DNA of 64,000 nt. Origin: Thiotrichales bacterium. GTDB lineage: Bacteria; Pseudomonadota; Gammaproteobacteria; HK1. A program made the position numbers and the translations under genes. Location: the NCBI GenBank assembly GCA_026709935.1, contig JAPOSC010000004.1, forward strand, positions 186,789 to 250,788, written 5' to 3'. How positions within the stretch are numbered: the stretch's first letter is position 1; each line of letters starts with the position of its first letter. Shown piece by piece: positions 1 through 64,000 of the stretch. Under the pieces are notes generated by a model, which ran no database searches, was not told the DNA's origin, and worked only from the letters and a program-made list of their open reading frames with translations.

Positions 1-2
1 GC

Positions 3-326
3 ACGACCTCGCACGAGTACTACGAGGGCGAGGATGCGCACGCCCTGCGTCGCATCATCTCCGGTTCCGCGTGGATGGTGTACGGCGCGAACGGCCTCGC
101 ATTCGCCCAAGTGGCCGGCGGATTCGTCGACGTTGCGCTCGAAGCCGGAGTCGGCGTGTACGACTACTGCGCCCTCGTTCCGGTGGTCGAGAACGCCGGC
201 GGGGTGATGACCGGGTGGCGGGGAGAGCCTCTGACCCTCGATCCCGCGCCCGGCGGGAGAATCCTGGCGAGCGGCAACCGGGTGATGCACGAGGCCGCGA
301 TGAACTGTCTGGCCGGAGCGGGCTGA
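3..326 (+). CDS. Inositol monophosphatase family protein (3' part; starts before window)
   Basis: Frame open from the window edge; TTSHEYYEGEDAHALRRIISGSAWMVYGANGLAFAQVAGGFVDVALEAGVGVYDYCALVPVVENAGGVMTGWRGEPL resembles the IMPase C-terminal half (YD..AL.P.VE.AGG..T.W.G). Confidence 0.8.
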   Translation, partial: TTSHEYYEGEDAHALRRIISGSAWMVYGANGLAFAQVAGGFVDVALEAGVGVYDYCALVPVVENAGGVMTGWRGEPLTLDPAPGGRILASGNRVMHEAAMNCLAGAG

Positions 327-519
327 GGCGCATCTCCGCCGGATCCACCATCTCCGCGCCAGCCATTCCCGCCGAGACGCCGGCCCCGAGCATTCCGCGG
401 TGGCGATGACCCCATCGAAGCGGTAGGGTGGCGGCATCTCACCGGAACGCAATCCGGGACGGACTGCCGGAGCACGCCGTCGTCGTCCCGGCGCCGGTTT
501 GCCGGATGCGGGGACTGAC

Positions 520-948
520 ATGATGCAAAGCGAAGAACTGAAGGATGTGGGCCTCAAGGCGACCCAGCCGCGGTTGAAGATCCTGTCCGTGCTGGAGCAG
601 CACCGCGACCGGCACATGAGCGCGGAGGATGTCTACCGGGCACTGATGGCCACGGACGACGACCTCGGTCTCGCGACGATCTACCGCGTGCTGACGCAGT
701 TCGAATCCGCCGGACTCGTCATCCGGCACCACTTCGCGGGGGGGCATGCGGTGTTCGAGCTCGACTCGGGCGAGCACCACGACCACATCGTATGCATCGA
801 CTGCGGCAAGGTGACCGAGTTCGTGGACAACACCATCGAGCGCCGGCAGATCACGATCGCCAAAAGGCACGGCTTCCGCCTCGCCGACCACTCGCTGGTG
901 ATGCACGGCCACTGCGATCGCAAGGACTGCGAGCACCGCGAGTGCTGA
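520..948 (+). CDS. fur: Ferric uptake regulator Fur
   Basis: LKATQPRLKILSVLEQ..HMSAEDVYRAL..ATIYRVLTQFESAGLV..HHDHIVCIDCGKVTEF, ending with a CxxxxC-type HCDRKDCEHREC. Confidence 0.95.
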   Translation: MMQSEELKDVGLKATQPRLKILSVLEQHRDRHMSAEDVYRALMATDDDLGLATIYRVLTQFESAGLVIRHHFAGGHAVFELDSGEHHDHIVCIDCGKVTEFVDNTIERRQITIAKRHGFRLADHSLVMHGHCDRKDCEHREC

Positions 949-950
949 TG

Positions 951-1003
951 TATCCGGTCCGTGAGGACCGGTATGCCTGTATCCGGTCCTTCAGGACCGG
1001 TGT
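951..1003. repeat. Two tandem short palindromes (CCGGTCC-n4-GGACCGG), period 29 bp, between fur and fbpB-like gene
   Basis: CCGGTCCGTGAGGACCGG at 954-971 and CCGGTCCTTCAGGACCGG at 983-1000. Confidence 0.8.
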
Positions 1004-1100
1004 GCTCGAACCGTTCCGTCCACTTGCAGCCTCCCCCAACTCTTCACTCGCAGACCCTGCCGAGTCCCATCGGCGCCCGGGCCCGGGACGCTGAACGCAG

Positions 1101-2852
1101 ATGAGAACGCGGCGGTTGTCGAGACGGATCCCCTGGCTGACTTGGGCGGCGCTGGTGGTGGCGGCGCTGGTCGCGGTGCCCATTCTCAGCGTCCTCTCCA
1201 GTGTCTTTCAGTCCGGTCAGGGAAACTGGCCGCATCTTGTCGAGACGGTCCTCCCCCACTACATCGCGAACAGCCTGAGCCTGATGGCGGGCGTCTCCGT
1301 CGGCGTGGTGGTCGCGGGGGTCGGTCCCGCCTGGCTCGTGGTCATGTGCGAGTTTCCCGGCCGCCGGCTGTTCGAATGGACGCTGATCCTGCCGCTCGCG
1401 GTGCCGGCCTATGTGGTCGCCTATGCGTATACGGACTTTCTTCAGGCCGCCGGCCCGTTGCAGACCTGGATTCGCGACCTGACGGGTTGGGGGGTGCGCG
1501 ATTACTGGTTTCCGCAAATTCGCAGCCTGGAAGGCGCCATCATCATCTTTTCCGCGGTGTTGATGCCCTATACCTATCTGCTTGCTCGCACCGCTTTTCT
1601 GGAGCAATCCATCAGCGTGCTGGGGGCCGCCTCGACCCTGGGGAAATCACCGTGGAACCGATTCCGCACCGTCGCGGTCCCGTTGGCCCGCCCGGCCATC
1701 GTTACCGGGACGGCGCTGGCCCTGATGGAAACCCTGGCCGACTTCGGCACGGTCGCGCATTTCGGCATCAGCACGTTCACGACCGGCATCTACAGGACCT
1801 GGTTCTCCATGGGCGACCGCGTGGCGGCGGCCCAGCTATCGAGCATCCTCGTGGCCTTCGTGTTCGCGTTGCTGCTGCTCGAGCGCTACAGCCGCCACCG
1901 GGCTCGCTTCTATCGAATCGGCGGTACGTACGAGCAGATCGAACCCGCCCGGCTGCATGGATGGCGGGCGTGGAGCGCGGCTCTGTTCTGTGCCGCACCC
2001 CTGATGGTCGGCTTCCTCGGACCGATTCTGATCCTGCTCTGGATGGCGTTGACCGCCGGCCATGATCTCTTCAGCCCGCGCTACGTCGAGCTGACCACCA
2101 ACAGCGTGCTCCTCGCGGGGGTCACGGCGATACTCGCGGTCGTGCTCGCGCTGCTCCTGTGCTACGCCGCGCGGATCGAGAAATCGCGAATGACATCGGG
2201 CGCCAACGTCATTGCCGGAATGGGGTACGCGATTCCGGGATCGATCATCGCCGTCGGCATCCTGATTCCCGTGGCGGCCATCGACAATGCGCTGAGCGCG
2301 TGGCTGGAGGCGAACTTCGGAATCAGGACGGGCCTGCTGCTCACGGGCAGCATTGCCGCGCTGGTGTTCGCCTACCTGGTTCGCTTCATGGCCGTGGCCC
2401 TGCATACCGTGCAGGCGAGCTTCGCCAAGGTGACCCCCAGCATGGAAGACGTTTCACGCACCCTGGGTCACGGACCTGTGTCCACCGCGCTTCGGGTGCA
2501 CTTGCCGATTCTCTCGGGCGGGATGCTGACCGCGAGCCTGATCGTCTTCGTCGACGTCATGAAGGAGCTGCCGGCGACGCTCATCATGCGGCCCTTCAAC
2601 TTCGATACCCTGGCGATTCAGGCCTACAACCTGGCCAAGGACGAACGGCTGACCCAGGCCGCGACCCCATCGCTGGTGATTGCGGCTTGCGGGCTCGTCC
2701 CGGTGCTGGTCATCAGCCGCGCAATCATGCAATCCCGTCCCGGCGCCAGGGCGAGCGAACGCATCCACCCCTCGGCCGCGGAAGTCTTCACCGCCGGATA
2801 CCCCGGACGCGGGGACGCGACCGCCACGGAGTCCGGAGGTGCGAACGCATGA
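1101..2852 (+). CDS. Fe(3+) ABC transporter permease (FbpB-like, two fused permease domains)
   Basis: 583 aa polytopic protein with two BPD-type permease halves (AASTLGKSPWNRFRTVAVPLARPAI; SRTLGHGPVSTALRVHLPILSGG); flanks an Fe3+ binding protein gene. Confidence 0.88.
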   Translation: MRTRRLSRRIPWLTWAALVVAALVAVPILSVLSSVFQSGQGNWPHLVETVLPHYIANSLSLMAGVSVGVVVAGVGPAWLVVMCEFPGRRLFEWTLILPLAVPAYVVAYAYTDFLQAAGPLQTWIRDLTGWGVRDYWFPQIRSLEGAIIIFSAVLMPYTYLLARTAFLEQSISVLGAASTLGKSPWNRFRTVAVPLARPAIVTGTALALMETLADFGTVAHFGISTFTTGIYRTWFSMGDRVAAAQLSSILVAFVFALLLLERYSRHRARFYRIGGTYEQIEPARLHGWRAWSAALFCAAPLMVGFLGPILILLWMALTAGHDLFSPRYVELTTNSVLLAGVTAILAVVLALLLCYAARIEKSRMTSGANVIAGMGYAIPGSIIAVGILIPVAAIDNALSAWLEANFGIRTGLLLTGSIAALVFAYLVRFMAVALHTVQASFAKVTPSMEDVSRTLGHGPVSTALRVHLPILSGGMLTASLIVFVDVMKELPATLIMRPFNFDTLAIQAYNLAKDERLTQAATPSLVIAACGLVPVLVISRAIMQSRPGARASERIHPSAAEVFTAGYPGRGDATATESGGANA

Positions 2853-2899
2853 CGGGGCGCGGTCATTTCGGCACTTTCTTGCAGAATCCCCAAAAGAAA

Positions 2900-2923
2900 C
2901 CCCGGTACGAGGCCGTACCGGGG
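2900..2923 (-). terminator. Rho-independent-type terminator between convergent fbpB-like and fbpA-like genes
   Basis: CCCCGGTAC-gaggcc-GTACCGGGG perfect stem; on the minus strand followed by GTTTCTTTTG. Confidence 0.7.
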
Positions 2924-2954
2924 TCGCTGCGTCGCGGAGTCGGTTCGAATCGGA

Positions 2955-3980
2955 TTACTGGTATCCGGCGCGATCGTAGATCTTTTGTGCCTCGGGCTGA
3001 TTCTCGCCGAGAGCGGACAGGTTCAAGGTATCGGATCTGAAGATGCCGAGCTGGGCGACGCTGTCCGACAGACCCACGCCCATGACGGCGGGATATTCGT
3101 CGTTGCCGGCGGAGAAGTACTCCTGCGCCGCGTCGCTGGCGAGATACTCCAGGAACTTGATGGCGTTCTCCCGGTTGGGCGCATGTTTGGCTACCCCCGC
3201 GCCGGAGATGTTGGCGTGCGCACCCGTCGAGCCCTGGTTGGGGAATACCCAACCAATGCGCGCCATGGCGTCATCGTCGAGACCCTTCACGTCCTTGCGC
3301 AGCGCCCGGGCGAAGTAGTACGTATTGGATACGCTCACCGCGCATTCGCCGGAGGCGATGCCGCGGAGCTGATCCGTATCCCCTCCGGCCGGGTCACGCG
3401 CCCGGTTGTTCCACACCCCTTCGGCCCATTGCGCCGCCGCCTCGCTGCCCTGGTGAGCGATGATCGAAGACAGCAGAGACAACATGTAGATGTTGCCGGA
3501 GCTGCGGGTGCAGACCATCCCCTTCATCTTGGGATCGGCGATGGAATCATAGGTCTGGATGTCCAGCGGATTCACCCGGTCCTTGTCGTAGAAGAGGATG
3601 CGGAGCCGCTGGGAGAAGCCGTACCACTTGCCGTCGGGGTGACGCAGCCATTGCGGTATGCGGGCGTTCAGCACATCCGACGTGACCGGCTGCAGGAGAC
3701 CCGCCTGGTCGGCGCGCCAGATGCGTCCCGCATCCACGGTCAGCAACACGTCGGCGGGGCTGTTGGCGCCCTCGGCCTTCATCCGCTCGATAAGGGCATC
3801 CGCCTTGTCTTCGATGCGGTTGATCTTGATGCCGGTGGCCTGCTCGAAATCGGAGTACAGCCGCTCATCCGTGTCGTAGTGGCGGGAGGAGTAGAGGTTC
3901 AGTTCCCCCGCCGCTTGCGCTTGCGTCACGGCAAGCAACGACAACCCTGCGGCGGTGGCGATCAAGCCGGAAATTCTCAT
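2955..3980 (-). CDS. Fe(3+) ABC transporter substrate-binding protein (FbpA/FutA-like)
   Basis: Signal peptide MRISGLIATAAGLSLLAVTQAQAA followed by GELNLYSSRHYDTDERLYSDFEQATGIKINRIEDKADALIERMKAEGANSPADVLLTVDAGRIW. Confidence 0.93.
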   Translation of the reverse strand: MRISGLIATAAGLSLLAVTQAQAAGELNLYSSRHYDTDERLYSDFEQATGIKINRIEDKADALIERMKAEGANSPADVLLTVDAGRIWRADQAGLLQPVTSDVLNARIPQWLRHPDGKWYGFSQRLRILFYDKDRVNPLDIQTYDSIADPKMKGMVCTRSSGNIYMLSLLSSIIAHQGSEAAAQWAEGVWNNRARDPAGGDTDQLRGIASGECAVSVSNTYYFARALRKDVKGLDDDAMARIGWVFPNQGSTGAHANISGAGVAKHAPNRENAIKFLEYLASDAAQEYFSAGNDEYPAVMGVGLSDSVAQLGIFRSDTLNLSALGENQPEAQKIYDRAGYQ

Positions 3981-4127
3981 CGGTTCACTCCTTGCGGGCT
4001 CATCATGCTGGTTGGGGCGCTCTGTGCATCGGCGTGTCTTGACGGGTTCCGCCATCCCCTTCGGTTGCGGACGGGTGTTCGGAACTCGTGCGCGGGGAAT
4101 ATAATTTTGCCATTATTCAAATGCAAG

Positions 4128-4142
4128 TGATTCTTACTTTCA
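4128..4142. promoter_or_regulatory. Fur-box-like site upstream of fbpA-like gene
   Basis: TGATTCTTACTTTCA compared with TGATAATNATTATCA; AT-rich surround within a GC-rich genome. Confidence 0.6.
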
Positions 4143-4238
4143 TTCGTAACTGGGACCAATGTGTGACCGGTCGCCGCACGGCGGCGACGATTCGTCGGGC
4201 ATCGGCTCGGGTCTGTCTGCGCTGTCCACTGCTATCCG

Positions 4239-5748
4239 TCAGATGCTCTTCAGTGCTGGGTCGCGATCGAGCTCGGAAGCCTGGCGCAGCCCGGTCACGA
4301 ACGACGAGAGGCCGGCGGTGCGCAAGGGGACGAACGGCTTGGCGGTTTGCTTGCAGAACCGCTTGGCCCGGTGGCTGGCCCGGTGGCTCACGCAGTCCAC
4401 GGGACACAGGACGACATCGGCCTGACCCAGGATGCGGCCGAGTTGCCCTTCGTGGTCCTCGATGCCGCCGTCGTGGTGGATGAACTGGCCGTTCAGCCGC
4501 TCCACGAGGGTGCGGAAATGGCTGACGATGCCGGACCGACCGCCGACGTAGGCGACCCGTCTTCCGCAGAGGTCGACCACCCGACCGCCCTCGACGACGC
4601 GGCCGCCGTCCGCATCGTCGATGCCGGTTTCCAGCATGGATTCGAGGGCGTCGCATTCGGCACTGAGCGCTTCGGCCGTCGAGCTCACGTCCCGGAGGGT
4701 GGCTTGCAGGGCGGACAGATCATGTTCCAGCGTCGACCGCCGTTGCGTTTCGGTTCGCAGCCGGCGTCCCGCTTCGTCCCGCTCCGACTCGAGCGTGGCG
4801 TTATGCGCCCGCAGCGTGCGGACGGTCTCACCGCCCTCCAGCTCGCGCAGTCGGCCCTCGACCTGATCGAGACGGCTCTCGGCCTCCTGCGCCACCTGGA
4901 GCCGGCTCGCCAGCTCTCGCTTCTCCGCCTGGTGTTCGTCGACGATGCACCGATGCGCGGTCTGGCTCTCGAACAGTCGGCGTCTTGCGGACGCGAGTTG
5001 CTCGCCCAGTTCCTGCCGTTCGCCCTCCAGGATCCGCAACCGCCGGATGTCGGCGCGGTTCGTCGCACCGGCCAGGTGCGAGAGCATGTGAACCTCTCCG
5101 AACGCCTGGACCACCAGGGTCGGGGTGGCGCGGGGGTGCGTCATGAGCGCCCAGTAGGGCCCGGGCACGTCTCCGTCCGCCAAGGCCCGCTTCCAGAGCT
5201 CGCCGACCTGCTCCGTGGATTTCGCACGACGAAACCGCTCGATCGCGGTCCGGTACTTCCGATCCAGGATCTTGTGCGTGAGCTTCGACACCCGCCCCTC
5301 CTTGGCGGAAAGCTGCACGAAGTGACCGTGAATTCGGTACTCGGTCTCGTCGGGCTCGAACCGGATGCCCGCCCTGGCGGCAATCCGGCCGAGATCGGCA
5401 AAGCTGAGGCACGTGCCGCAGATCGAGCAGTGGTATCCATCCCAGATCTCCCACAGCAGGCGCCGGCGGGAGGTCCGGGATGCGCACCGTGGGTGGAGGT
5501 TCGGGAGCCGGCCGAAATCGGAGCGTTTTGCCGCTGCGGACAAGCCGGAGGTCAGGTCGGTTCCGCCCCCGGAACCGGGTTCCCCCTCACCGGCGAGTGC
5601 ATCCGGAGCAGCATGATTATTCATGTACGGGAGGACGCTCCTCTTCGTCTTGCGCGTGCGCAATGCGTTCGCGCCGTTGCAGAGCCCCGTTTCGCAACAT
5701 CGCGCCGGCGCTTCTTCCGGGGCATGAGGAGAATCTCGAAATGTCATG
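4239..5748 (-). CDS. DUF2325 domain-containing protein
   Basis: C-terminal RRVAYVGGRSGIVSHFRTLVERLNGQFIHHDGGIEDHEGQLGRILGQADVVLCPVDCVSHRASHRAKRFCKQTAKPFVPL is DUF2325-like; central coiled coil. Start codon approximate (the ORF track opens at 5801). Confidence 0.8.
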
Positions 5749-5918
5749 GTCCGGTCTCCGTGGTGGGAGTGGATGGAGTCCGGGCTGGCTGGCGGTCGCA
5801 TGAAGGCGCGAGCGCGGGCGGCGGGCTGGGACGAAATTCAGTGGGCTGCAATCGTTGAATCGTGGCCTCTGATGCGGATGCGGGGTCGGCGCTCTTTCCG
5901 ATCATTTCGTCAGGCCGA

Positions 5919-6140
5919 TCACTTCGTCAGGATGAGCTTTCCTCTCCGGGTGTGACGCAGCCGATAGATCTCGCCGCCATGATCGATCTCCACCACGGCG
6001 CCGGAAACGAACAGGTCGGCGCTCGGAATGCGTCGCACTCCTGCATGGCGCGGGACGCCCGACGCCGGGACGGCGGGCGACGGGATGTGGCGCAGGGGTT
6101 CCGGGGCCGGCCGAGAATCGTGGTGCCTGATCATGTGCAT
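5919..6140 (-). CDS. hemP: Hemin uptake protein HemP-like
   Basis: Short protein ending in SADLFVSGAVVEIDHGGEIYRLRHTRRGKLILTK, the HemP signature; Fur box upstream. Confidence 0.8.
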   Translation of the reverse strand: MHMIRHHDSRPAPEPLRHIPSPAVPASGVPRHAGVRRIPSADLFVSGAVVEIDHGGEIYRLRHTRRGKLILTK

Positions 6141-6283
6141 CTCCGAGCCGCCGAACCGGGCGCTCCAGCGCCGCAACGGCAGTCGATGTCCAGGTGGATT
6201 GATATTCGGATGCAGTGCGTCATCACTGAGTCAGCTTGATCGGCCATGCCGGAGGAGTTCGGGGCTGAGCCAATCAGATAAAT

Positions 6284-6302
6284 AATGCGAATCATTCTTA
6301 TT
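6284..6302. promoter_or_regulatory. Fur-box-like site upstream of hemP
   Basis: AATGCGAATCATTCTTATT. Confidence 0.65.
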
Positions 6303-6368
6303 TGTATTGAAATCGCTGTCAACCCCCTTTCGTGCACCTCCTTTCCGACACGAAAGTCGCGATTCCCG

Positions 6369-7077
6369 TCAAAGCGAATTCAGAAACGCCACGAGCGCGT
6401 CCCGGTCCGGCCTCGACATCGACCGGAACGCGGCGGTCGCCCGCGTAGTGCGGCTCCTCCAGAACCACTCTGGTACCGTCATCGAACACCACGGCGCGCT
6501 CCGTGCGGGTGATGCGCACCCTCCCCTCCGCCGCCATCCCCGGCACCGCGACATCCTGAAGCTGGCGGCCGTAGATCGGCTCCGGAATCACCGCCGCGCG
6601 GCCGGAGGCAAGCAGGGCACGCTCCTCCTCCGTCCGCGGCGGAACCGAAAGCCGCAGCAGCATCGATACCGCACTGTCCTCGGCATTGACCGGAGGATGG
6701 CCACGGCCGTCTTTCAGGTGGCAACGCTGGCAGGAGCGGGCGTTGTACAGCGGCCCCAGTCCATCGGCGCTTCGGGTGGAACTGGGCGAGGACACCCACG
6801 GCCGACGAAACAGCCCGTTCCCGATCGCGAACTGTGCACGCGCTTCGAACGGAATGTTGGCGGACGGTTGAGAAAACGCGTCGCGGTCGAATCGCTTGCG
6901 GTTGGTTGCCGTGCCGCCGGAGAGACGCTCCCACCGCTCGGCGGCGTCGAATCGGGTCGCCGGCGCGAGAATTGCGGCGCGTTCGACCCGGTCGGGCGCA
7001 GCCAACGGAACCGCCGGCCCGACCGTCGCGGCGACAAGAGCAGCGACGGCCATGCTCCGCATGCGACGAGAATCCAT
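6369..7077 (-). pseudogene. Di-heme oxidoreductase (DUF1111 family), internally deleted
   Basis: N-terminal half with SCQRCH heme motif (GLGPLYNARSCQRCHLKDGRG) runs directly into the family C-terminal tail FRSMSRPDRDALVAFLNSL in another frame; middle missing. Confidence 0.75.
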
Positions 7078-7302
7078 GGTGTCAGGCACTTGTGTCAGGC
7101 GTTACGAACGCGATGGAACCCGATTCGGGACGATAGTGCCAACCAGGTCGGAGCCGATGCCGCAAATCACCCCGAATGGACGCCCCGGAGATCGGGGATT
7201 ACGACGCAACCGCGTCGCGCAGTGGCCTCCGGAGCACCAGCGGGAGTCGGTGACCGGGGGCGGGCCGCGGCCGGTGAAGCGCGGGCCCGCCCCGCCCATC
7301 CG

Positions 7303-8226
7303 CTACTGGAAGACGGCGCCCGGGTTGTCCAGGCTGTCGGAACCTTCAAGCTCGAGACTCTCGACGCCCAAGGCGACCGCCACGCGCTCGATGACGCGCG
7401 TCTGCGCCTTGAGTGCTTCCACCACGTCGCTCACCAGCGCGTTCCCCTCGGGGTTGTTCTCGCCCAGCATCTGGTCGTAAGCCATTGCCCCGGAGTCGGC
7501 CGTGTCCTTCATCTTCTGCATGGCCGCCGCGGTGGCATCGAGAGCGGTCTTCATCTCCGCGTCGAGATCCGCCATCGCCGCATTCACCAGGCCCGCGAGG
7601 CTCGCACCTTCGACCACGCTGCCGTCGATACGCTGGTAGCGCCCGTGGTAGATGTTATGGATGCCCCGGGCGTCATCGTAGTGCGAGTTGTGGGTGTTGT
7701 CGGAGAAGCAGTCGTGCTCCTCCTCCGGATCGTGGAGCATGAGGCCAAGCTGCATGCGCTCGCCGGCCAGCTCCCCGTAGGAGAGACTTCCCATGCCGGT
7801 CAGCATGACCGCCACCTGCCCCGTCGCCGACTGCTCCTTCAGCGCCGCGACCGCCTCGCCGTCCGATCCCCATGCGGCCACGATGTCTTCCAGGTCCGCG
7901 ATCAGGAGGTCGGTCGCCGCCATCAGATACGCCCGCCGTCGGTCACAGTTGCCGCCGGTGCAGCCCGCCCCCGCCATGAAGTCCGAAGCCGGACGCTGAC
8001 CGGCCCCCGGGCCGGTGCCGTTGAGATCCTGACCCCACAGCAGGAACTCGATGGCGTGATATCCGGTCGAGACATTGGCCTCCACCTCGTCCACCTCGTG
8101 CAGGGACCGCAGCAGGTCGGCATCGATGGTGGTCGCGTCGACGGTGCGTCCGGCCACCGTGAGCGTCGGGTTGGCGATGATGTTTGCGGCGTAGCATGTA
8201 GCCCGCCTCGATCCGACCGGAGACAT
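7303..8226 (-). pseudogene. Imelysin/IrpA-like iron-regulated protein, N-terminally truncated
   Basis: EANVSTGYHAIEFLLWGQDLNGTGPGAGQRPASDF...HDCFSDNTHNSHYDDARGIHNIYHG is imelysin-like; no signal peptide and no N-terminal domain; in-frame TGA immediately upstream. Confidence 0.75.
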
Positions 8227-8910
8227 TCACGTCGGACACGAAACGAGCGGCACTGCGTCACGCTCGTCTTCGCGCGGTTGGCCGCCCGGCGCATCAAGCT
8301 CGGCCTGCGCACATGCAATCCGGTGGCAGGGCGAACGGAAGAGAGTCGTGTTCTCCTCCGAACCCGCCCGGGATACGTGGGCCAGCGCATCGAACTCGGC
8401 CTGGGCGCAGACGATCTGGTGGCGAAGGGTGTGTGCGAGCGTCGGATTTTCGGATCCTGCCTCCCCGAACCGGCGTTGCTGCGCCGCAAGGCAACGGCGC
8501 CGGGCCTGGATCTGCCCGCGAAGCACCTCACCCCGTTCGGGCGGATCGAGTCGAGCGGCGGCAGACAGACGCAGCGACTCGCAGAGAATCGCGAGCGGGT
8601 GCGCGGGCTGCCCGGTGCGGTGCAGAACGAGATGCCGTAATTCGCGGTCACCGTCGGGAGTCATTTCGAGCAAGACACCGTTCAGCGGATGAGCGTCCCG
8701 ACCGGACTCATGCACCGCATGCAGCAGCCCCGCCGCGCAGTACTCGGAAATGAGTCCGTCCACCACTTCACGGGTAGGAGTCAGCCACGGCAGGCAGACC
8801 CCGCGCACCGCCTCCACGGCCTCCGATCGGCCCGATGGCCTCACGGAGAGCACCGCAAGCAGCGCGAGTCCCAGAATGTCGCGCGTCGTCGTCGAAGCAG
8901 TGGTTTCCAT
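8227..8910 (-). CDS. PadR-like winged-helix regulator with duplicated C-terminal segment
   Basis: DILGLALLAVLSVRPSGRSEAVEAVRGVCLPWLTPTREVVDGLISEYCAAGLLHAV..LLEMTPDGDRELRHLV. Confidence 0.5.
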   Translation of the reverse strand: METTASTTTRDILGLALLAVLSVRPSGRSEAVEAVRGVCLPWLTPTREVVDGLISEYCAAGLLHAVHESGRDAHPLNGVLLEMTPDGDRELRHLVLHRTGQPAHPLAILCESLRLSAAARLDPPERGEVLRGQIQARRRCLAAQQRRFGEAGSENPTLAHTLRHQIVCAQAEFDALAHVSRAGSEENTTLFRSPCHRIACAQAELDAPGGQPREDERDAVPLVSCPT

Positions 8911-8925
8911 CAGTGGCCCTCCTCA

Positions 8926-9016
8926 GACCGGAAATTTCACCGATTCGCGGAGCGAGGGCACGGAGATGATCAGTCAGATCCGCGCCCGCAGCCGTGAATC
9001 GGCGAAATGTCCGGTC
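8926..9016. repeat. Imperfect long inverted repeat
   Basis: GACCGGAAATTTCACCGATTC (8926-8946) against GAATCGGCGAAATGTCCGGTC (8996-9016), 19/21 complementary. Confidence 0.75.
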
Positions 9017-9090
9017 CAGATCGTCATGCGCTGCGACACCCATTCGCCAACGCGTGACATCGTCATTCACATGGTGGATGAGAATATAAA

Positions 9091-9105
9091 TGATAATAAT
9101 TCGCA
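9091..9105. promoter_or_regulatory. Fur-box-like site upstream of PadR/imelysin operon
   Basis: TGATAATAATTCGCA, close to TGATAATNATTATCA. Confidence 0.75.
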
Positions 9106-9361
9106 TTTGCAAGTAGTATTGCAACCCATCGGAATTCGGCGCGACATGCGCCGAGCGGGAGGATCGCGAAGGGTGGATCGGCGCCGAATGCCATCGGCCG
9201 GGCGATCCGGGGAGCGCATGGACCGGGTATACTGCTTCACGGCCTTGATGGATGGCCCCGGCTTGTAACCCAGACTTGTGGCCCAAGCCAGTTAAACGAC
9301 CGCCCGTGTCGCGCTCCGGGTGGGCTGCGACGATTCCCCTTCCCGGACATGGAGTACGCCG

Positions 9362-9832
9362 ATGAAGCCGCGCGACCCGAAGGTCATCGAACTTCTCAAT
9401 CAGGTGCTCAAGAACGAGCTGACGGCCATCAACCAGTACTTCCTGCACGCGAAGATGCTCGAGGACTGGGGCATGTCGGAGCTCGCCAAGCACGAGCGGT
9501 CGGAATCGATCGAAGAGATGCAGCACGCGGAAGCGCTCATCGACCGCATCCTGTTTCTTGACGGTCTTCCCAACCTGCAGGACCTCGGCAAGCTCCTCAT
9601 CGGGCAGGATGTGAAGGAGATCCTCGAGTGCGACCTTGCCCTCGAAATGGTGGCATTACCGGTACTGCGCGAGGCAATTGCATTCTGCGAGGAGGCGGGC
9701 GACTACGTCACGCGGCAGTTGTTCGACGGGATTCTGAAAGCCGAGGAGTCCCATGTGGACTGGCTCGAGACCAATCTCGACCTGATCGGGAAGATGGGCA
9801 TCCAGAACTACATCCAGTCCCAGACCGGCTGA
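9362..9832 (+). CDS. bfr: Bacterioferritin
   Basis: [78 protein letters not shown]. Confidence 0.97.
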
Positions 9833-9842
9833 CCGATGCCGG

Positions 9843-9879
9843 CCGCAGCGTCCGCGTCAATCTCCCCGGGACGCTGCGG
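9843..9879 (+). terminator. Stem-loop downstream of bfr
   Basis: CCGCAGCGTCC ... GGGACGCTGCGG. Confidence 0.5.
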
Positions 9880-10183
9880 CTTCTTCGCCGCAAGGAGCAG
9901 CGCGCTGGAACGCAGGGCGACATCGCTCGGCCGACGGCACTCCGAGTCCGGGTGAATCCACCACGCGGTCGGGCAGCACGACCACGCTCCGTCGCGTCGC
10001 CGCCCGCTCGACAAGATCGAGCGCGAATTCCCGGCACGTCCCGCATCCAAGCCCCACTCCGAGTTGGTTGGCGACCCGTTCCGCGAACGAACCGAATGCC
10101 CCCGTTTCCGGCTCGGAAGCAAACGCGGTGGCCGCTTCGATGAGTTCCCGATCGGTGACCCGATTGCACAGGCAAACGTACAT
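9857..10183 (-). CDS. bfd: Bacterioferritin-associated ferredoxin-like (2Fe-2S) protein
   Basis: MYVCLCNRVTDRELIEAA...LGVGLGCGTCREFALDLV; CxC and CxxC ligands. Confidence 0.88.
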   Translation of the reverse strand: MYVCLCNRVTDRELIEAATAFASEPETGAFGSFAERVANQLGVGLGCGTCREFALDLVERAATRRSVVVLPDRVVDSPGLGVPSAERCRPAFQRAAPCGEEAAASRGD

Positions 10184-10221
10184 GGCACGGCCAATCCGGC
10201 TGAATCAAGGGCAAGGGTAAA

Positions 10222-10236
10222 TGAGAATGATTGAAA
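10222..10236. promoter_or_regulatory. Fur-box-like site upstream of bfd
   Basis: TGAGAATGATTGAAA. Confidence 0.6.
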
Positions 10237-10481
10237 TTTGCAACACAACGCGACCGTAATTTCCGCCGGAGTGCCCACCGTTCCCGATATGGCTCCGTTC
10301 GAACGCTCCGGAGGCCGGAATTTCGCCGGGGACGTGCCACGAGACGACCTCGCGGGGGCTGGCGGGAACTGGCGTTGCGGGACCTTCGAGCTGAATCGCG
10401 AAACTCCGGTCGATCTGCGGTTGCGGATGCGAATCGCTTGTATTCGGGTTCGGGAACGGTTATATGCCTGCGCTTCATGTG

Positions 10482-10496
10482 TGATGCCGATTCTCA
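10482..10496. promoter_or_regulatory. Fur-box-like site immediately upstream of fbpC-like gene
   Basis: TGATGCCGATTCTCA. Confidence 0.55.
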
Positions 10497-10505
10497 TTAG
10501 CTCTG

Positions 10506-11573
10506 ATGCGCAGGCTCGATCTCTGCGATGTCTCGCATCGCTTCGACGGAACCCTCGCCGTCGATGATGTGAGCATCGGCGTCGAACCCGGCGAGTTCGT
10601 CTGCCTGCTCGGCCCGTCGGGGAGCGGCAAGAGCACGCTGCTTCGACTCGCCGCCGGCCTGGAGACCCTGCAGTCCGGGCGCATCACGATCGACGGCGCG
10701 ACGGTGGCCGAGGGGGGGCAGGCGCGACAGACCCCGCCCGAGAAGCGTGGTGTCGGCCTGATGTTCCAGGACTACGCGCTGTTTCCCCACCTCACCGTCG
10801 CGCAGAACATCGGTTTCGGGCTGCGCAAGGGAGCGCGCGGCGGCACATGGATCGAGCGCGCGCTCGCCGACATGCACCTCGCCGATCTGGAAGCGCGCTA
10901 CCCGCACACGCTCTCGGGCGGGCAACAGCAGCGCATCGCCCTGCTGCGGGCGCTGGCGCCGGCCCCGGCGATCCTGCTGCTCGACGAGCCGTTCTCCGGC
11001 CTGGACGAGCACCTGAGCCAGCGCGTACGCCATGAAACCCGGGAGATCATCGCCGAGAGCGGCGTCACCACCCTGATGGTGACCCACGACCCGGAGACGG
11101 CGATGTGCCTTGCGGATCGGATCATCGTCCTCGACCACGGGCGGGTGACGCAGGACGCTTCGCCCGTCGATCTCTACACCGCCCCTGCGGACCCGTTCAT
11201 TGTGCGGTTGTTCGGGCCGGCCAACGAGTTCAGCGGTGCCGTGCGCGACGGAGGGCTCGATACCGTGCTCGGCCCCGTCCCCGCCCCCGGAGTAGAGAAC
11301 GGCAGAAGGGCGCAATGCCTCGTGCGCGCCGACGGGATCGAAATCGCGGCCGCACCGCCGAACGGCGACCCGAGGTATGTCCGCATGCGGGTCGAAACCG
11401 CGCGGGTGCTCGGTCCAACGAGCCACCTGCTGCTGGCATCCGGCCCGGGCGAGGCGCCCGAAGCTCCGCCCGCGACCATCGAGGCTCGACTGCCCGGGAT
11501 CCACGTGCCACCGACCGGGACCGAGATCTGGGTGCGCGCGCGCGAGGAACAGACCTTCGTCTTCGCCCTCTGA
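10506..11573 (+). CDS. Fe(3+) ABC transporter ATP-binding protein (FbpC-like)
   Basis: LLGPSGSGKSTLLRLAAGLE, LSGGQQQRIALLRALAPAPAILLLDEPFSGLD, C-terminal TOBE-like region. Confidence 0.92.
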   Translation: MRRLDLCDVSHRFDGTLAVDDVSIGVEPGEFVCLLGPSGSGKSTLLRLAAGLETLQSGRITIDGATVAEGGQARQTPPEKRGVGLMFQDYALFPHLTVAQNIGFGLRKGARGGTWIERALADMHLADLEARYPHTLSGGQQQRIALLRALAPAPAILLLDEPFSGLDEHLSQRVRHETREIIAESGVTTLMVTHDPETAMCLADRIIVLDHGRVTQDASPVDLYTAPADPFIVRLFGPANEFSGAVRDGGLDTVLGPVPAPGVENGRRAQCLVRADGIEIAAAPPNGDPRYVRMRVETARVLGPTSHLLLASGPGEAPEAPPATIEARLPGIHVPPTGTEIWVRAREEQTFVFAL

Positions 11574-11619
11574 CGGGTCATGCCTTGCGTCGCGAGGATG
11601 CTAGCGATGATCGCCGTGA

Positions 11620-12957
11620 TCACAGCAACGGCCGAGGCTCCGCCGCCCCTTCGTCCTCGTCTGTCGACTCCGCGGGAGCAAGCCCGAGCAACGTGGCTGG
11701 ATCGTCACCGGACGGCAGCTCCTCGACCGAACGGAGCCTGCGTTCGATGGCGCGCGAGCGGGTCCCGGTCTGATCGATCGACCGCGACGCGGTATCGAGC
11801 TGCTTCTTCACCCGGTCGAGCACATCCCCGAACTTGCCGAACTCGGTCTTGACCGCCGAGAGCACCGTCCATACCTCGCTCGAACGCTTCTCGATGGCGA
11901 GGGTGCGAAACCCCATCTGGAGACTGTTGAGGATCGCCGACAGCGTGGTCGGGCCGGCCACCACCACGCGGTGGCGCTGTTGCAACCGGTCCAGGAGGTC
12001 GGGCGCCCGCACCACTTCGGCGTAGAGCCCTTCGGTCGGGAGGAAGAGGATTCCGAAGTCCGTGGTGTGCGGCGGTGCGAGATACTTGCTGCGAATGTCG
12101 GCGGCGGCCGATTCCACCGCCCGCGCGAGCGCGGCGCCCGCGCGCTGCACTGCGTCGGGGTCGCCGGACTCCGAAGCGTCGAGCAGCCGAAGGTAGTCCT
12201 CCTGCGGGAACTTCGCATCGATGGGCAGCCACACGACGCCCTGCGGTGCGTCATCCGGACCGGGCAGCCTGATCGCGAACTCGACGGTCTCGTTCGAGCC
12301 GGGCCTCGGCTTCACATTGCGTTCGTACTGCTGCCGCGTCAGCACCTGATCCAGCAACGTCCCGAGCTGCACCTCGCCCCATGTGCCGCGCGTCTTGACG
12401 TTGGTGAGCACGCGCTTCAGATCACCGACGCCGGTCGCGAGCTGCTGCATCTCGCCGAGGCCCTTGTGCATCTGTTCGAGCCGATCGCTCACCAGCTTGA
12501 ACGACTCCCCGAGGCGTTTCTCCAGGGTGCCCTGGAGCTGCTCGTCGACCGTCTTGCGCATCTGATCGAGCTTGAGCTCGTTGTTCTTCTGGAGTCGGTC
12601 GAGCCGTTGCTCCACCGACTCGCGAAGCGTGTCGAGGCGTGACTCGTTCGATCGGGTCAGCCCTTCGATCCGGCGGGTGACTTCCGCGGACCGCTCCCCC
12701 TGCGCCTGCCCGATCCGGTGCAGCGCATCCCCGAGACGCTCGGCGCTGGCATGCTGCGCTCGTCCAATCTCCTCGCGCAATTCGCGGGCCGCCCGATCCG
12801 CCTCCTCGCGGCCGATGCGGAGCTCCTCGCGTACCACCGGTTCCAGCGACTCGCGCTCGGTCCGGGCCCGCCTCACCGAGAGGCAGACCCAGGCCAGCAG
12901 CCCCGCGTTGAAGATCAGCAGGCCGACGACGAGCCAGGAGAACACTTCGAAGGACAT
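11620..12957 (-). CDS. rmuC: DNA recombination protein RmuC
   Basis: N-terminal TM, long coiled coil, LKRVLTNVKTRGTWGEVQLGTLLDQVLTRQQYERNV...LPIDAKFPQEDYLRL. Confidence 0.95.
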   Translation of the reverse strand: MSFEVFSWLVVGLLIFNAGLLAWVCLSVRRARTERESLEPVVREELRIGREEADRAARELREEIGRAQHASAERLGDALHRIGQAQGERSAEVTRRIEGLTRSNESRLDTLRESVEQRLDRLQKNNELKLDQMRKTVDEQLQGTLEKRLGESFKLVSDRLEQMHKGLGEMQQLATGVGDLKRVLTNVKTRGTWGEVQLGTLLDQVLTRQQYERNVKPRPGSNETVEFAIRLPGPDDAPQGVVWLPIDAKFPQEDYLRLLDASESGDPDAVQRAGAALARAVESAAADIRSKYLAPPHTTDFGILFLPTEGLYAEVVRAPDLLDRLQQRHRVVVAGPTTLSAILNSLQMGFRTLAIEKRSSEVWTVLSAVKTEFGKFGDVLDRVKKQLDTASRSIDQTGTRSRAIERRLRSVEELPSGDDPATLLGLAPAESTDEDEGAAEPRPLL

Positions 12958-13062
12958 GGGCGGGAGAATACGCGAAACCGCATCCGTGTACGGTCAGTAC
13001 CCATCGCTTCCCGCATCGATCGCGGGGATGACGGCTCTTGCGTCCGTGTCGCCGTTCGCGCG

Positions 13063-14844
13063 TCAGGCCAAGGTGGCGCCCTGCCCGCGCAACCGGATCC
13101 CGAGTTCACGAAGCTGTCGCGGCGCAGCCGGGGCAGGCGCGCCGGTCAGCGGATCGTTGGCGGTCTGGGTCTTGGGGAAGGCGATCACGTCACGGATGGA
13201 GCTGGAACCGGTCATCAGCATCGCGATCCGGTCGAGTCCGAACGCGATCCCGCCGTGGGGCGGGCAGCCATACTCGAGCGCATCGAGAAAGAATCCGAAT
13301 CGCTCGCGCGCCTCTTCCTCGCCGATACCGAGCACCTGGAACACCGCCTGCTGCAGCTCCCGCCGGTGGATACGCACGGATCCGCCGCCGATCTCGGAAC
13401 CGTTGAGCACCATGTCGTACGCCCGCGATCTCAGCGCGGCCGGATTCGATTCGATGGCGGCGGCGTCGTTGGTGTCGGGCGAGGTGAACGGGTGATGGAG
13501 CGCGGAATAACGCCGCTCGCGCGGGTCCCACTCAAACATCGGGAAGCCGAGCACCCAGAGGATGCGCCAACCGTCCTCGACGAGGCCGAGATCCTCGCCG
13601 AGCTTTACCCGGAGCGCCCCGAGCGCATCGTTGACAATCTTCGACGAGTCCGCGCCGAAGAAGACAAGGTCGCCGTCCCTGGCGGCAGTTCGCTCCATGA
13701 TTCCGTGAAGCGCATCGTCGGAGAGGAATTTGACGATGGGCGATTGCAGACCGTCCCGGCCCGCGGCGCGGTCATTCACCTTGATGTAGGCGAGACCCTT
13801 GGCGGCGTAGGTGGCGACATGGCGGGTGTATGCATCGATGGCCGAACGCGCCATTCCCCCCGCGCCGGGCGCCCTGAGCGCAGCCACCCGACCGCCGGGG
13901 TCGTTGGCTGGCCCCGAGAAGACCTTGAACTCGGTGTCAGCCACGAGATCGCCGACTTCGACCAGCTCCAGAGGATTGCGCAGATCGGGCCGGTCGGTGC
14001 CGAAGCGCTCCATCGCCTCGTCCCAGGTCATGCGCGGGAACGGGTCCGGCAACGCGACACCGAGCACCCGGTCGAAGACGTGGCGCATCAGCGCCTCCAT
14101 CCGTCCGGTGATGCCGTCGATGTCGAGAAACGATGTCTCGACGTCGAGCTGGGTGAACTCCGGCTGCCGATCCGCACGCAGGTCCTCGTCACGGAAACAG
14201 CGCACGATCTGGTAGTAACGCTCGAACCCCGACATCATCAGAAGCTGCTTGAAGAGCTGGGGCGACTGCGGCAGGGCGAAGAAGTGGCCGGGATGCGTCC
14301 GGCTCGGCACGAGATAGTCGCGAGCGCCTTCGGGCGTCGCCCGGGTGAGCATGGGGGTCTCGATGTCGATGAAACCGTCTCCATCGAGAAATTCCCGTAT
14401 CGCACGCGTGATGCGCGCTCGGGTCGTGATCCGGTCGAACATTTCGGGACGGCGCAGATCGACGTACCGGTAGCGCAGGCGCGTCTCTTCCCCCACATCG
14501 TCCTCGTCGAGCTGGAACGGCGGGGTGCGCGCCGGGTTCAGGATCTCGAGACTCTTTCCCAGCACCTCGATCGCCCCTGTAGGCATCTCGGGATTGAGCG
14601 TACCCGCCGGCCGCTCGCGTACCCGACCCTCGACCCGCAGAACGTACTCGGACCGCACCTGCTCGGCGGCCGCGAAAGCCTCTACCGCATCGGGGTCGTA
14701 CACCACCTGAACGAGACCCGAACGATCGCGCAGATCGATGAAGATGACGCCTCCGTGATCGCGACGACGGTGCACCCAACCGCACAGCGTCACGCCCTCG
14801 CCGACGAGATCCTCGGTGACAGTGCCGCAGAAATGGGAGCGCAT
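13063..14844 (-). CDS. aspS: Aspartate--tRNA ligase
   Basis: [48 protein letters not shown]...[25 protein letters not shown]. Confidence 0.98.
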
Positions 14845-15371
14845 CGAATAGAAGCCGGGAAGAACGAGGCGCGCGATGGTAAGGATTGGCGTTCTGCCCC
14901 GCAAGCTGCGCTGCACCGCTCGACCGTCCGGGACCATTTTTTGCCGGGAGCGAGTGCTGGTGGCCGGCATGTGCATGTCCTTGATGCTGCCGACAGCGGC
15001 TCCACGAGACTCGAAGGGACACCCGGACAATCAAATTCTCCCCGAAATGGTCCGTTGAACGCGCTCACCTCACCGGTCGTCGGACAAAAACGAGCCCTGC
15101 TCGATTTCCGACCACGTCGAGCCCATCGCCTACAAGCGTCGTGCCCCGGTGCCATAGTGCGACTGCCTGCCGCGGTGCATCCTGTCCCTTCGTATCCGTG
15201 GCCCGCGTCCGCCACAACTGTACGGGCGCTGTACGGCCGCCGCTGTACCGCCAAACACGCGGTGCCGCCGCCCCACCATCTCTTGGGACCGGAGCATGCC
15301 CGTGGTACCGTCATCCGCGACACTCAGCCTTTCGCCACTGCCACCGGCCCGCCGATCCGGGAGTCCTTCCG

Positions 15372-16112
15372 ATGTCCCAACCCATCGCTCCCTCCACCGA
15401 TGCCTCCAGCGTTCCCGTCGCCGATGCCCCTGTCCCCCCTGTCACCGCCTCCCCGGCCGCGATTGACTACCCGAGCTCGGACGGCAAGCCGTTGGCCGAG
15501 AACGACCCCCAGCTCCACGCCATCCTCTACGCGGTGGGCGCGCTACGGGTGTACTACCGGGACCGCCCGGACGTGTACGTCTCGGGGGACCTGCTGGTGT
15601 ACTACGAGGAGGGCAATCCGCGGGTGTCGGTGGCGCCCGATGCCTTCGTGGTGTTCGGGGTCGAGGACCGGATACGGATGAACTACAAGGTGTGGGAGGA
15701 GGGGAAGGGTCCGGACTTCGTGCTGGAGGTGGCGTCGCCGAGCACGTGGCGCGAGGATGTGAGGAGGAAGCCGGGCATCTACGCGGGTCTCGGAGTCCGC
15801 GAATACTTCCTGTTCGACCCGATGGGAGCGCACTACACGCCACGGCTGCGGGGGTATCGGTGGGTGGCGGGGAAGTACGAGCGGCTGACGGCGGTGGAGT
15901 CCATCGACCGGACGCTGACGTTGCGGAGCGAAGTACTGGACCTCGACCTGCGCACACAGGGCGAGGAGATTCGTTTTCACGACCCGGCGACGGGGGAGAC
16001 GCTGCTCAGCTACGAGGAAGAGGCTGCGGCACGGCGAGAAGAAGCCGCCGCACGCCAGGCCGCCGAAGCGCGGGTCGCGGAACTGGAGGCGCGATTGCGC
16101 GAGTACCGGTAA
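15372..16112 (+). CDS. Uma2 family endonuclease-like (DUF820) protein
   Basis: DLLVYYEEGNPRVSVAPDAFVVFGV...GPDFVLEVASPSTWREDVRRKPGIYAGLGVREYFLFDP. Confidence 0.9.
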   Translation: MSQPIAPSTDASSVPVADAPVPPVTASPAAIDYPSSDGKPLAENDPQLHAILYAVGALRVYYRDRPDVYVSGDLLVYYEEGNPRVSVAPDAFVVFGVEDRIRMNYKVWEEGKGPDFVLEVASPSTWREDVRRKPGIYAGLGVREYFLFDPMGAHYTPRLRGYRWVAGKYERLTAVESIDRTLTLRSEVLDLDLRTQGEEIRFHDPATGETLLSYEEEAAARREEAAARQAAEARVAELEARLREYR

Positions 16113-16237
16113 GCATTTCAGTCCGCGCTTTGAGCCGACTGTTGCGTAGGATTCTTCCGAGGATTCGAGCGTGCCGCCGGTAAGCCGTGGATGGTATTCT
16201 GACCCCAGCACTTCAGCCATCGACAGGGAGCATGCGA

Positions 16238-16885
16238 ATGAGCCTGGCCAGCAAGCTCGACGCCATCCGCGAGGCGGGAGCGAAACGGGTCCCGGAGGAC
16301 AAACGCGCGGTGATGGGCGCGGCCCAGCAGGCGCTGCGCGAGTCGGGAATCGACAGCGGATTCATCAAGGTGGGCGACCGGCTTCCCGATTTCGCGCTCG
16401 GCAATGCGCGAAGTCAGGTGGTGCGCTCGGCGGAACTGCTCGACCGTGGCGCGGTGGTACTCACCGTGTTCCGAGGGCACTGGTGACCCTACTGCAATGC
16501 AGAGCTGTATGCTTTGCAGGCAGTGGTACCGGAGTTGGAGAAGCACGGCGCGACGCTGGTCGCGGTCACGCCACACAAGGCTGAGCACAGCCTCAGGATG
16601 GTCGAACGACATGGGCTCGGCTTCGAGATGCTGTCGGACCCGGGGAATGCGTATGTCGCCCGACTCGGGCTGCGCTTCCAGGTGCCGGAGGCGCTGAAGG
16701 AGGCCTATCTGAGCCTCGGCATCGATCTGGCGGAGTCGAGCGGATCTTCGGACTGGACTCTTCCGGTACCGGCCCGGCTCGTCGCCGACCGCACCGGATT
16801 GGTCCGCGCGGCCGATATCGACCTGGACTACACGCGCCGTCCGGAGCCCGAGAAGACGCTCGCGGATGTCGAAGCGCTTGACTGA
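16238..16885 (+). CDS. Candidate selenocysteine-containing peroxiredoxin-like (AhpC/TSA) protein; in-frame TGA at 16484-16486
   Basis: Same frame before and after TGA: LLDRGAVVLTVFRGHW-[TGA]-PYCNAELYALQAVVPELEKHGATLVAVTPHKAEHSLRMVERHGLGFEMLSDPGN; Cys homologues read RGxWCPYCNxEL. Confidence 0.75.
16487..16526 (+). promoter_or_regulatory. Putative bacterial SECIS-like hairpin immediately 3' of the in-frame TGA
   Basis: CTGCAA (16492-16497) pairs with TTGCAG (16514-16519), inner GCA/TGC (16499-16501/16510-16512), outer CCCT with AG(T)GG; apical loop GAGCUGUA starts with G. Confidence 0.6.
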
Positions 16886-16910
16886 AGTCTGCGGGAGCGC
16901 CGGTCCGATG

Positions 16911-16945
16911 GCCGCCTCCCTTCCCGACGGAGGAAGGGAGGCGGC
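16911..16945 (+). terminator. Strong stem-loop downstream of peroxiredoxin-like gene
   Basis: GCCGCCTCCCTTCC-cgacgga-GGAAGGGAGGCGGC, 14 bp perfect stem. Confidence 0.6.
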
Positions 16946-16962
16946 TCGGGCGATGGCGGGGG

Positions 16963-17439
16963 TTATTCGCGCTCCATCCGGCGGAACTCGCGGTTGAGGC
17001 GAAACTCCTCGGAGGCAACGAACTCCTCGATGGCGCGCGTCCGGCGTTCGGCTCTCTCGAACCGCCGCGCGAGGGAGGCGGGGTCGACGTGCGGGCGCGA
17101 TGGCTCGTGCGCACCGCGGTCGGCGCGGCCGGCCCCCGATCCCGCCGCACTGCGTCGAAGTCGGTCGCCGGTTCGCCGGAGAGCATCGAAGGCAGAATCG
17201 ACGTGCCGGCGGGCCCGCTCGGGGTTGTCCACCCAGTACAGGGCGGCCAGGAATACCAGCACCGCCGGCAGGGGCATGAAGATGAATCCCAGGACGAATC
17301 CTGCGATCACCATTCCGCGCGGGATGCCGAACGCATCAGCGAGGCCCCGAACGACGCGCTTGATCGGCCCGCGACGGCGACGGGCCCAGCGCCCACGATG
17401 GCGACCACGACAATAATGGCGATTCATCGTTCCCTCCAC
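16963..17439 (-). CDS. pspC: PspC-domain-like envelope stress protein
   Basis: IKRVVRGLADAFGIPRGMVIAGFVLGFIFMPLPAVLVFLAALYW; downstream of pspA-pspB. Confidence 0.7.
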   Translation of the reverse strand: MEGTMNRHYCRGRHRGRWARRRRGPIKRVVRGLADAFGIPRGMVIAGFVLGFIFMPLPAVLVFLAALYWVDNPERARRHVDSAFDALRRTGDRLRRSAAGSGAGRADRGAHEPSRPHVDPASLARRFERAERRTRAIEEFVASEEFRLNREFRRMERE

Positions 17440-17678
17440 TGTGGTGCTTCCTCATCGAGAATCGTCTCCAGCGATTCGATTCGATTCTCGAGCTCCCCGC
17501 AGAGTTCGCGCATGCGTTCGAGCTCCGCGCTGTCGACGGCGACCCGGCCCGGGCCGGCGGTCCCGGCCCGAATGCGCTTCCACGCCGTGACGTAGTGAAA
17601 GATGACCCACAGGGGGGCGACAACGACGAGGAAGATAATCCCGGGCACTGCCAGCGCCCATGCAAAGGCGGTATCCAC
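17424..17678 (-). CDS. pspB: Envelope stress membrane protein PspB
   Basis: 84 aa, N-terminal TM, PLWVIFHYVTAWKRIR, C-terminal ELENRIESLETILDEEAPQWRER. Confidence 0.85.
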   Translation of the reverse strand: MDTAFAWALAVPGIIFLVVVAPLWVIFHYVTAWKRIRAGTAGPGRVAVDSAELERMRELCGELENRIESLETILDEEAPQWRER

Positions 17679-17729
17679 TGTGATCTCCGCGTGTGTGGTC
17701 AGTATCCAGCGTGAACGTCACACCGCGTA

Positions 17730-18401
17730 TCAGCGATCGGACTCCGCGGCAACCCGAGCCTTGAGCTTGGCGAGATCCTCGGTGACATCGCTGTCGACTT
17801 CCAGATCGGCGAACTCCTGCTCGAGCGTCTTGGCCTTGCCCATGTCATAGACCTCGGCGCCCGCCTCCAGCTCGTCGATCCGGCGCTCCAGAGACCCGAA
17901 ACGCTGCAGTGCGTCATCGACACGGCCGTCGTGCAGTGCCTCCTTGACACGCACCCGGCCCTTTGCGGTCTTCATGCGCAGTTCGATGGAATCCCTGCGA
18001 GCCTTGGCTTCGTCGATCTTCGCCTGCAGCCGGGAGAGATCCTCGCTGTGGCGGGCGAGGCTCGCCTCGATCACCTCAAGCTCCTCGCGCAGCAGCACCG
18101 CCTGATCCTCGAGCTTGCGCTTGACCAGAAGTGCACTCTTTGCAAGGTCTTCGCGACCCTTGCCGAGTGCGAACGCCGCCTTGTCCTCCCACTCTCGCCC
18201 GCTGGTCTCCAGGCGCTCGATCTTGCGCTCGATCTCTCGCTTGTCGGCAATGGTCCGCACCGACTGGGACCGCACCTCGACCAGGGTGTCCTCCATCTCC
18301 TGAATCATGAGCCGAATCATCTTGGCCGGATCCTCGGCGCGCTCAAGCAGGGCGTTGATGTTCGCGTTGATGATGTCGGTGATGCGCGAAAAGATGGTCA
18401 T
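17730..18401 (-). CDS. pspA: Phage shock protein A
   Basis: MTIFSRITDIINANINALLERAEDPAKMIRLMIQEMEDTLVEVRSQSVRTIADKREIERKIERLE. Confidence 0.96.
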   Translation of the reverse strand: MTIFSRITDIINANINALLERAEDPAKMIRLMIQEMEDTLVEVRSQSVRTIADKREIERKIERLETSGREWEDKAAFALGKGREDLAKSALLVKRKLEDQAVLLREELEVIEASLARHSEDLSRLQAKIDEAKARRDSIELRMKTAKGRVRVKEALHDGRVDDALQRFGSLERRIDELEAGAEVYDMGKAKTLEQEFADLEVDSDVTEDLAKLKARVAAESDR

Positions 18402-18450
18402 GTCCGTCTGTCTCCATGGTTGTGGAACGGGAACCTGCGGACTCGATCAT

Positions 18451-18466
18451 TGCGATGTTCGTGCCA
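18451..18466 (-). promoter_or_regulatory. Sigma-54 promoter for pspABC
   Basis: Minus strand TGGCACGAACATCGCA compared with TGGCACG-N4-TTGCW; about 50 nt upstream of pspA; pspF divergent. Confidence 0.8.
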
Positions 18467-18572
18467 ATTCGTAACTCATTGATTTATCGTGGAACCAGAT
18501 TCGTTCACTGACGAATTCCGCTCATCTTCTTTATCTATTCGCAAAATACTTGGCGTTTTTCGCTATCATTCG

Positions 18573-19607
18573 CTGATGGCCACTCCACCCCACATTCTCG
18601 GTGAGGATCCTTCCTTCCTGGAAGTGGAAGAGCAGATCTCCCGCCTCGCCGCCATCGACAGGCCATGTCTCGTGATCGGTGAACGGGGAACCGGGAAGGA
18701 GCTGCTGGCCACACGCCTGCACTACCTCTCCCCTCGCTGGGATGGACCGTTCGTGAAGATCAACTGCGCCGCGCTCGCCGAGTCGCTGCTCGACACCGAG
18801 CTGTTCGGCCATGAGGCGGGCGCATTCACCGGGGCACAGCGTCAGCATATCGGCCATTTCGAGCGCGCCGACGGCGGCACCCTGCTGCTCGACGAAATCT
18901 CGAACGCTTCGACCGCAGTGCAGGAGAAGATACTCCGGGTCATCGAGTACGGCGAAATGGAGAGGGTCGGCGGGCGGAGAACCATTCAGCTCGATGTGCG
19001 GGTGATCGGGGCGGCGAATGTCGATCTGCCTTCGCTTGCCCGCGATGGGAGGTTCCGAGCCGATTTGCTCGATCGGCTCGCCTTCGAGGTCGTCACGATC
19101 CCACCGCTTCGCGCCCGGCCCGCCGACATCATGACTCTGGCCAATGCGTTCGCCCTGGAGATCACTGGCGCCCTGGGCCAGGACGTATTCCCCGGATTCA
19201 GTCCGAGAGCCGAGGAGTCGTTGCTCGGACACTCCTGGCCGGGAAACGTGCGGGAGCTGAAAAACGTCGTCGAGCGCGCCGTCTATCGCTCTGCGTCATC
19301 GGATACACCGGTCGACACCGTGGTCATCGACCCGTTCGAGAACAGGTGGCGTCCGTCTCGCGGCCCGATCGGAACGGATCATGGGCGGCCAAGCCCCGCG
19401 CCGCCGTCGCACGCGCATGAACCCGCGCCGCCAAGTGTGTCTCCGGAACTTCCGGTCGATTTCCAGGCCGAAGTGGAACAATTCGAGCGCGGCCTGCTGG
19501 AACGGGCGCTCGAAGCATCCCGGCACAGTCAGGTCGGGGCGGCAAGCGCACTTGGGCTGGGATACCACCGGCTCAGGAGACTACTGAAGAAGCACGCGCT
19601 CATCTGA
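18573..19607 (+). CDS. pspF: Sigma-54 activator PspF
   Basis: GERGTGKELLATRLHYLSPRWDGPFVKINCAALAESLLDTELFGHEAGAFTGAQ; no receiver domain; C-terminal Fis-like HTH; divergent from pspA. Confidence 0.93.
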   Translation: MMATPPHILGEDPSFLEVEEQISRLAAIDRPCLVIGERGTGKELLATRLHYLSPRWDGPFVKINCAALAESLLDTELFGHEAGAFTGAQRQHIGHFERADGGTLLLDEISNASTAVQEKILRVIEYGEMERVGGRRTIQLDVRVIGAANVDLPSLARDGRFRADLLDRLAFEVVTIPPLRARPADIMTLANAFALEITGALGQDVFPGFSPRAEESLLGHSWPGNVRELKNVVERAVYRSASSDTPVDTVVIDPFENRWRPSRGPIGTDHGRPSPAPPSHAHEPAPPSVSPELPVDFQAEVEQFERGLLERALEASRHSQVGAASALGLGYHRLRRLLKKHALI

Positions 19608-19807
19608 ATCGCCCCTTCAACCGCTCCCGGCCACGACCGGGGAACCAGGTAGCGTGTCATTTCGACTCCTGAGCTTTCGGGGAAGCTCGTGCATACAGGC
19701 CGGAGACACCGGGCGGAATGTCAAAGTGATGCGCGGCCGAGAACTGCTCGGGCGCTCGTGACTCCGGGTCAGGGGAGTCGGGGCGACGGGTCGTGCGTCC
19801 CGACCCT

Positions 19808-20176
19808 TCAGGCCGCTTGCGAAGAACCGACGGAGCCGCCGGAGGCTTTCGAGCCGGCTCCGCTCTTCTTATCCGCCGACTTGGAGTCGGAGGATTTCGA
19901 GTCGGTGGACTTCGAGTCGGAGGAATTCGGGCCCGGCTTCGAATCGCCCGAGCTCTCGGTCGAATCCGTTTTTTCCTTGGCCTTGCCCTTTCCCTTGTCG
20001 CGGAAATCGGTGACGTACCACCCGTCGCCCTTGAGGTGGAACGCGGCGGCGCTGATCAGCTTCCTGAGTCTCAACTTGCCGCAGGCCGGACACTTGCGCT
20101 TGGGGCGATCACTGAACTTCTGGATGAATTCGTGACGGGCACCGCAGCCCCTGCACTCGTACTCGTAGATCGGCAT
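19808..20176 (-). CDS. FmdB family zinc ribbon protein
   Basis: MPIYEYECRGCGARHEFIQKFSDRPKRKCPACGKLRLRKLISAAAFHLKGDGWYVTDF, Ser/Lys-rich low-complexity tail. Confidence 0.93.
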   Translation of the reverse strand: MPIYEYECRGCGARHEFIQKFSDRPKRKCPACGKLRLRKLISAAAFHLKGDGWYVTDFRDKGKGKAKEKTDSTESSGDSKPGPNSSDSKSTDSKSSDSKSADKKSGAGSKASGGSVGSSQAA

Positions 20177-20534
20177 GTTCCAAGTCCCTCTCGGCCGCGC
20201 TGCTGATCGGCCGACATAGGGCCACGGGCGGTGAAATTCAAGACGGCGAATCATACAGTGAAGGGAGGAATGTCGGGTCGTACCTCCGGTCGGCTCGATC
20301 TGGGGCACCGTCTCGACTGGATACCGAACCATGCGCGAGATCACCGACGACTTCGGGAGGATGGCCCTTTCCGCCGGGCGAGAGCACGGCTTCGAAGCAT
20401 ACAGGCCGGAGGCCCGGGCCGAGTTTCGAAGTGAGGCACCACCGCGCATGCCGGGTTTCCCATCATGGTGCTAGACTGCATGCACCCAATCGTCGCCTCC
20501 CATCTTGTGCGGGAGACGCACCTTCCAGACTCCG

Positions 20535-20611
20535 GGGCCTGTAGCTCAGTTGGTCAGAGCGGCGGACTCATAATCCGTTGGTCGCAGGTTCGAGTCCTGC
20601 CGGGCCCACCA
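20535..20611 (+). tRNA. tRNA with CAU anticodon (tRNA-Ile2 or elongator tRNA-Met)
   Basis: GGGCCTGTAGCTCAGTTGGTCAGAGCGGCGGACTCATAATCCGTTGGTCGCAGGTTCGAGTCCTGCCGGGCCCACCA; complete cloverleaf with encoded CCA. Confidence 0.95.
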
Positions 20612-20897
20612 ACCAAATCAACGATTTCCTCCCTGTTATCCCCTGAAAAATAAGAAGATTCCTGCTCAACCGCCCGCGGGCGGCGATCGCGCGGAGCTTC
20701 GGGATCACCGAAGCCTGCTGGCGGATGAGCACCAGATTGAAGTGCTCGTCGTTCGTATCGTCGTTCTTGTAGGTCCTGACCTCGACCCGGGCATGCGTCA
20801 CGCCGGCGGGGATTCCTGGTGACTTTTTTTCGTGATAATTGACGCATCCGCCGTTGATTGTCATGATATTCCGCATCAGAACTGCGAATTGTCATCA

Positions 20898-22052
20898 ATG
20901 TCCCCGCCCGAAGTGCCCCGCCACCTCCAGATCGCGCCCGTGCTGGCGAGCAAATCCTGCTTTCTGTTCGGACCCCGTCAAACCGGCAAGTCCACACTGA
21001 TCCGCCAGCAGCTTGCCGGCTGCCCGGTGTACGACTTGCTCGATCAGTCGCTCTTTCTCCGGCTCTCGCGCCACCCGGCGCTGATCCGCGAAGCGCTGAT
21101 GCCCGAAACGTCCCTCGTGGTCATCGACGAGATTCAGAAACTCCCGGTATTGCTGAACGAAGTGCATCTGATGATCGAGCGGCACGGGGTCCGGTTCCTG
21201 CTGACCGGCTCCAGCGCCCGCAGCCTGCGCCGCAAGGGCGTGAACCTGCTCGGCGGCCGGGCCCGAGCCCGCACGCTGCACCCGTTGACCCGGCATGAGT
21301 TGGGTGCGCGCTTCGACCTGCACCGCGCCCTCGAGTACGGCTTGCTGCCGTCGGTCTATTTCTCCGATGCGCCCGATGAGGACCTGGCCGCCTACGCCGG
21401 CGACTACCTCAAGGAAGAGGTGGCGGCGGAAGCGGTGGTGCGCAACGTCGGTGCGTTCAGCCGCTTTCTGAGCGCCGCCGCGTTGAGCCACGGGCGGATG
21501 ATCAACTTCGCAGGATTCGCAAGCGATACGCAGGTGCCCGCGTCCACGGCGAGAGCCTACTACGACATCCTCAAGGACACATTCATCGCCCGCGAGGTGC
21601 CGGCCATGACGCAGACCCGCAAGCGCAAGGCGGTGTCCACCTCGAAGTACTACCTGTTCGACATCGGTCTGGCGCGGCACCTGCAGGGCCGCCGGGGGCT
21701 GGCGCCGGGCACGCCGGAATACGGGGAAGCCTTCGAGAGCTTCATCCACCAGGAGATCGCCGCCTACTGCAGCTACCATCAGCTTGACCCGCCCGGTTAC
21801 TGGCGCTCGAAATCCGGATTCGAGGTGGATTTCGTGTTTCAGGGCCTGGCCGTCGAAGTGAAGGCGAAGGCCCATGTCGGCGCCCGCGACTGGCGGGGTC
21901 TTGCCGCGTTTGACGAGGAAGGCATCGCCGAACGCCGCCTGCTGGTGTGCCTGGAGCCCGTGCGCCGCCTCGTGGGCAGTATCGAGATCATGCCCTGGGA
22001 CGCATTTCTGGATGCGCTGTGGCAAGGGCGGCTCGTGAACGGCCACCACTGA
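20898..22052 (+). CDS. AAA ATPase with DUF4143 domain
   Basis: FLFGPRQTGKSTLIRQ, LVVIDEIQKLP, FLLTGSSARSLRRKGVNLLGGRA, C-terminal nuclease-like VDFVF..AVEVKAK. Confidence 0.9.
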   Translation: MSPPEVPRHLQIAPVLASKSCFLFGPRQTGKSTLIRQQLAGCPVYDLLDQSLFLRLSRHPALIREALMPETSLVVIDEIQKLPVLLNEVHLMIERHGVRFLLTGSSARSLRRKGVNLLGGRARARTLHPLTRHELGARFDLHRALEYGLLPSVYFSDAPDEDLAAYAGDYLKEEVAAEAVVRNVGAFSRFLSAAALSHGRMINFAGFASDTQVPASTARAYYDILKDTFIAREVPAMTQTRKRKAVSTSKYYLFDIGLARHLQGRRGLAPGTPEYGEAFESFIHQEIAAYCSYHQLDPPGYWRSKSGFEVDFVFQGLAVEVKAKAHVGARDWRGLAAFDEEGIAERRLLVCLEPVRRLVGSIEIMPWDAFLDALWQGRLVNGHH

Positions 22053-22302
22053 ATGTTCGATTCACCGCTGCCTCGCATGTCCTGCTCGGCATCTGTCCAG
22101 CGCTCCGGCCGCAAGCGCGACTCTGCCCCACCCGCCCCGGCAACCCGCGCCGATGGGGCACCTGTCCACCGAGCCACGCTCAGTGTCGGCTCGGCGCACT
22201 TGCGCCCCGCGATGCCGAGGGCCTGTGCTCCGTCGGTGGCCACGTAGGTCCAGAAGGTCGCGGGGCGGGGAATGTTTGACACGGTGATGGTCAACCCATA
22301 CA

Positions 22303-23154
22303 TTGCCCGCCGAGACGCAAGGACCTTTGGCCTTGCCCTCCTTCCGAGGCCCGCGCTCCGGCGCGGGCTTTCGTGTGTCTGGAACCTCGAATGACGTATT
22401 CGGACACATTGGCCCGTACGTCGGTCGACAGCACCCGAGGTACAACGACAGTCCCGTGTTCGGCTTTGCCGGATTAGTCCTTCCGGTGAATGAGGTGCGT
22501 AGCTTCGGGACGTGGTTCTTCCAGCACAAGTGCCAACTCCTCGACTTCGAGCTCGAACGTTCGGGCGAGCATCCCGCTCAATGGGAGAAGAAGGGCTCGA
22601 GCCTCTACACGGTGACCAACGTCGAACGGTATCGCGAGCTGAGAACGTTCACGAACCGCATGTTCAACAAGATCGAGGCGATCGGAGGTTTCGTGATCTA
22701 CGTTGGGATCAGGAAGACTGCTCCACCGCAGTCCCACTCCCCGAATCGCCTCTACCGCAACGTCCTTCTCGAAGCGGTCAAGCGGATCGATCAGTTCTGC
22801 GAGGTGGACTGCCGTCCGTCGGACAACTTCCTCCTCGCTCTTGACGAGCATGATCAGCGGGCCGCATTGATCACCGAAGTGTCGAGAGCCATGTACGCGG
22901 GCCCCGAGCGGCGACGATACCTCATCGAGCCCCTGTTCAACCTCGAAAGTCACCGTTACCAGACCATACAGGCCGCCGATTGGATTGCTGCGCTGGTGGG
23001 GCGCCTGGGTGCTGTCTGGTCAGATCCGGAGTCCTACTCAGAGAATGGAGTATTCCGTCGTTATTTCGAGCATCGGCTCAATCGCATCAGTCGACGGAGC
23101 GGAATTCGGCAGAGGTCAGCAGAGAACGCCTCCCTCCGCGTCGGGTCGGTGTAG
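22303..23154 (+). CDS. DUF3800-like protein (N-terminus uncertain)
   Basis: PVFGFAGLVLPVNEVRSFGTWFFQHKCQLLDFELERS...LYRNVLLEAVKRIDQFC...LIEPLFNLESHRYQTIQAADWIAALVGR; usual N-terminal Y-x-D-E-S/A-G not seen. Confidence 0.65.
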   Translation: MPAETQGPLALPSFRGPRSGAGFRVSGTSNDVFGHIGPYVGRQHPRYNDSPVFGFAGLVLPVNEVRSFGTWFFQHKCQLLDFELERSGEHPAQWEKKGSSLYTVTNVERYRELRTFTNRMFNKIEAIGGFVIYVGIRKTAPPQSHSPNRLYRNVLLEAVKRIDQFCEVDCRPSDNFLLALDEHDQRAALITEVSRAMYAGPERRRYLIEPLFNLESHRYQTIQAADWIAALVGRLGAVWSDPESYSENGVFRRYFEHRLNRISRRSGIRQRSAENASLRVGSV

Positions 23155-23696
23155 CGAGGGCCTCCGGTTCATCTTGACCCCCTTCATCGTCACCGACGCG
23201 GCGACCCGCGCCGAACTCGAACGCGGGGTGCTGCCCGATCAGGGGCGGTCGCGTCATTCCGGGCCACGCCTCCGAACGCGCGGGCGTTGAGGGCGGCCGA
23301 ACTCTTCCGGGAGCTGCCGGCAGAACACCCGGACAATCCCTACGCGGGTCAGATCCGGGCCATGCAGCGGGACAACCCCGAATGAGCAAGGATCGCCGGC
23401 GAGATCAGGGCGATGCGGCGGGCCGGAATCATCGACTGAACGACCTCGGCGGGGCGGTCAGACCCCGCCGGGTTCGTCATCCACGATTCGGCCCAACGTG
23501 ACGGGTGCCTTCGGGGCAGCCCTCGACTCAGGCGTGCCCTGGGTGCACCGGGTGACCCTGGGGCTCGCATCATCTTTTCCTATCGCCCGGATAGGAAAAT
23601 CGTTCTGGACGGTGCGGGAAGTCTCTGCAAGCATTCCTTCCCATCAGCCCCCCCCGGGCTGCCAGGTAGACCACCAGACCGCAAGGAGAACAATCC

Positions 23697-24170
23697 ATGA
23701 AGATGCTCAAGATCGCAGCGTTGACCCTGGCCGGTGCCCTCCCTCTCCTCCCCGCCATTGCGACGGCGCAGGACGACGGCGTGACTACTATCAAGTTCAG
23801 CCGGTCAGCGTATACCGTATTCGGAGAAGGCAATGCTCTGGAGTTCACGGTCGTCAAGGACGGCCCCGCCGAAGTCCAGATCCTTTGGGCGGCCGGCGCC
23901 ACTGCCCCCAATATAGCCGGAAATGGCGACGGCAGGGCGGCGACGGTGGGCAAGGACTTCGTGAAAGCCAGCGGGTCGCTGTTCTTCTTTGCGGACGACA
24001 CCGAGAAGACCTTCACCGTGGAGACGATTGCTGACGAGGAGGTGGGGGAACCGCCTGAAATGTTCATGGTCGGTTTGGCCTTTTCTCCGTTCGATACCCA
24101 CGGGAATAAGAGGGTGGAGTTCGCCTCGTACTATGCTAACCAAGCCGTTGGCGTCATCCTCGATTATTGA
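23697..24170 (+). CDS. Secreted protein with Calx-beta-like domain
   Basis: Signal peptide MKMLKIAALTLAGALPLLPAIATAQ; ALEFTVVKDG...ATVGKDFVKASGSLFFFADDTEKTFTVETIADEEVGEPPEMFMVGL. Confidence 0.6.
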   Translation: MKMLKIAALTLAGALPLLPAIATAQDDGVTTIKFSRSAYTVFGEGNALEFTVVKDGPAEVQILWAAGATAPNIAGNGDGRAATVGKDFVKASGSLFFFADDTEKTFTVETIADEEVGEPPEMFMVGLAFSPFDTHGNKRVEFASYYANQAVGVILDY

Positions 24171-24190
24171 ATTGTCGATCAGGCCTGGAC

Positions 24191-24251
24191 AGGCGACAGG
24201 GCGGCGGTAGTCGCCCTGTCGCCTTGTGGCACTGCCCTCGGCGAGGGCAGT
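24191..24251 (+). terminator. Two back-to-back stem-loops downstream of the Calx-beta-like gene
   Basis: AGGCGACAGGGCG..CGCCCTGTCGCCT followed by ACTGCCCTCGGCGAGGGCAGT. Confidence 0.65.
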
Positions 24252-24328
24252 GACTCCTTTGCGACCAAAATCGAGCAGATCGTAAAATGGTGTTGACCAT
24301 TCGACGATAGAAACGATAATTGTCGGAT

Positions 24329-25534
24329 ATGGTATCGCCCAGAATCTACGATTCCCTGTTCGCCGAACATCTGGCGAGTCACCGTCAGATGGCGTTTGTC
24401 AGCGGGCCGCGTCAGGTCGGCAAGACCACCGCCTGCCGGTTTCATGCTGATGCCTATGTCAACTGGGACAACATCGACGACCGAGAGCTGATCCTCGCCG
24501 GGCCCGGCACTCTGAGCAATGTATTCGGGCTGGAGCGTCTGTCCGAAACCACCCCTGTGATCCTGTTCGACGAACTCCACAAGTTCCGGCGTTGGAAGCA
24601 GTTCCTGAAGGGATTTTTCGATACCCATGCCGAGCGCGTCCGAGTCATGGTCACGGGAAGCAGCCGCATGGACATCTATCGTCGCGGCGGGGACAGTCTG
24701 ATGGGAAGATACTTCCCCTATCGGATGCACCCGTTTTCCGTGGCCGAGACCATCACGCAGGAACTCCCCGACGCGAAATGCATCTTGCGTCCACCACGTC
24801 CGGTGGACGAAGCGGAATTCCGGGCCCTCTGGCATCACGGTGGTTATCCGGAACCGTTCCTCAAGCGCAATACGCGTTTCAGCCGCCGCTGGCAGTCCCT
24901 GCGCCTGGAGCAACTGGTCAGGGAGGATGTCCGCGACCTCACTCAGGTCCAACAGCTCGACCAACTCGAGATCATGGTGCGGTTGCTGGTCGCCCGGTCG
25001 GCACAACAGTTGATCTATGGCAACCTCGCCCGACAGGTGCGTGTGTCCGTCGACACCATCCGTCGGTGGGTCGCCGCGCTGTGCGACTTGCATCTCGGAT
25101 TCGTCGTCAGACCGTGGTTCAACAATGTCTCCCGATCGCTGCGCAAGGAACCAAAATGGTACCTGCGCGACTGGGCGTCCATCGACGATGTGGGCCAACG
25201 GGCGGAGACGTTCGTCGCGTGCCATCTCCTGAAGGCGGTGGACGGTTGGAACGACATGGGTCTGGGCGATTTCGATCTCGGTTACCTGCGCGACAAGGAG
25301 AAACGGGAGGTCGACTTTCTGGTGGTGCGCGATGGCCGGCCCTGGTTTCTTATCGAGGTGAAGTACGCCGACGAATCCCTCGGTCCGTCTCTGAAACGCT
25401 ACCAGCACCAGATCGGTGCGCCATTCGCGTTTCAGGTCAGCATCGATGCCGACTACATCGACAAGGACTGCTTCGCCGCACCGGGGCCACCGCTGATCGT
25501 GCCGGCGCGGACGCTTCTTTCCCAGTTGTTGTGA
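24329..25534 (+). CDS. AAA ATPase with DUF4143 domain (second, divergent copy)
   Basis: FVSGPRQVGKTTACRF, VILFDELHKFRRWKQFLKGFFD, VMVTGSSRMDIYRRGGDSLMGRYFPYRMHPFS, KREVDFLVVRDGRPWFLIEVKY. Confidence 0.9.
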   Translation: MVSPRIYDSLFAEHLASHRQMAFVSGPRQVGKTTACRFHADAYVNWDNIDDRELILAGPGTLSNVFGLERLSETTPVILFDELHKFRRWKQFLKGFFDTHAERVRVMVTGSSRMDIYRRGGDSLMGRYFPYRMHPFSVAETITQELPDAKCILRPPRPVDEAEFRALWHHGGYPEPFLKRNTRFSRRWQSLRLEQLVREDVRDLTQVQQLDQLEIMVRLLVARSAQQLIYGNLARQVRVSVDTIRRWVAALCDLHLGFVVRPWFNNVSRSLRKEPKWYLRDWASIDDVGQRAETFVACHLLKAVDGWNDMGLGDFDLGYLRDKEKREVDFLVVRDGRPWFLIEVKYADESLGPSLKRYQHQIGAPFAFQVSIDADYIDKDCFAAPGPPLIVPARTLLSQLL

Positions 25535-25574
25535 AACACTGTGCCCCGCTCTCCCGAACCATGGGCAATACGCA

Positions 25575-25766
25575 ATGCTCCACGTCAGCGACATCCTGAT
25601 CGAGCGCCACGACCTGGGCTCGTTCGCGGAGCTCGTCGAGGCGGTTCGGACCCATGCCCGGAAGGAGCGATTCCTGCGCATCGACGTGAAGCCACCGTTC
25701 GCGGATACCCCGGAGAACTGGGAGGATGTGCTCGAAAGTGCGTTCACGTCGGCCGCAGGCCGGTAG
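25575..25766 (+). CDS. Small protein of unknown function, first gene of Cas6-like operon
   Basis: 63 aa; stop codon 6 nt before the Cas6-like start; MLHVSDILIERHDLGSFAELVEAVRTHARKERFLRIDVKPPFADTPENWEDVLESAF. Confidence 0.5.
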   Translation: MLHVSDILIERHDLGSFAELVEAVRTHARKERFLRIDVKPPFADTPENWEDVLESAFTSAAGR

Positions 25767-25772
25767 CCGACG

Positions 25773-26465
25773 ATGCGCTGGGAGGAGGCATCGGACCCTG
25801 AGGCGTCGGCCGGCACCGGGGATGCCGTCGATGTCGCGTTCCGGCTCTCCGGCCGGTGGCTGCCCGTGGACCACGCTTTCGCGCTGCGGGACGCGGTGAT
25901 GCAGGTCCTGCCGTGGCTCGCGGACGCGCCGGAGGCGGGCATCCACTCGATTCACGGCGCCGCATCGGGCAACGGCTGGGAACGACCCGGCCGCGGCACC
26001 GGAGAGATGTTGTCGCTCTCGCGCCGCACCCGGCTCCGGCTCCGCGTGCCGGGCGAGTGCGCAGAGGAAGCCGGCGCACTGTGCGGACAGCGTCTCGACA
26101 TCAACGGGTGCGAGATCGTCATCGGGGCGCATCGACCGCAGCCGTTGACGCCCGCCGCCACCGTGTTCGCCCGCTACGTGGTGGACGAGGAAGGCGGGGA
26201 CGAGGAGCGCTTTGTGGAACGCGTCGCATTGGCGCTGGAAGCGCTCTCGGTGCCGGCGCGCAAGCTCCTCTGCGGGCGTTCGTATCGCATCGAATCCGCG
26301 CCCGCCGCGCTTTGCGTCCGCAGCCTGCTGATCGCCGATCTCGGTCCCGGAGAATCGCTCGTCGTCCAGAGCCGCGGCATCGGACCGGGCCGGCTCCTCG
26401 GGTGCGGACTGTTCGTACCGCACAAGGACCTCGGACCGGTGCGCGGCGCGACCGGGGATGACTGA
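25773..26465 (+). CDS. Cas6/Cmx6-like (type I-MYXAN Cas6 family) protein
   Basis: VDVAFRLSGRWLPVDHAFALRDAVMQVLPWLADAPEAGIHSIHGAASGNGWERP...LSRRTRLRLRVPGE...LDINGCEIVIG...TVFARYV...GLGP-like IGPGRLLGCGLFVPHKDL. Confidence 0.8.
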   Translation: MRWEEASDPEASAGTGDAVDVAFRLSGRWLPVDHAFALRDAVMQVLPWLADAPEAGIHSIHGAASGNGWERPGRGTGEMLSLSRRTRLRLRVPGECAEEAGALCGQRLDINGCEIVIGAHRPQPLTPAATVFARYVVDEEGGDEERFVERVALALEALSVPARKLLCGRSYRIESAPAALCVRSLLIADLGPGESLVVQSRGIGPGRLLGCGLFVPHKDLGPVRGATGDD

Positions 26466-26521
26466 GCCGGCGTCGCACGCCGCCCTTCGCGAACTCGGCT
26501 GGATTGTGGAGAGACGCTGAG

Positions 26522-26869
26522 ATGTCCGATTCCCGCCCGGTGGCGGGCGCCGCCCCGCCCACGACCTGCATCGAGGCGGAGCCGTTCGCGCTCCGGGTCA
26601 CCGACGACAGCATGGAGCCCGAATTCGCGCCGGGGTGCATCATCATCGTCGACCCCACCGGGGTGGCGAAGGACGGAGCGTTCGTGCTCGCCGAAATCGA
26701 CGGCGCGTACCTCTTCCGCCGGCTGGAGCGAACCACCGAAGGCGACCGGCTCGTCGCCCTCAAGGACGGCTACGCGCCGGTCGCACTCGCCACCGGGCTC
26801 GAGCCCGTGCGCGGCGTGGTGGTCCAGCGCGCGGGGGCGCGCCGCCGGGATCACAAGCGGTACGACTGA
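26522..26869 (+). CDS. S24/LexA-like peptidase-fold protein
   Basis: FALRVTDDSMEPEFAPGCIIIVDPTGVAKDGAFVLAEIDGAYLFRRLERT; catalytic-Ser region present, canonical Lys position appears to be Arg. Confidence 0.75.
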   Translation: MSDSRPVAGAAPPTTCIEAEPFALRVTDDSMEPEFAPGCIIIVDPTGVAKDGAFVLAEIDGAYLFRRLERTTEGDRLVALKDGYAPVALATGLEPVRGVVVQRAGARRRDHKRYD

Positions 26870-26918
26870 GCGACGGGCCAGCGAGACCCCCTCGATCGCA
26901 CGAGATCGATACGACACG

Positions 26919-27494
26919 ATGGCGATACGCATCAAGAGCAGGTGGCATCACTCCGACCGCAACGAATCGCGGTACCGGACGTTCGCGGACAGCGCGGGAG
27001 CGCTCGCGTTCATCATCTGGCGGCTGTCCGTCGAGCACGCTCGGGAGATCCATCGCGAGGGCTTCGACTACGCCTCCGACCACGAGCGCATCCGCGTGAT
27101 CTCGGAGTACTGCGCCTTCGCGGTCCAGCTCGTGGACCGGCTCGCGCACCGGCGCGTCGACGACGAGGGGCGCGCCGCGCTCATCGTCGCGCTCGGGCGG
27201 CGCCTCGCCGACCAGATGCAGGACAACCTGCTCGACATCGCCGGCCCGGGCGAGTACCGGGCGCCGTTCGTGGAGATGCTCAACGAGCGCCTCGACGACT
27301 ACGCGCGGTTCGACTTCGACGACAACGCGCCGGGGTTCGAAGCACTGCGCTACCTCGGCGACCGCATCATGCGCTCCATGGGCGTCAGCCAGACCAACCG
27401 CTGGGTCATGGACCACGTGATGGAGATCTCGGCCCCGGAACTGTTCGAGAAGATCGCGAAGAGCGTGGACGGCCTTCTCGCAACCGCCGCGTGA
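26919..27494 (+). CDS. Conserved-looking helical protein of unknown function, last gene of Cas6-like operon
   Basis: 191 aa, co-directional, 49 nt after the S24-like gene; codon usage consistent with coding. Confidence 0.6.
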   Translation: MAIRIKSRWHHSDRNESRYRTFADSAGALAFIIWRLSVEHAREIHREGFDYASDHERIRVISEYCAFAVQLVDRLAHRRVDDEGRAALIVALGRRLADQMQDNLLDIAGPGEYRAPFVEMLNERLDDYARFDFDDNAPGFEALRYLGDRIMRSMGVSQTNRWVMDHVMEISAPELFEKIAKSVDGLLATAA

Positions 27495-27759
27495 ACGGGC
27501 CGGAGCGATCATCGTTTCGTTGCCGGGGGGACGAACGTGTCGGAGCCGACAGCGATTCGACCCTCGCTCGGGACCATCCACACCGGGACTGGTCATCCCT
27601 GACGCATTGGAAAGCCGATCAGAGCTGATCCGACCTGCTGTCAAGAGGGCTGAATCGCGGGATTCCGGTCTGTCCCTCCTCACCTTCTCTACGCGCCCTC
27701 GCCCACCCCATCGCCCAAGAACGGGGGATGACACAGCGGATGATCCCGCCGCGAGCGGC

Positions 27760-28827
27760 TCAGGCGGCGCCGTCGCCTCGGGAACGGAAGCGGGCGAACA
27801 CCAGCGGCGCCCCCACCACGATAAGTGCGATGCGGATGACGTGATGGGTGGCGACGAATGCGGTCTCGATGCCGAGCGAAAGGGCGATCAGGCTCATCTC
27901 GGCCAGGCCGCCTGGCGCGTAGGCAAGCACGATGGAGCGCCAGTCGATCCCGGTGGCGGGGGCGAGCACGAGCGCGAACGCCACGGTGGCGGCGAGCATC
28001 ACGACCGTGGACACCAGCGCAATGACCATGAGACCGAGCACCCGGCGCACCGACACGCCGGTGAAGCGGGCGCCGATGGCCGAGCCCACCACCACCTGCG
28101 CCACCGCGACTACCTCCCAGGGCGGGGCCGAAGCGCTCAGCCCGGTGGCGTGCACGACGGCGCTGGCCAGCAGAGGCCCCGAAAGGCGGTACGCGGGAAG
28201 CCGGAGGAGACGACCGACCGCCACCCCCACCACTGCGCACGCGCTGAGCACCACGAGGTCGACGAGCCCGATCGCCACGATCGACGGCCCGATCGCGGAC
28301 GGTGTCGCGGTCACCCCGGTCATGAGCTGGTACCAGAGCGGAATGGTCAGGACCACCAACAGGATCCGCGAGGAGTGAATGAGCGCGATGGTGCGATCGT
28401 CGGCCCCCATCGCGGCGCCGGTGATCACCATTTCGCTCAGTCCGCCCGGAGTGGCCGAGAAATACGCAGTCGGGGCATCGAGACCCACGATTCGGTGGAA
28501 GTAGAAGAAGAGGACGGCGACGATGAGGCCGAGATACAGCACCAGGCACGCGATAGTAAGCGGCCACTCACCCGCCTTGTCGAGGACCTCGGGGGTGAAG
28601 CTCGCACCCAGCAGCACGCCGATGATCGCGATCATCACCGAGCGCATCGACGCGGGCACGTGCAGATTCGCCCCGCCCAGCGACGCGACGGTCGTCGCAA
28701 CCATCGCCCCGATCATCCACGCCAGCGGCAGGTTCATCCACGTGAAAAGCGCCCCGCCGACGGCGCCGATGGCGAGAGTGCGGCCGAGCCGTGGCACAAG
28801 CCGCACTGGTCCCGAAGCATCAGACAT
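27760..28827 (-). CDS. AbrB family membrane transporter (duplicated AbrB domain)
   Basis: AVGGALFTWMNLPLAWMIGAMVATTVASLGG...YFSATPGGLSEMVITGAAMGAD...YAPGGLAEMSLIALSLGIETAFVATHHVIRI. Confidence 0.88.
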   Translation of the reverse strand: MSDASGPVRLVPRLGRTLAIGAVGGALFTWMNLPLAWMIGAMVATTVASLGGANLHVPASMRSVMIAIIGVLLGASFTPEVLDKAGEWPLTIACLVLYLGLIVAVLFFYFHRIVGLDAPTAYFSATPGGLSEMVITGAAMGADDRTIALIHSSRILLVVLTIPLWYQLMTGVTATPSAIGPSIVAIGLVDLVVLSACAVVGVAVGRLLRLPAYRLSGPLLASAVVHATGLSASAPPWEVVAVAQVVVGSAIGARFTGVSVRRVLGLMVIALVSTVVMLAATVAFALVLAPATGIDWRSIVLAYAPGGLAEMSLIALSLGIETAFVATHHVIRIALIVVGAPLVFARFRSRGDGAA

Positions 28828-29116
28828 GCGAAATCAGAACAACCTGATCCGAGTCCATCCAGGAATTCCGGCTGGCGCTCCGAGAGGCCTTCACGCGGCC
28901 CGATTCCGACGGGGTTTCGACCTGCATGGCGTCCATTGCGGGCAATTTCGAGAACATGTTCCGTGGCGGGAATTGCTGGAGCCTGTCGTGTGCACTGTCC
29001 CCGGGGAGTCGTTCGTTCCGGTGGGTTGGACTATGCTACCCGCAGCTTTCGCACCAGATGGAAGCAATGCGCGAAACGGTGCTTCGGGTTCACAATGACG
29101 ACGAGGAGACGCTGTC

Positions 29117-29548
29117 ATGGCGAGACCCTTCCTTGCAATCCTGGCCCTGATTACGTTGCCGTTGCTCGCATTCGCGGCTCGGGCGGAGACCCCTGTCGGG
29201 CTCTGGGAAGCCGGAGAGAGTCACATCGAGATCTATCACTGCGGCGCCCTGCTGTGCGGCCGCATCGCGGCCCTCGACGAGCCCCTCGACGAGGACGGAA
29301 AGCCGAAGGTCGACGAAAACAATCCCGATCCCGCCCTCGCAACACGCCCGATTCTGGGCATGGATCTCATTGCCGACTTTTCCCGCAAGAGCGACCGGCG
29401 GTGGGTCAACGGCAGGATCTACGACCCGCGGGACGGCAAGGCCTACAAGTGCAAGATGACCCTTCAGAAGGACGGGACCTTGAAGGTTCGCGGCTACATC
29501 GGGGTCTCGCTGCTCGGGAAGACCGTGGTCTGGACCCGAGTCGAGTAA
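29117..29548 (+). CDS. DUF2147 domain-containing secreted protein
   Basis: Signal peptide plus VGLWEAGESHIEIYHCGALLCGRIAAL...GRIYDPRDGKAYKCKMTLQKDGTLKVRGYIGVSLLGKTVVWTR. Confidence 0.9.
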   Translation: MARPFLAILALITLPLLAFAARAETPVGLWEAGESHIEIYHCGALLCGRIAALDEPLDEDGKPKVDENNPDPALATRPILGMDLIADFSRKSDRRWVNGRIYDPRDGKAYKCKMTLQKDGTLKVRGYIGVSLLGKTVVWTRVE

Positions 29549-29592
29549 GTGTCGCCCTGCGCCTCCGGCGACTCATTCTCCAGGCGGAGCAG

Positions 29593-30519
29593 ATGAGCGG
29601 GCGCGAGCCTCCCGGTGACGCGCGACCCGCCCCGGACGCGCTCAAGGGGATCGGCTTCATGGTGCTCGCGTGCGTGTTCTTCGGCGCGATGCACGTCGGA
29701 GTGCGTCACGTCACGCAGTCCATCCACCCCTTCGAGGCGGCGTTCTTTCGCAATCTCTTCGGGCTCCTGGTGCTCACGCCGATCTTCATCACCCACGGCT
29801 GGCGCCCGCTCCGCACCCGGCGCTTCGGCCTGCACTGTGCGCGTGCGGCGCTCAACGTGGTCGCGATGCTCCTGTTCTTCTACGCGCTCAGCATCACCCC
29901 GGTGGTGCTGGTGACGGCGCTCGCGTTCACCGCGCCCCTGTTCACCTCGGTACTCGCGATCCTGCTCCTCGGGGAGCGGATCCGCGCGCGCCGGATCACG
30001 GCGATCGTGATCGGTTTCGCCGGCACCCTGCTCATCATCCGTCCCGGCATCCAACCGGTCGAACTCGGACCCGCGCTCGTACTGATATCCGCCGCGGTGT
30101 GGGGCTATGTCGTCGTTCTCATCAAGTCGCTGTCACGCACGGACTCCGCGGTCACCATCACCGCCTACATGGTGCTGCTGATGACTCCGATGACCCTGGT
30201 CTGCGCGCTCTTCGTGTGGACGTGGCCGAACGGCGAGGAGCTCGCGGTGCTGGCCGGCATCGGCATTGCCGGCACTCTCGCCCAGATGTGCATGACGCAG
30301 TCGCTGCGGCTCGCGGACACGATGGTGGTGCTCCCGTTCGATTTCACCAAGCTCGTCTGGGGCGCATTCTTCGCATGGCTGCTGTTCGGCGAGCTGATGG
30401 ACACCTGGACGCTGGTGGGAGCGCTCGTGATCTTCTCGGGCGGCCTCTATGTGGCATACCGCGAGCGGCAACTGGCGCAACGCGGGCGGGACCCGCGAAT
30501 CACGGAAACCGGCCGGTAG
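29593..30519 (+). CDS. DMT family (EamA) transporter
   Basis: Ten-TM pattern; ALSITPVVLVTALAFTAPLFTSVLAILLLGERIRARRITAIVIGFAGTLLIIRPG. Confidence 0.9.
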   Translation: MSGREPPGDARPAPDALKGIGFMVLACVFFGAMHVGVRHVTQSIHPFEAAFFRNLFGLLVLTPIFITHGWRPLRTRRFGLHCARAALNVVAMLLFFYALSITPVVLVTALAFTAPLFTSVLAILLLGERIRARRITAIVIGFAGTLLIIRPGIQPVELGPALVLISAAVWGYVVVLIKSLSRTDSAVTITAYMVLLMTPMTLVCALFVWTWPNGEELAVLAGIGIAGTLAQMCMTQSLRLADTMVVLPFDFTKLVWGAFFAWLLFGELMDTWTLVGALVIFSGGLYVAYRERQLAQRGRDPRITETGR

Positions 30520-30596
30520 TACGTCCTCATGACTTTCTGGGGAGGGAGCATCCGGTCGGAGGCCCGGTCAGGGCCGAGCGAGCAGACCAACCGAGC

Positions 30597-30726
30597 GGAA
30601 TCCATGGATCCGGATTCCGTATTGAACCGAACGGAATCCATGGATCCGGATTCCGTATTGAACCGAACGGAATCCGTGAACCCGGATTCCGCATTGAACC
30701 GAGCGGAATCCATGAAACTGGATTCC
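30597..30726. repeat. Tandem array of four 36-bp units, each carrying a palindrome
   Basis: GGAATCCATGGATCCGGATTCCGTATTGAACCGAAC repeated at 30597, 30633, 30669, 30705; GGAATCC/GGATTCC arms. Confidence 0.95.
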
Positions 30727-30790
30727 GTATCAAGCACTCCACCGGCATGATCCGGCTTGGCGGGGCGACCCCGAACGGAGAGAGCATGGA

Positions 30791-32329
30791 ATGAAGGATC
30801 TCGAGGTCGACGTAATTGTGGTCGGAGCCGGCAACGCGGCGATGTGCGCCGCGCTGGCGGCACGCGAGCGGGGAGCGAACGTGCTGATCCTGGAAGCGGC
30901 ACCCGAAGCCGAGAGCGGAGGGAACAGCCGCTACACGGCCGGCGCGATGCGGGTGGTGTTCACCGGCGCCGAAGATCTCGTCAAGGTGATGGACCTCTCG
31001 GCGCCGGAGATCGAGAACACCGATTTCGGACAGTACACACGCGAGCAGTACTACGACGACATGGCGCGCGTGACCGGTTTTCGCTGCGATCCGGACCTGG
31101 TCGAAATGCTTGTTGAGAACAGCCTCGACACCATGGTGTGGATGCGCGGCAAGGGGGTGCGCTTCCAGCCTTCGTACGGTCGTCAGGCATTCCGGGTGGA
31201 GGGGCGCTTCCGGTTCTGGGGCGGTCTTGCGGTCGAGGCCTGGGGGGGCGGTCCCGGTCTCGTGGCGAATCTTGCGAAGGCTTGCGAGCGCGAAGGCATC
31301 GCGATCCGGTACGAGTCGCGCGCGGTGTCGCTCATCGAGGAGGGTGGCGCGGTACGGGGGGTGACCGTGCGGGGAACGGACGGCACATTCGAGATACGCA
31401 GCCGGGCGGTGGTGCTCGCCTGCGGCGGCTTCGAGTCGAACGCGCAGTGGCGCACCCGCTACCTCGGTCCGGGCTGGGATCTCGCAAGGGTCCGGGGCAC
31501 GCGGTTCAATACGGGCGACGGAATCCGGATGGCGCTCGAAATCGGCGCGATGTCGTACGGGAACTGGTCGGGATGCCACTCCGTGGCGTGGGATCGGAAC
31601 GCTCCCGCGTTCGGTGATCTGTCGGTCGGCGACAACTTCCAGAAGCACAGCTACCCGTTCGGCATCATGGTGAATGCCCGCGGGGAGCGGTTCGTCGACG
31701 AGGGGGCGGATCTCCGCAACTACACCTATGCGAAGTACGGCCGGGTGGTGCTGGAGCAGCCGGGACAGTTCGCGTGGCAGGTGTTCGACGCGAAAGTGAC
31801 CCACCTGCTGCGCGACGAATACCGGATCCGGGAGATGACCAAGGTCACCGCGGACTCCCTGGAGGCGCTGGCCGGAAAGCTCGAAGGCGTCGATCCGGCG
31901 GGCTTCCTCCGCACCGTGCGGGCCTACAACCAGGCGGTGCGCACCGAGGTCGCGTTCAATCCGACAACAAAGGATGGGCGCGGCACCGACGGGCTCGAGG
32001 TGCCGAAATCGAACTGGGCTCAGGCGCTCGACACGCCGCCGTTCGAGGCCTATGCCGTGACCTGCGGCATCACGTTCACGTTCGGGGGGTTGCGGGTCGA
32101 TACCCGGGGACGGGTTCTCGACATCACCGAGCGCCCCATCCCGGGGCTGTACGGCGCCGGCGAACTGGCCGGCGGACTGTTCTACTTCAACTATCCCGGC
32201 GGGACAGGGTTGATGTCGGGCGCGGTATTCGGGCGCATGGCGGGGGCGTCCGCCGGAGCCCGGGCCACCGGAGACCACAACTCGGACTCGCTCGAACCGG
32301 GAGTCGGTAGACGCGCGCGGACATCGTGA
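30791..32329 (+). CDS. FAD-dependent dehydrogenase (tricarballylate dehydrogenase TcuA-like)
   Basis: VDVIVVGAGNAAMCAALAARERGANVLILEAAPEAESGGNSRYTAGAMRVV...GLYGAGELAGGLFYFNYPGGTGLMSGAVFGRMAG. Confidence 0.85.
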   Translation: MKDLEVDVIVVGAGNAAMCAALAARERGANVLILEAAPEAESGGNSRYTAGAMRVVFTGAEDLVKVMDLSAPEIENTDFGQYTREQYYDDMARVTGFRCDPDLVEMLVENSLDTMVWMRGKGVRFQPSYGRQAFRVEGRFRFWGGLAVEAWGGGPGLVANLAKACEREGIAIRYESRAVSLIEEGGAVRGVTVRGTDGTFEIRSRAVVLACGGFESNAQWRTRYLGPGWDLARVRGTRFNTGDGIRMALEIGAMSYGNWSGCHSVAWDRNAPAFGDLSVGDNFQKHSYPFGIMVNARGERFVDEGADLRNYTYAKYGRVVLEQPGQFAWQVFDAKVTHLLRDEYRIREMTKVTADSLEALAGKLEGVDPAGFLRTVRAYNQAVRTEVAFNPTTKDGRGTDGLEVPKSNWAQALDTPPFEAYAVTCGITFTFGGLRVDTRGRVLDITERPIPGLYGAGELAGGLFYFNYPGGTGLMSGAVFGRMAGASAGARATGDHNSDSLEPGVGRRARTS

Positions 32330-33690
32330 CCCGCGACCGACCCGCGCCCCGCGCGCACACGCTGCGCACGCACCTGCGTGAAACCACGCGCCTCGCGGTT
32401 CCGGTCATGCTCGCCCGGCTGGGCGTGCTGACGATCGTCACCATGGACACCGCGATGAGCGGTCATGCGTCCGGAGACGACCTCGCGTGGTACTCGGTGG
32501 CCATCGCGCCCCAGATCCCGCTGCTGCTGGTGGGGATCGGGCTGTTGATGGGCACCATCGTGATGACCGCGCAGGCGGTCGGAGCCGGTCGCACCGAACG
32601 GTGCGGCGCGATCTGGCGCACCGCCCTCGTGCACGCAGCCGTGGCCGGCGCGGTGATGGGCCTTGCATGCGGGTTCGGAGAGGCATTCCTGCTCACCACC
32701 GGGCAGCCGGAGGACATCGCGGCCGGCGGCGGGCGCGTGCTGACGGCGCTCGGCTTCGGTCTTCCGGCGATGCTGCTGTACGTGGCGACCAGCTTCTTTC
32801 TCGAAGGCATCGGCCGTCCGGTGCCGGGGATGGTGATCATCATCGCGGCGAATGTCCTCAATGTGGTTCTGAACTGGTTCCTGATCTTCGGTCACGGCGG
32901 CCTGCCGGCCCTGGGGGCGGAGGGCGCCGCCATCGCGACGAGCATTGTGCGCTGGTGCATGTTCGCCGCCGCCGCCCTGTACGTGCTGCGCTTCGTCAAC
33001 CGGCGCCGCTTCGGCATCGGCGCCGCGGCCGATCCGGTCGAGCGTCTCGGTCCGCGGCTGCGTCGGATCGGACTGCCGATGGGGATCGCGCACGGACTGG
33101 AAGCGAGCGCCTTCGCAGCGATGACCCTGATCGCGGGCTCGCTCGGCGCCGTGGCGGTTGGCGGCTACTCCATCCCGATGAACCTGCTCGCGCTCGCGTT
33201 CATGGGCGCCATCGGGCTCTCCACTTCGGCCAGCGTGCGGGTGGGAAACGCGGTGGGCCGGGGGGATTCGGCCGGGGTGCGGTGGGCCGGATGGGTCGCG
33301 GTCGGGGTGGCGGTGGTGTATCTGGCCCTGATCGCGATGGTGTTCGGCCTCGTGCCGGAACCGCTTGCCGGGCTTTACACGACCGATGCGATGGTGATCG
33401 CGATCGCGGGACCGACCATTGTCGTCGCCGCGGTGGCGGCAATCCCGGACGGGGTGCAGGGGGTGCTCATGGGCGCCCTGCGCGGCGCATCGGATGTCTG
33501 GCCCGCGACCTTCCTCTACGTCTTCTCGTTCTGGGTAGTCATGGTCCCCCTCGGCTACTGGCTCGCGGTCCCGCGGGGGCTGGGCGCGCCCGGGCTGATG
33601 ACGGGGGTCGTGGTCGGTGCGACGGTCGCCGCCCTGCTTCTCGGCTGGCGCTTCCGGGTGGTGTCGGCCCGCTCGGTCCGACAGGCATGA
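32326..33690 (+). CDS. MATE family efflux transporter
   Basis: 454 aa; LAVPVMLARLGVLTIVTMDTAMSGHAS...YSIPMNLLALAFMGAIGLSTSASVRVGNAVGRG. Confidence 0.9.
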   Translation: MTRDRPAPRAHTLRTHLRETTRLAVPVMLARLGVLTIVTMDTAMSGHASGDDLAWYSVAIAPQIPLLLVGIGLLMGTIVMTAQAVGAGRTERCGAIWRTALVHAAVAGAVMGLACGFGEAFLLTTGQPEDIAAGGGRVLTALGFGLPAMLLYVATSFFLEGIGRPVPGMVIIIAANVLNVVLNWFLIFGHGGLPALGAEGAAIATSIVRWCMFAAAALYVLRFVNRRRFGIGAAADPVERLGPRLRRIGLPMGIAHGLEASAFAAMTLIAGSLGAVAVGGYSIPMNLLALAFMGAIGLSTSASVRVGNAVGRGDSAGVRWAGWVAVGVAVVYLALIAMVFGLVPEPLAGLYTTDAMVIAIAGPTIVVAAVAAIPDGVQGVLMGALRGASDVWPATFLYVFSFWVVMVPLGYWLAVPRGLGAPGLMTGVVVGATVAALLLGWRFRVVSARSVRQA

Positions 33691-33762
33691 GTACGGCGGC
33701 CACCATGCGGCGCGGAAATGGACATTTCCCGCAGTGGGCCAAGGTCTCGTCACAGGTAGGAC

Positions 33763-33822
33763 TCGGGCTCGCGCGATGTAGGCGGGCCCCTACAAGATGC
33801 ATCGCGCAATTTCCGAGCCCGA
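33763..33822. repeat. Extended imperfect hairpin between MATE and CaiB-like genes
   Basis: TCGGGCTCGCGCGATGTAGG ... CCTACAAGATGCATCGCGCAATTTCCGAGCCCGA. Confidence 0.6.
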
Positions 33823-33934
33823 AGTGACACGAAGCATCGGTCAGGCAATAATCGCGCCGGACTCGACCGGCTCGCCAGTCCGAAAATTTCGGGCTGGGCC
33901 CCCTCCTCCGAACGATTCAGACAATGGCCCGGCC

Positions 33935-35122
33935 ATGACCCCGTCCGACATGCCGCTCTCGCGCCTCACGGTGCTCGATCTCACCCGGGTGCGCGCCGGC
34001 CCGACCGCTGTGCGCCAGCTCGCGGACTGGGGCGCCGATGTCATCAAGATCGAGGCCCCCGCCGCCATCGACAAGGCCGCCGGAATGGGCGGCGCCAGGC
34101 ACGGGCCGGATTTCCAGAACCTCCATCGCAACAAGCGCTCGATGACTCTGAACCTCAAGGATCCGGACGGGCGGGCGGTGTTTATGCGTCTCGTCGAGCG
34201 CGCCGACGTAGTGGTCGAGAACTACCGTCCGGACGTGAAGGAACGGCTCGGGATCGACTACGCGACGTGCCGGGCGGTGAACCCGCGCATCGTCTATGCG
34301 AGCGTCTCCGGCTTCGGGCAGGACGGGCCGTACCGCCTGCGTCCGGGATTCGATCAGATCGCGCAGGGAATGGGGGGGCTGATGTGGATTACCGGCCTTC
34401 CCGGGCAGGGGCCGGTGCGGGTCGGCGTGCCGATTGCGGATCTCGCGGGCGGACTCTACGCATCCATCGGCATCTTCATCGCGCTGCTGGAGCGCGAGCA
34501 CACGGGCGAAGGCCGCTGGGTGCATTCGTCGCTGCTCGAAGCGCAGATCGCCATGCTCGACTTCCAGGCCGCGCGCTGGACGGTCGCCGGCGAGGTGGCG
34601 CCCCAAGCCGGGAACAATCATCCCACGAGCATCCCTACCGGGGTGTTCGAAACCACCGACGGCTTCATCAACATCGCGGCCAGCGGCGACGGAATGTGGC
34701 GGCGGCTGTGCGAGGTTCTGGGCGACGCCGAGATGCGGGACGACCCGCACTATGCCACCAACAAGGCACGTTCGGAGCATCGCGACCGTCTCAACGACCG
34801 GATCCGGGCGCATACCCGCACCCGCACGAGCGCCGACTGGATCGATGCGCTCAACGACGCCGGCGTCCCCTGCGGGCCGATCTACCGGATGGACGAGATG
34901 TGGGCGGATCCGCAGGTCGAGCACCTGCGGATGCAGCGCGGCACCTCCCACCCGGCCCTCGGCGAGGTCAACGTGGTGCGCAACGCGGTGAACATCGAAG
35001 GGGTGCCGCCGATGCCGTACCGTCCTACCGCCGAGCGAGGCGAGCATACCGGCGAGATCCTCGACGATCTCGGCTTCACCGCCGAAGAGATCGCCAACAT
35101 GCGAACGAGGAACATCCTATGA
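33935..35122 (+). CDS. CaiB/BaiF CoA-transferase family protein
   Basis: LTVLDLTRVRAGPTAVRQLADWGADVIKIEAP...NKRSMTLNLKDPDGRAVFMRLVERADVVVENYRPDVKERLGIDY. Confidence 0.95.
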   Translation: MTPSDMPLSRLTVLDLTRVRAGPTAVRQLADWGADVIKIEAPAAIDKAAGMGGARHGPDFQNLHRNKRSMTLNLKDPDGRAVFMRLVERADVVVENYRPDVKERLGIDYATCRAVNPRIVYASVSGFGQDGPYRLRPGFDQIAQGMGGLMWITGLPGQGPVRVGVPIADLAGGLYASIGIFIALLEREHTGEGRWVHSSLLEAQIAMLDFQAARWTVAGEVAPQAGNNHPTSIPTGVFETTDGFINIAASGDGMWRRLCEVLGDAEMRDDPHYATNKARSEHRDRLNDRIRAHTRTRTSADWIDALNDAGVPCGPIYRMDEMWADPQVEHLRMQRGTSHPALGEVNVVRNAVNIEGVPPMPYRPTAERGEHTGEILDDLGFTAEEIANMRTRNIL

Positions 35123-35934
35123 ACGATGCGCTGACGGCACTGCCCGTCTCCACCGACGGGATCATCGCCGAGCGAGCGGGAGGCGTCGGTTATCTCAAGC
35201 TCAACCAGCCGGCAAAGCTCAATGCGATCTCCTACGCGATGTGGGTGGCGATCGCCGAGATCATGCGCGCGTTTCGCGAGGACGACAGCGTGCGCGTGGT
35301 GGTGCTGTCGGGCGAAGGAGGGCGCGCGTTCTCGGCCGGCGCGGATATCTCCGAATTCTCCGAGGTCCGCAACACTGAGGCGCAGATCGAGGTCTACGAG
35401 ACGGCGGGCCGCGCCGCGTACGACGCGATCACGCACTGCCCGAAGCCGGTGGTCGCGCGCATCGAGGGCTACTGCGTCGGCGGCGGACTCGCGGTGGCGC
35501 TCTGCGCGGATCTGCGCATCGCGACCGACGATTCCAGGTTCGGCATCCCCGCCGCCAGGCTGGGCCTCGGGTACTCGCACAAGAGCCTGCGCCCCCTTGT
35601 CGATCTCGTCGGACCGACCTCGGCGAAGGAAATCCTGTTCAGCGCGAAGCGGTTCCCCGCGGCGCAGGCGCAGCGTATGGGGCTCGTGAACCAGGTCGTG
35701 TCGCGCGAAGAGATCGGCGCGTTCGTGGACGACTATGCGCACACGATCGCGGGGAATGCGCCGCTCACGGTGGCGGCGTGCAAGACGGTCATCGGGGAGT
35801 TGCTCAAGGACCCCGAGGATCGGGACACGGTGCTCTGCGATCGCGTGGTCGACGCCTGCTTCGCGAGCGAGGACTACAAGGAGGGCCGGGCCGCGTTCAT
35901 GGAGAAGCGCCGGCCCCGGTTCACAGGACGATGA
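35119..35934 (+). CDS. Enoyl-CoA hydratase/isomerase family protein
   Basis: LNQPAKLNAISYAMW...GEGGRAFSAGADISEF...KPVVARIEGYCVGGGLAVALCADLRIATDDSRFGIPAARLGL. Confidence 0.95.
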   Translation: MNDALTALPVSTDGIIAERAGGVGYLKLNQPAKLNAISYAMWVAIAEIMRAFREDDSVRVVVLSGEGGRAFSAGADISEFSEVRNTEAQIEVYETAGRAAYDAITHCPKPVVARIEGYCVGGGLAVALCADLRIATDDSRFGIPAARLGLGYSHKSLRPLVDLVGPTSAKEILFSAKRFPAAQAQRMGLVNQVVSREEIGAFVDDYAHTIAGNAPLTVAACKTVIGELLKDPEDRDTVLCDRVVDACFASEDYKEGRAAFMEKRRPRFTGR

Positions 35935-37010
35935 GCATGCTCCCCGACATCACGTTCGAACGCGTGCCGCGAAGCCGACGCGAGGATGTCGACTTCGACA
36001 ACCTCGGCTTCGGCAACGTCTTCTCCGATCACATGTTCAGCATGGAATGGGAAGACGGCGCGTGGCGCCACCCCCGCATCATCCCCTACGGCCCGATTGC
36101 GATGGAGCCGTGCAACGCGACCCTGCACTACGGCCAGTCGGTATTCGAGGGCATGAAGGCGTTTCGCGGCGCCGACGGCCGGGTGCGCATCTTCCGACCG
36201 GACATGAACGCGCGCCGGCTGGAGGCATCGTGCGACCGGCTGTGCGTGCCGCGACTCGACCCGGAGATGTTCGTGGCGGCGGCCGAGCGCCTCGTCACCG
36301 TCGACCAGGCCTGGATCCCGGCCCGGCGCGGGGAGTCGCTCTACATCCGACCCATCATCTTCAGCAACGAATCACACCTGGAAGTCCGCCCCTCCCGCAC
36401 ATTCCGGCTGCTGGTGATGACCTCACCGGTGCGCTCGTACTTCGACGAAAGCATGCCGGCGGTGACTCTGAAGGTCGAGGACACCTACACCCGCGCCGCC
36501 CCGGGCGGGACCGGTGCGGCCAAGACCGCTGGCAACTACGCGGGGAGCCTGTATCCCGCCGAACTTGCGCGCCGGGAGGGCTACATGCAGGTGCTGTGGC
36601 TCGACGGCGTGGAGCACCGCTACGTGGAAGAGGTCGGCGCGATGAACATCTTCTTTCGTATTGACGGCCGGGTCGTCACCCCGGAGCTGCGTGGCTCCAT
36701 CCTCCCCGGGATCACCCGCGATGCGGTCATCACGCTGCTGCGCGAGAACGGGCACGATGTGGTCGAGCGCCGCATCACCATCGACGAGGTGGTCGACGCA
36801 TCGAGGAAGGGGATGCTGGAGGAAGCGTTCGGCGCCGGCACCGCGGCGGTGATCTCGCCGGTCGGCACCATGGCGTACAAGGGCGAGGAGATCCGCGTCA
36901 ACGCCAACGCGTCCGGCCCGGTCACGCAATGGCTCTACGACCGGATCACCGGCATCCAGCTCGGCGAACACGACGACCCGCACGGCTGGTGCCGGGTGCT
37001 GCCGGTCTGA
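35931..37010 (+). CDS. ilvE: Branched-chain amino acid aminotransferase
   Basis: CNATLHYGQSVFEGMKAFRGADGRVRIFRPDMNARRL...GGTGAAKTAGNYAGSLYPAELA...EVGAMNIFF. Confidence 0.93.
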   Translation: MSMLPDITFERVPRSRREDVDFDNLGFGNVFSDHMFSMEWEDGAWRHPRIIPYGPIAMEPCNATLHYGQSVFEGMKAFRGADGRVRIFRPDMNARRLEASCDRLCVPRLDPEMFVAAAERLVTVDQAWIPARRGESLYIRPIIFSNESHLEVRPSRTFRLLVMTSPVRSYFDESMPAVTLKVEDTYTRAAPGGTGAAKTAGNYAGSLYPAELARREGYMQVLWLDGVEHRYVEEVGAMNIFFRIDGRVVTPELRGSILPGITRDAVITLLRENGHDVVERRITIDEVVDASRKGMLEEAFGAGTAAVISPVGTMAYKGEEIRVNANASGPVTQWLYDRITGIQLGEHDDPHGWCRVLPV

Positions 37011-37076
37011 GTCGATCACATGACCAATGCGGGTCGGGTGCTGCCGGTCTGAGCCGATAGCATTATCGATGCGGAT
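36993..37076. repeat. Diverged 42-bp tandem duplication overlapping the ilvE stop codon
   Basis: CGGGTGCTGCCGGTCTGAGTCGATCACATGACCAATGCGGGT / CGGGTGCTGCCGGTCTGAGCCGATAGCATTATCGATGCGGAT. Confidence 0.8.
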
Positions 37077-37086
37077 TCGGCTCGGT

Positions 37087-38280
37087 TCAGACCACTCCCG
37101 AATTGCGCAACCGCCGGATCGCCTCCGGGTCATGGCCAATCTCCGCGAGCAGTGCGTCGGTGTGCTCCCCGAGGGTCGGCGCCGCCCGGTTCGGCGCCGG
37201 CTCACCGGTTCTCACGGGGGGCGCAACGAGACGAATCTCCCCCCGGACCGGATGCTCGAGATGCTGGATGCCATCGCGCTCCGCCACGAACGGATTGTCG
37301 AGCGCATCCGCAACCCCGTTGATGGGGGCGGCGGGCACCACCCCGGCGAAGTGTTCGAGCCACTCGGCGGTGGGGCGTGAGGACAGGGCTTCATCCAGAA
37401 TTTCGGTGACGAGACTCCGGTGCTCCAGGCGTTCCCTGAAAGTGACGAACCGCGGGTCGGTGATCCACTCGGGCCGGTCGAGCTTCCCGCACAGTGCCGG
37501 CCAGAACTTTTCCTTGTTGCACATGATGTAGATCCAGCCGTCGGCGGTGCGGTAGAGCTGGCACGGGGTGAGCGACGGATGCGCAGAGCGCGGAAGTCGC
37601 TCCGTCACGTGGCCCTCGTTCAGGTACCACGCGGCGGGGTAGCACAGGTTGTGCAGCGCCATGTCGAAGAGGCTCACGTCGAGGTCGCGGCCAGCGCCGC
37701 TCACGCGGGCGCCGACGATGCCGGCGAGCACCGCGTAGCCGAGCCCCAGACCGGTCATGAGGTCGACGACGGAGAGGCCGAATCGGGTCGGCGGGCCTTC
37801 CGGCTCCCCGGTCAGCGAGAACCAGCCGGCCTCGGCCTGCATCAGGTAGTCGAAACCCGGCCAGCTCGCACGCGGCCCGGTCCGGCCGTAGGCACTCAGG
37901 TGCGCGCACACGATGCGCGGGTTGTACACACTGAGGTCGGCGTAGGTCAGCCCGAGTTTCTCCGGGACATCTCCGCGGAGGTTCGAGGCGAGAGCATCCG
38001 CCGAGCCAACGAGCCCATGCAGAATGGACTTGCCCTCGGGGTGGCGGAGATCGAGGGTCATGCTCTTCTTGTTCCGATTGAACGTGTGGAAGAACACGCT
38101 GTCGTGCTCGGCGAAGAAGAACGGGCCGACATCGCGGGAGAAGTCGCCGCCCCCCGGCGGCTCGATCTTGATGACCTCCGCGCCCTGATCGGCGAGAAAC
38201 ATGGTGCCGAACGGGCCGGCGCCGTACTGCTCGACGGCAAGGACGCGCACACCGGCGAGGGGCAGCGTCACGGCAGGCAC
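37087..38280 (-). CDS. CaiB/BaiF CoA-transferase family protein (GTG start)
   Basis: LAGVRVLAVEQYGAGPFGTMFLADQGAEVIKIEPPGGGDFSRDVGPFF...NRNKKSMTLDLRHPEGKSILHGLVGSADALASNLRGDVPEKLGL. Confidence 0.94.
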   Translation of the reverse strand: MPAVTLPLAGVRVLAVEQYGAGPFGTMFLADQGAEVIKIEPPGGGDFSRDVGPFFFAEHDSVFFHTFNRNKKSMTLDLRHPEGKSILHGLVGSADALASNLRGDVPEKLGLTYADLSVYNPRIVCAHLSAYGRTGPRASWPGFDYLMQAEAGWFSLTGEPEGPPTRFGLSVVDLMTGLGLGYAVLAGIVGARVSGAGRDLDVSLFDMALHNLCYPAAWYLNEGHVTERLPRSAHPSLTPCQLYRTADGWIYIMCNKEKFWPALCGKLDRPEWITDPRFVTFRERLEHRSLVTEILDEALSSRPTAEWLEHFAGVVPAAPINGVADALDNPFVAERDGIQHLEHPVRGEIRLVAPPVRTGEPAPNRAAPTLGEHTDALLAEIGHDPEAIRRLRNSGVV

Positions 38281-38438
38281 CGGGACCGACGGAAGGTCGC
38301 CAGCCCCCTCGAATCCGGTGGAAGTTGCCGCCGCATCATCGTTCCCGCCCTGCTCTGTTCTCTGCCCACTTCGCTGATCAGGACCGGATGCAGTGCCGAT
38401 GTTTCGGGCGCATCGACAGATTCCGGATGGCGCTCGAA

Positions 38439-39629
38439 CTACGCCGGACTCCGCCTCACGAGCTCCTTCGCGATGATGATGCGCTGCAGCTCGTTGGTCC
38501 CTTCGCCGATCGCGAGCAGCGGCGCGTCGCGGTAGTAGCGCTCGATGTTGAATTCCTTGGAGTAGCCGTAGGCGCCGTGGATGCGCATCGCCTCGGTGGC
38601 GTTGAAGATGGCGGTCTCGGTGGCAAAGAGCTTGGCCATGCCCGCCTCCAGATCGCAGCGCCGGCCGGTGTCGTAGGCGTGGGCGGCGGATTCGGTGAGG
38701 AGGCGGGAGGCTTCGAGCCGGGTGGCCATCTCCGCGAGCTTGATCTGGATCGACTGGTGCTCGCAGATGGGCTTGCCGAAAGTCTTGCGGACCTGCGCGT
38801 AGGCGACGCTCTCCTCCAGACAGGCCCGGGCGATACCGCATCCGCGCGCGGCGACGTTGATCCGGCCGAGCCCCAGGCCACCGAGGATCTGCTGCAGGCC
38901 ACGGCCCTCCTCGCCCCCGACGAGATTCTCCTCGGGAATCTCGCAGTCGTTGAATACGAGCTCGCCGGTGTCGATGCCCTTGTAGCCGATCTTCCTGAGC
39001 TTGCGCGCCACCTCGAAGCCGGGAAACCCCTTCTCCACGATGAGCAGGCTCATGCCGCGGTGCGAGGGCTCGGCACCCGGATCGGTCTTCACCAGCGCGG
39101 TGAGGATGTTTCCGTGCACGCTGTTGCTGATCCACATCTTGGTGCCGTTCACGACGTAGCGCCCGTCGCGCTTCTCCGCCCGGGTGCGGATGGCCTGGAG
39201 GTCCGTCCCGCAGTCGGGCTCGGTGAGCGCGATGGCACCGCGCAGCTCGCCGCTCGCGCACCGTGGCAGGTAGCGCCGTTTCTGAGCCTCGGTGCCGTGC
39301 CGCTCGATGGCGGCGGCCATGATGAGATGCGAGTTGAAGATACCGGACACCGACATCCACACCGCGGAGACGCGCTCCACGATCCGGGTGTAGAGCGAGG
39401 CCGAGAGCCCCAAGCCGCCGTACTCCTCGCCGATGGTCGCGCCGAAGAGCCCCAGCTCCTTCATCTTCTCCACAATCTCCTCCGGCCAGACGTCGTTCTC
39501 CTCCAGCTCGCGCACATGTGGACGCACATCGCGCTCCAGAAAGCGGTCGACGGAGTCGAGGATCAGGGAGTCGTCGTAGTTGGGGATTGATGATCCGGAA
39601 GTCACCATCATCGTCTCCGGAAGTCGCAA
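38439..39629 (-). CDS. Acyl-CoA dehydrogenase
   Basis: GATIGEEYGGLGLSASLYTRIVERVSAVWMS...AIALTEPDCGTDLQAIRT...MRIHGAYGYSKEFNIERYYRDAPLLAIGEGTNELQRIIIAKEL. Confidence 0.96.
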   Translation of the reverse strand: MRLPETMMVTSGSSIPNYDDSLILDSVDRFLERDVRPHVRELEENDVWPEEIVEKMKELGLFGATIGEEYGGLGLSASLYTRIVERVSAVWMSVSGIFNSHLIMAAAIERHGTEAQKRRYLPRCASGELRGAIALTEPDCGTDLQAIRTRAEKRDGRYVVNGTKMWISNSVHGNILTALVKTDPGAEPSHRGMSLLIVEKGFPGFEVARKLRKIGYKGIDTGELVFNDCEIPEENLVGGEEGRGLQQILGGLGLGRINVAARGCGIARACLEESVAYAQVRKTFGKPICEHQSIQIKLAEMATRLEASRLLTESAAHAYDTGRRCDLEAGMAKLFATETAIFNATEAMRIHGAYGYSKEFNIERYYRDAPLLAIGEGTNELQRIIIAKELVRRSPA

Positions 39630-39681
39630 ACGCCGCCTGACGTTGCGGGGAAGCGGCGGCAGAACGCGGTCGGGCCGAGCC

Positions 39682-40200
39682 TCAATACCCGGCGGCGTCG
39701 TCCACCGCGTGCCCGATCTTCGGAATCAGGAACGTCCGCTCGTAGGACATGAACTCGGTGCCGTCCGCTTTCTTGCCGGTGGTGCGCGCGGTCACGATGC
39801 CCTGGGTCGGGCGGGACTTCGATTCCCGCTTGGCGAGGATCTCGCTCTCCGCGTAGAGGGTATCCCCCACGAAGACCGGGGCGGAGAGCTTGATCTTGTC
39901 CCAACCGAGATTGGCGATGGTCTTCTGGGAGAGATCGCTCACGCTCATGCCGGCCACCATCGAGAGGGTCAGGCAGGAATTGACGAGCGGGCGACCGAAT
40001 TCGCTCTTCGCTGCGTACTCCCGGTCGAAGTGCAGCGGGTGCTGGTTCATGGTGAGCAGGGTGAACCAAGTGTTGTCGCTCTCGGTAATGGTGCGGCCGG
40101 GCCGGTGCTCGTAGACGTCGCCGACCTCGAAATCCTCGAAGTACCGGCCGAACGATTCCCGGTACCGGTGTTCGCCCACCTTCTTGCGCACCACGGACAT
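39682..40200 (-). CDS. MaoC family dehydratase
   Basis: RYFEDFEVGDVYEHRPGRTITESDNTWFTLLTMNQHPLHFDREYAAKSEFGRPLVNSCLTLSMVAGMSV. Confidence 0.94.
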   Translation of the reverse strand: MSVVRKKVGEHRYRESFGRYFEDFEVGDVYEHRPGRTITESDNTWFTLLTMNQHPLHFDREYAAKSEFGRPLVNSCLTLSMVAGMSVSDLSQKTIANLGWDKIKLSAPVFVGDTLYAESEILAKRESKSRPTQGIVTARTTGKKADGTEFMSYERTFLIPKIGHAVDDAAGY

Positions 40201-40322
40201 GCTGTCTCTCCTTCTCAGTGGCTCGACAATTCACCGTTGATGGATGAGCGACTCGTGCCGGAATACGAGCATCTGCGCTGATGGAGCACCAGGATCCATC
40301 AATTCACGGCGTTAGCCGGACT

Positions 40323-41735
40323 TCAGCCATTGCCGACGCCGGCCGCCGTCGCGGGCTCGATCGGGCGGGTCATGCGGAGAATCTCCGCCACGTCGTCAGC
40401 CTCGTCGATGGCGAGGAGCGCCTCGGTGAGGGCGTCGCGCCGGTTCGCGCCCATGTAAGGCGCCGCGAGGCCGTCGAACTTCGCCTTCAGCTCCTGGCGC
40501 GTGAGGAAGTTCTCGGGCTCTCCCTTGGGCGCCCGCACGTACCGCTCGAACGTCCCGCGCGTGGTCGTGACCCTGGCCCGCCCTGCCATCTGGTCGGGGA
40601 AATCCGCCTCGGCCTGATCGTCAACGACGGTCCGAATGCGCCGGCAGAGCTCGAGGGTGTCCCGGTTGCCGACATGCGTCTCGTAGGAATCCCAGGTGAG
40701 AGCCCCGTCGCGCAGGACCACCGCAGCGCAGAACGGCATGGAGAACTGCCCCTCGACGTAGGACATGGGCCGCTGCTTCTCTTCTTCCGGATCGCCGATG
40801 ATGTCCCAGCCGGTGCGGGAGAGACCGATCTCCACCGACTTCACGTCCCGCCAATCGATGTCGTGCTCCTGGCGCAGCGCAATCAGCGCATCGACCGGGG
40901 CGTGGCTGTACCGGCAGGACGGGTACGGCTTGATCGCGATGCGCAGCGTCTCCCACCGCTGGCCGAGATCCGCCGCCGCGAGTTCCGGGTCCGCGTGCGG
41001 CGCATAGGCGTGCAGAAAACCGGCCCGTCCTTCGATGGCCTCGCGCGCGCCGCGGAATCCCTCCCGCGCCATGCAGACCGCAACCAGTCCGTTCATCGCG
41101 GCATAGCCGGTGTGGAACGGCTTGTTCCATGCCCCGTCGACGAGGAACTGCATCGAGCCGGCGGCGAGGCTGCCGCACAGCCCGAACGCATCCTCCATCC
41201 GCGACGCGTCCAGCCCGAGCACCCGACCCGCCGCCGCCGCCGCGCCGAACACCCCGCAGGTCGGGGTGGGATGGAACCCCTGCCGGTAATGATCGGAGGG
41301 ACCGAGGGCGAGGCTCAGCCGAATCTGCACCTCGTACCCGGCGACGACCGCGGCGACGACGGTGCGCCCGTTCGCCCCGGCCATCTCCGCCGCCGCAAGC
41401 GCCGCCGGGACGATGGGCGCGCTGGGATGGATGGAGCCGGTCGCATGGGTGTCGTCGAAGTCGAGGGAGTGGCCGAGGTTGCCGTTGAACAGCGCGGCGG
41501 CCGGCGGCGAGTACGTGGCGCCGTCGCCGATGACGCTGGCGTTACCCGAGCCGAGACCGAGGTGACGCAGCGCCGCCGCCATCGAGGCGCTCAGCCCGGC
41601 GTCGTTGCGCCCGCGGATGGAGATGCCGACCTGGTCCATGAGCAGCATCCGGGTGCGCTCGACAACGTCGGGATCAAGCGAAGCGAAGTCGATTCCGGCC
41701 GCGAATTCCGCGAGACGACGGGTGATTCCGGTCAT
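40323..41735 (-). CDS. MmgE/PrpD family protein
   Basis: LAEFAAGIDFASLDPDVVERTRMLLMDQVGISIRG...FNGNLGHSLDFDDTHATGSIHPSAPIVPAALAAAE. Confidence 0.94.
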   Translation of the reverse strand: MTGITRRLAEFAAGIDFASLDPDVVERTRMLLMDQVGISIRGRNDAGLSASMAAALRHLGLGSGNASVIGDGATYSPPAAALFNGNLGHSLDFDDTHATGSIHPSAPIVPAALAAAEMAGANGRTVVAAVVAGYEVQIRLSLALGPSDHYRQGFHPTPTCGVFGAAAAAGRVLGLDASRMEDAFGLCGSLAAGSMQFLVDGAWNKPFHTGYAAMNGLVAVCMAREGFRGAREAIEGRAGFLHAYAPHADPELAAADLGQRWETLRIAIKPYPSCRYSHAPVDALIALRQEHDIDWRDVKSVEIGLSRTGWDIIGDPEEEKQRPMSYVEGQFSMPFCAAVVLRDGALTWDSYETHVGNRDTLELCRRIRTVVDDQAEADFPDQMAGRARVTTTRGTFERYVRAPKGEPENFLTRQELKAKFDGLAAPYMGANRRDALTEALLAIDEADDVAEILRMTRPIEPATAAGVGNG

Positions 41736-41913
41736 GATGGGGATCCTCGTGCGAAGTCGCGGGATGGTAGCCGATGGGCCGGGTGGTTGCAGCGGCTCGG
41801 CTCGCACGGCTCGGCTCGCTCGGGCTCCGCCCGGTCGCTGTGGACACCCCGGTCTTGACGACGCAGACTCGGGTTTCCCCGAACTTTCACGTAGGTATCG
41901 ATCGAGGGCACTC

Positions 41914-42663
41914 ATGATGAGCGAGACCGCCACCACGTACACGGGACCACTTGGCTCCACCATCCATGTCCTGCGCGCCGATGCCGACACCATCGCCGAA
42001 CTTGCGGCCATCGACTGGAGTCGCCACTTCCGGCGGGTTTGTCTCGACCCGGTGCGGGGCCTGATCACCCTGATGTCGCCTTCTCGTCCCCATGAAGACT
42101 TGACCGGAATTCTCGACGATGTTGTGGATGTCGCAGGGAGCACCCTCGCCGGTGCGGCCAAGTCCCTGCGCAGTCTTCGGCTGCGCGGGCAGAGCGAGCC
42201 TCCGGGCACGGGGATGGAGCCGGATTGCACGTTCTACGTCGGCGAGCGGGCTAGGGGCTACTTTGCCGCTCTCCGCGATGGGGAGGCGGCGGCTGACGCC
42301 TTCGTGGAACACACCGCGCCCGATCTCGTGGTCGAGGTCGAAGTCACCCACGCCGACGAAGGCAAGGCCGAACGCTACGGAGACATCGGAGTCCGCGAGC
42401 TGTGGCGACTGCACGGCCGCAAGGGGACGCGGACGCTGCGAGTGGAACTCCTCGCCTTGCAGGCGGGGACGGAGCCGCGTCTTCTGGACAGCTCGCAGGT
42501 GCTCGAAGGCTTCACGCCGGACGATGTGTGCGAGGCAGTGGAAGAGGTCCGGATCAGCCCGACTTTTCGCGAGCGGGCGGATGCGGTGGCCCGCATCGTG
42601 CACCGCCGGCAGCAGGCGAGCGTGCGGGTAAGTGAAGAGAAGGCGAAATACGCCGCCGCATGA
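41914..42663 (+). CDS. Uma2 family endonuclease-like (DUF820) protein
   Basis: GLITLMSPSRPHEDLTGILDDVVDV...GMEPDCTFYVGERA...APDLVVEVEVTHADEGKAERYGDIGVRELWRLHGR. Confidence 0.85.
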   Translation: MMSETATTYTGPLGSTIHVLRADADTIAELAAIDWSRHFRRVCLDPVRGLITLMSPSRPHEDLTGILDDVVDVAGSTLAGAAKSLRSLRLRGQSEPPGTGMEPDCTFYVGERARGYFAALRDGEAAADAFVEHTAPDLVVEVEVTHADEGKAERYGDIGVRELWRLHGRKGTRTLRVELLALQAGTEPRLLDSSQVLEGFTPDDVCEAVEEVRISPTFRERADAVARIVHRRQQASVRVSEEKAKYAAA

Positions 42664-42691
42664 GCAGGCGGACCCACCGCCCGCACCCCCC

Positions 42692-42721
42692 GTCAGGCGG
42701 CGCCCGGCTTCGCCGCCTGAC
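42692..42721. terminator. Stem-loop between convergent Uma2 and DppC-like genes
   Basis: GTCAGGCGGCG-cccggctt-CGCCGCCTGAC. Confidence 0.7.
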
Positions 42722-42795
42722 CGATGCGCGAATCGGAGAATTTCCGGGTCAGGTGACCGCCTCGGTTCGGCCCGAAGTCGTGCCGTCGACGAGAA

Positions 42796-43692
42796 TCAGC
42801 GCGAGCGCAGCTTCGGGTCCAGCAGGTCGCGCAGGGCGTCGCCGAAGAGGTTGAACCCGAATACCGCCAGCGTGATGGCGAGGCCGGGGAAGATCGAGAG
42901 CCATGGCGCGCTCTCGATGAATTCCACCGCGGCCCCCTTGAGCATCAGTCCCCACGCCGGCGTCGGATCCTGCACGCCCATGCCGAGATAGGAGAGCACC
43001 GCCTCCAGCAGGATGGCCTGGCCGACGAAGTAGGTCAGCATGATCAGAAACGGCGCCATCACGTTCGGGGCCATGTGGCGCAGGATGATGCGCGTGTGGC
43101 TGTACCCCAGGGCACGCGCGGCGTCCACGTAGGGGATCTCGCGAATCGAGAGCGCGCTGGAACGGACCACGCGGGCGCACTGCGGGATGAAGGGGACGAT
43201 GATCGCGATGATCACGTTCTCTACCCCGGGCCCGAGAGTCGCGACCACCGCCAGCGCCATGATGATGAGCGGGAAGGCGAGGAAGATGTCCACGATCCGC
43301 TGGACGATCAGGTCGAACAGCCCGCCGAAGTAGGCGCTCGCGACGCCGATGACAAGGCCCGCGGTCGCGCCCACGAACGCGGAGACGAGCCCGATGAACA
43401 GTGCGGTGCGCGCCCCGTAGAGGACGCGGGTCAGGATGTCGCGGCCGAACTCGTCGGTGCCCATCAGGAACTGCCCCCCGGGCGGGGTGAGCATGTGCTG
43501 GAGGGAGGCGCGTTCGGGATCGAAGGGGGTGATGATTCCCGCCGTCGCCGCCGCGACCGCCATCAGGACCACGACGAAGGCGCCGGCGGTCCCGAGCGGC
43601 TGCTTTCGCGCGAGATCCCAGAGCCTTCGGCCGAGCGGCTTTCTGAACTCGTCGAGGTCGGTGGTGTCGATGAGGGCCTGGGGGGTCGCCAT
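42796..43692 (-). CDS. Peptide/nickel-type ABC transporter permease (DppC-like)
   Basis: HMLTPPGGQFLMGTDEFGRDILTRVLYGARTALFIGLVSAFVGATAGLVIGVASAYFGG; EPYVDAARALGYSHTRIILRHMAPN. Confidence 0.95.
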   Translation of the reverse strand: MATPQALIDTTDLDEFRKPLGRRLWDLARKQPLGTAGAFVVVLMAVAAATAGIITPFDPERASLQHMLTPPGGQFLMGTDEFGRDILTRVLYGARTALFIGLVSAFVGATAGLVIGVASAYFGGLFDLIVQRIVDIFLAFPLIIMALAVVATLGPGVENVIIAIIVPFIPQCARVVRSSALSIREIPYVDAARALGYSHTRIILRHMAPNVMAPFLIMLTYFVGQAILLEAVLSYLGMGVQDPTPAWGLMLKGAAVEFIESAPWLSIFPGLAITLAVFGFNLFGDALRDLLDPKLRSR

Positions 43693-43818
43693 GATTCCCG
43701 TCCTAGTGTCGTGTCCTGCGGATACGCGCTCTGCAAGATAGCCCTGATGGTTTCCAGGGCCTTGTTTTATTTGACATGTTTCGTGAATTTACATGCGGGC
43801 CCGAAGGGCATGGCACTA

Positions 43819-44790
43819 CTAGCTGTAGCGGATGCGCGGGTCCAGCCACGCGTAGAGGACGTCCACCACCAGGTTCGTCAACAGGAAGATCACCACCACC
43901 AGCATCACCAGGTGCTGGGTCAGAGCGAAATCCTGATTGCCGACCGAGTCCACGAACAGCTTTCCGATGCCGTTCAGGTTGAAGACCTGCTCGGTGACCA
44001 CGAGTCCACCCATGAGGAAGGCGAACTCGATGGCGATGATCGTCACCACCGGGAGCATCGCGTTTTTCAGTGCATGCCGGTTGATGACCACCCGCTCGAT
44101 GAGTCCCTTCGCGCGGGCGGTGCGCACGTAGTCCTCGCGCAGCACTTCCAGCATCGCGGAGCGGGTCATGCGGGTGGCGACCGCCGAGTACCGGTAGCCG
44201 GTGGCGACGGCGGGCCAGATGAGCTGCGCGAGGTTGCCGATCGGATCCTCGAACGGGGAGACGTAGTTGATGGGTGGCATCCACCCCGAGCCGAACCAGG
44301 CCTGGGTGACGATCAGCAGCCCCAGGATGATCATGATGCCGAGCCAGAACGAGGGCATCGCGATACCCGCGATGCTGAACGCACGCACCCCGTAGTCGAT
44401 CCAGGTGTCCTGCTTGACCGCCGAGAGGATGCCGAGCGGCAGCGCGATGATCACCGCGACCAGGGTCGCCATGATCGCGAGTTGCATCGAGAGTTTGAAG
44501 CGCACCTGGATCTCGTGCACGACAGGCTGGCCGGTCCACATCGACCGGCCGAGGTCGCCGGTGAAGTAGCCGCCGACGAAGTCGACGAACTGTTCGTGCA
44601 GCGAGTCGTCGAGACCGAGGTCCGCACGACACAGATCGATCTCCTCCTGCGAAACGTACAGTCCGGTGCCCGCGAGGCGGACCTCGCACACATCGCCGGG
44701 AAGCATGCGGAGCAGGAAGAAGACAAGGAGTGCCGCCCCGATCAGGGTCGGGATCATCAGCAGCAGGCGCTTCAGGACGTACTGGTACAT
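43819..44790 (-). CDS. Peptide/nickel-type ABC transporter permease (DppB-like)
   Basis: MYQYVLKRLLLMIPTLIGAALLVFFLLRMLPGD...EVLREDYVRTARAKGLIERVVINRHALKNAMLPVVTI. Confidence 0.95.
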   Translation of the reverse strand: MYQYVLKRLLLMIPTLIGAALLVFFLLRMLPGDVCEVRLAGTGLYVSQEEIDLCRADLGLDDSLHEQFVDFVGGYFTGDLGRSMWTGQPVVHEIQVRFKLSMQLAIMATLVAVIIALPLGILSAVKQDTWIDYGVRAFSIAGIAMPSFWLGIMIILGLLIVTQAWFGSGWMPPINYVSPFEDPIGNLAQLIWPAVATGYRYSAVATRMTRSAMLEVLREDYVRTARAKGLIERVVINRHALKNAMLPVVTIIAIEFAFLMGGLVVTEQVFNLNGIGKLFVDSVGNQDFALTQHLVMLVVVIFLLTNLVVDVLYAWLDPRIRYS

Positions 44791-44846
44791 GGGCTTCACC
44801 GCGGCCGGCGCCCCGTGAGTGGGGGCGCCGGCACTCGGGTTTCACA

Positions 44847-46493
44847 TCACATCAGCGACTTGTCGAGCCAGACATTGTCGAGCTGCTGGTTGAGGTAGTG
44901 GCTGGGAGCAATCTTCCACCCCTTCACGTAGGAGCGATGGGGATTGATCTTGTACCACCACAGGGTCACGCCCAGATGGGCCTGCTCGTCGAGGGCGATT
45001 CGCTCGTACTTGCGCATGATGGTGCGCTGCTCGTCGAACGTCGGGGCCCGGGCAAGCTCGGTGTAGAGATCCTCAAGCGCCTGGTCCTCGTAATTCGCAT
45101 AGTTGTTGCCCGCGCTGCCGAGGAACTTGGTGACGTCGGCGATGGGGTTGACGACCGACTGGCAGTTGAAGTCGACGGAGACGTCGAACTCCCCGGAGTT
45201 GCGCAGCACCGCGTAGAACTGCGGGCTCGGCCGCACCTGCTGCTCGGTCTTCAAGCCGATCTGCGCCCACTGGTCGATGAGCCAGGTGCCAACGACCTTG
45301 TACGGCTGATCGACGCCGCGATTGTTGTAGTCGATGGTCAGATCGGTCACGCCCGCCTCTTCGAGCAGGGCGCGGGCCTGCGCGCGGGACGCTTCGATGT
45401 CACGGCCGTAGCCTGCGAGCTGCTCCAGCTCCGCGTCGGTCGCGGCCAGCGGATGACCGGGGAAGACCACCCCACCCACCGTCTTCACGATCGCGATGCG
45501 GGACAGGTATTCCGAACCACCCCAGCGGTCCACCGCAAGGGAGAGGGCGCGGCGCACCCGCGGATCGTCGAAGGGCTTGCGCTCGTGGTTCGGGGTGTAG
45601 AGGAGCACGCAGTTCCAGTCGCTCTCCTGAACCATGATCTTGTCACCGAGCGCTTTCACCAGATCGTCGCGGGCCTGCGGAGGAAAGCCGCGGAACTCGA
45701 TGGCGGCCCGGTCGCCGCGGATCGCCTGGATGCGTACCGCCATGTCTCTGGCGATGATGGCCCGGAAGCCGTCGAGATGGGGCTGTCCTTCGTGGTGGTA
45801 GTTCTCGTTCTTCGCCCCGTCCACGAATGCCCCGGGCTGATGCTCCACGAATTTGAACGGGCCGGTGCCGTTCACGTTGTCCTTGTGCCAGTCGTAGCCG
45901 TGCTCCTCCAGATCCTTCTTGCTGTAGATCCAGTTGAACGGCGTCGCGAGCGCCGGCATGAAGGCGCCGGAGGCGAACTTCAGATTGAACACGATGGTGG
46001 TGTCGTCGGGCGCTTCCACCGACTCGACCATGTTGAAGAACGTCTTGCGTGAACTCGGCACACCCTCCGGCGGGAAGATGATCTTGTCGTAGCTCGCCTT
46101 GACGTCCTGCGCGGTCATCGGCTGTCCGTCGTGGAAGGTCACGCCTTCCTTCACCTTGAAGGTGTAAGTCTTGCCGCCGTTGGTCGGCTCCGGGATGCCT
46201 CCGACGCAGAGATCGCACACGAAGTCCGAGGACTGGGGATCCTCCGGATTGACCCGGATCAGCAGACTGTAGAACGGTGCGTAGGGGTGAATGAGCGCAT
46301 AGGTCTGCTCCCGGTGCCCGTCCTTCGACGGCGCTTCGCCAGCGACAACGAAGTTCAGGGTGCCGCCATTCTGCGCCTCCTCCGCGATCACGATCTGGGC
46401 CGAGAGACCAAGACCCATCGCGCCGCCGAGCAGCAGCGATGCGACGGTCCCGGCCCTTGCCCGGGCCCTGAAGCCCGATACGTAGTTCTTCAT
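44847..46493 (-). CDS. Peptide/nickel-type ABC transporter substrate-binding protein (family 5)
   Basis: Signal-like N-terminus; NGGTLNFVVAGEAPSKDGHREQTYALIHPYAPFYSLLIRV...YTFKVKEGVTFHDGQPMTAQDVKASYDKI. Confidence 0.94.
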   Translation of the reverse strand: MKNYVSGFRARARAGTVASLLLGGAMGLGLSAQIVIAEEAQNGGTLNFVVAGEAPSKDGHREQTYALIHPYAPFYSLLIRVNPEDPQSSDFVCDLCVGGIPEPTNGGKTYTFKVKEGVTFHDGQPMTAQDVKASYDKIIFPPEGVPSSRKTFFNMVESVEAPDDTTIVFNLKFASGAFMPALATPFNWIYSKKDLEEHGYDWHKDNVNGTGPFKFVEHQPGAFVDGAKNENYHHEGQPHLDGFRAIIARDMAVRIQAIRGDRAAIEFRGFPPQARDDLVKALGDKIMVQESDWNCVLLYTPNHERKPFDDPRVRRALSLAVDRWGGSEYLSRIAIVKTVGGVVFPGHPLAATDAELEQLAGYGRDIEASRAQARALLEEAGVTDLTIDYNNRGVDQPYKVVGTWLIDQWAQIGLKTEQQVRPSPQFYAVLRNSGEFDVSVDFNCQSVVNPIADVTKFLGSAGNNYANYEDQALEDLYTELARAPTFDEQRTIMRKYERIALDEQAHLGVTLWWYKINPHRSYVKGWKIAPSHYLNQQLDNVWLDKSLM

Positions 46494-46581
46494 CCTTCCT
46501 TCCTCCTTTGTCGGTTGTTGACAGTTCCATTGCACTTCGTTGCATGCCGCCGGTCCATCGGCGGCACTTGCGAATCACACC

Positions 46582-47613
46582 TCACGAGACCTCCGTGCAG
46601 GCCACCCAGTGCCCGGGGCGCAGCTCGCGCAGCTCCGGCAGGGCGCCGCGGCACCCGTCCACCGCCAGCGTGCAGCGCGGATGGAACACGCATCCGGGCG
46701 GGGGATTGAGCGGACTCGGAACCTCGCCCTTCAGGGTCTGGTGGGCGCGCTCGGCCTCGACCCTGGGGTCGGGGATGGGCACCGCCGAGAGCAGCGCCCG
46801 GGTATACGGATGCAGAGGGTTGTCGAACAGCTCGTCCGACTCGGCCAGCTCGACGATCTTGCCGAGGTACATCACCGCCACCCGATCGCACAGGTGATGC
46901 ACGACGCTCAAATCATGCGCGATGAAGAGGTAGGTGAGGTCGAATTCCTCCCGAAGATCCTCCAGCAGGTTGATGACCTGGGCCTGGATGGAGACATCAA
47001 GCGCCGACACCGCCTCGTCACAGATGATGAAGTCCGGGTTCAGGCACAGCGCGCGGGCGATGCCCACCCGCTGGCGCTGCCCGCCGCTCATCTCGTGCGG
47101 GTAGCGGTCCGCGAACTTCGCGGGCAGCCCGCAGACCCCGAGAAGCTCGGCAACGCGCTGCTTGCGCCGGTTCGGGTCCGGCTCGATGCCGTGGACGCGC
47201 ATCGGCTCGCCCAGAATGGAGCCGACCTTCATGCGGGGATTCAGCGAGCTGTACGGATCCTGGAAGATGACCTGGACCTTGCGCCGCCACGGGGTCAGCT
47301 CCTGGTTCGAGAGCTGCTCCAGGTTGACCCCCTCGAACACGACTTCCCCCGAGGTCGGGCGGTCGAGCTGGAGCACGCAGCGGCCGGTGGTGGTCTTGCC
47401 GCAGCCCGACTCTCCCACGAGCCCGAGGGTCTCGCCCTTGCGGATGTCGAAGCTCACGCCGTCGACCGCCTTGACGTTGCCGACGGTCTTCTGGAACACC
47501 AGTCCCTCGGTGACCGGGAAGTACTTCCTGAGGTTTCTCACCTCGAGAATGGTCTCGCCCCTGGCGATGCCGCCGCCGGCAGCCGGTTCGGGGGCGGCGG
47601 CCGGCGCGTTCAT
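46582..47613 (-). CDS. Oligopeptide-type ABC transporter ATP-binding protein (DppF-like)
   Basis: [29 protein letters not shown]...[46 protein letters not shown]. Confidence 0.96.
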
Positions 47614-48611
47614 GCGGTGCTTGCCTCGTCGAGTTGCAGCTCATGGGCGCGGAAGCAGGCGGCGATCTGGCCGTCACCGACCGTCTCCAGCGCGGGGAAC
47701 GACCGGGCGCACGCATCCACCGCCCACCGGCAGCGTGGCCGGTACGAGCAGCCGCCGTCGAGTCGCGTCAGGTCCGGGGGCTGGCCCTCGATCGGCACCA
47801 GGCGCTTGCCGCGGCGCACGTCCATGCGCGGCACCGAGTTCAGCAGCCCGATGGTGTAGGGGTGGTGCGGGTGGTGATAGACCTGATCCGCGGTTCCGGA
47901 TTCCACGATTCGGCCCGCGTACATCACGATGACCCGTTCGGCGTAGCGGGCGACAACGCCGAGATTGTGGGTGATCACGATGAGCGCCACCCCCATCTGC
48001 TTGGTGAGATTGCGCATGAGTTCCAGGATCTGGGCCTGGATCGTCACGTCGAGCGCGGTGGTCGGTTCATCGGCGATGATGAGTCTGGGGTTGCACGAGA
48101 GCGCCAGCGCGATCATCACCCGCTGGCGCATGCCGCCGCTGAAGTGATGCGGGTACTGCTTCAGGCGCCGCTCCGGCTCGCCGATGCCGACCATTCCGAG
48201 AAGTTCGACCGCCCGCCGATCGGCCTCGCTCTGACCGAGCCCGAGGTGCAGCATCATCGTCTCGGTGAGCTGCAGCCCGATGGTGAGCACCGGGTTGAGC
48301 GAGGTCATGGGCTCCTGGAACACCATGGAGATCTGCCCGCCGCGGACGTGGCGGATTTCGGCGTCGCTCATGGCGAGGATGTCCTGACCGCCGAAGACGA
48401 TCCGGCTGCCCTCGACGATCTCACCCGGCGGATTCGGAATGAGCCGCAGGATCGACATCGCCCCGACCGACTTGCCGCAGCCGGACTCGCCCACGATCGC
48501 TACCGTCTCGCCCTCGCTCACCTCGTAGGTGATGCCGTCGACGGCCTTCACCGTGCCTTCGGTGGTGTGGAACTGCGTGCGAAGGTTCTCGACTTCGAGG
48601 AGCTTGGGCAC
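47610..48611 (-). CDS. Oligopeptide-type ABC transporter ATP-binding protein (DppD-like; GTG start)
   Basis: [29 protein letters not shown]...[43 protein letters not shown]. Confidence 0.95.
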
Positions 48612-49004
48612 AGGGACGCCTCTGGGAACTGCCGGGTGGTCAGGTTGCCTGGTGCGCTCGTGATCCCCTCCACCGACGATGGGGCAGGGGGCGACCACGG
48701 TAGAAGCGGGCGTATCGAAAGTCAACGAGGCACCACGAGAGAAGGCAGTTTCCGCCGGCGCTCCGAAAGGGCGTCACACGGGGCGATTCGGGCGGGGAGC
48801 CGGGGGACAGTTCCCCTGGTGGTGCGTCCGCCTATCGCAGGTGACGGCGGTTACTCGCCGTGCTGCCCGGGCCCGAATGTTTCATGTTGCATCCTCCGTC
48901 CGGGTTGCGATTTCGTGTCCCGCACCGTGGACGGTCCACACGGTAGCGCTGATGCAGCGCGGAGGTCCAAGATCGAACTCTCATGGACCGGATAGGAATT
49001 TCCC

Positions 49005-50177
49005 ATGCTTTCCTCCCGTCGCGGCTCGTCGCGCCCGATCCTCGCGTCGTGCTCGACCGCCCATGCCGCCCACGATGGCCTGGCCGAGGCCCTGCTCGTG
49101 CTCCTGCCACTGTGGGCGCAGGCCTTCGGTTTGTCCCTGACACAGACCGGGGCGCTGAAGAGCGCGTTCTACGCCGCCATGAGCGCGGGTCAAATCCCGT
49201 TCGGTCTCGCCTCCGAACGGCTTGGTGAACGCCGCCTCCTCGCGCTGGGCACCCTGGGCACCGCCGTGGGCTGGCTGTTGCTGGCCGAGGCGGACGGATT
49301 TCGGGCTCTGCTGCTCGCGGTGCTGGTGGCCGGACTCGGTTCGAGCGTGCAGCATCCGCTCGCGTCGAGCCTGGTGAGCCGCGTGCATCGAGGCGATCGG
49401 GCGCGGGCGGCGCTCGGCGTGTACAACTTCGCCGGGGACGCCGGCAAGGCAGTCGTTCCCGCCCTCCTCGCGGTCGGCATCGGGGTGGCCGGCTGGCGGA
49501 TGTCCTCGTGGTCGTGCGGCGTTGCGATGGCCGTCGTCGCGCTCGGGGTGCATCTGTCGCTGCAGCGTTTCCTGTCCGGCGAGAAGACGCCCGAATCGCC
49601 GACGGCCACGCCGCCGGGGTGGGGCATCACCCACCGTCGCGACTTCACGCTCCTGAGCGCCATCGCGGTCATCGACGCCTCTTCGCGCAGCGGGTTCCTG
49701 CTGCTGGCGCCGTTTCTGATGGTGGAGAAGGGGTTGCCGGTCGAACAGGTGGGCTTCGGCGTCATGCTGATCTTCGCCGGCGGGGCGGCCGGAAAGTTCG
49801 CCTGCGGCTTCCTGGCAGAACGACTCGGAACCGTTCGCACCATCGTGATCACCGAAGTGGCGACGGCCCTCGGCATCGTCGCCGCCGTCGCGGCGCCCAT
49901 GAGTGCGCTCTGGGTGTTGCTCGCCCCGATCGGCCTCGCGCTCAACGGGACATCATCGGCCCTGTACGCCGCCGCCGGAGAGTTCGCGCACGAGAAGCGG
50001 CAGGCAAGGGCGTTCGGACTTTTCTATACGGTGACTACCGTCGCCTCCGCCGCCGCCCCGATCGCGGTCGGCGGGCTCGGCGACGCGATGGATCTCGCCA
50101 CCGTCGTCGCCCTCGTCGCGGCCTGGACCGTGCTCGCGACGCCGCTTGCGCTCGCTCTGCGTTCGCCGCAACGGTGA
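49005..50177 (+). CDS. MFS transporter
   Basis: Twelve-TM pattern; AFYAAMSAGQIPFGLASERLGERRLLALGTLGTAVGWLLL. Confidence 0.88.
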   Translation: MLSSRRGSSRPILASCSTAHAAHDGLAEALLVLLPLWAQAFGLSLTQTGALKSAFYAAMSAGQIPFGLASERLGERRLLALGTLGTAVGWLLLAEADGFRALLLAVLVAGLGSSVQHPLASSLVSRVHRGDRARAALGVYNFAGDAGKAVVPALLAVGIGVAGWRMSSWSCGVAMAVVALGVHLSLQRFLSGEKTPESPTATPPGWGITHRRDFTLLSAIAVIDASSRSGFLLLAPFLMVEKGLPVEQVGFGVMLIFAGGAAGKFACGFLAERLGTVRTIVITEVATALGIVAAVAAPMSALWVLLAPIGLALNGTSSALYAAAGEFAHEKRQARAFGLFYTVTTVASAAAPIAVGGLGDAMDLATVVALVAAWTVLATPLALALRSPQR

Positions 50178-50335
50178 CGCGCCGGCATCCGGCGCCGGAC
50201 AGCGCAACGGCGCCCCGCACCGGGCGTCGGTCCGCCGCCGCCGATACGCTGAATGCCGACTTGAAGGAACGCGAGAAGTGCGGTCTACCGGAATTTCACC
50301 GATTCGCGAGGCTCCGTGCCCGCAGCCATGAACCA

Positions 50336-50573
50336 GTGAGAAATGCGTGTCGGGGCGTACGTGAAGGAGACGAGCATCCGGACGCATTTCTCACAGGCCC
50401 TCAAGTCGGAGCCATCCAGGCCCGAGCGGTTCTCCGAACCCTTGCCGAGAACAAGTGAGAAATGCGCGTCGGGGCGTACGTGAAGGAGACGAGCATCCGG
50501 ACGCATTTCTCACAGGCCCTCAAGTCGGAGCCATCCAGGCCCGAGCGGTTCTCCGAACCCTTGCCGAGAACTG
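50336..50573. repeat. Two tandem 119-bp copies, each with a 12-bp inverted repeat (GTGAGAAATGCG ... CGCATTTCTCAC)
   Basis: Copies at 50336-50454 and 50455-50573 nearly identical; arms at 50336-50347/50383-50394 and 50455-50466/50502-50513. Confidence 0.95.
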
Positions 50574-50587
50574 GTGAAATTTCCAGT

Positions 50588-51892
50588 CTAGTCCATGGTC
50601 GAGGGCAGCCAGGTCGCAATCTCGGGGAACAGGGTGAGCAGGAGCGCCCCGGTAAGCAGGAGCATGAAGAAGGGAAGCGCGGCGCGCGCGACGGTGAAGA
50701 TGTTCAATCCCGTCAGCCCCTGGATCACGAAGAGGTTGAAGCCCAGGGGCGGGGTGATCTGGGCCATTTCGACCACGATGATGATGAAGATGCCGAACCA
50801 CACCAGGTCGAACCCGACCGCGCTGACCAGCGGCAGAACGACGGTCGCGGTCAGGACGATCATCGAGATTCCCTCGATGAAACATCCAAGGACGATGTAG
50901 AGAACGCAAAGAGCGGCGATCAGCGCATAGGGGTTCAGGTCCATGGCGCCGATCCACCCCGCGAGGGCTCGGGGCAGCCCGGTGTAGGCGAGGGAGGTGG
51001 TCAGAAACGCGGCGCCGGCCAGAATGAAGAAGATCATGCACGAGAGGGTGGTCGCGCTGAGCAGACTCTCGAAGAACATTTTCCGATTGAGGCTGCGCGT
51101 CCATGCGGCCAGAACGAGGGCGCCGATGACGCCGCCGGCCGCCGCCTCGGTGGCGGTGGCGATGCCGAGGTAGATGGATCCGATGACGGCCAGAATCAGC
51201 GCCACCACCGGCAGGAGCCCGCCGGATCGGACGAGCTTCTCTCGCAGGCTCATCCGGGCGGCATCGCGCGGGCTGACCGCCGGGCGCACGATGGCCATGA
51301 ACGCGAGATAGCCCATGAACAGGATGATCAGCATCGCTCCCGGCAGTACCCCGGCCAGAAACAGACGCACGATGGAGACGTCTGCGGCCACGCCGTACAC
51401 GATCATGATGATCGAGGGTGGAATCAGCAGGCCGAGGGTGCCCGAACCGGCGAGGCTGCCGACGGAGAGGGTCCGGTCGTAGCCGTTTCTTTGCAGCTCC
51501 GGCAGCGACATCCGGCCGATGGTCGCGACGGTTGCCGCCGACGATCCGCAGATCGCCGCGAAAATCCCGCACCCCAGAACGTTGACGTGCATCAACCGGC
51601 CCGGAAGCCAGCTCACCCACGGTGCGATACCACGGAACAGGATTTCCGAAAGCCGGGCGCGAAAAAGGATCTCGCCCATCCAGATGAACAGGGGGAGCGC
51701 GGCCAGCGTCCACGATGCGGTGGTCTGCCACATCGAGGTCGCCAGCGACTTCTCGATCGGCACGGAGCTGAAGAACGCGAGCCCGACCCACCCTACCCCG
51801 AGCAGCGACAGCGCAATCCACACCCCGGTGCCGAGGAACGCGAACAGCGCGATGACCATCGTGATCGCGACCGCTGTCTGATCGGGAGTCAA
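50588..51892 (-). CDS. TRAP transporter large permease (DctM-like)
   Basis: LPLFIWMGEILFRARLSEILFRGIAPWVSWLPGRLMHVNVLGCGIFAAICGSSAATVATIGRMSLPELQRNGYDRTLSVGSLAGSGTLGLLIPPSIIMIVYG. Confidence 0.97.
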   Translation of the reverse strand: MTPDQTAVAITMVIALFAFLGTGVWIALSLLGVGWVGLAFFSSVPIEKSLATSMWQTTASWTLAALPLFIWMGEILFRARLSEILFRGIAPWVSWLPGRLMHVNVLGCGIFAAICGSSAATVATIGRMSLPELQRNGYDRTLSVGSLAGSGTLGLLIPPSIIMIVYGVAADVSIVRLFLAGVLPGAMLIILFMGYLAFMAIVRPAVSPRDAARMSLREKLVRSGGLLPVVALILAVIGSIYLGIATATEAAAGGVIGALVLAAWTRSLNRKMFFESLLSATTLSCMIFFILAGAAFLTTSLAYTGLPRALAGWIGAMDLNPYALIAALCVLYIVLGCFIEGISMIVLTATVVLPLVSAVGFDLVWFGIFIIIVVEMAQITPPLGFNLFVIQGLTGLNIFTVARAALPFFMLLLTGALLLTLFPEIATWLPSTMD

Positions 51893-51934
51893 CGGCGAGC
51901 GTCCTGGCTATGGTCCGGGCAGGGTCGACGCCGC

Positions 51935-52474
51935 TCAGGACGTCCAGCGTTGGCTCTGGCCGCTCGCCCGTGACGCTTCGCCCGCGACCACATGCGCCGG
52001 CTGTCCACCCAGAAGCGAGACGACGAGATCGTCCATGATCGCGATTGCGAGCAGGAGCGAACCGACCGCGATGGACGACTGGGGGATCCAGATCGGAATG
52101 ACGATCAGGTTCTGGGAAAGCTCTTCGAAGCGAAACGAATCCCGGATCATGTCGAACGCGGAATAGGTCATGTAGCTCGCGAGAAAGAGCGACACGAGGA
52201 GAATGAATATCTCGAGCAACCGGCGGCGCCACCCGACGAGCTGTTCGACCACGACGGTGACCCGGATGTGGCGGTTCTGCCGATACGTGTAGGCAAGGGG
52301 CAGGAACCCTGCGGCCACCACGCTCCACGCCGTCAGGTCATCGGCGCCCTTGACCAGGATTCCCATCTCGCGCCCGGTGACCTGGGACACGATGAGGAGC
52401 CCGATGGCGACGATGGATCCCGCGCCCGCCAACGCGCCACCGAGGTACAGCGCGTTCAGAATTCGCCTCAGCAT
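51935..52474 (-). CDS. TRAP transporter small permease (DctQ-like)
   Basis: MLRRILNALYLGGALAGAGSIVAIGLLIVSQVTGREMG...YRQNRHIRVTVVVEQL. Confidence 0.88.
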   Translation of the reverse strand: MLRRILNALYLGGALAGAGSIVAIGLLIVSQVTGREMGILVKGADDLTAWSVVAAGFLPLAYTYRQNRHIRVTVVVEQLVGWRRRLLEIFILLVSLFLASYMTYSAFDMIRDSFRFEELSQNLIVIPIWIPQSSIAVGSLLLAIAIMDDLVVSLLGGQPAHVVAGEASRASGQSQRWTS

Positions 52475-52562
52475 GGCTTGGAACCAACCCGCATTCGTCA
52501 CCGGCTCTCGACAAGGACCGGAGGATCGCTCAGGCCCGGACGGCTCCGGTTGAAACCCCCGC

Positions 52563-52622
52563 GAGAAGTGCGGGTGAAGGTTCGGCGTGAATCCAACACG
52601 TCCCGGACTGCACTTCTCACAG
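52563..52622. repeat. REP-like inverted repeat, same family as 50336-50573
   Basis: GAGAAGTGC ... GCACTTCTCACAGG. Confidence 0.7.
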
Positions 52623-52790
52623 GAATCGACCGCCGATCGGGCATGGTTCGATGGGCGCCGGAGACATTTCCGCCAGGCCGGAACCTGCCCTCAGAAATAA
52701 ACCCGACCGGACACTCCGGAGGCCGAAACCCCGCCGTAACCGCGCGGCGGGCGGCCTCCGGAGCGCCGGTGAGAATCACCGTCGGCGCCG

Positions 52791-53774
52791 TCAGTTCGCA
52801 CCCAGCGCCCGGTAGGCGGCGATGAACTGCGCGCCATCATCGCCGGCCTTGGCCAGCCACTCCTGGACCATGGTCTCCCCGATAGCCTTCAGCTCGGCCA
52901 GCAGCTCCGGGCTCGGCGGCGCGACCGTCATGCCGTTGACGGCCAGCGTCCGCGTCGTTGTCACCTGCGCTTCACGGCTCATGATCCACCCGCGAGCCTC
53001 CGCCTTGGCGGCCGCCTGCATCACCACCGCCTGTGTGTCCGCATCCAGAGCGTTGAAGGCATCGGTGCTCACGATCACCATGTTCTTGTTATTCATGGCG
53101 TTGACGTCATAGAAGTGTGTGGTGAAATCCCATGCCTTGGTGTAGGTGCCGGTGGCGGCGGAGGTCACCATGGCGCTCACCACGCCGGTCGCGAAGGCCT
53201 GCGGAACTTCTGCGGACTGGACCGTGGTGGGAACGGCGCCCATGAGCTCGGCCAGCCGGGCGGTCAGGGCGTTGTAGGCGCGGAATTTCACGCCCTCGAA
53301 GTCCGACGTCGAGCTGATCGGGTTCTGCGCGTAGAGGCCCTGCCCCGGCCAGGGCACGGAGAAGAGCGGCATCAGACCCTGCTTCTTGAGCTTGGCCCGG
53401 ATGAAGGGCAGTGTGAGTTCATATACCTCCCAGGCGGTCATCTGGCCCTGGGACAGGAACGGGATGCCATCGACCTCGAAGAAGGGATCTTCCTTGCCGT
53501 AGGCCGACAACAGGATCTCCCCGACCTGGACCTGCCCGGTCTGCACGCCACGCTTGATCTCCGGCATCTTCAGCAACGATGCGCCGGTGTGCATCGTCAT
53601 CTTGAGCTTTCCGCCGGAGTTCTTCTCGACCTCCTCGACGAATCGCACGATGTTCTGCGTGTGGAAGTTGTTGTCCTTGTACGCGGTTGCGAGATTCCAT
53701 ACGGTTTCGGCCTGCGCTGCGGACAGTCCGGCGGACAGCACGAAACCCAGCAGGGGAATGAACAGTCTCTTCAT
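52791..53774 (-). CDS. TRAP transporter substrate-binding protein (DctP-like)
   Basis: Signal peptide MKRLFIPLLGFVLSAGLSAAQAE; VWNLATAYKDNNFHTQNIVRFVEEVEKNSGGKLKMTMHTGASLLKMPEIKRGVQTGQVQVGEILLSAYG. Confidence 0.94.
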   Translation of the reverse strand: MKRLFIPLLGFVLSAGLSAAQAETVWNLATAYKDNNFHTQNIVRFVEEVEKNSGGKLKMTMHTGASLLKMPEIKRGVQTGQVQVGEILLSAYGKEDPFFEVDGIPFLSQGQMTAWEVYELTLPFIRAKLKKQGLMPLFSVPWPGQGLYAQNPISSTSDFEGVKFRAYNALTARLAELMGAVPTTVQSAEVPQAFATGVVSAMVTSAATGTYTKAWDFTTHFYDVNAMNNKNMVIVSTDAFNALDADTQAVVMQAAAKAEARGWIMSREAQVTTTRTLAVNGMTVAPPSPELLAELKAIGETMVQEWLAKAGDDGAQFIAAYRALGAN

Positions 53775-53983
53775 GGCGGTCTCCTTGAACGGTGGTGGGG
53801 ACGGCGCAGGCGGGCGGCGCGTTCCCGTCAGTTCGGTCCCGGCCGAAGCGCACCGATCACGCCCCGTGGGCCGGTTGCTTCAATCTTAGCCGTTGCAGCC
53901 CCGTATTGGGACCGATAACGTTCCGGAACGCGCTCGGCGGCACGGAATGCGCCCCGGAGCGTCAGGCAGTGGAGCGAAAGCGA

Positions 53984-56089
53984 ATGTTCGAAGGACAGGC
54001 ACGCATCGGAGTCGACGTCGGGGGCACCTTCACGGACGCGGTGCTCGAAGTCGGCGACCGTCGGTTCACCTCGAAGGTGCTGACGACCCCGAGGGACCCG
54101 GAGCAGGGCTGCATGCAGTGCATCGAGGAGATGCTGCGCCACGCCGGCCTCGGGCCGGACGCAGTCGGCGTCATCGTTCACGGCACCACCCTCGCCACCA
54201 ATTCGATCATCGAGCGCAAGGGCGCCACCACCTCGCTTCTCACCACGGAAGGGTTCCGGGATACCCTCCAGATGGGCACCGAAGGACGCCCCGATCAGTA
54301 CGATATCAACGTGACGCAACCGGAGCCGCTGGTGCCGAGACGCCGGCGGATCACCGTCGAGGAACGGCTGAACAGCCGTGGCGAAGTGCTGGTTCCCCTG
54401 ACCACGGGAAAGCTCGATGCGGTGCTGCCGATACTCGATGCGGCCGGGACCGAGTCGTTGGCGATCGCCTTTCTCCACAGCTACGCGAACCCCGTCCACG
54501 AGCGCCTGGCGCGCGAGCACCTGTCCCGGTGCCGGCCGGACTGGTCGGTCTCCCTCTCGTGCGAAGTGTCTCCGGAGTTCCGGGAGTTCGAACGTTTTTC
54601 GACCACCTGCGCCAACGCATACGTGCGTCCGCTGATGGAGCGATACCTGACGGCATTCGCAGCGCAGCTCCGGCAACGCGGCTTCGTCTGTCCGCTGCTG
54701 CTCATGCTGTCGAGCGGCGGGTTGACGACGGTCGAGATCGCCAAGGCGTTTCCCGTCCGTCTCGTCGAGTCCGGTCCCGCCGGCGGCGCGATCTTCGCGC
54801 AGGGAATCGCGGCCGCGCACGGGATCGAGAAGGCCGTCTCCTTCGACATGGGCGGCACCACCGCCAAGATCTGCCTCATCGACGACACCCGCGCCCAGAC
54901 CAGCCGCCGCTTCGAGGTGGCCCGGGTGTACCGGTTTCGCCGCGACAGCGGACTCCCGCTTCGCATCCCCGTCATCGAGATGGTCGAGATCGGCGCGGGC
55001 GGCGGCTCCATCGCGGGAATCGATGCGCTGGGCCGCATCGCGGTGGGGCCGCAAAGTGCCGGCTCCGATCCGGGGCCGGCATGCTACGGCCGTGGTGGCC
55101 GCCGGGCCACGGTGACCGACGCGAATCTGGTCATGGGGCGCATCGACCCGGAAGGATTCGCCGGCGGAAGGATGGCCCTGACCACGCGCGATGCACAGGA
55201 CGCACTGATGGCCGATGTGGGGCAGCCCATGTCGGTCTCGCTGGAAACCGCCGCCTTCGGCGTGACCGAAATCGTGTGCGAGAACATGGCCACGGCCGTG
55301 CGCGTCCACGCAATCGAGAGCGGGAAGAACGTGGACGACCGAACCTTGATCGCGTTCGGCGGCGCCGCCCCGCTGCACGCGTGTCAACTCGCGCGGAAGT
55401 TGGGAATCCGGCGGATCATCGTGCCGCGCCACGCCGGCGTCGGGTCGGCAGTGGGGTTCCTGCGGGCGCCGATCTCCTACGAAGTGGTGCGCACCTTCCA
55501 CCAGCGCGTCGATGCATTCGAGGCCGAAGCAGTGAACACCGTCATCCGGGACATGGAGGACGAGGCGAAAGGCTACGTGCGGATGGCCGCGGGACCGGCG
55601 GCGCTGTCGATCCGGCGCCAGGCCTACATGCGGTATCAGGGCCAGGGTCACGAGATTGCCGTCGACGTGCCGAACGGACGGTTCGACGCAAGCGCGGGGG
55701 CCGGCTTGCAGGCGTTGTTCGACGAAGAGTACCGGGCGGTCTTCGGCCGCGACATCGGCACGGTGGCGGCGGCCGAGGTGGTCGCGTGGAGAGTGACCGC
55801 CGGCACCGCGCCGTTCCCCGATCCATTTTCCGGGCCATTTTCCGGGCCAGCGCGGGCGGACGCATCCCGGGGCGCGGCGCCAGCGCCGATCTCGCGACCG
55901 GTTCTGGACCCCGCCTTCGAGTCGCCGGTCGCCTGCGCGGTCCACGACCGGGAGACACTGGAGAGCGGCTTTTCCGTCTCCGGGCCCGCCATCCTGGCCG
56001 AGGACGAGACCTCGACCGTGGTCGACGTGCGGTTCGAGGCCGCTGTTCTTCCCGGCGGAGACGTGGAGCTCAGGCAAAGGGCCCCTTGA
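53984..56089 (+). CDS. Hydantoinase/oxoprolinase family protein, A-type subunit
   Basis: RIGVDVGGTFTDAVLEV...VIVHGTTLATNSIIERKGATTSLLTTEGFRDTLQMG...VSFDMGGTTAKICLI. Confidence 0.96.
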   Translation: MFEGQARIGVDVGGTFTDAVLEVGDRRFTSKVLTTPRDPEQGCMQCIEEMLRHAGLGPDAVGVIVHGTTLATNSIIERKGATTSLLTTEGFRDTLQMGTEGRPDQYDINVTQPEPLVPRRRRITVEERLNSRGEVLVPLTTGKLDAVLPILDAAGTESLAIAFLHSYANPVHERLAREHLSRCRPDWSVSLSCEVSPEFREFERFSTTCANAYVRPLMERYLTAFAAQLRQRGFVCPLLLMLSSGGLTTVEIAKAFPVRLVESGPAGGAIFAQGIAAAHGIEKAVSFDMGGTTAKICLIDDTRAQTSRRFEVARVYRFRRDSGLPLRIPVIEMVEIGAGGGSIAGIDALGRIAVGPQSAGSDPGPACYGRGGRRATVTDANLVMGRIDPEGFAGGRMALTTRDAQDALMADVGQPMSVSLETAAFGVTEIVCENMATAVRVHAIESGKNVDDRTLIAFGGAAPLHACQLARKLGIRRIIVPRHAGVGSAVGFLRAPISYEVVRTFHQRVDAFEAEAVNTVIRDMEDEAKGYVRMAAGPAALSIRRQAYMRYQGQGHEIAVDVPNGRFDASAGAGLQALFDEEYRAVFGRDIGTVAAAEVVAWRVTAGTAPFPDPFSGPFSGPARADASRGAAPAPISRPVLDPAFESPVACAVHDRETLESGFSVSGPAILAEDETSTVVDVRFEAAVLPGGDVELRQRAP

Positions 56090-56090
56090 T

Positions 56091-56218
56091 CCGGATTTCT
56101 CACCGAGTTCCGGACGAGCATGGAGAGGGTCGAGCACCGGCCTGCTTCGCAGACCTCGTATGTTTCGCAAGGCGAACGCGAGACAGGGCGTGCAGGCGCA
56201 AGCTGGTGAGAAATCCGG
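56091..56218. repeat. REP-like inverted repeat between hyuA- and hyuB-like genes
   Basis: CCGGATTTCTCACC (56091-56104) and GGTGAGAAATCCGG (56205-56218), perfect 14-bp arms. Confidence 0.85.
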
Positions 56219-56239
56219 GTTGGTGAAGAGGAGCAGGCG

Positions 56240-57976
56240 GTGACCGAAAGGGACGAAATTCGCAATCAGATGGTCTGGAGCCGGCTGATCTCGGCCATCG
56301 AGGAGCAGGCGCAGACCGTAATCCGGACCGCGTTCAGCCAGTCGGTGCGCGAATGCGGTGATCTCTCGGCGGGGGTATTCAACCGGCGCGGACAGATGGT
56401 TGCGCAGGCGGTGACCGGCACGCCGGGCCACGTGAACTCCATGGCCATTTGCATCGGCCACTTTCTCGAAGCGTTTCCGATCGACACCATGCGGCCCGGG
56501 GACGTGTTCGTGACCAACGACCCGTGGCTGTCGGTCGGCCACTATCACGACGTGACCGTGGTGACCCCGGCCTTCTACCGCGGCCGCGCCGTCGGCCTGC
56601 TTGCGAACACCTGCCATATCGTCGACATGGGCGGAAGGGGGTTCGGGCCGGACGCCCGTCAGTGCTACGAAGAGGGGATCAACATTCCCATCATGCACCT
56701 CGCGCGCGGGGGTGTGGTCAACGAAGACCTCATGGGGCTCCTGCGCACCAACGTCCGCAACGCCACGGACATGGAAGGCGATTTCTACGCCATGATGGCC
56801 TGCAACGACGAAGGCGCCCGCCGCCTGGTCGCCATGCTCGAGGAATTCGACCTCGATGACATCGAGACCATCGGGGACTACATCATCGGACGATCCCGGG
56901 ACGCCATCCGGACCGCGATTCGGGCGCTACCCGATGGTCGCTTCCGCCACGCCACCGAGCTCGACGGCTTCGACGAGCCGATCCGAATCTGCGCGGAGCT
57001 GACCGTCGACGGTGACGCTGTCCATGTCGACTACACGGGCTCGTCCCCCGCCAGCCCGTTCGGCATCAACCTGGTCCACAACTTCAGCCTGGCCTATACC
57101 GCATTCGGAGTGAACTGCATCGTCGGCCCCGATGTCCCCTGCAATGCCGGCTCGCTGGAGCCGATCACGGTGTCCGCCCCCCCGGGGTCGATCCTCAACG
57201 CGCTGCGGCCGAGGCCGGTGTCGGCGCGTCACGTCATCGGCCAGATGCTCCCGGACGTGGTATTCGGCTGCCTGGCGCAGGTGGTGCCCGAGCGCGTACC
57301 GGCCGAAGGCGCCGGGGCGATGTGGAACCCGATGATCCGGGGAGGCGCCACCGCGGTCGAACCCGACATCGCAGCCGGGGCGGCGGTGCTTTCGCGGGAC
57401 TACGACGTCATCCTGTTCAACTCCGGCGGCAGCGGGGGGCGACCGGCGATGGACGGTCTCTCGACGACGGCGTTTCCGAGCGGCGTCCGCACCCCCCCGG
57501 TGGAGGCGGTGGAGACATCCTTCCCGCTGCTCGTCTGGCGCAAGGAGTACCGCGAAGGCTCGGGCGGGCCCGGACGCTGCCGCGGCGGCCTCGGCCAACG
57601 CCTCGAAATCGGCGGCGAAGACGGCGCACCGTTCAGCGTCGCCGCCATGTTCGACCGGACGTGGCGCGCCCCCGAGGGCCGGTTCGGCGGCCACGAGGGC
57701 GCTCCCGGACAGGTCCGCCTGAAGTCCGGCCGGCGATTGAAGAGCAAGGGCCGGCAGTCGGTGCCATACAACGACCGCCTGGTGCTGGAGCTTCCGGGAG
57801 GCGGCGGATACGGCGACCCTCGGCAGCGCGACCCGGCGCGGGTCGCCGCGGACGTGGCCGACGGACTGATTTCCCGCGAGGACGCTCGGGAGGTCTATGG
57901 GGTCGTGCTGGTTGCAGACGGGTCGGTCGATCAAGACGCCACCCGATCTCTGCGGGCGGAGTCGAAACGGCTATAA
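56240..57976 (+). CDS. Hydantoinase B/oxoprolinase family protein (GTG start)
   Basis: QMVWSRLISAIEEQAQTVIRTAFSQSVRECGDLSAGVFNRRGQMVAQAVTGTPGHVNSMA...PGDVFVTNDPWLSVGHYHDVTVV. Confidence 0.96.
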   Translation: MTERDEIRNQMVWSRLISAIEEQAQTVIRTAFSQSVRECGDLSAGVFNRRGQMVAQAVTGTPGHVNSMAICIGHFLEAFPIDTMRPGDVFVTNDPWLSVGHYHDVTVVTPAFYRGRAVGLLANTCHIVDMGGRGFGPDARQCYEEGINIPIMHLARGGVVNEDLMGLLRTNVRNATDMEGDFYAMMACNDEGARRLVAMLEEFDLDDIETIGDYIIGRSRDAIRTAIRALPDGRFRHATELDGFDEPIRICAELTVDGDAVHVDYTGSSPASPFGINLVHNFSLAYTAFGVNCIVGPDVPCNAGSLEPITVSAPPGSILNALRPRPVSARHVIGQMLPDVVFGCLAQVVPERVPAEGAGAMWNPMIRGGATAVEPDIAAGAAVLSRDYDVILFNSGGSGGRPAMDGLSTTAFPSGVRTPPVEAVETSFPLLVWRKEYREGSGGPGRCRGGLGQRLEIGGEDGAPFSVAAMFDRTWRAPEGRFGGHEGAPGQVRLKSGRRLKSKGRQSVPYNDRLVLELPGGGGYGDPRQRDPARVAADVADGLISREDAREVYGVVLVADGSVDQDATRSLRAESKRL

Positions 57977-58161
57977 GCATCCCCCATCGGGTCGGGGAGT
58001 CAACCGATCCGCTGCTTCGTCCGGTGCATCATGACGGCGGAGCTCCGGGATTTCGGCCATCTCCGACCACCCGCCCCGCCCCGGCACGACGGAGCGATCT
58101 ACCAACGGCTGGCGCCGATGGAACGACTACAGGGCCTCGGGGCGGATCGCAGGAAGCGTAT

Positions 58162-58238
58162 TGGCGCGCCCGGAGAGATTCGAACTCCCGACCACCTGGT
58201 TCGTAGCCAGGTACTCTATCCAACTGAGCTACGGGCGC
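58162..58238 (-). tRNA. tRNA-Arg (ACG)
   Basis: Minus strand GCGCCCGTAGCTCAGTTGGATAGAGTACCTGGCTACGAACCAGGTGGTCGGGAGTTCGAATCTCTCCGGGCGCGCCA; anticodon ACG. Confidence 0.97.
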
Positions 58239-58490
58239 ATGCGAAGCGAGATTATAGCCCGCATTCCTCGCCGGGTTGCCAACCTCCATTTCCCAGCCCC
58301 ATTCCCTGCCGATTCACGGCTGCGATCGGAGATCCGTTGATGTGATCGTCATTGCCGTTGTTGCGTCGACTTTGAGCTCGACCATTTTCGCGGCCAAGAA
58401 CGTGAGTCACCGCCGCAGATTCATTGCCCCGGTGACTCTTCAGACTCCCGGGACCGTTTGCAGATCCGACCTTACCGTCACCACGTCCGG

Positions 58491-59489
58491 TCAGGCCGAC
58501 AGGGTCTGTGCAGCCTGGAACCCGCTGCCCGAAGACGCCGGTCTCTGCAGGCGTTCCGCCGTGAACTTGTCGGTGATCAGGACATCGATGACGCCAATCC
58601 TGAGCGCACCGCGAATCGCTTCTGTCTTCGACTCGCCGCCGGCCAGAGCAATCACCCGGTCGACGTTGCCCATTTCCTCCAGCCGCATACCGATCACGCG
58701 GTCGTCCAGCGGTGTCCTGATCGAGTTTCCATCATCGTCGAAAAATCGCAGGCTGATATCGCCGACGGCACCTGCCTCGGTAACCTCGGTCAGCTCGTTT
58801 GCCGAGAACACGTTCCCGCTGTCGGCAAGCATGCGCGAAGGCTCCACCGCTCCGATGCCGACTATCGACAGTGTGACCTTGCCGAAGAGGTCCATGGTCT
58901 CGCGAATGTAGGGATCGCTGACGAGCACCAGCTTGGCTTCGCGCGACTGGGCAACACCGGGGGCATTCAGGAGACGCGGCTCGGCGCCGGTCAAACGTGC
59001 CAGCCTGGTGGTGAGCTGGGTGGCATGGGTCTGGACGGCCGGGTCGCCCATTCCGCCGAGCGTCTGGACCACATACTTGGCCTTGCCCGGATTCCTGGGG
59101 TGGATGTTGTCCACCATCTTCAGGATCGTCTCGCTCCAGCTCGATACGCCGATGACCTCGTCCGTCTGCAAGGTGACTTCGAGGAACTGAGCCGCCGCTT
59201 CACCGATGCGAGCCATGATCGCTCCGTCACGATCCTCGCTGCATTCGACGACGATGGCTTCCGGCAGATCGAAGCTGTCCCTCAGCCCTGCTTCGAGATC
59301 CGTGTAGATCCCTGGCGGTGCAACGATCGTGGTGCGTACGATTTCCTCATCCAGCGCCCTTTTCAGGGTGCGCGACACGGTCGCTTGCGAAATCCGCAGG
59401 TGCTTGGCGATTTCCGCCTGCCGCCATCCCTCGACGTGGTACATCTGCGCGATCCGAGCGACCAGCCGAAGTTCATTCACGCGCGACAA
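58491..59489 (-). CDS. SorC/DeoR-type sugar-binding transcriptional regulator
   Basis: VARIAQMYHVEGWRQAEIAKHLRISQATVSRTLKRALDEEIVRTTI...VIGVSSWSETILKMVDNI...GDISLRFFDDDGNSI. Confidence 0.92.
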   Translation of the reverse strand: MSRVNELRLVARIAQMYHVEGWRQAEIAKHLRISQATVSRTLKRALDEEIVRTTIVAPPGIYTDLEAGLRDSFDLPEAIVVECSEDRDGAIMARIGEAAAQFLEVTLQTDEVIGVSSWSETILKMVDNIHPRNPGKAKYVVQTLGGMGDPAVQTHATQLTTRLARLTGAEPRLLNAPGVAQSREAKLVLVSDPYIRETMDLFGKVTLSIVGIGAVEPSRMLADSGNVFSANELTEVTEAGAVGDISLRFFDDDGNSIRTPLDDRVIGMRLEEMGNVDRVIALAGGESKTEAIRGALRIGVIDVLITDKFTAERLQRPASSGSGFQAAQTLSA

Positions 59490-59538
59490 GAACCTGCTCC
59501 GTCAATGTGATCAAGAAGCGTTTCGAGCCATGATCCTA

Positions 59539-61011
59539 TCACCCGACAATCGCGGCCCGGGCGACGGCCTGTCGCCAACCCGCACGGATCGCGGTGCGAG
59601 TGCCCGCATCGAACCCCGGTCTCAATGTTGTTCCGTGGCTCTCCAACCCGGCGATGGTGTCGAGGTCCGACCAGAAGTCCACCGCAAGGCCGGCGAGGAA
59701 TGCCGCACCCCGCGCTGAAGCTTCGGTGCTGTCCGAGGTGATGACCGGGCGATCGAGATAGTTGGCCACCATCTGCATGAGATAGGCGTTCCGACTCGGC
59801 CCGCCATCAGCATGCACGCTGCCTATCTCCGCGGAGCTGTGTGCCTCGATGATCTCCACGACATCGCAGACCTGAAGTGCCATGCTCTCGGCGGCGGCGC
59901 GGGCAATGTGGGCCGGACCTGCTCCGAAAGTCAGACCACTGATGACGCCACGCGCATCAGCGTTCCAGTGCGGTGCTCCCAGCCCGACATGCGCAGGAAC
60001 CAGCGTGACACCGAGACTGTCATCGACCGTTTGCGCAAGATCCATGAGCGCATCGACCCCGGAGAGACCCAGCAGTTCTGCTGTCCAGGGCAGGATCGAT
60101 GCGCTGACGAGAATGTTGCCCTCGAACGCATAGGTCGGCCTTCCCCCGAGACTCCAGGCAATCGTGGTCGCGACGCCCTTGGGCGGTGCGGTGAACTCCT
60201 GGACCGTCGTCATGACCGACGAGCCCGTGCCGAAGGTCACCTTGCTGTCGCCGGTACCGAATGTGCCGTGTCCGAACAAGGCGCCGTGGGAGTCGCCGAT
60301 GGCGGAAGCGACGGGAATACCATCGGGGAGGCCGTCCACACCCCGTGTCTCCCCGAAGACGTGAGAACTGTCATGGACATCCGGCAACAAAGCGCGATCG
60401 ACCCCGAACAAGCGGCAGAGCTGATCGTCCCATGCGCCAACTCCGATATCGTAGAGCAGCGTTCGCGCCGCATTGGAGGCGTCGGTGGCATGCGTCCGAC
60501 CAGCGGTGAAGTTCCAGATCAGCCAGGCGTCGACCGTGCCGATGCAGATGCATTCGGGCGCCACCCCCCGGCAATGGTTCTCCAGCAGCCAACCCACCTT
60601 GGTGGCCGGGAACAGTGGATCGAGCGGCAGCCCGGTCTTCGCGATGACCACATCCTCATGGCCCGCAGCGCGCAACGCATCGCAGGCAGCAGAGGAACGG
60701 CGGCATTGCCAGGTAACCACGGGGCCAAGCGGCTCACCCGTGTGGCGATTCCAGGCCAGGATCGATTCCCGCTGATTCGAGATTCCGATGGCTACGATCT
60801 CGGCCTTGGGAGCATTCCTGAGGCAGGTTGTGATGGCCGTGAGGGTGCTCGACCAGATCCGGTCCGCTCCCTGCTCGACCCATCCCGGCCTGGGATAGCG
60901 GGTTTCGACAGCGCAGGCGCCGCCGGCCAGGATCGCTCCATCCTCACGAACCAGAATGGCCTTGGCGTTGGTCGTACCTTCATCAATGGCAAGGATGGCA
61001 CGATGTGTCAT
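59539..61011 (-). CDS. FGGY family carbohydrate kinase
   Basis: MTHRAILAIDEGTTNAKAILVREDGAILAGGA...ISNQRESILAWNRHTGEPLGPVVTWQCRRSS...VTFGTGSSVMTTV. Confidence 0.94.
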   Translation of the reverse strand: MTHRAILAIDEGTTNAKAILVREDGAILAGGACAVETRYPRPGWVEQGADRIWSSTLTAITTCLRNAPKAEIVAIGISNQRESILAWNRHTGEPLGPVVTWQCRRSSAACDALRAAGHEDVVIAKTGLPLDPLFPATKVGWLLENHCRGVAPECICIGTVDAWLIWNFTAGRTHATDASNAARTLLYDIGVGAWDDQLCRLFGVDRALLPDVHDSSHVFGETRGVDGLPDGIPVASAIGDSHGALFGHGTFGTGDSKVTFGTGSSVMTTVQEFTAPPKGVATTIAWSLGGRPTYAFEGNILVSASILPWTAELLGLSGVDALMDLAQTVDDSLGVTLVPAHVGLGAPHWNADARGVISGLTFGAGPAHIARAAAESMALQVCDVVEIIEAHSSAEIGSVHADGGPSRNAYLMQMVANYLDRPVITSDSTEASARGAAFLAGLAVDFWSDLDTIAGLESHGTTLRPGFDAGTRTAIRAGWRQAVARAAIVG

Positions 61012-61012
61012 G

Positions 61013-61972
61013 TCATGCCTTTCTCGCGAGCAACTCCATCGCGCTTTGCGCAATGCCTGCGGGAGACATGCCGAATTCGTCCAGCAGGAAGCTCGCAGAA
61101 CCGGTCGGCGCGAAGGAACCGGGGATGCCGAGCCGCTTCATGGGCACGGGCGCATGGTCCACCACTACCTCGGCGACCGCGCTGCCAAGTCCCCCAAAGA
61201 TGGTGTGCTCCTCGCACGTCACGATGGCACCGGTGTCAAGGGCAGCGGCAATGATCCGGTCTTCGTCGATCGGGCGGACCGTGGCCAGGTTGAGGACGCG
61301 GGCCGAGACGCCTCTCCGTGCCAGGAGCTCTGCGGCGGAAATCGCGCGATGCGTGAGAGTGCCGTTGGCGATGATCGTCAGGTCGCTGCCATCGCGCAGC
61401 ATGTCGGCCTTGCCCAGTTCGAACGTGTGGCCTTCAGAGAAGAGATCCGGCACGCCGACCCTGCTGATCCGCAGGAAAACGGGACCCTCGAAAGAGGCCG
61501 ACCACTCGGTGGCGGCAGAGGTTTCGATTCGGTCCGCCGGCGCCACCACTGCGATATTCGGAATGGCGCGGATCCAGGCGAAGTCCTCCGCAGAGTGGTG
61601 AGTCGGTCCCAGCTCCCCGTAGGCCACGCCGGAGCTGATGCCGCAAAGCTTCACGTTTGCGTCGGAGTAGGCAACATCCGCCTTGATCTGCTCCAGCGCG
61701 CGCCCGGTCAGAAAGCAGGCCGCCGCACAGACAAACGGCAATTTCCCCCCGTTCGCGAGTCCGGCGCCGACGCCGACCAGATTCTGCTCGGCGATGCCGA
61801 CATTCACCAGTCGCTCCGGCCATCTTTCCCTGAATGCACCCAGCTTGCTGGAGCCCACCGAATCGTTGCAGACCGCAATAACGTCCGGGTTCTCCGACGC
61901 GATGGCCATCAATGTTTCCGTGAATGCATCGCGGCAATCGTGCAACTCCGTGGACCGGACGCTCAGCTCCAT
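61013..61972 (-). CDS. Transketolase C-terminal-type subunit
   Basis: CRDAFTETLMAIASENPDVIAVCNDSVGSSKLGAFRERWPERLVNVGIAEQNLVGVGAGLANGGKLPFVCAAACFLTGRALEQIK. Confidence 0.94.
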   Translation of the reverse strand: MELSVRSTELHDCRDAFTETLMAIASENPDVIAVCNDSVGSSKLGAFRERWPERLVNVGIAEQNLVGVGAGLANGGKLPFVCAAACFLTGRALEQIKADVAYSDANVKLCGISSGVAYGELGPTHHSAEDFAWIRAIPNIAVVAPADRIETSAATEWSASFEGPVFLRISRVGVPDLFSEGHTFELGKADMLRDGSDLTIIANGTLTHRAISAAELLARRGVSARVLNLATVRPIDEDRIIAAALDTGAIVTCEEHTIFGGLGSAVAEVVVDHAPVPMKRLGIPGSFAPTGSASFLLDEFGMSPAGIAQSAMELLARKA

Positions 61973-62850
61973 CAGGCGGCCTCCTCGATCTCGGCCCGAG
62001 CAACTTCCAGCTCGACCATTGCCCGTTCGTACTGTTCCCGGCTCGGCACCTTGTGGTGCCAGGCAACGTCGTCCGACATGAACGAGATGCCGTGTCCCTT
62101 GTTGGTGTGAGCAATGACGCACTTCGGCTTGCCGGTCGTGGCGACCCCGGGCGACAGCGCCTTGCAGATCTGCTCCATGTCATGTCCGTCGATCTCCTCG
62201 ACCGCCCAGCCGAATGATTCCAGCTTGACCGCCAATGGAGCGAGGTTGTTGGTGTCGGCCACGCGCGCGCCCTGCTGGAGACGGTTGTGGTCAACGACGA
62301 GCGTGAGGCTGTCCAGCTTGAACTGGGCTGCCGCCATGATGGCCTCCCAGTTGCTACCCTCCTGCAGCTCGCCGTCGCCCGTGATGACAAAGGTGCGCCA
62401 GCTTGCGCGGGAAAGCCCAGCCGCCACGGCCATGCCCACACCGACCGGCAGTCCGTGTCCCAGCGGTCCCGTATTGGTTTCCACACCAGGCACCTTGGTG
62501 CAGTTCGGGTGACCATTCAGCCGCGAACGAGGCTTCAGGAAAGTCGAGATCTCCTCCTGCGGAATGAACCCTCTTTCGGCCAGAGTCACATAGAGCGCAC
62601 AGGCGGTGTGCCCCTTGCTCAGCACCAGCCGATCCCGATTCGGGGCGAGTGGCGCAGCCGGATCCACGTTCAGAACATGGAAGTACAGCGCGGTCAGAAT
62701 GTCGATCACGGACATCTCCCCGCCGATGTGGCCGGCCCCGGCCTCAAAAACAGCCCGGAGATCCCGCCGGCGGATTCTGTTCGCAATCTTGCGCAGTTCT
62801 GTAACGTTCATTTGTTGATTTCGCATATCTATACATATTTGATTAGACAT
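61972..62850 (-). CDS. Transketolase N-terminal-type subunit (start may be 62811)
   Basis: AGAGHIGGEMSVIDILTALYFHVLNVDP...RDRLVLSKGHTACALYVTLAERG...GPLGHGLPVGVGMAVAAGL...GDGELQEGSNWEAIM. Confidence 0.95.
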   Translation of the reverse strand: MSNQICIDMRNQQMNVTELRKIANRIRRRDLRAVFEAGAGHIGGEMSVIDILTALYFHVLNVDPAAPLAPNRDRLVLSKGHTACALYVTLAERGFIPQEEISTFLKPRSRLNGHPNCTKVPGVETNTGPLGHGLPVGVGMAVAAGLSRASWRTFVITGDGELQEGSNWEAIMAAAQFKLDSLTLVVDHNRLQQGARVADTNNLAPLAVKLESFGWAVEEIDGHDMEQICKALSPGVATTGKPKCVIAHTNKGHGISFMSDDVAWHHKVPSREQYERAMVELEVARAEIEEAA

Positions 62851-63020
62851 GCATACAAACTGCGTGTCAAGCAGACTCTGCTACCAACCGTCGCCAATCG
62901 CTGGAGTTGAATACGGGAAAACATTATACCTCCGGGTGCGGGATAGCTTGACAGGCCAAAAACCCTATGGGTATATTTTCATCATATTTGCATTTTTATG
63001 CATTCCTGGCGAGTAAAGAC

Positions 63021-64000
63021 ATGAATGTCGCTACACTGGAAGCAAAGGCAAGGCTTCGATTCACCGAATTCTTTTCGCTGCGAGGGGCGACCGGTCCGCT
63101 GCTGGGACTGCTCGCGCTGTGTGTTTTCCTCAGCTTCGCGACCGACTCGTTCCTGTCGATCAGAAACTTCCTGAATGTTCTGGACCAGATCACCGTGCTC
63201 GGCATCATGGCGGTGGGCATGACATTCGTCATCCTGATTGCCGGAATCGACCTCTCGGTCGGTTCGGTGATGGCGCTGTCGATGATGGTGCTCGGGTACC
63301 TGAATGTCGAAGCAGGCATGCCGATGGGCGTCGCCATCTCGGGGGCACTGGTCGCGGCGGCGCTGACCGGCTTCGTCGCCGGGTTGCTGATCACGGAGTT
63401 TCAGGTACCGCCGTTCATCGCAACGCTCGCCATGATGTCCATCGCACGCGGGCTCGCGAACATGATCACCAACGGCTCGCAGATCATCGGCTTCCCGCCC
63501 TGGTTCAACATGGGCGCCATCATTCGCTACGGGGGATTCCTGACCATCACCGTTGCGGTCATGCTGGTGGTGTTCGTGCTTGCCGTTCTCTTCCAGCGGT
63601 ACCGTGCGGGCGGCCGTGTGCTCTATGCAATCGGCGGCAACCCCGAGGTCGCGCGCCTGGCGGGCATCAATGTGAAACGCGCGACGGTGTTGGTCTACAC
63701 GGTGTGCGCCGGACTCGCCGGCCTGTCCGGAATACTGCTGGCGGCGCGTCTGGACGCGGTTCAACCAAGCTCCGGAATCGCCTATGAACTCGACGCCATC
63801 GCCGCGGTGGTCATTGGCGGAACCAGCCTTTCCGGCGGCACCGGTGGCGTCGGCGGGACCATCATCGGCGTGCTGATCATCGGCGTGCTGCGCAACGGCC
63901 TCAATCTGCTCAGCGTTTCTCCGTTCCTGCAGCAGGTGGTCATCGGCCTGGTCATCGTGCTGGCGGTGGCGGTCGAGACGTTCCAGCACAGAAAGAAGTG
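63021..64000 (+). CDS. Ribose/xylose-type ABC transporter permease (RbsC-like); stop lies at or just past window edge
   Basis: MNVATLEAKARLRFTEFFSLRGATGPLLGLLALCVFLSFATDSFLSIRNFLNVLDQITVLGIMAVGMTFVILIAGIDLSVGSVMAL...AVVIGGTSLSGGTGGVGGTIIGVLIIGVLRNGLNLL. Confidence 0.94.
   Translation, partial: MNVATLEAKARLRFTEFFSLRGATGPLLGLLALCVFLSFATDSFLSIRNFLNVLDQITVLGIMAVGMTFVILIAGIDLSVGSVMALSMMVLGYLNVEAGMPMGVAISGALVAAALTGFVAGLLITEFQVPPFIATLAMMSIARGLANMITNGSQIIGFPPWFNMGAIIRYGGFLTITVAVMLVVFVLAVLFQRYRAGGRVLYAIGGNPEVARLAGINVKRATVLVYTVCAGLAGLSGILLAARLDAVQPSSGIAYELDAIAAVVIGGTSLSGGTGGVGGTIIGVLIIGVLRNGLNLLSVSPFLQQVVIGLVIVLAVAVETFQHRKK

Follow-up and report, generated by a model that had tools for sequence, protein, structure and literature searches.

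A gene of a Thiotrichales bacterium very probably encoding a selenocysteine-containing UxxC protein with a peroxiredoxin fold

The gene and its single in-frame TGA

The window, i.e. the whole stretch of 64,000 nucleotides that was analysed, carries a gene that the ORF list gives as two same-frame pieces (16187..16486 and 16514..16885). From the ATG at 16238 to the TGA at 16883-16885, the frame is open save for one TGA (16484-16486), which lies in VFRGHW-U-PYCNAEL. An earlier note on this DNA had claimed that the ORF track splits a gene whose halves share one frame, and both pieces can indeed be joined in-frame across this TGA. The features of the locus are the following:

16225..16230, + strand: putative Shine-Dalgarno-like AGGGAG, 7 nt upstream of ATG 16238, proposed from the sequence
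16238..16885, + strand: predicted gene of a Prx-like UxxC selenoprotein, 215 amino acids plus stop
16484..16486, + strand: in-frame TGA, codon 83, read as selenocysteine (Sec83) from homologue conservation and the Sec machinery
16489..16526, + strand: SECIS-type hairpin downstream of the TGA (+6..+43), predicted fold
16493..16495, + strand: TGC codon of Cys86, the partner of Sec83 in UxxC, an invariant column
16498..16505, + strand: conserved upper stem, 5' arm (UGCAGAGC)
16506..16510, + strand: apical loop UGUAU with a nearly invariant G
16511..16518, + strand: conserved upper stem, 3' arm (GCUUUGCA)
16883..16885, + strand: terminal TGA, a normal stop; the homologue in genome G108 has TAA at the corresponding place

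The Pfam domain AhpC-TSA covers residues 45-191, on both sides of the internal TGA (E=2e-21; 76.6 bits vs. a gathering score of 26), in agreement with the AhpC/TSA-type protein of about 216 codons that had been proposed. A single copy of the motif CGNGGNNNNTGGTGACCNTWYTGYNNNNNNGAR is present in the window, none of 100 shuffles contains it, and the gene itself is single-copy in its own genome. The predicted protein displays a UxxC motif, Sec83-Pro-Tyr-Cys86, of which Cys86 is the sole cysteine of the chain and therefore the only possible internal partner of Sec83.

The gene sits between aspS/Uma2 and a PspA-type region, a Uma2-family putative nuclease gene (window 15366-16112) lying directly upstream of it. 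Two congeners also have the PspA neighbour (sequence similarity, judged by eye), and no conserved operon beyond the genus was found among the neighbour genes of ten Sec loci.

Conservation of the TGA and selenocysteine machinery of the host

We compared the gene with its relatives in 186 genomes. Three congeners (80-83% identity) and one member of another family of the same class (54% identity) carry a sole internal TGA, at the codon where the window gene has it. The next homologues, with 35-47% identity, present WCPYC or WCPFC in place of the TGA motif. The single interruption thus falls where Cys homologues have the first Cys of WCPYC, as the earlier note held, and the close relatives possess TGA rather than TGC at codon 83, without other lesions. 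Between the four congeneric genes, Ka/Ks was 0.10-0.27 before the TGA and 0.14-0.18 after it, so the downstream coding part, previously described as intact, is indeed under constraint. In the same four genes, the 12 codons right after the TGA tend to display fewer synonymous changes than the remainder (small counts).

To broaden the comparison, GTDB was scanned with a degenerate TGA motif, using one genome per species (85,462 species). The motif was found in at least 118 GTDB stretches, and all of the 80 loci fetched proved to be homologues of the query, with identities from 62% down to about 24%. A sequencing error or a pseudogene, i.e. a TGC or TGT changed into TGA with truncation of the product at residue 82, would need one substitution only, and standard ORF callers do end at 16484-16486. 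However, the identical TGA is found in independent assemblies from many phyla, the window gene carries no other lesion, and its genome possesses a complete Sec machinery (see below). Homologues from 83% down to about 25% identity share the TGA at codon 83 and, together with a purifying selection that is unchanged past it, they exclude both chance and a pseudogene, in line with the earlier argument that a random nonsense mutation or sequencing error was unlikely here. Raw reads with TGC at this codon, another refuting result named in the earlier note, are very unlikely given the TGA shared by independent assemblies. This explanation is refuted by the conservation of the TGA, and we grant it practically no probability.

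In the tree, the branch holding the window gene comprises 46 Sec rows, spread over about nine phyla, and its support is moderate only (SH-aLRT 83). This branch adjoins a mixed Cys/Sec branch. The Sec/Cys label needs at least four changes on the tree (Cys sampling being confined to the class of the window), and Sec and Cys may therefore have been exchanged more than once. A distant RGxWUP[YF]C selenoprotein branch (among loci L050-L129, e.g. L058, L060, L062 and L065) shows an apparent N-terminal membrane segment; it occurs in Acidobacteriota, Verrucomicrobiota, Myxococcota and Gammaproteobacteria. Separately, a Sec copy with 59% identity to the window gene was found in a metagenome-assembled genome labelled Klebsiella pneumoniae (L068; CAMATU010000054.1). 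This genome is probably a mislabelled or contaminated bin.

The window's own genome (3.78 Mb, 88 contigs, 96% complete) was searched for selA, selB, selC and selD, as the earlier note had suggested. All four are present, so the candidate is not refuted by a missing machinery. The tRNA-Sec is located at C68:24207-24298 (73.6 bits) and was called by ARAGORN as tRNA-SeC with anticodon TCA (UCA); selB adjoins it and selA adjoins selB. The selD gene lies on another contig (G000:C51:78509-79426, L019), inside an open frame of 808 codons. The N-terminal part of this frame, judged by eye, is NADH dehydrogenase-like and resembles the Ndh-SelD fusion described in PMC2398784. Of the 186 genomes compared, 16 scored above the selA cut-off: all five with the TGA, vs. 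11 of the 181 others (Fisher p=2.5e-6). In G001, a genome of the same genus, selA is present and no close homologue of the window gene was found at 96% completeness, which suggests a loss or an assembly gap.

An open frame across the TGA, taken alone, would also fit a genome-wide recoding of this codon (e.g. as Trp or Gly) or a programmed leaky read-through, both without Sec. Yet TGA is the ordinary stop of the window gene itself and of aspS, the homologues stop at TAA, TAG or TGA, and the internal TGA is restricted to the Cys position. With the tRNA-Sec (UCA) of the genome, the TGA stops and the Cys position rule out an alternative code, and the SECIS-like codon constraint described below further counts against recoding. 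The probability left to such a reading is negligible. It is very probable that the window gene encodes a Sec-containing UxxC redox protein, its exact substrate set aside.

A SECIS-type hairpin and its codon constraint

Downstream of the TGA, UGACCCUACUGCAAUGCAGAGCUGUAUGCUUUGCAGGCAGUGGUACC is predicted to fold into a single hairpin. The minimum free energy of 16484-16530 is -23.4 kcal/mol, with a z of -4.4 against dinucleotide shuffles, and the hairpin of the window also stands out from synonymous shuffles (p=0.01). Over 50 distinct sequences, 81.5% of the cells of the 8-bp stem (+15..+22 with +28..+35) are paired, vs. 30-49% (at most 48.8%) when the stem is slid to other offsets. A double change from C-G to U-A at columns 17/33 preserves the pair in L096 and L068, both from the nearer set. 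Covariation in the stem is otherwise modest, because the hairpin core hardly varies. The consensus from RNAalifold over 51 diverse sequences did not contain the stem, and the Rfam search of the hairpin region gave no matching family.

The codons of the stem differ between the two kinds of genes. The Glu codon is GAG in all 51 Sec genes vs. 5 of 14 Cys genes (p=6e-8), and the Ala codon is GCT in 46 of 49 Sec genes vs. 4 of 14 Cys genes (p=2e-6). The search did not impose this fixation of GAG, since the scan pattern accepted GAA and GAG alike. The mean z against synonymous shuffles is -1.33 for 51 Sec genes and -0.47 for 17 Cys genes; as these rows are related, the pooled score is not a probability. 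A constraint on the codons of the hairpin core in Sec but not in Cys genes is as expected of a SECIS element, which this hairpin would be. While the TGA conservation, the Cys homologues, the Sec machinery and this codon constraint are read directly from the sequences, it is from them that we infer the actual insertion of Sec.

Active site, probable function and known families

A model predicted by AlphaFold2 with 39 Sec homologues shows a peroxiredoxin fold (pLDDT 97.6, pTM 0.92). The best fold matches in the PDB are the BCP/PrxQ/AhpE peroxiredoxins, ResA-type proteins being also among the matches. In the profile alignment, Sec83 is placed at the Ser/Thr of the peroxiredoxin TxxC and at the first Cys of the ResA CxxC. 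Cys86 matches the second Cys of this CxxC and, in BCP, the peroxidatic Cys. Pro178 corresponds to the cis-Pro position of ResA and to an Arg of a Sulfolobus PrxQ, which we take to be the catalytic one. From these alignments, the active site is thioredoxin-like on a peroxiredoxin body, as predicted from sequence and model. Invariant positions over the 39 sequences are R79, G80, W82, Sec83, P84, C86, E89, D134 and R201. Neither a signal nor a membrane anchor was found in the window protein.

The protein would most likely be cytosolic and act as a UxxC thiol-dependent peroxidase or thiol:disulfide oxidoreductase, through a Sec83-Cys86 selenylsulfide cycle. SelB with bound Sec-tRNA(Sec) would recognise the hairpin just past the UGA, and selenocysteine would be put in at residue 83, giving a soluble protein that combines a peroxiredoxin fold with a thioredoxin-like UxxC site. 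Sec83, the likely nucleophile, would attack its substrate, either a peroxide or an oxidised thiol. Cys86 would then resolve it by forming a Sec-Cys selenylsulfide, and recycling of the enzyme would rely on a cellular dithiol of the thioredoxin or glutathione type. For the redox chemistry, the substrate class and the reductant, this scheme is what we infer.

With Sec inserted, the roles of the two residues might also be reversed, the protein being a peroxidase in which Cys86, at the peroxidatic position, makes the first nucleophilic attack and Sec83 acts in resolution. The alignment of Cys86 with the BCP peroxidatic Cys and the BCP, PrxQ and AhpE fold matches speak for such an enzyme. The Prx-like protein Alr4642, here likened by name only, is reported to protect Anabaena from oxidative stress (a paper cited in PMC4349727). 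Sec in place of the peroxiredoxin Thr and Pro at the position of the catalytic Arg are however both thioredoxin-like features; with this Arg replaced, a classical peroxidase chemistry is not to be assumed. Selenolates are, moreover, normally the stronger nucleophiles. We consider this reversal quite unlikely, and retain Sec83 as the likely attacking residue.

The neighbourhoods of homologues bear on a refinement of this scheme, in which the protein would act with glutathione enzymes against electrophile or alkyl-peroxide stress. On plasmids of Methylobacterium, Rouxiella and Pantoea, proteobacterial Cys homologues (L178, L179 and L181) belong to clusters of the form GST - Prx-like - SDR, accompanied by a LysR gene in divergent orientation; GST and SDR are also found at one further annotated Cys-homologue locus, and a GST gene is located upstream of the Sec homologue in G108. 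By analogy, these neighbourhoods hint at a detoxification of electrophiles or peroxides. Yet GST is absent beside the window gene, with its aspS/Uma2 and PspA-type neighbours, and the neighbourhoods examined are few. We consider this refinement rather unlikely.

Prx-like UxxC selenoproteins with PF00578 have been catalogued (PMC1088965; PMC2398784, as "Prx-like 1"; PMC9312934; PMC13188914). With Prx-like 1, the window gene shares the AhpC-TSA domain, a UxxC that replaces CxxC, numerous Cys homologues and a predicted SECIS. We judge that it belongs with these selenoproteins, by domain and motif only. The earlier note was unsure whether the family had been catalogued, and to this extent its kind has been. 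The published reference WP_010940744.1 may belong either to this soluble branch of about 215 amino acids or to the distant, apparently membrane-anchored one (L058/L065 type). PRX_like2-type proteins (cd02970) carry a CxxC motif (PMC3514251); compared by description, their catalogued Sec form has UxxS (PMC13188914), unlike the UxxC of the window protein. ResA/TlpA-type oxidoreductases present a CxxC and cis-Pro arrangement similar to the UxxC and Pro seen here. ResA is membrane-anchored and extracytoplasmic, whereas the window protein has neither signal nor anchor and possesses an extra N-terminal helical part.

The Sec-peroxiredoxins (BCP/PrxU, TxxU) share the fold of the window protein, but their Sec occupies the position of the peroxidatic Cys. 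In the window protein, Sec lies three residues earlier, at the Thr/Ser position, with Cys86 at the peroxidatic one, so that it falls outside the TxxU type. It also lacks the classical Pro-Thr-Cys-Arg set, Thr being replaced by Sec and the catalytic Arg by Pro178. A TxxU member is found in the same genome, i.e. a second gene with an in-frame TGA encoding a BCP/PrxQ-type peroxiredoxin (PKADTPGUTREG; G000:C48:22214-22582, L169), whose TPGU is the classical arrangement. This lineage, probably gammaproteobacterial, would thus have at least two peroxiredoxin-fold enzymes that use Sec, one for each active-site position (UxxC and TxxU).

For annotation, the SelL-related redox proteins (NF040769) are Prx-like selenoprotein relatives, but the window protein scores 25.4 bits vs. 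a cut-off of 120 and is not a member. More generally, no NCBIfam model scored above its cut-off for any of the four family members tested, the window protein included, and PGAP names the Cys homologues "peroxiredoxin-like family protein". This kind of bacterial selenoprotein is already recognised, but the present branch is large and widespread and lacks a dedicated annotation model. That the soluble RGxWUPYC branch of about 215 amino acids forms a large selenoprotein subfamily of its own, outside the published Prx-like UxxC references and the NCBIfam models, with a distinct SECIS core (GAGC-loop-GCTC) and a role beside glutathione enzymes in electrophile/peroxide stress, is a tentative and rather doubtful proposal. 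The ORF listing that splits the gene, the number of GTDB stretches with the same TGA motif and the lack of an NCBIfam model together amount to an annotation gap, and a dedicated model would improve the annotation of such genes.

Follow-up and report, generated by a model that had tools for sequence, protein, structure and literature searches.

What does a protein of the Cas6 family, whose usual task is to cut CRISPR RNA, do in a gene cluster that carries no CRISPR system? The question is raised by a group of four genes within the window, by which we mean the whole 64-kb stretch of DNA that was analysed. That this Cas6 belongs with rDsr, the reverse dissimilatory sulfite reductase pathway, which gains energy by oxidising sulfur and is a major energy pathway of the sulfur cycle, is close to certain. 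A more specific reading, to which we give about even chances, holds that the cluster is a displaced rDsr accessory module of Gammaproteobacteria, whose domesticated Cas6 controls rDsr expression, probably at the RNA level; here the mechanism is what we infer.

The cluster comprises four open reading frames, all on the forward strand and tightly spaced (intergenic gaps of 6-56 bp), as the initial annotation had described. It also lies downstream of a tRNA, as stated there: tRNA-Met is found at 20535-20611, 5 kb upstream. Calling the segment accessory-looking was misleading, since the module goes with a conserved metabolic pathway. The features are as follows.

25575..25766, +, 63-aa protein (s63), with no significant Pfam or NCBIfam match, conserved directly before Cas6 in many Gammaproteobacteria
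25773..26465, +, Cas6-family protein of 230 aa (PF09559/TIGR02807), of the rDsr-associated branch without CRISPR (family models, predicted fold, tree)
25872..25874, +, codon of His34, the putative Cas6 catalytic histidine, in a DH motif where helix 1 begins (alignment)
26376..26426, +, glycine-rich loop of Cas6 and rDsr-specific PHK tail, residues 202-218 (alignment)
26522..26869, +, protein with the S24/LexA C-terminal fold, catalytic Lys replaced by Arg, without a DNA-binding domain (Peptidase_S24 match)
26919..27494, +, all-helical protein of 191 aa, from an unnamed family whose occurrence tracks that of DsrA and Cas6 (family survey)

The S24-like frame encodes 115 aa from its ATG and would encode 121 aa if started at TTG 26504. 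Upstream of the cluster, two AAA_14-DUF4143 genes (20832-22052 and 24320-25534) stand on either side of a DUF3800 gene (22303-23154), and the second of them matches the PADLOC candidate family PDC-S01.

The 230-aa product matches PF09559 with an E-value of 7.7e-56 (189.5 bits; cut-off 26.7) and TIGR02807 with 121.7 bits (curated cut-off 98.85). An AlphaFold (AF2) model built from 70 sequences reached a pLDDT of 87.8 and a pTM of 0.84. It displays the RAMP (double ferredoxin-like) fold of Cas6, and its 31 best PDB matches are all Cas6 or Cas6-type chains. Foldseek places the Cas6 of a type I-B CAST at the top (PDB 8fcj/8fcu; E 2e-17, TM 0.74-0.79), followed by other Cas6 structures, and sequence comparison also relates the protein to solved Cas6 structures. 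The glycine-rich loop (G-loop) is conserved and His34 is in place. The initial annotation had proposed checking 25773-26465 for precisely this fold and histidine; a structure lacking the RAMP fold, which it named as contrary evidence, is not what was predicted.

Its observation that array and cas partners are missing can be extended from the window to the genome. No CRISPR-like array was detected in the 64-kb window, nor at about 80 related loci, and the same detector did find arrays at CRISPR control loci, most of which also contain effector genes. Profile searches of the window's genome (3.78 Mb, 95.9% complete, 88 contigs) returned no Cas1 and no DevR/Cas7, and the Cas3 core yielded helicase matches only, all below cut-off. 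This genome encodes one PF09559 protein, and neither genome nor locus presents the full set of Cas3, Cas8, Cas7/DevR, Cas5, Cas1 and array that defines type I-MYXAN. A matching effector elsewhere in the genome, which would have reclaimed the gene for CRISPR, was likewise not found, given the missing Cas1 and DevR.

The distribution of the family points to rDsr instead. Across 369 Gammaproteobacteria genomes drawn evenly (including the former Betaproteobacteria; DsrA threshold E <1e-30), PF09559 Cas6 and DsrA occurred together in 111 genomes, Cas6 alone in 7, DsrA alone in 8 and neither in 243, which corresponds to a phi of 0.907. The control pair of Cas6 and Cas1 gave a phi of 0.08 (P 0.13) in the same genomes; both statistics ignore relatedness. 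Of the 17 genomes in the order to which the window belongs, nine carry Cas6 and exactly the same nine carry DsrA, and related genera of the window's own family keep or miss the two jointly. Inspection of five of the seven genomes with Cas6 alone revealed dsr-type neighbours in each of the five; in three, the locus stands at a contig end. Moreover, the divergence of Cas6 correlates with that of DsrA (Mantel r 0.81, n = 37). Cas6 is thus an almost obligatory companion of rDsr. The earlier proposal of a Cas6-like protein recruited elsewhere holds insofar as a real Cas6 fold occurs without CRISPR, apparently in another role; its suggestion of stress sensing or defence is unsupported.

Outside the class, PF09559 was found in none of 45 dsrA-positive genomes from other classes of the phylum, so the Cas6 partner does not appear to be needed for core rDsr chemistry and, within the phylum, looks specific to Gammaproteobacteria. 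In one of these other classes, dsrA-positive genomes (L280-L317) carry dsrA-dsrB-dsrL without adjacent dsrEFHC, sometimes with two dsrA copies per genome. Practically every PF09559 protein in the class sample is of the rDsr type. The label "type I-MYXAN CRISPR-associated Cas6/Cmx6" given by automatic annotation is therefore misleading in this class, and gammaproteobacterial genes that bear it are mostly not CRISPR genes.

Cas6 lies at most 8 kb from dsrA in 81 of the 111 genomes, divergently in all 81 and with starts a median of 2.8 kb apart; in the remainder it occupies a contig other than that of dsrA (28 genomes) or is far apart from it (2). The divergent position suggests control, this being the layout typical of a regulator next to its target. 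We surveyed 75 loci with related Cas6 from a one-genome-per-species collection, together with the genomes of the window's own family. The recurring arrangement places Cas6 divergently beside dsrA, dsrB, dsrE, dsrF, dsrH, dsrC, dsrM, dsrK and dsrL, the rDsr operon. On the Cas6 side stand varying selections of a small protein (63 aa; DUF6967 in betaproteobacteria), Cas6, a DsrC-family protein whose terminal Cys is missing, members of the 191-aa family, a TauD-like dioxygenase and a 2Fe-2S oxidoreductase. Pfam confirms the sulfite-reductase domains of DsrA/B, DsrE, both DsrC proteins, TauD, Fer2 and DUF6967. With a presence that tracks dsrA and a dsr neighbourhood in relatives, Cas6 behaves as an rDsr accessory gene, although it is no described dsr gene in the literature searched. 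The window differs from most genomes in that its module lies away from the dsrABEFHCMKL operon. In its own genome, a tauD-dsrA..L operon with divergent tauD stands on another contig (C2) without the module, so that the window holds a displaced module copy.

Among the other products of the cluster, the 191-aa protein is a more constant Cas6 partner than the LexA-fold neighbour. Its family is present in 116 of the 369 genomes, with a phi of 0.88 with DsrA and 0.93 with Cas6, and its gene often lies on a contig other than that of Cas6 or dsrA. A search with 42 members gave no Pfam match, and neither a PDB relative nor a matching fold was found for the family; AlphaFold predicts six helices (pLDDT 86.7). 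The 63-aa proteins form a cluster from 17 loci, immediately before Cas6 in 16 of them; comparison of the 63-aa protein with DUF6967 gave an E-value of only 0.004.

In the survey of relatives that the initial annotation called for, the S24-like gene adjoins Cas6 in this genus only and lies further downstream in several betaproteobacteria. The LexA-fold partner proposed there is real as an S24/LexA fold (Peptidase_S24, E 1.5e-14), and shares with S24/LexA-UmuD peptidase-fold proteins the fold family and the Ser-Met motif. Its Ser-Lys dyad, however, is broken, the Lys position being Arg in all nine sequences. Unlike a LexA/CI-type repressor, the protein consists of the S24 domain alone (115-121 aa), with no N-terminal helix-turn-helix domain. 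In this genus it probably serves as an add-on without proteolytic function. In 33 loci of relatives, Cas6 is directly followed by a DsrC paralogue that lacks the C-terminal Cys (PF04358) and that we take to be RspA-like; in the window this paralogue is not beside Cas6 and the S24-like protein occupies its place.

The 70 rDsr-type Cas6 proteins form one branch, split with 100/99 support from a comparison set of eight Cas6/Cmx6 from cyanobacterial plasmids, most with their cas operons, plus 8fcj; the truncated sequence L149 was left out of the tree. The first branch inside the comparison set is a Cas6/Cmx6 encoded on a Gloeobacter plasmid (L145, 3971-4762); no cas genes are annotated around it, and a gene of the PAPS-reductase family lies close by. 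With the Cas6/Cmx6 of type I-MYXAN and of I-B CAST, the window protein shares the family model, the RAMP fold, the G-loop and the putative catalytic histidine. The His34 position holds H in 60, Y in 9 and T in 1 of the 70 rDsr-type sequences, and H in 7 of the 8 CRISPR-linked Cas6 that cover it. G210, C211, G212, F214 and K218 are invariant among the 70.

In other respects the protein departs from these relatives, quite apart from its missing cas genes and array. It has gained rDsr-specific residues, of which R85, G168 and K218 are invariant and H217 is kept at 97%; H217 and K218 are not conserved in CRISPR-linked Cas6. The rDsr-type proteins are also acidic, with a mean pI of 6.5 (5.5 for the window protein) as computed from sequence, and do not share the basic character of the nine CRISPR-linked proteins (9.2-10.2), although part of this shift could reflect lineage composition because the comparison set is cyanobacterial. 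Basic Cas6 positions have been lost at sites aligned with window residues 139, 153, 177, 206 and 208, two of them in the G-loop. Given this acidity and these losses, the RNA binding typical of crRNA processing may be gone.

Two explanations that would sever Cas6 from rDsr function are each very improbable. That the protein is a functional crRNA-processing Cas6, or a remnant of a defence system, could appeal to the TIGR02807 family name, to the fold and to the PADLOC match of the upstream DUF4143/AAA_14 gene. The lack of Cas1 and DevR in the genome, the array-free related loci, the missing Cas1 association across 369 genomes and the separate Cas6 branch all speak against it; a CRISPR function was rejected and is refuted at the available genome completeness. 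Genetic hitch-hiking, in which Cas6 would stay near dsr by linkage without a functional tie, draws on the capacity of vertical co-inheritance to keep neighbours together. Yet the two still occur together in genomes that have them unlinked or on different contigs, the window's own genome included, and related genera lack Cas6 and DsrA jointly.

What Cas6 contributes to rDsr is less settled. Under the preferred reading of a domesticated Cas6 that controls rDsr expression, the protein would bind, and probably cut, a structured RNA, for which the dsr transcript is the most plausible source, by means of the retained G-loop and His34 or His217-Lys218. The outcome would be control or processing of dsr expression, assisted by the 191-aa and 63-aa proteins as well as, in relatives, the DsrC paralogue. 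The large retention of G-loop and histidine counts for such an RNA mechanism, and the loss of His34 in 10 of 70 proteins counts against it. The strongest competitor, with roughly one chance in three by our estimate, keeps the Cas6 fold and assigns it a non-RNA task in rDsr, such as the binding of a small ligand or of DsrC/RspA-like proteins, or help in building Dsr complexes. The acidity of the protein, the loss of Cas6-specific basic residues, the new R85, G168, H217 and K218, the tight co-occurrence with DsrA and the adjoining DsrC paralogue would all suit it. The G-loop and the histidine, however, are kept beyond what a bare scaffold would require, and the divergent place beside dsrA suggests control. 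An action on tRNA or another RNA tied to sulfur transfer is improbable. The DsrEFH and DsrC families are homologous to the TusBCD/TusE tRNA-thiolation relay, and the DsrE and DsrC family membership of module neighbours, along with the RNA-binding fold of Cas6, would accord with such a role; however, the conserved genes of the module include no recognisable tRNA-modification gene, and no specific sign of such a role turned up.

In the open literature, Cas6 and dsr meet only within the CRISPR sections of genome papers, and we found no paper linking Cas6 to rDsr; as subscription journals lay outside the search, novelty is provisional. Found almost invariably alongside a major sulfur-cycle energy pathway, this Cas6 would represent a clear move of a Cas protein from immunity to metabolism. 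The rDsr pathway, in turn, gains two or three candidate missing components, namely the Cas6-like, 191-aa and 63-aa proteins.

Candidate RNA substrates were sought in and around the dsr operon. Rfam families at nine loci were limited to tRNAs. In 39 Cas6-bearing Gammaproteobacteria, structure is strong at the dsrC/dsrM junction (mean z -2.69, 68% below -2), less so at dsrA/dsrB (mean z -1.82, 46% below -2) and weak at dsrB/dsrE (-1.01); the other well-sampled dsr junctions showed no such structure. The mean z of 15 dsrA/dsrB junctions taken from Cas6-free genomes of other classes was -0.28, a weak control in that most of these operons have dsrA-dsrB-dsrL alone. GGGG occurs in the 5' arm of the hairpin at 20 of 30 dsrC/dsrM and 10 of 27 dsrA/dsrB junctions, compared with 1 of 92 coding controls. 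The hairpins at these two junctions (L238-L277) mostly do not have a U-tract and are mostly non-terminator structures. Transcripts of dsrEFH and dsrC are reported to exceed those of dsrA in A. vinosum (PMC3397948), and this excess, together with the hairpins, would fit segmental processing by a Cas6-like RNase. The sharpest form of this idea, in which Cas6 is a dedicated, CRISPR-free endoribonuclease that processes dsr mRNA at hairpins and sets the DsrAB:DsrEFHC ratio with two unnamed partner families, is rather unlikely. Attenuators or stabilising hairpins provide an ordinary alternative for the same structures. As a universal substrate the junction hairpins were not upheld, being absent from the window genome's own dsr operon and both weaker and fewer in betaproteobacteria.

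A palindrome upstream of dsrA was a further candidate. CTATCCC-N4-GGGATAG scores at least 11 in 75 of 120 regions, with 3.8 expected. Most of the Gammaproteobacteria sampled carry the form (C/A)TATCCC-N4-GGGATA(G), and betaproteobacteria carry CTACCC-N4-GGGTAG. Its place is the stretch separating dsrA from the divergently transcribed gene beside it, at L152:7901-7916 in the window's own genome (tauD/dsrA) and upstream of dsrA in L158-L236. It was dropped as a candidate Cas6 hairpin, since the half-sites vary independently at the core and there is no good copy near the window Cas6. Judged by this pattern of variation, it is probably a DNA operator of an rDsr regulator and not an RNA stem. In a Rhodoferax genome, a 42-bp tandem repeat that contains a hairpin lies in the region upstream of dsrA (L054:7426-7515).
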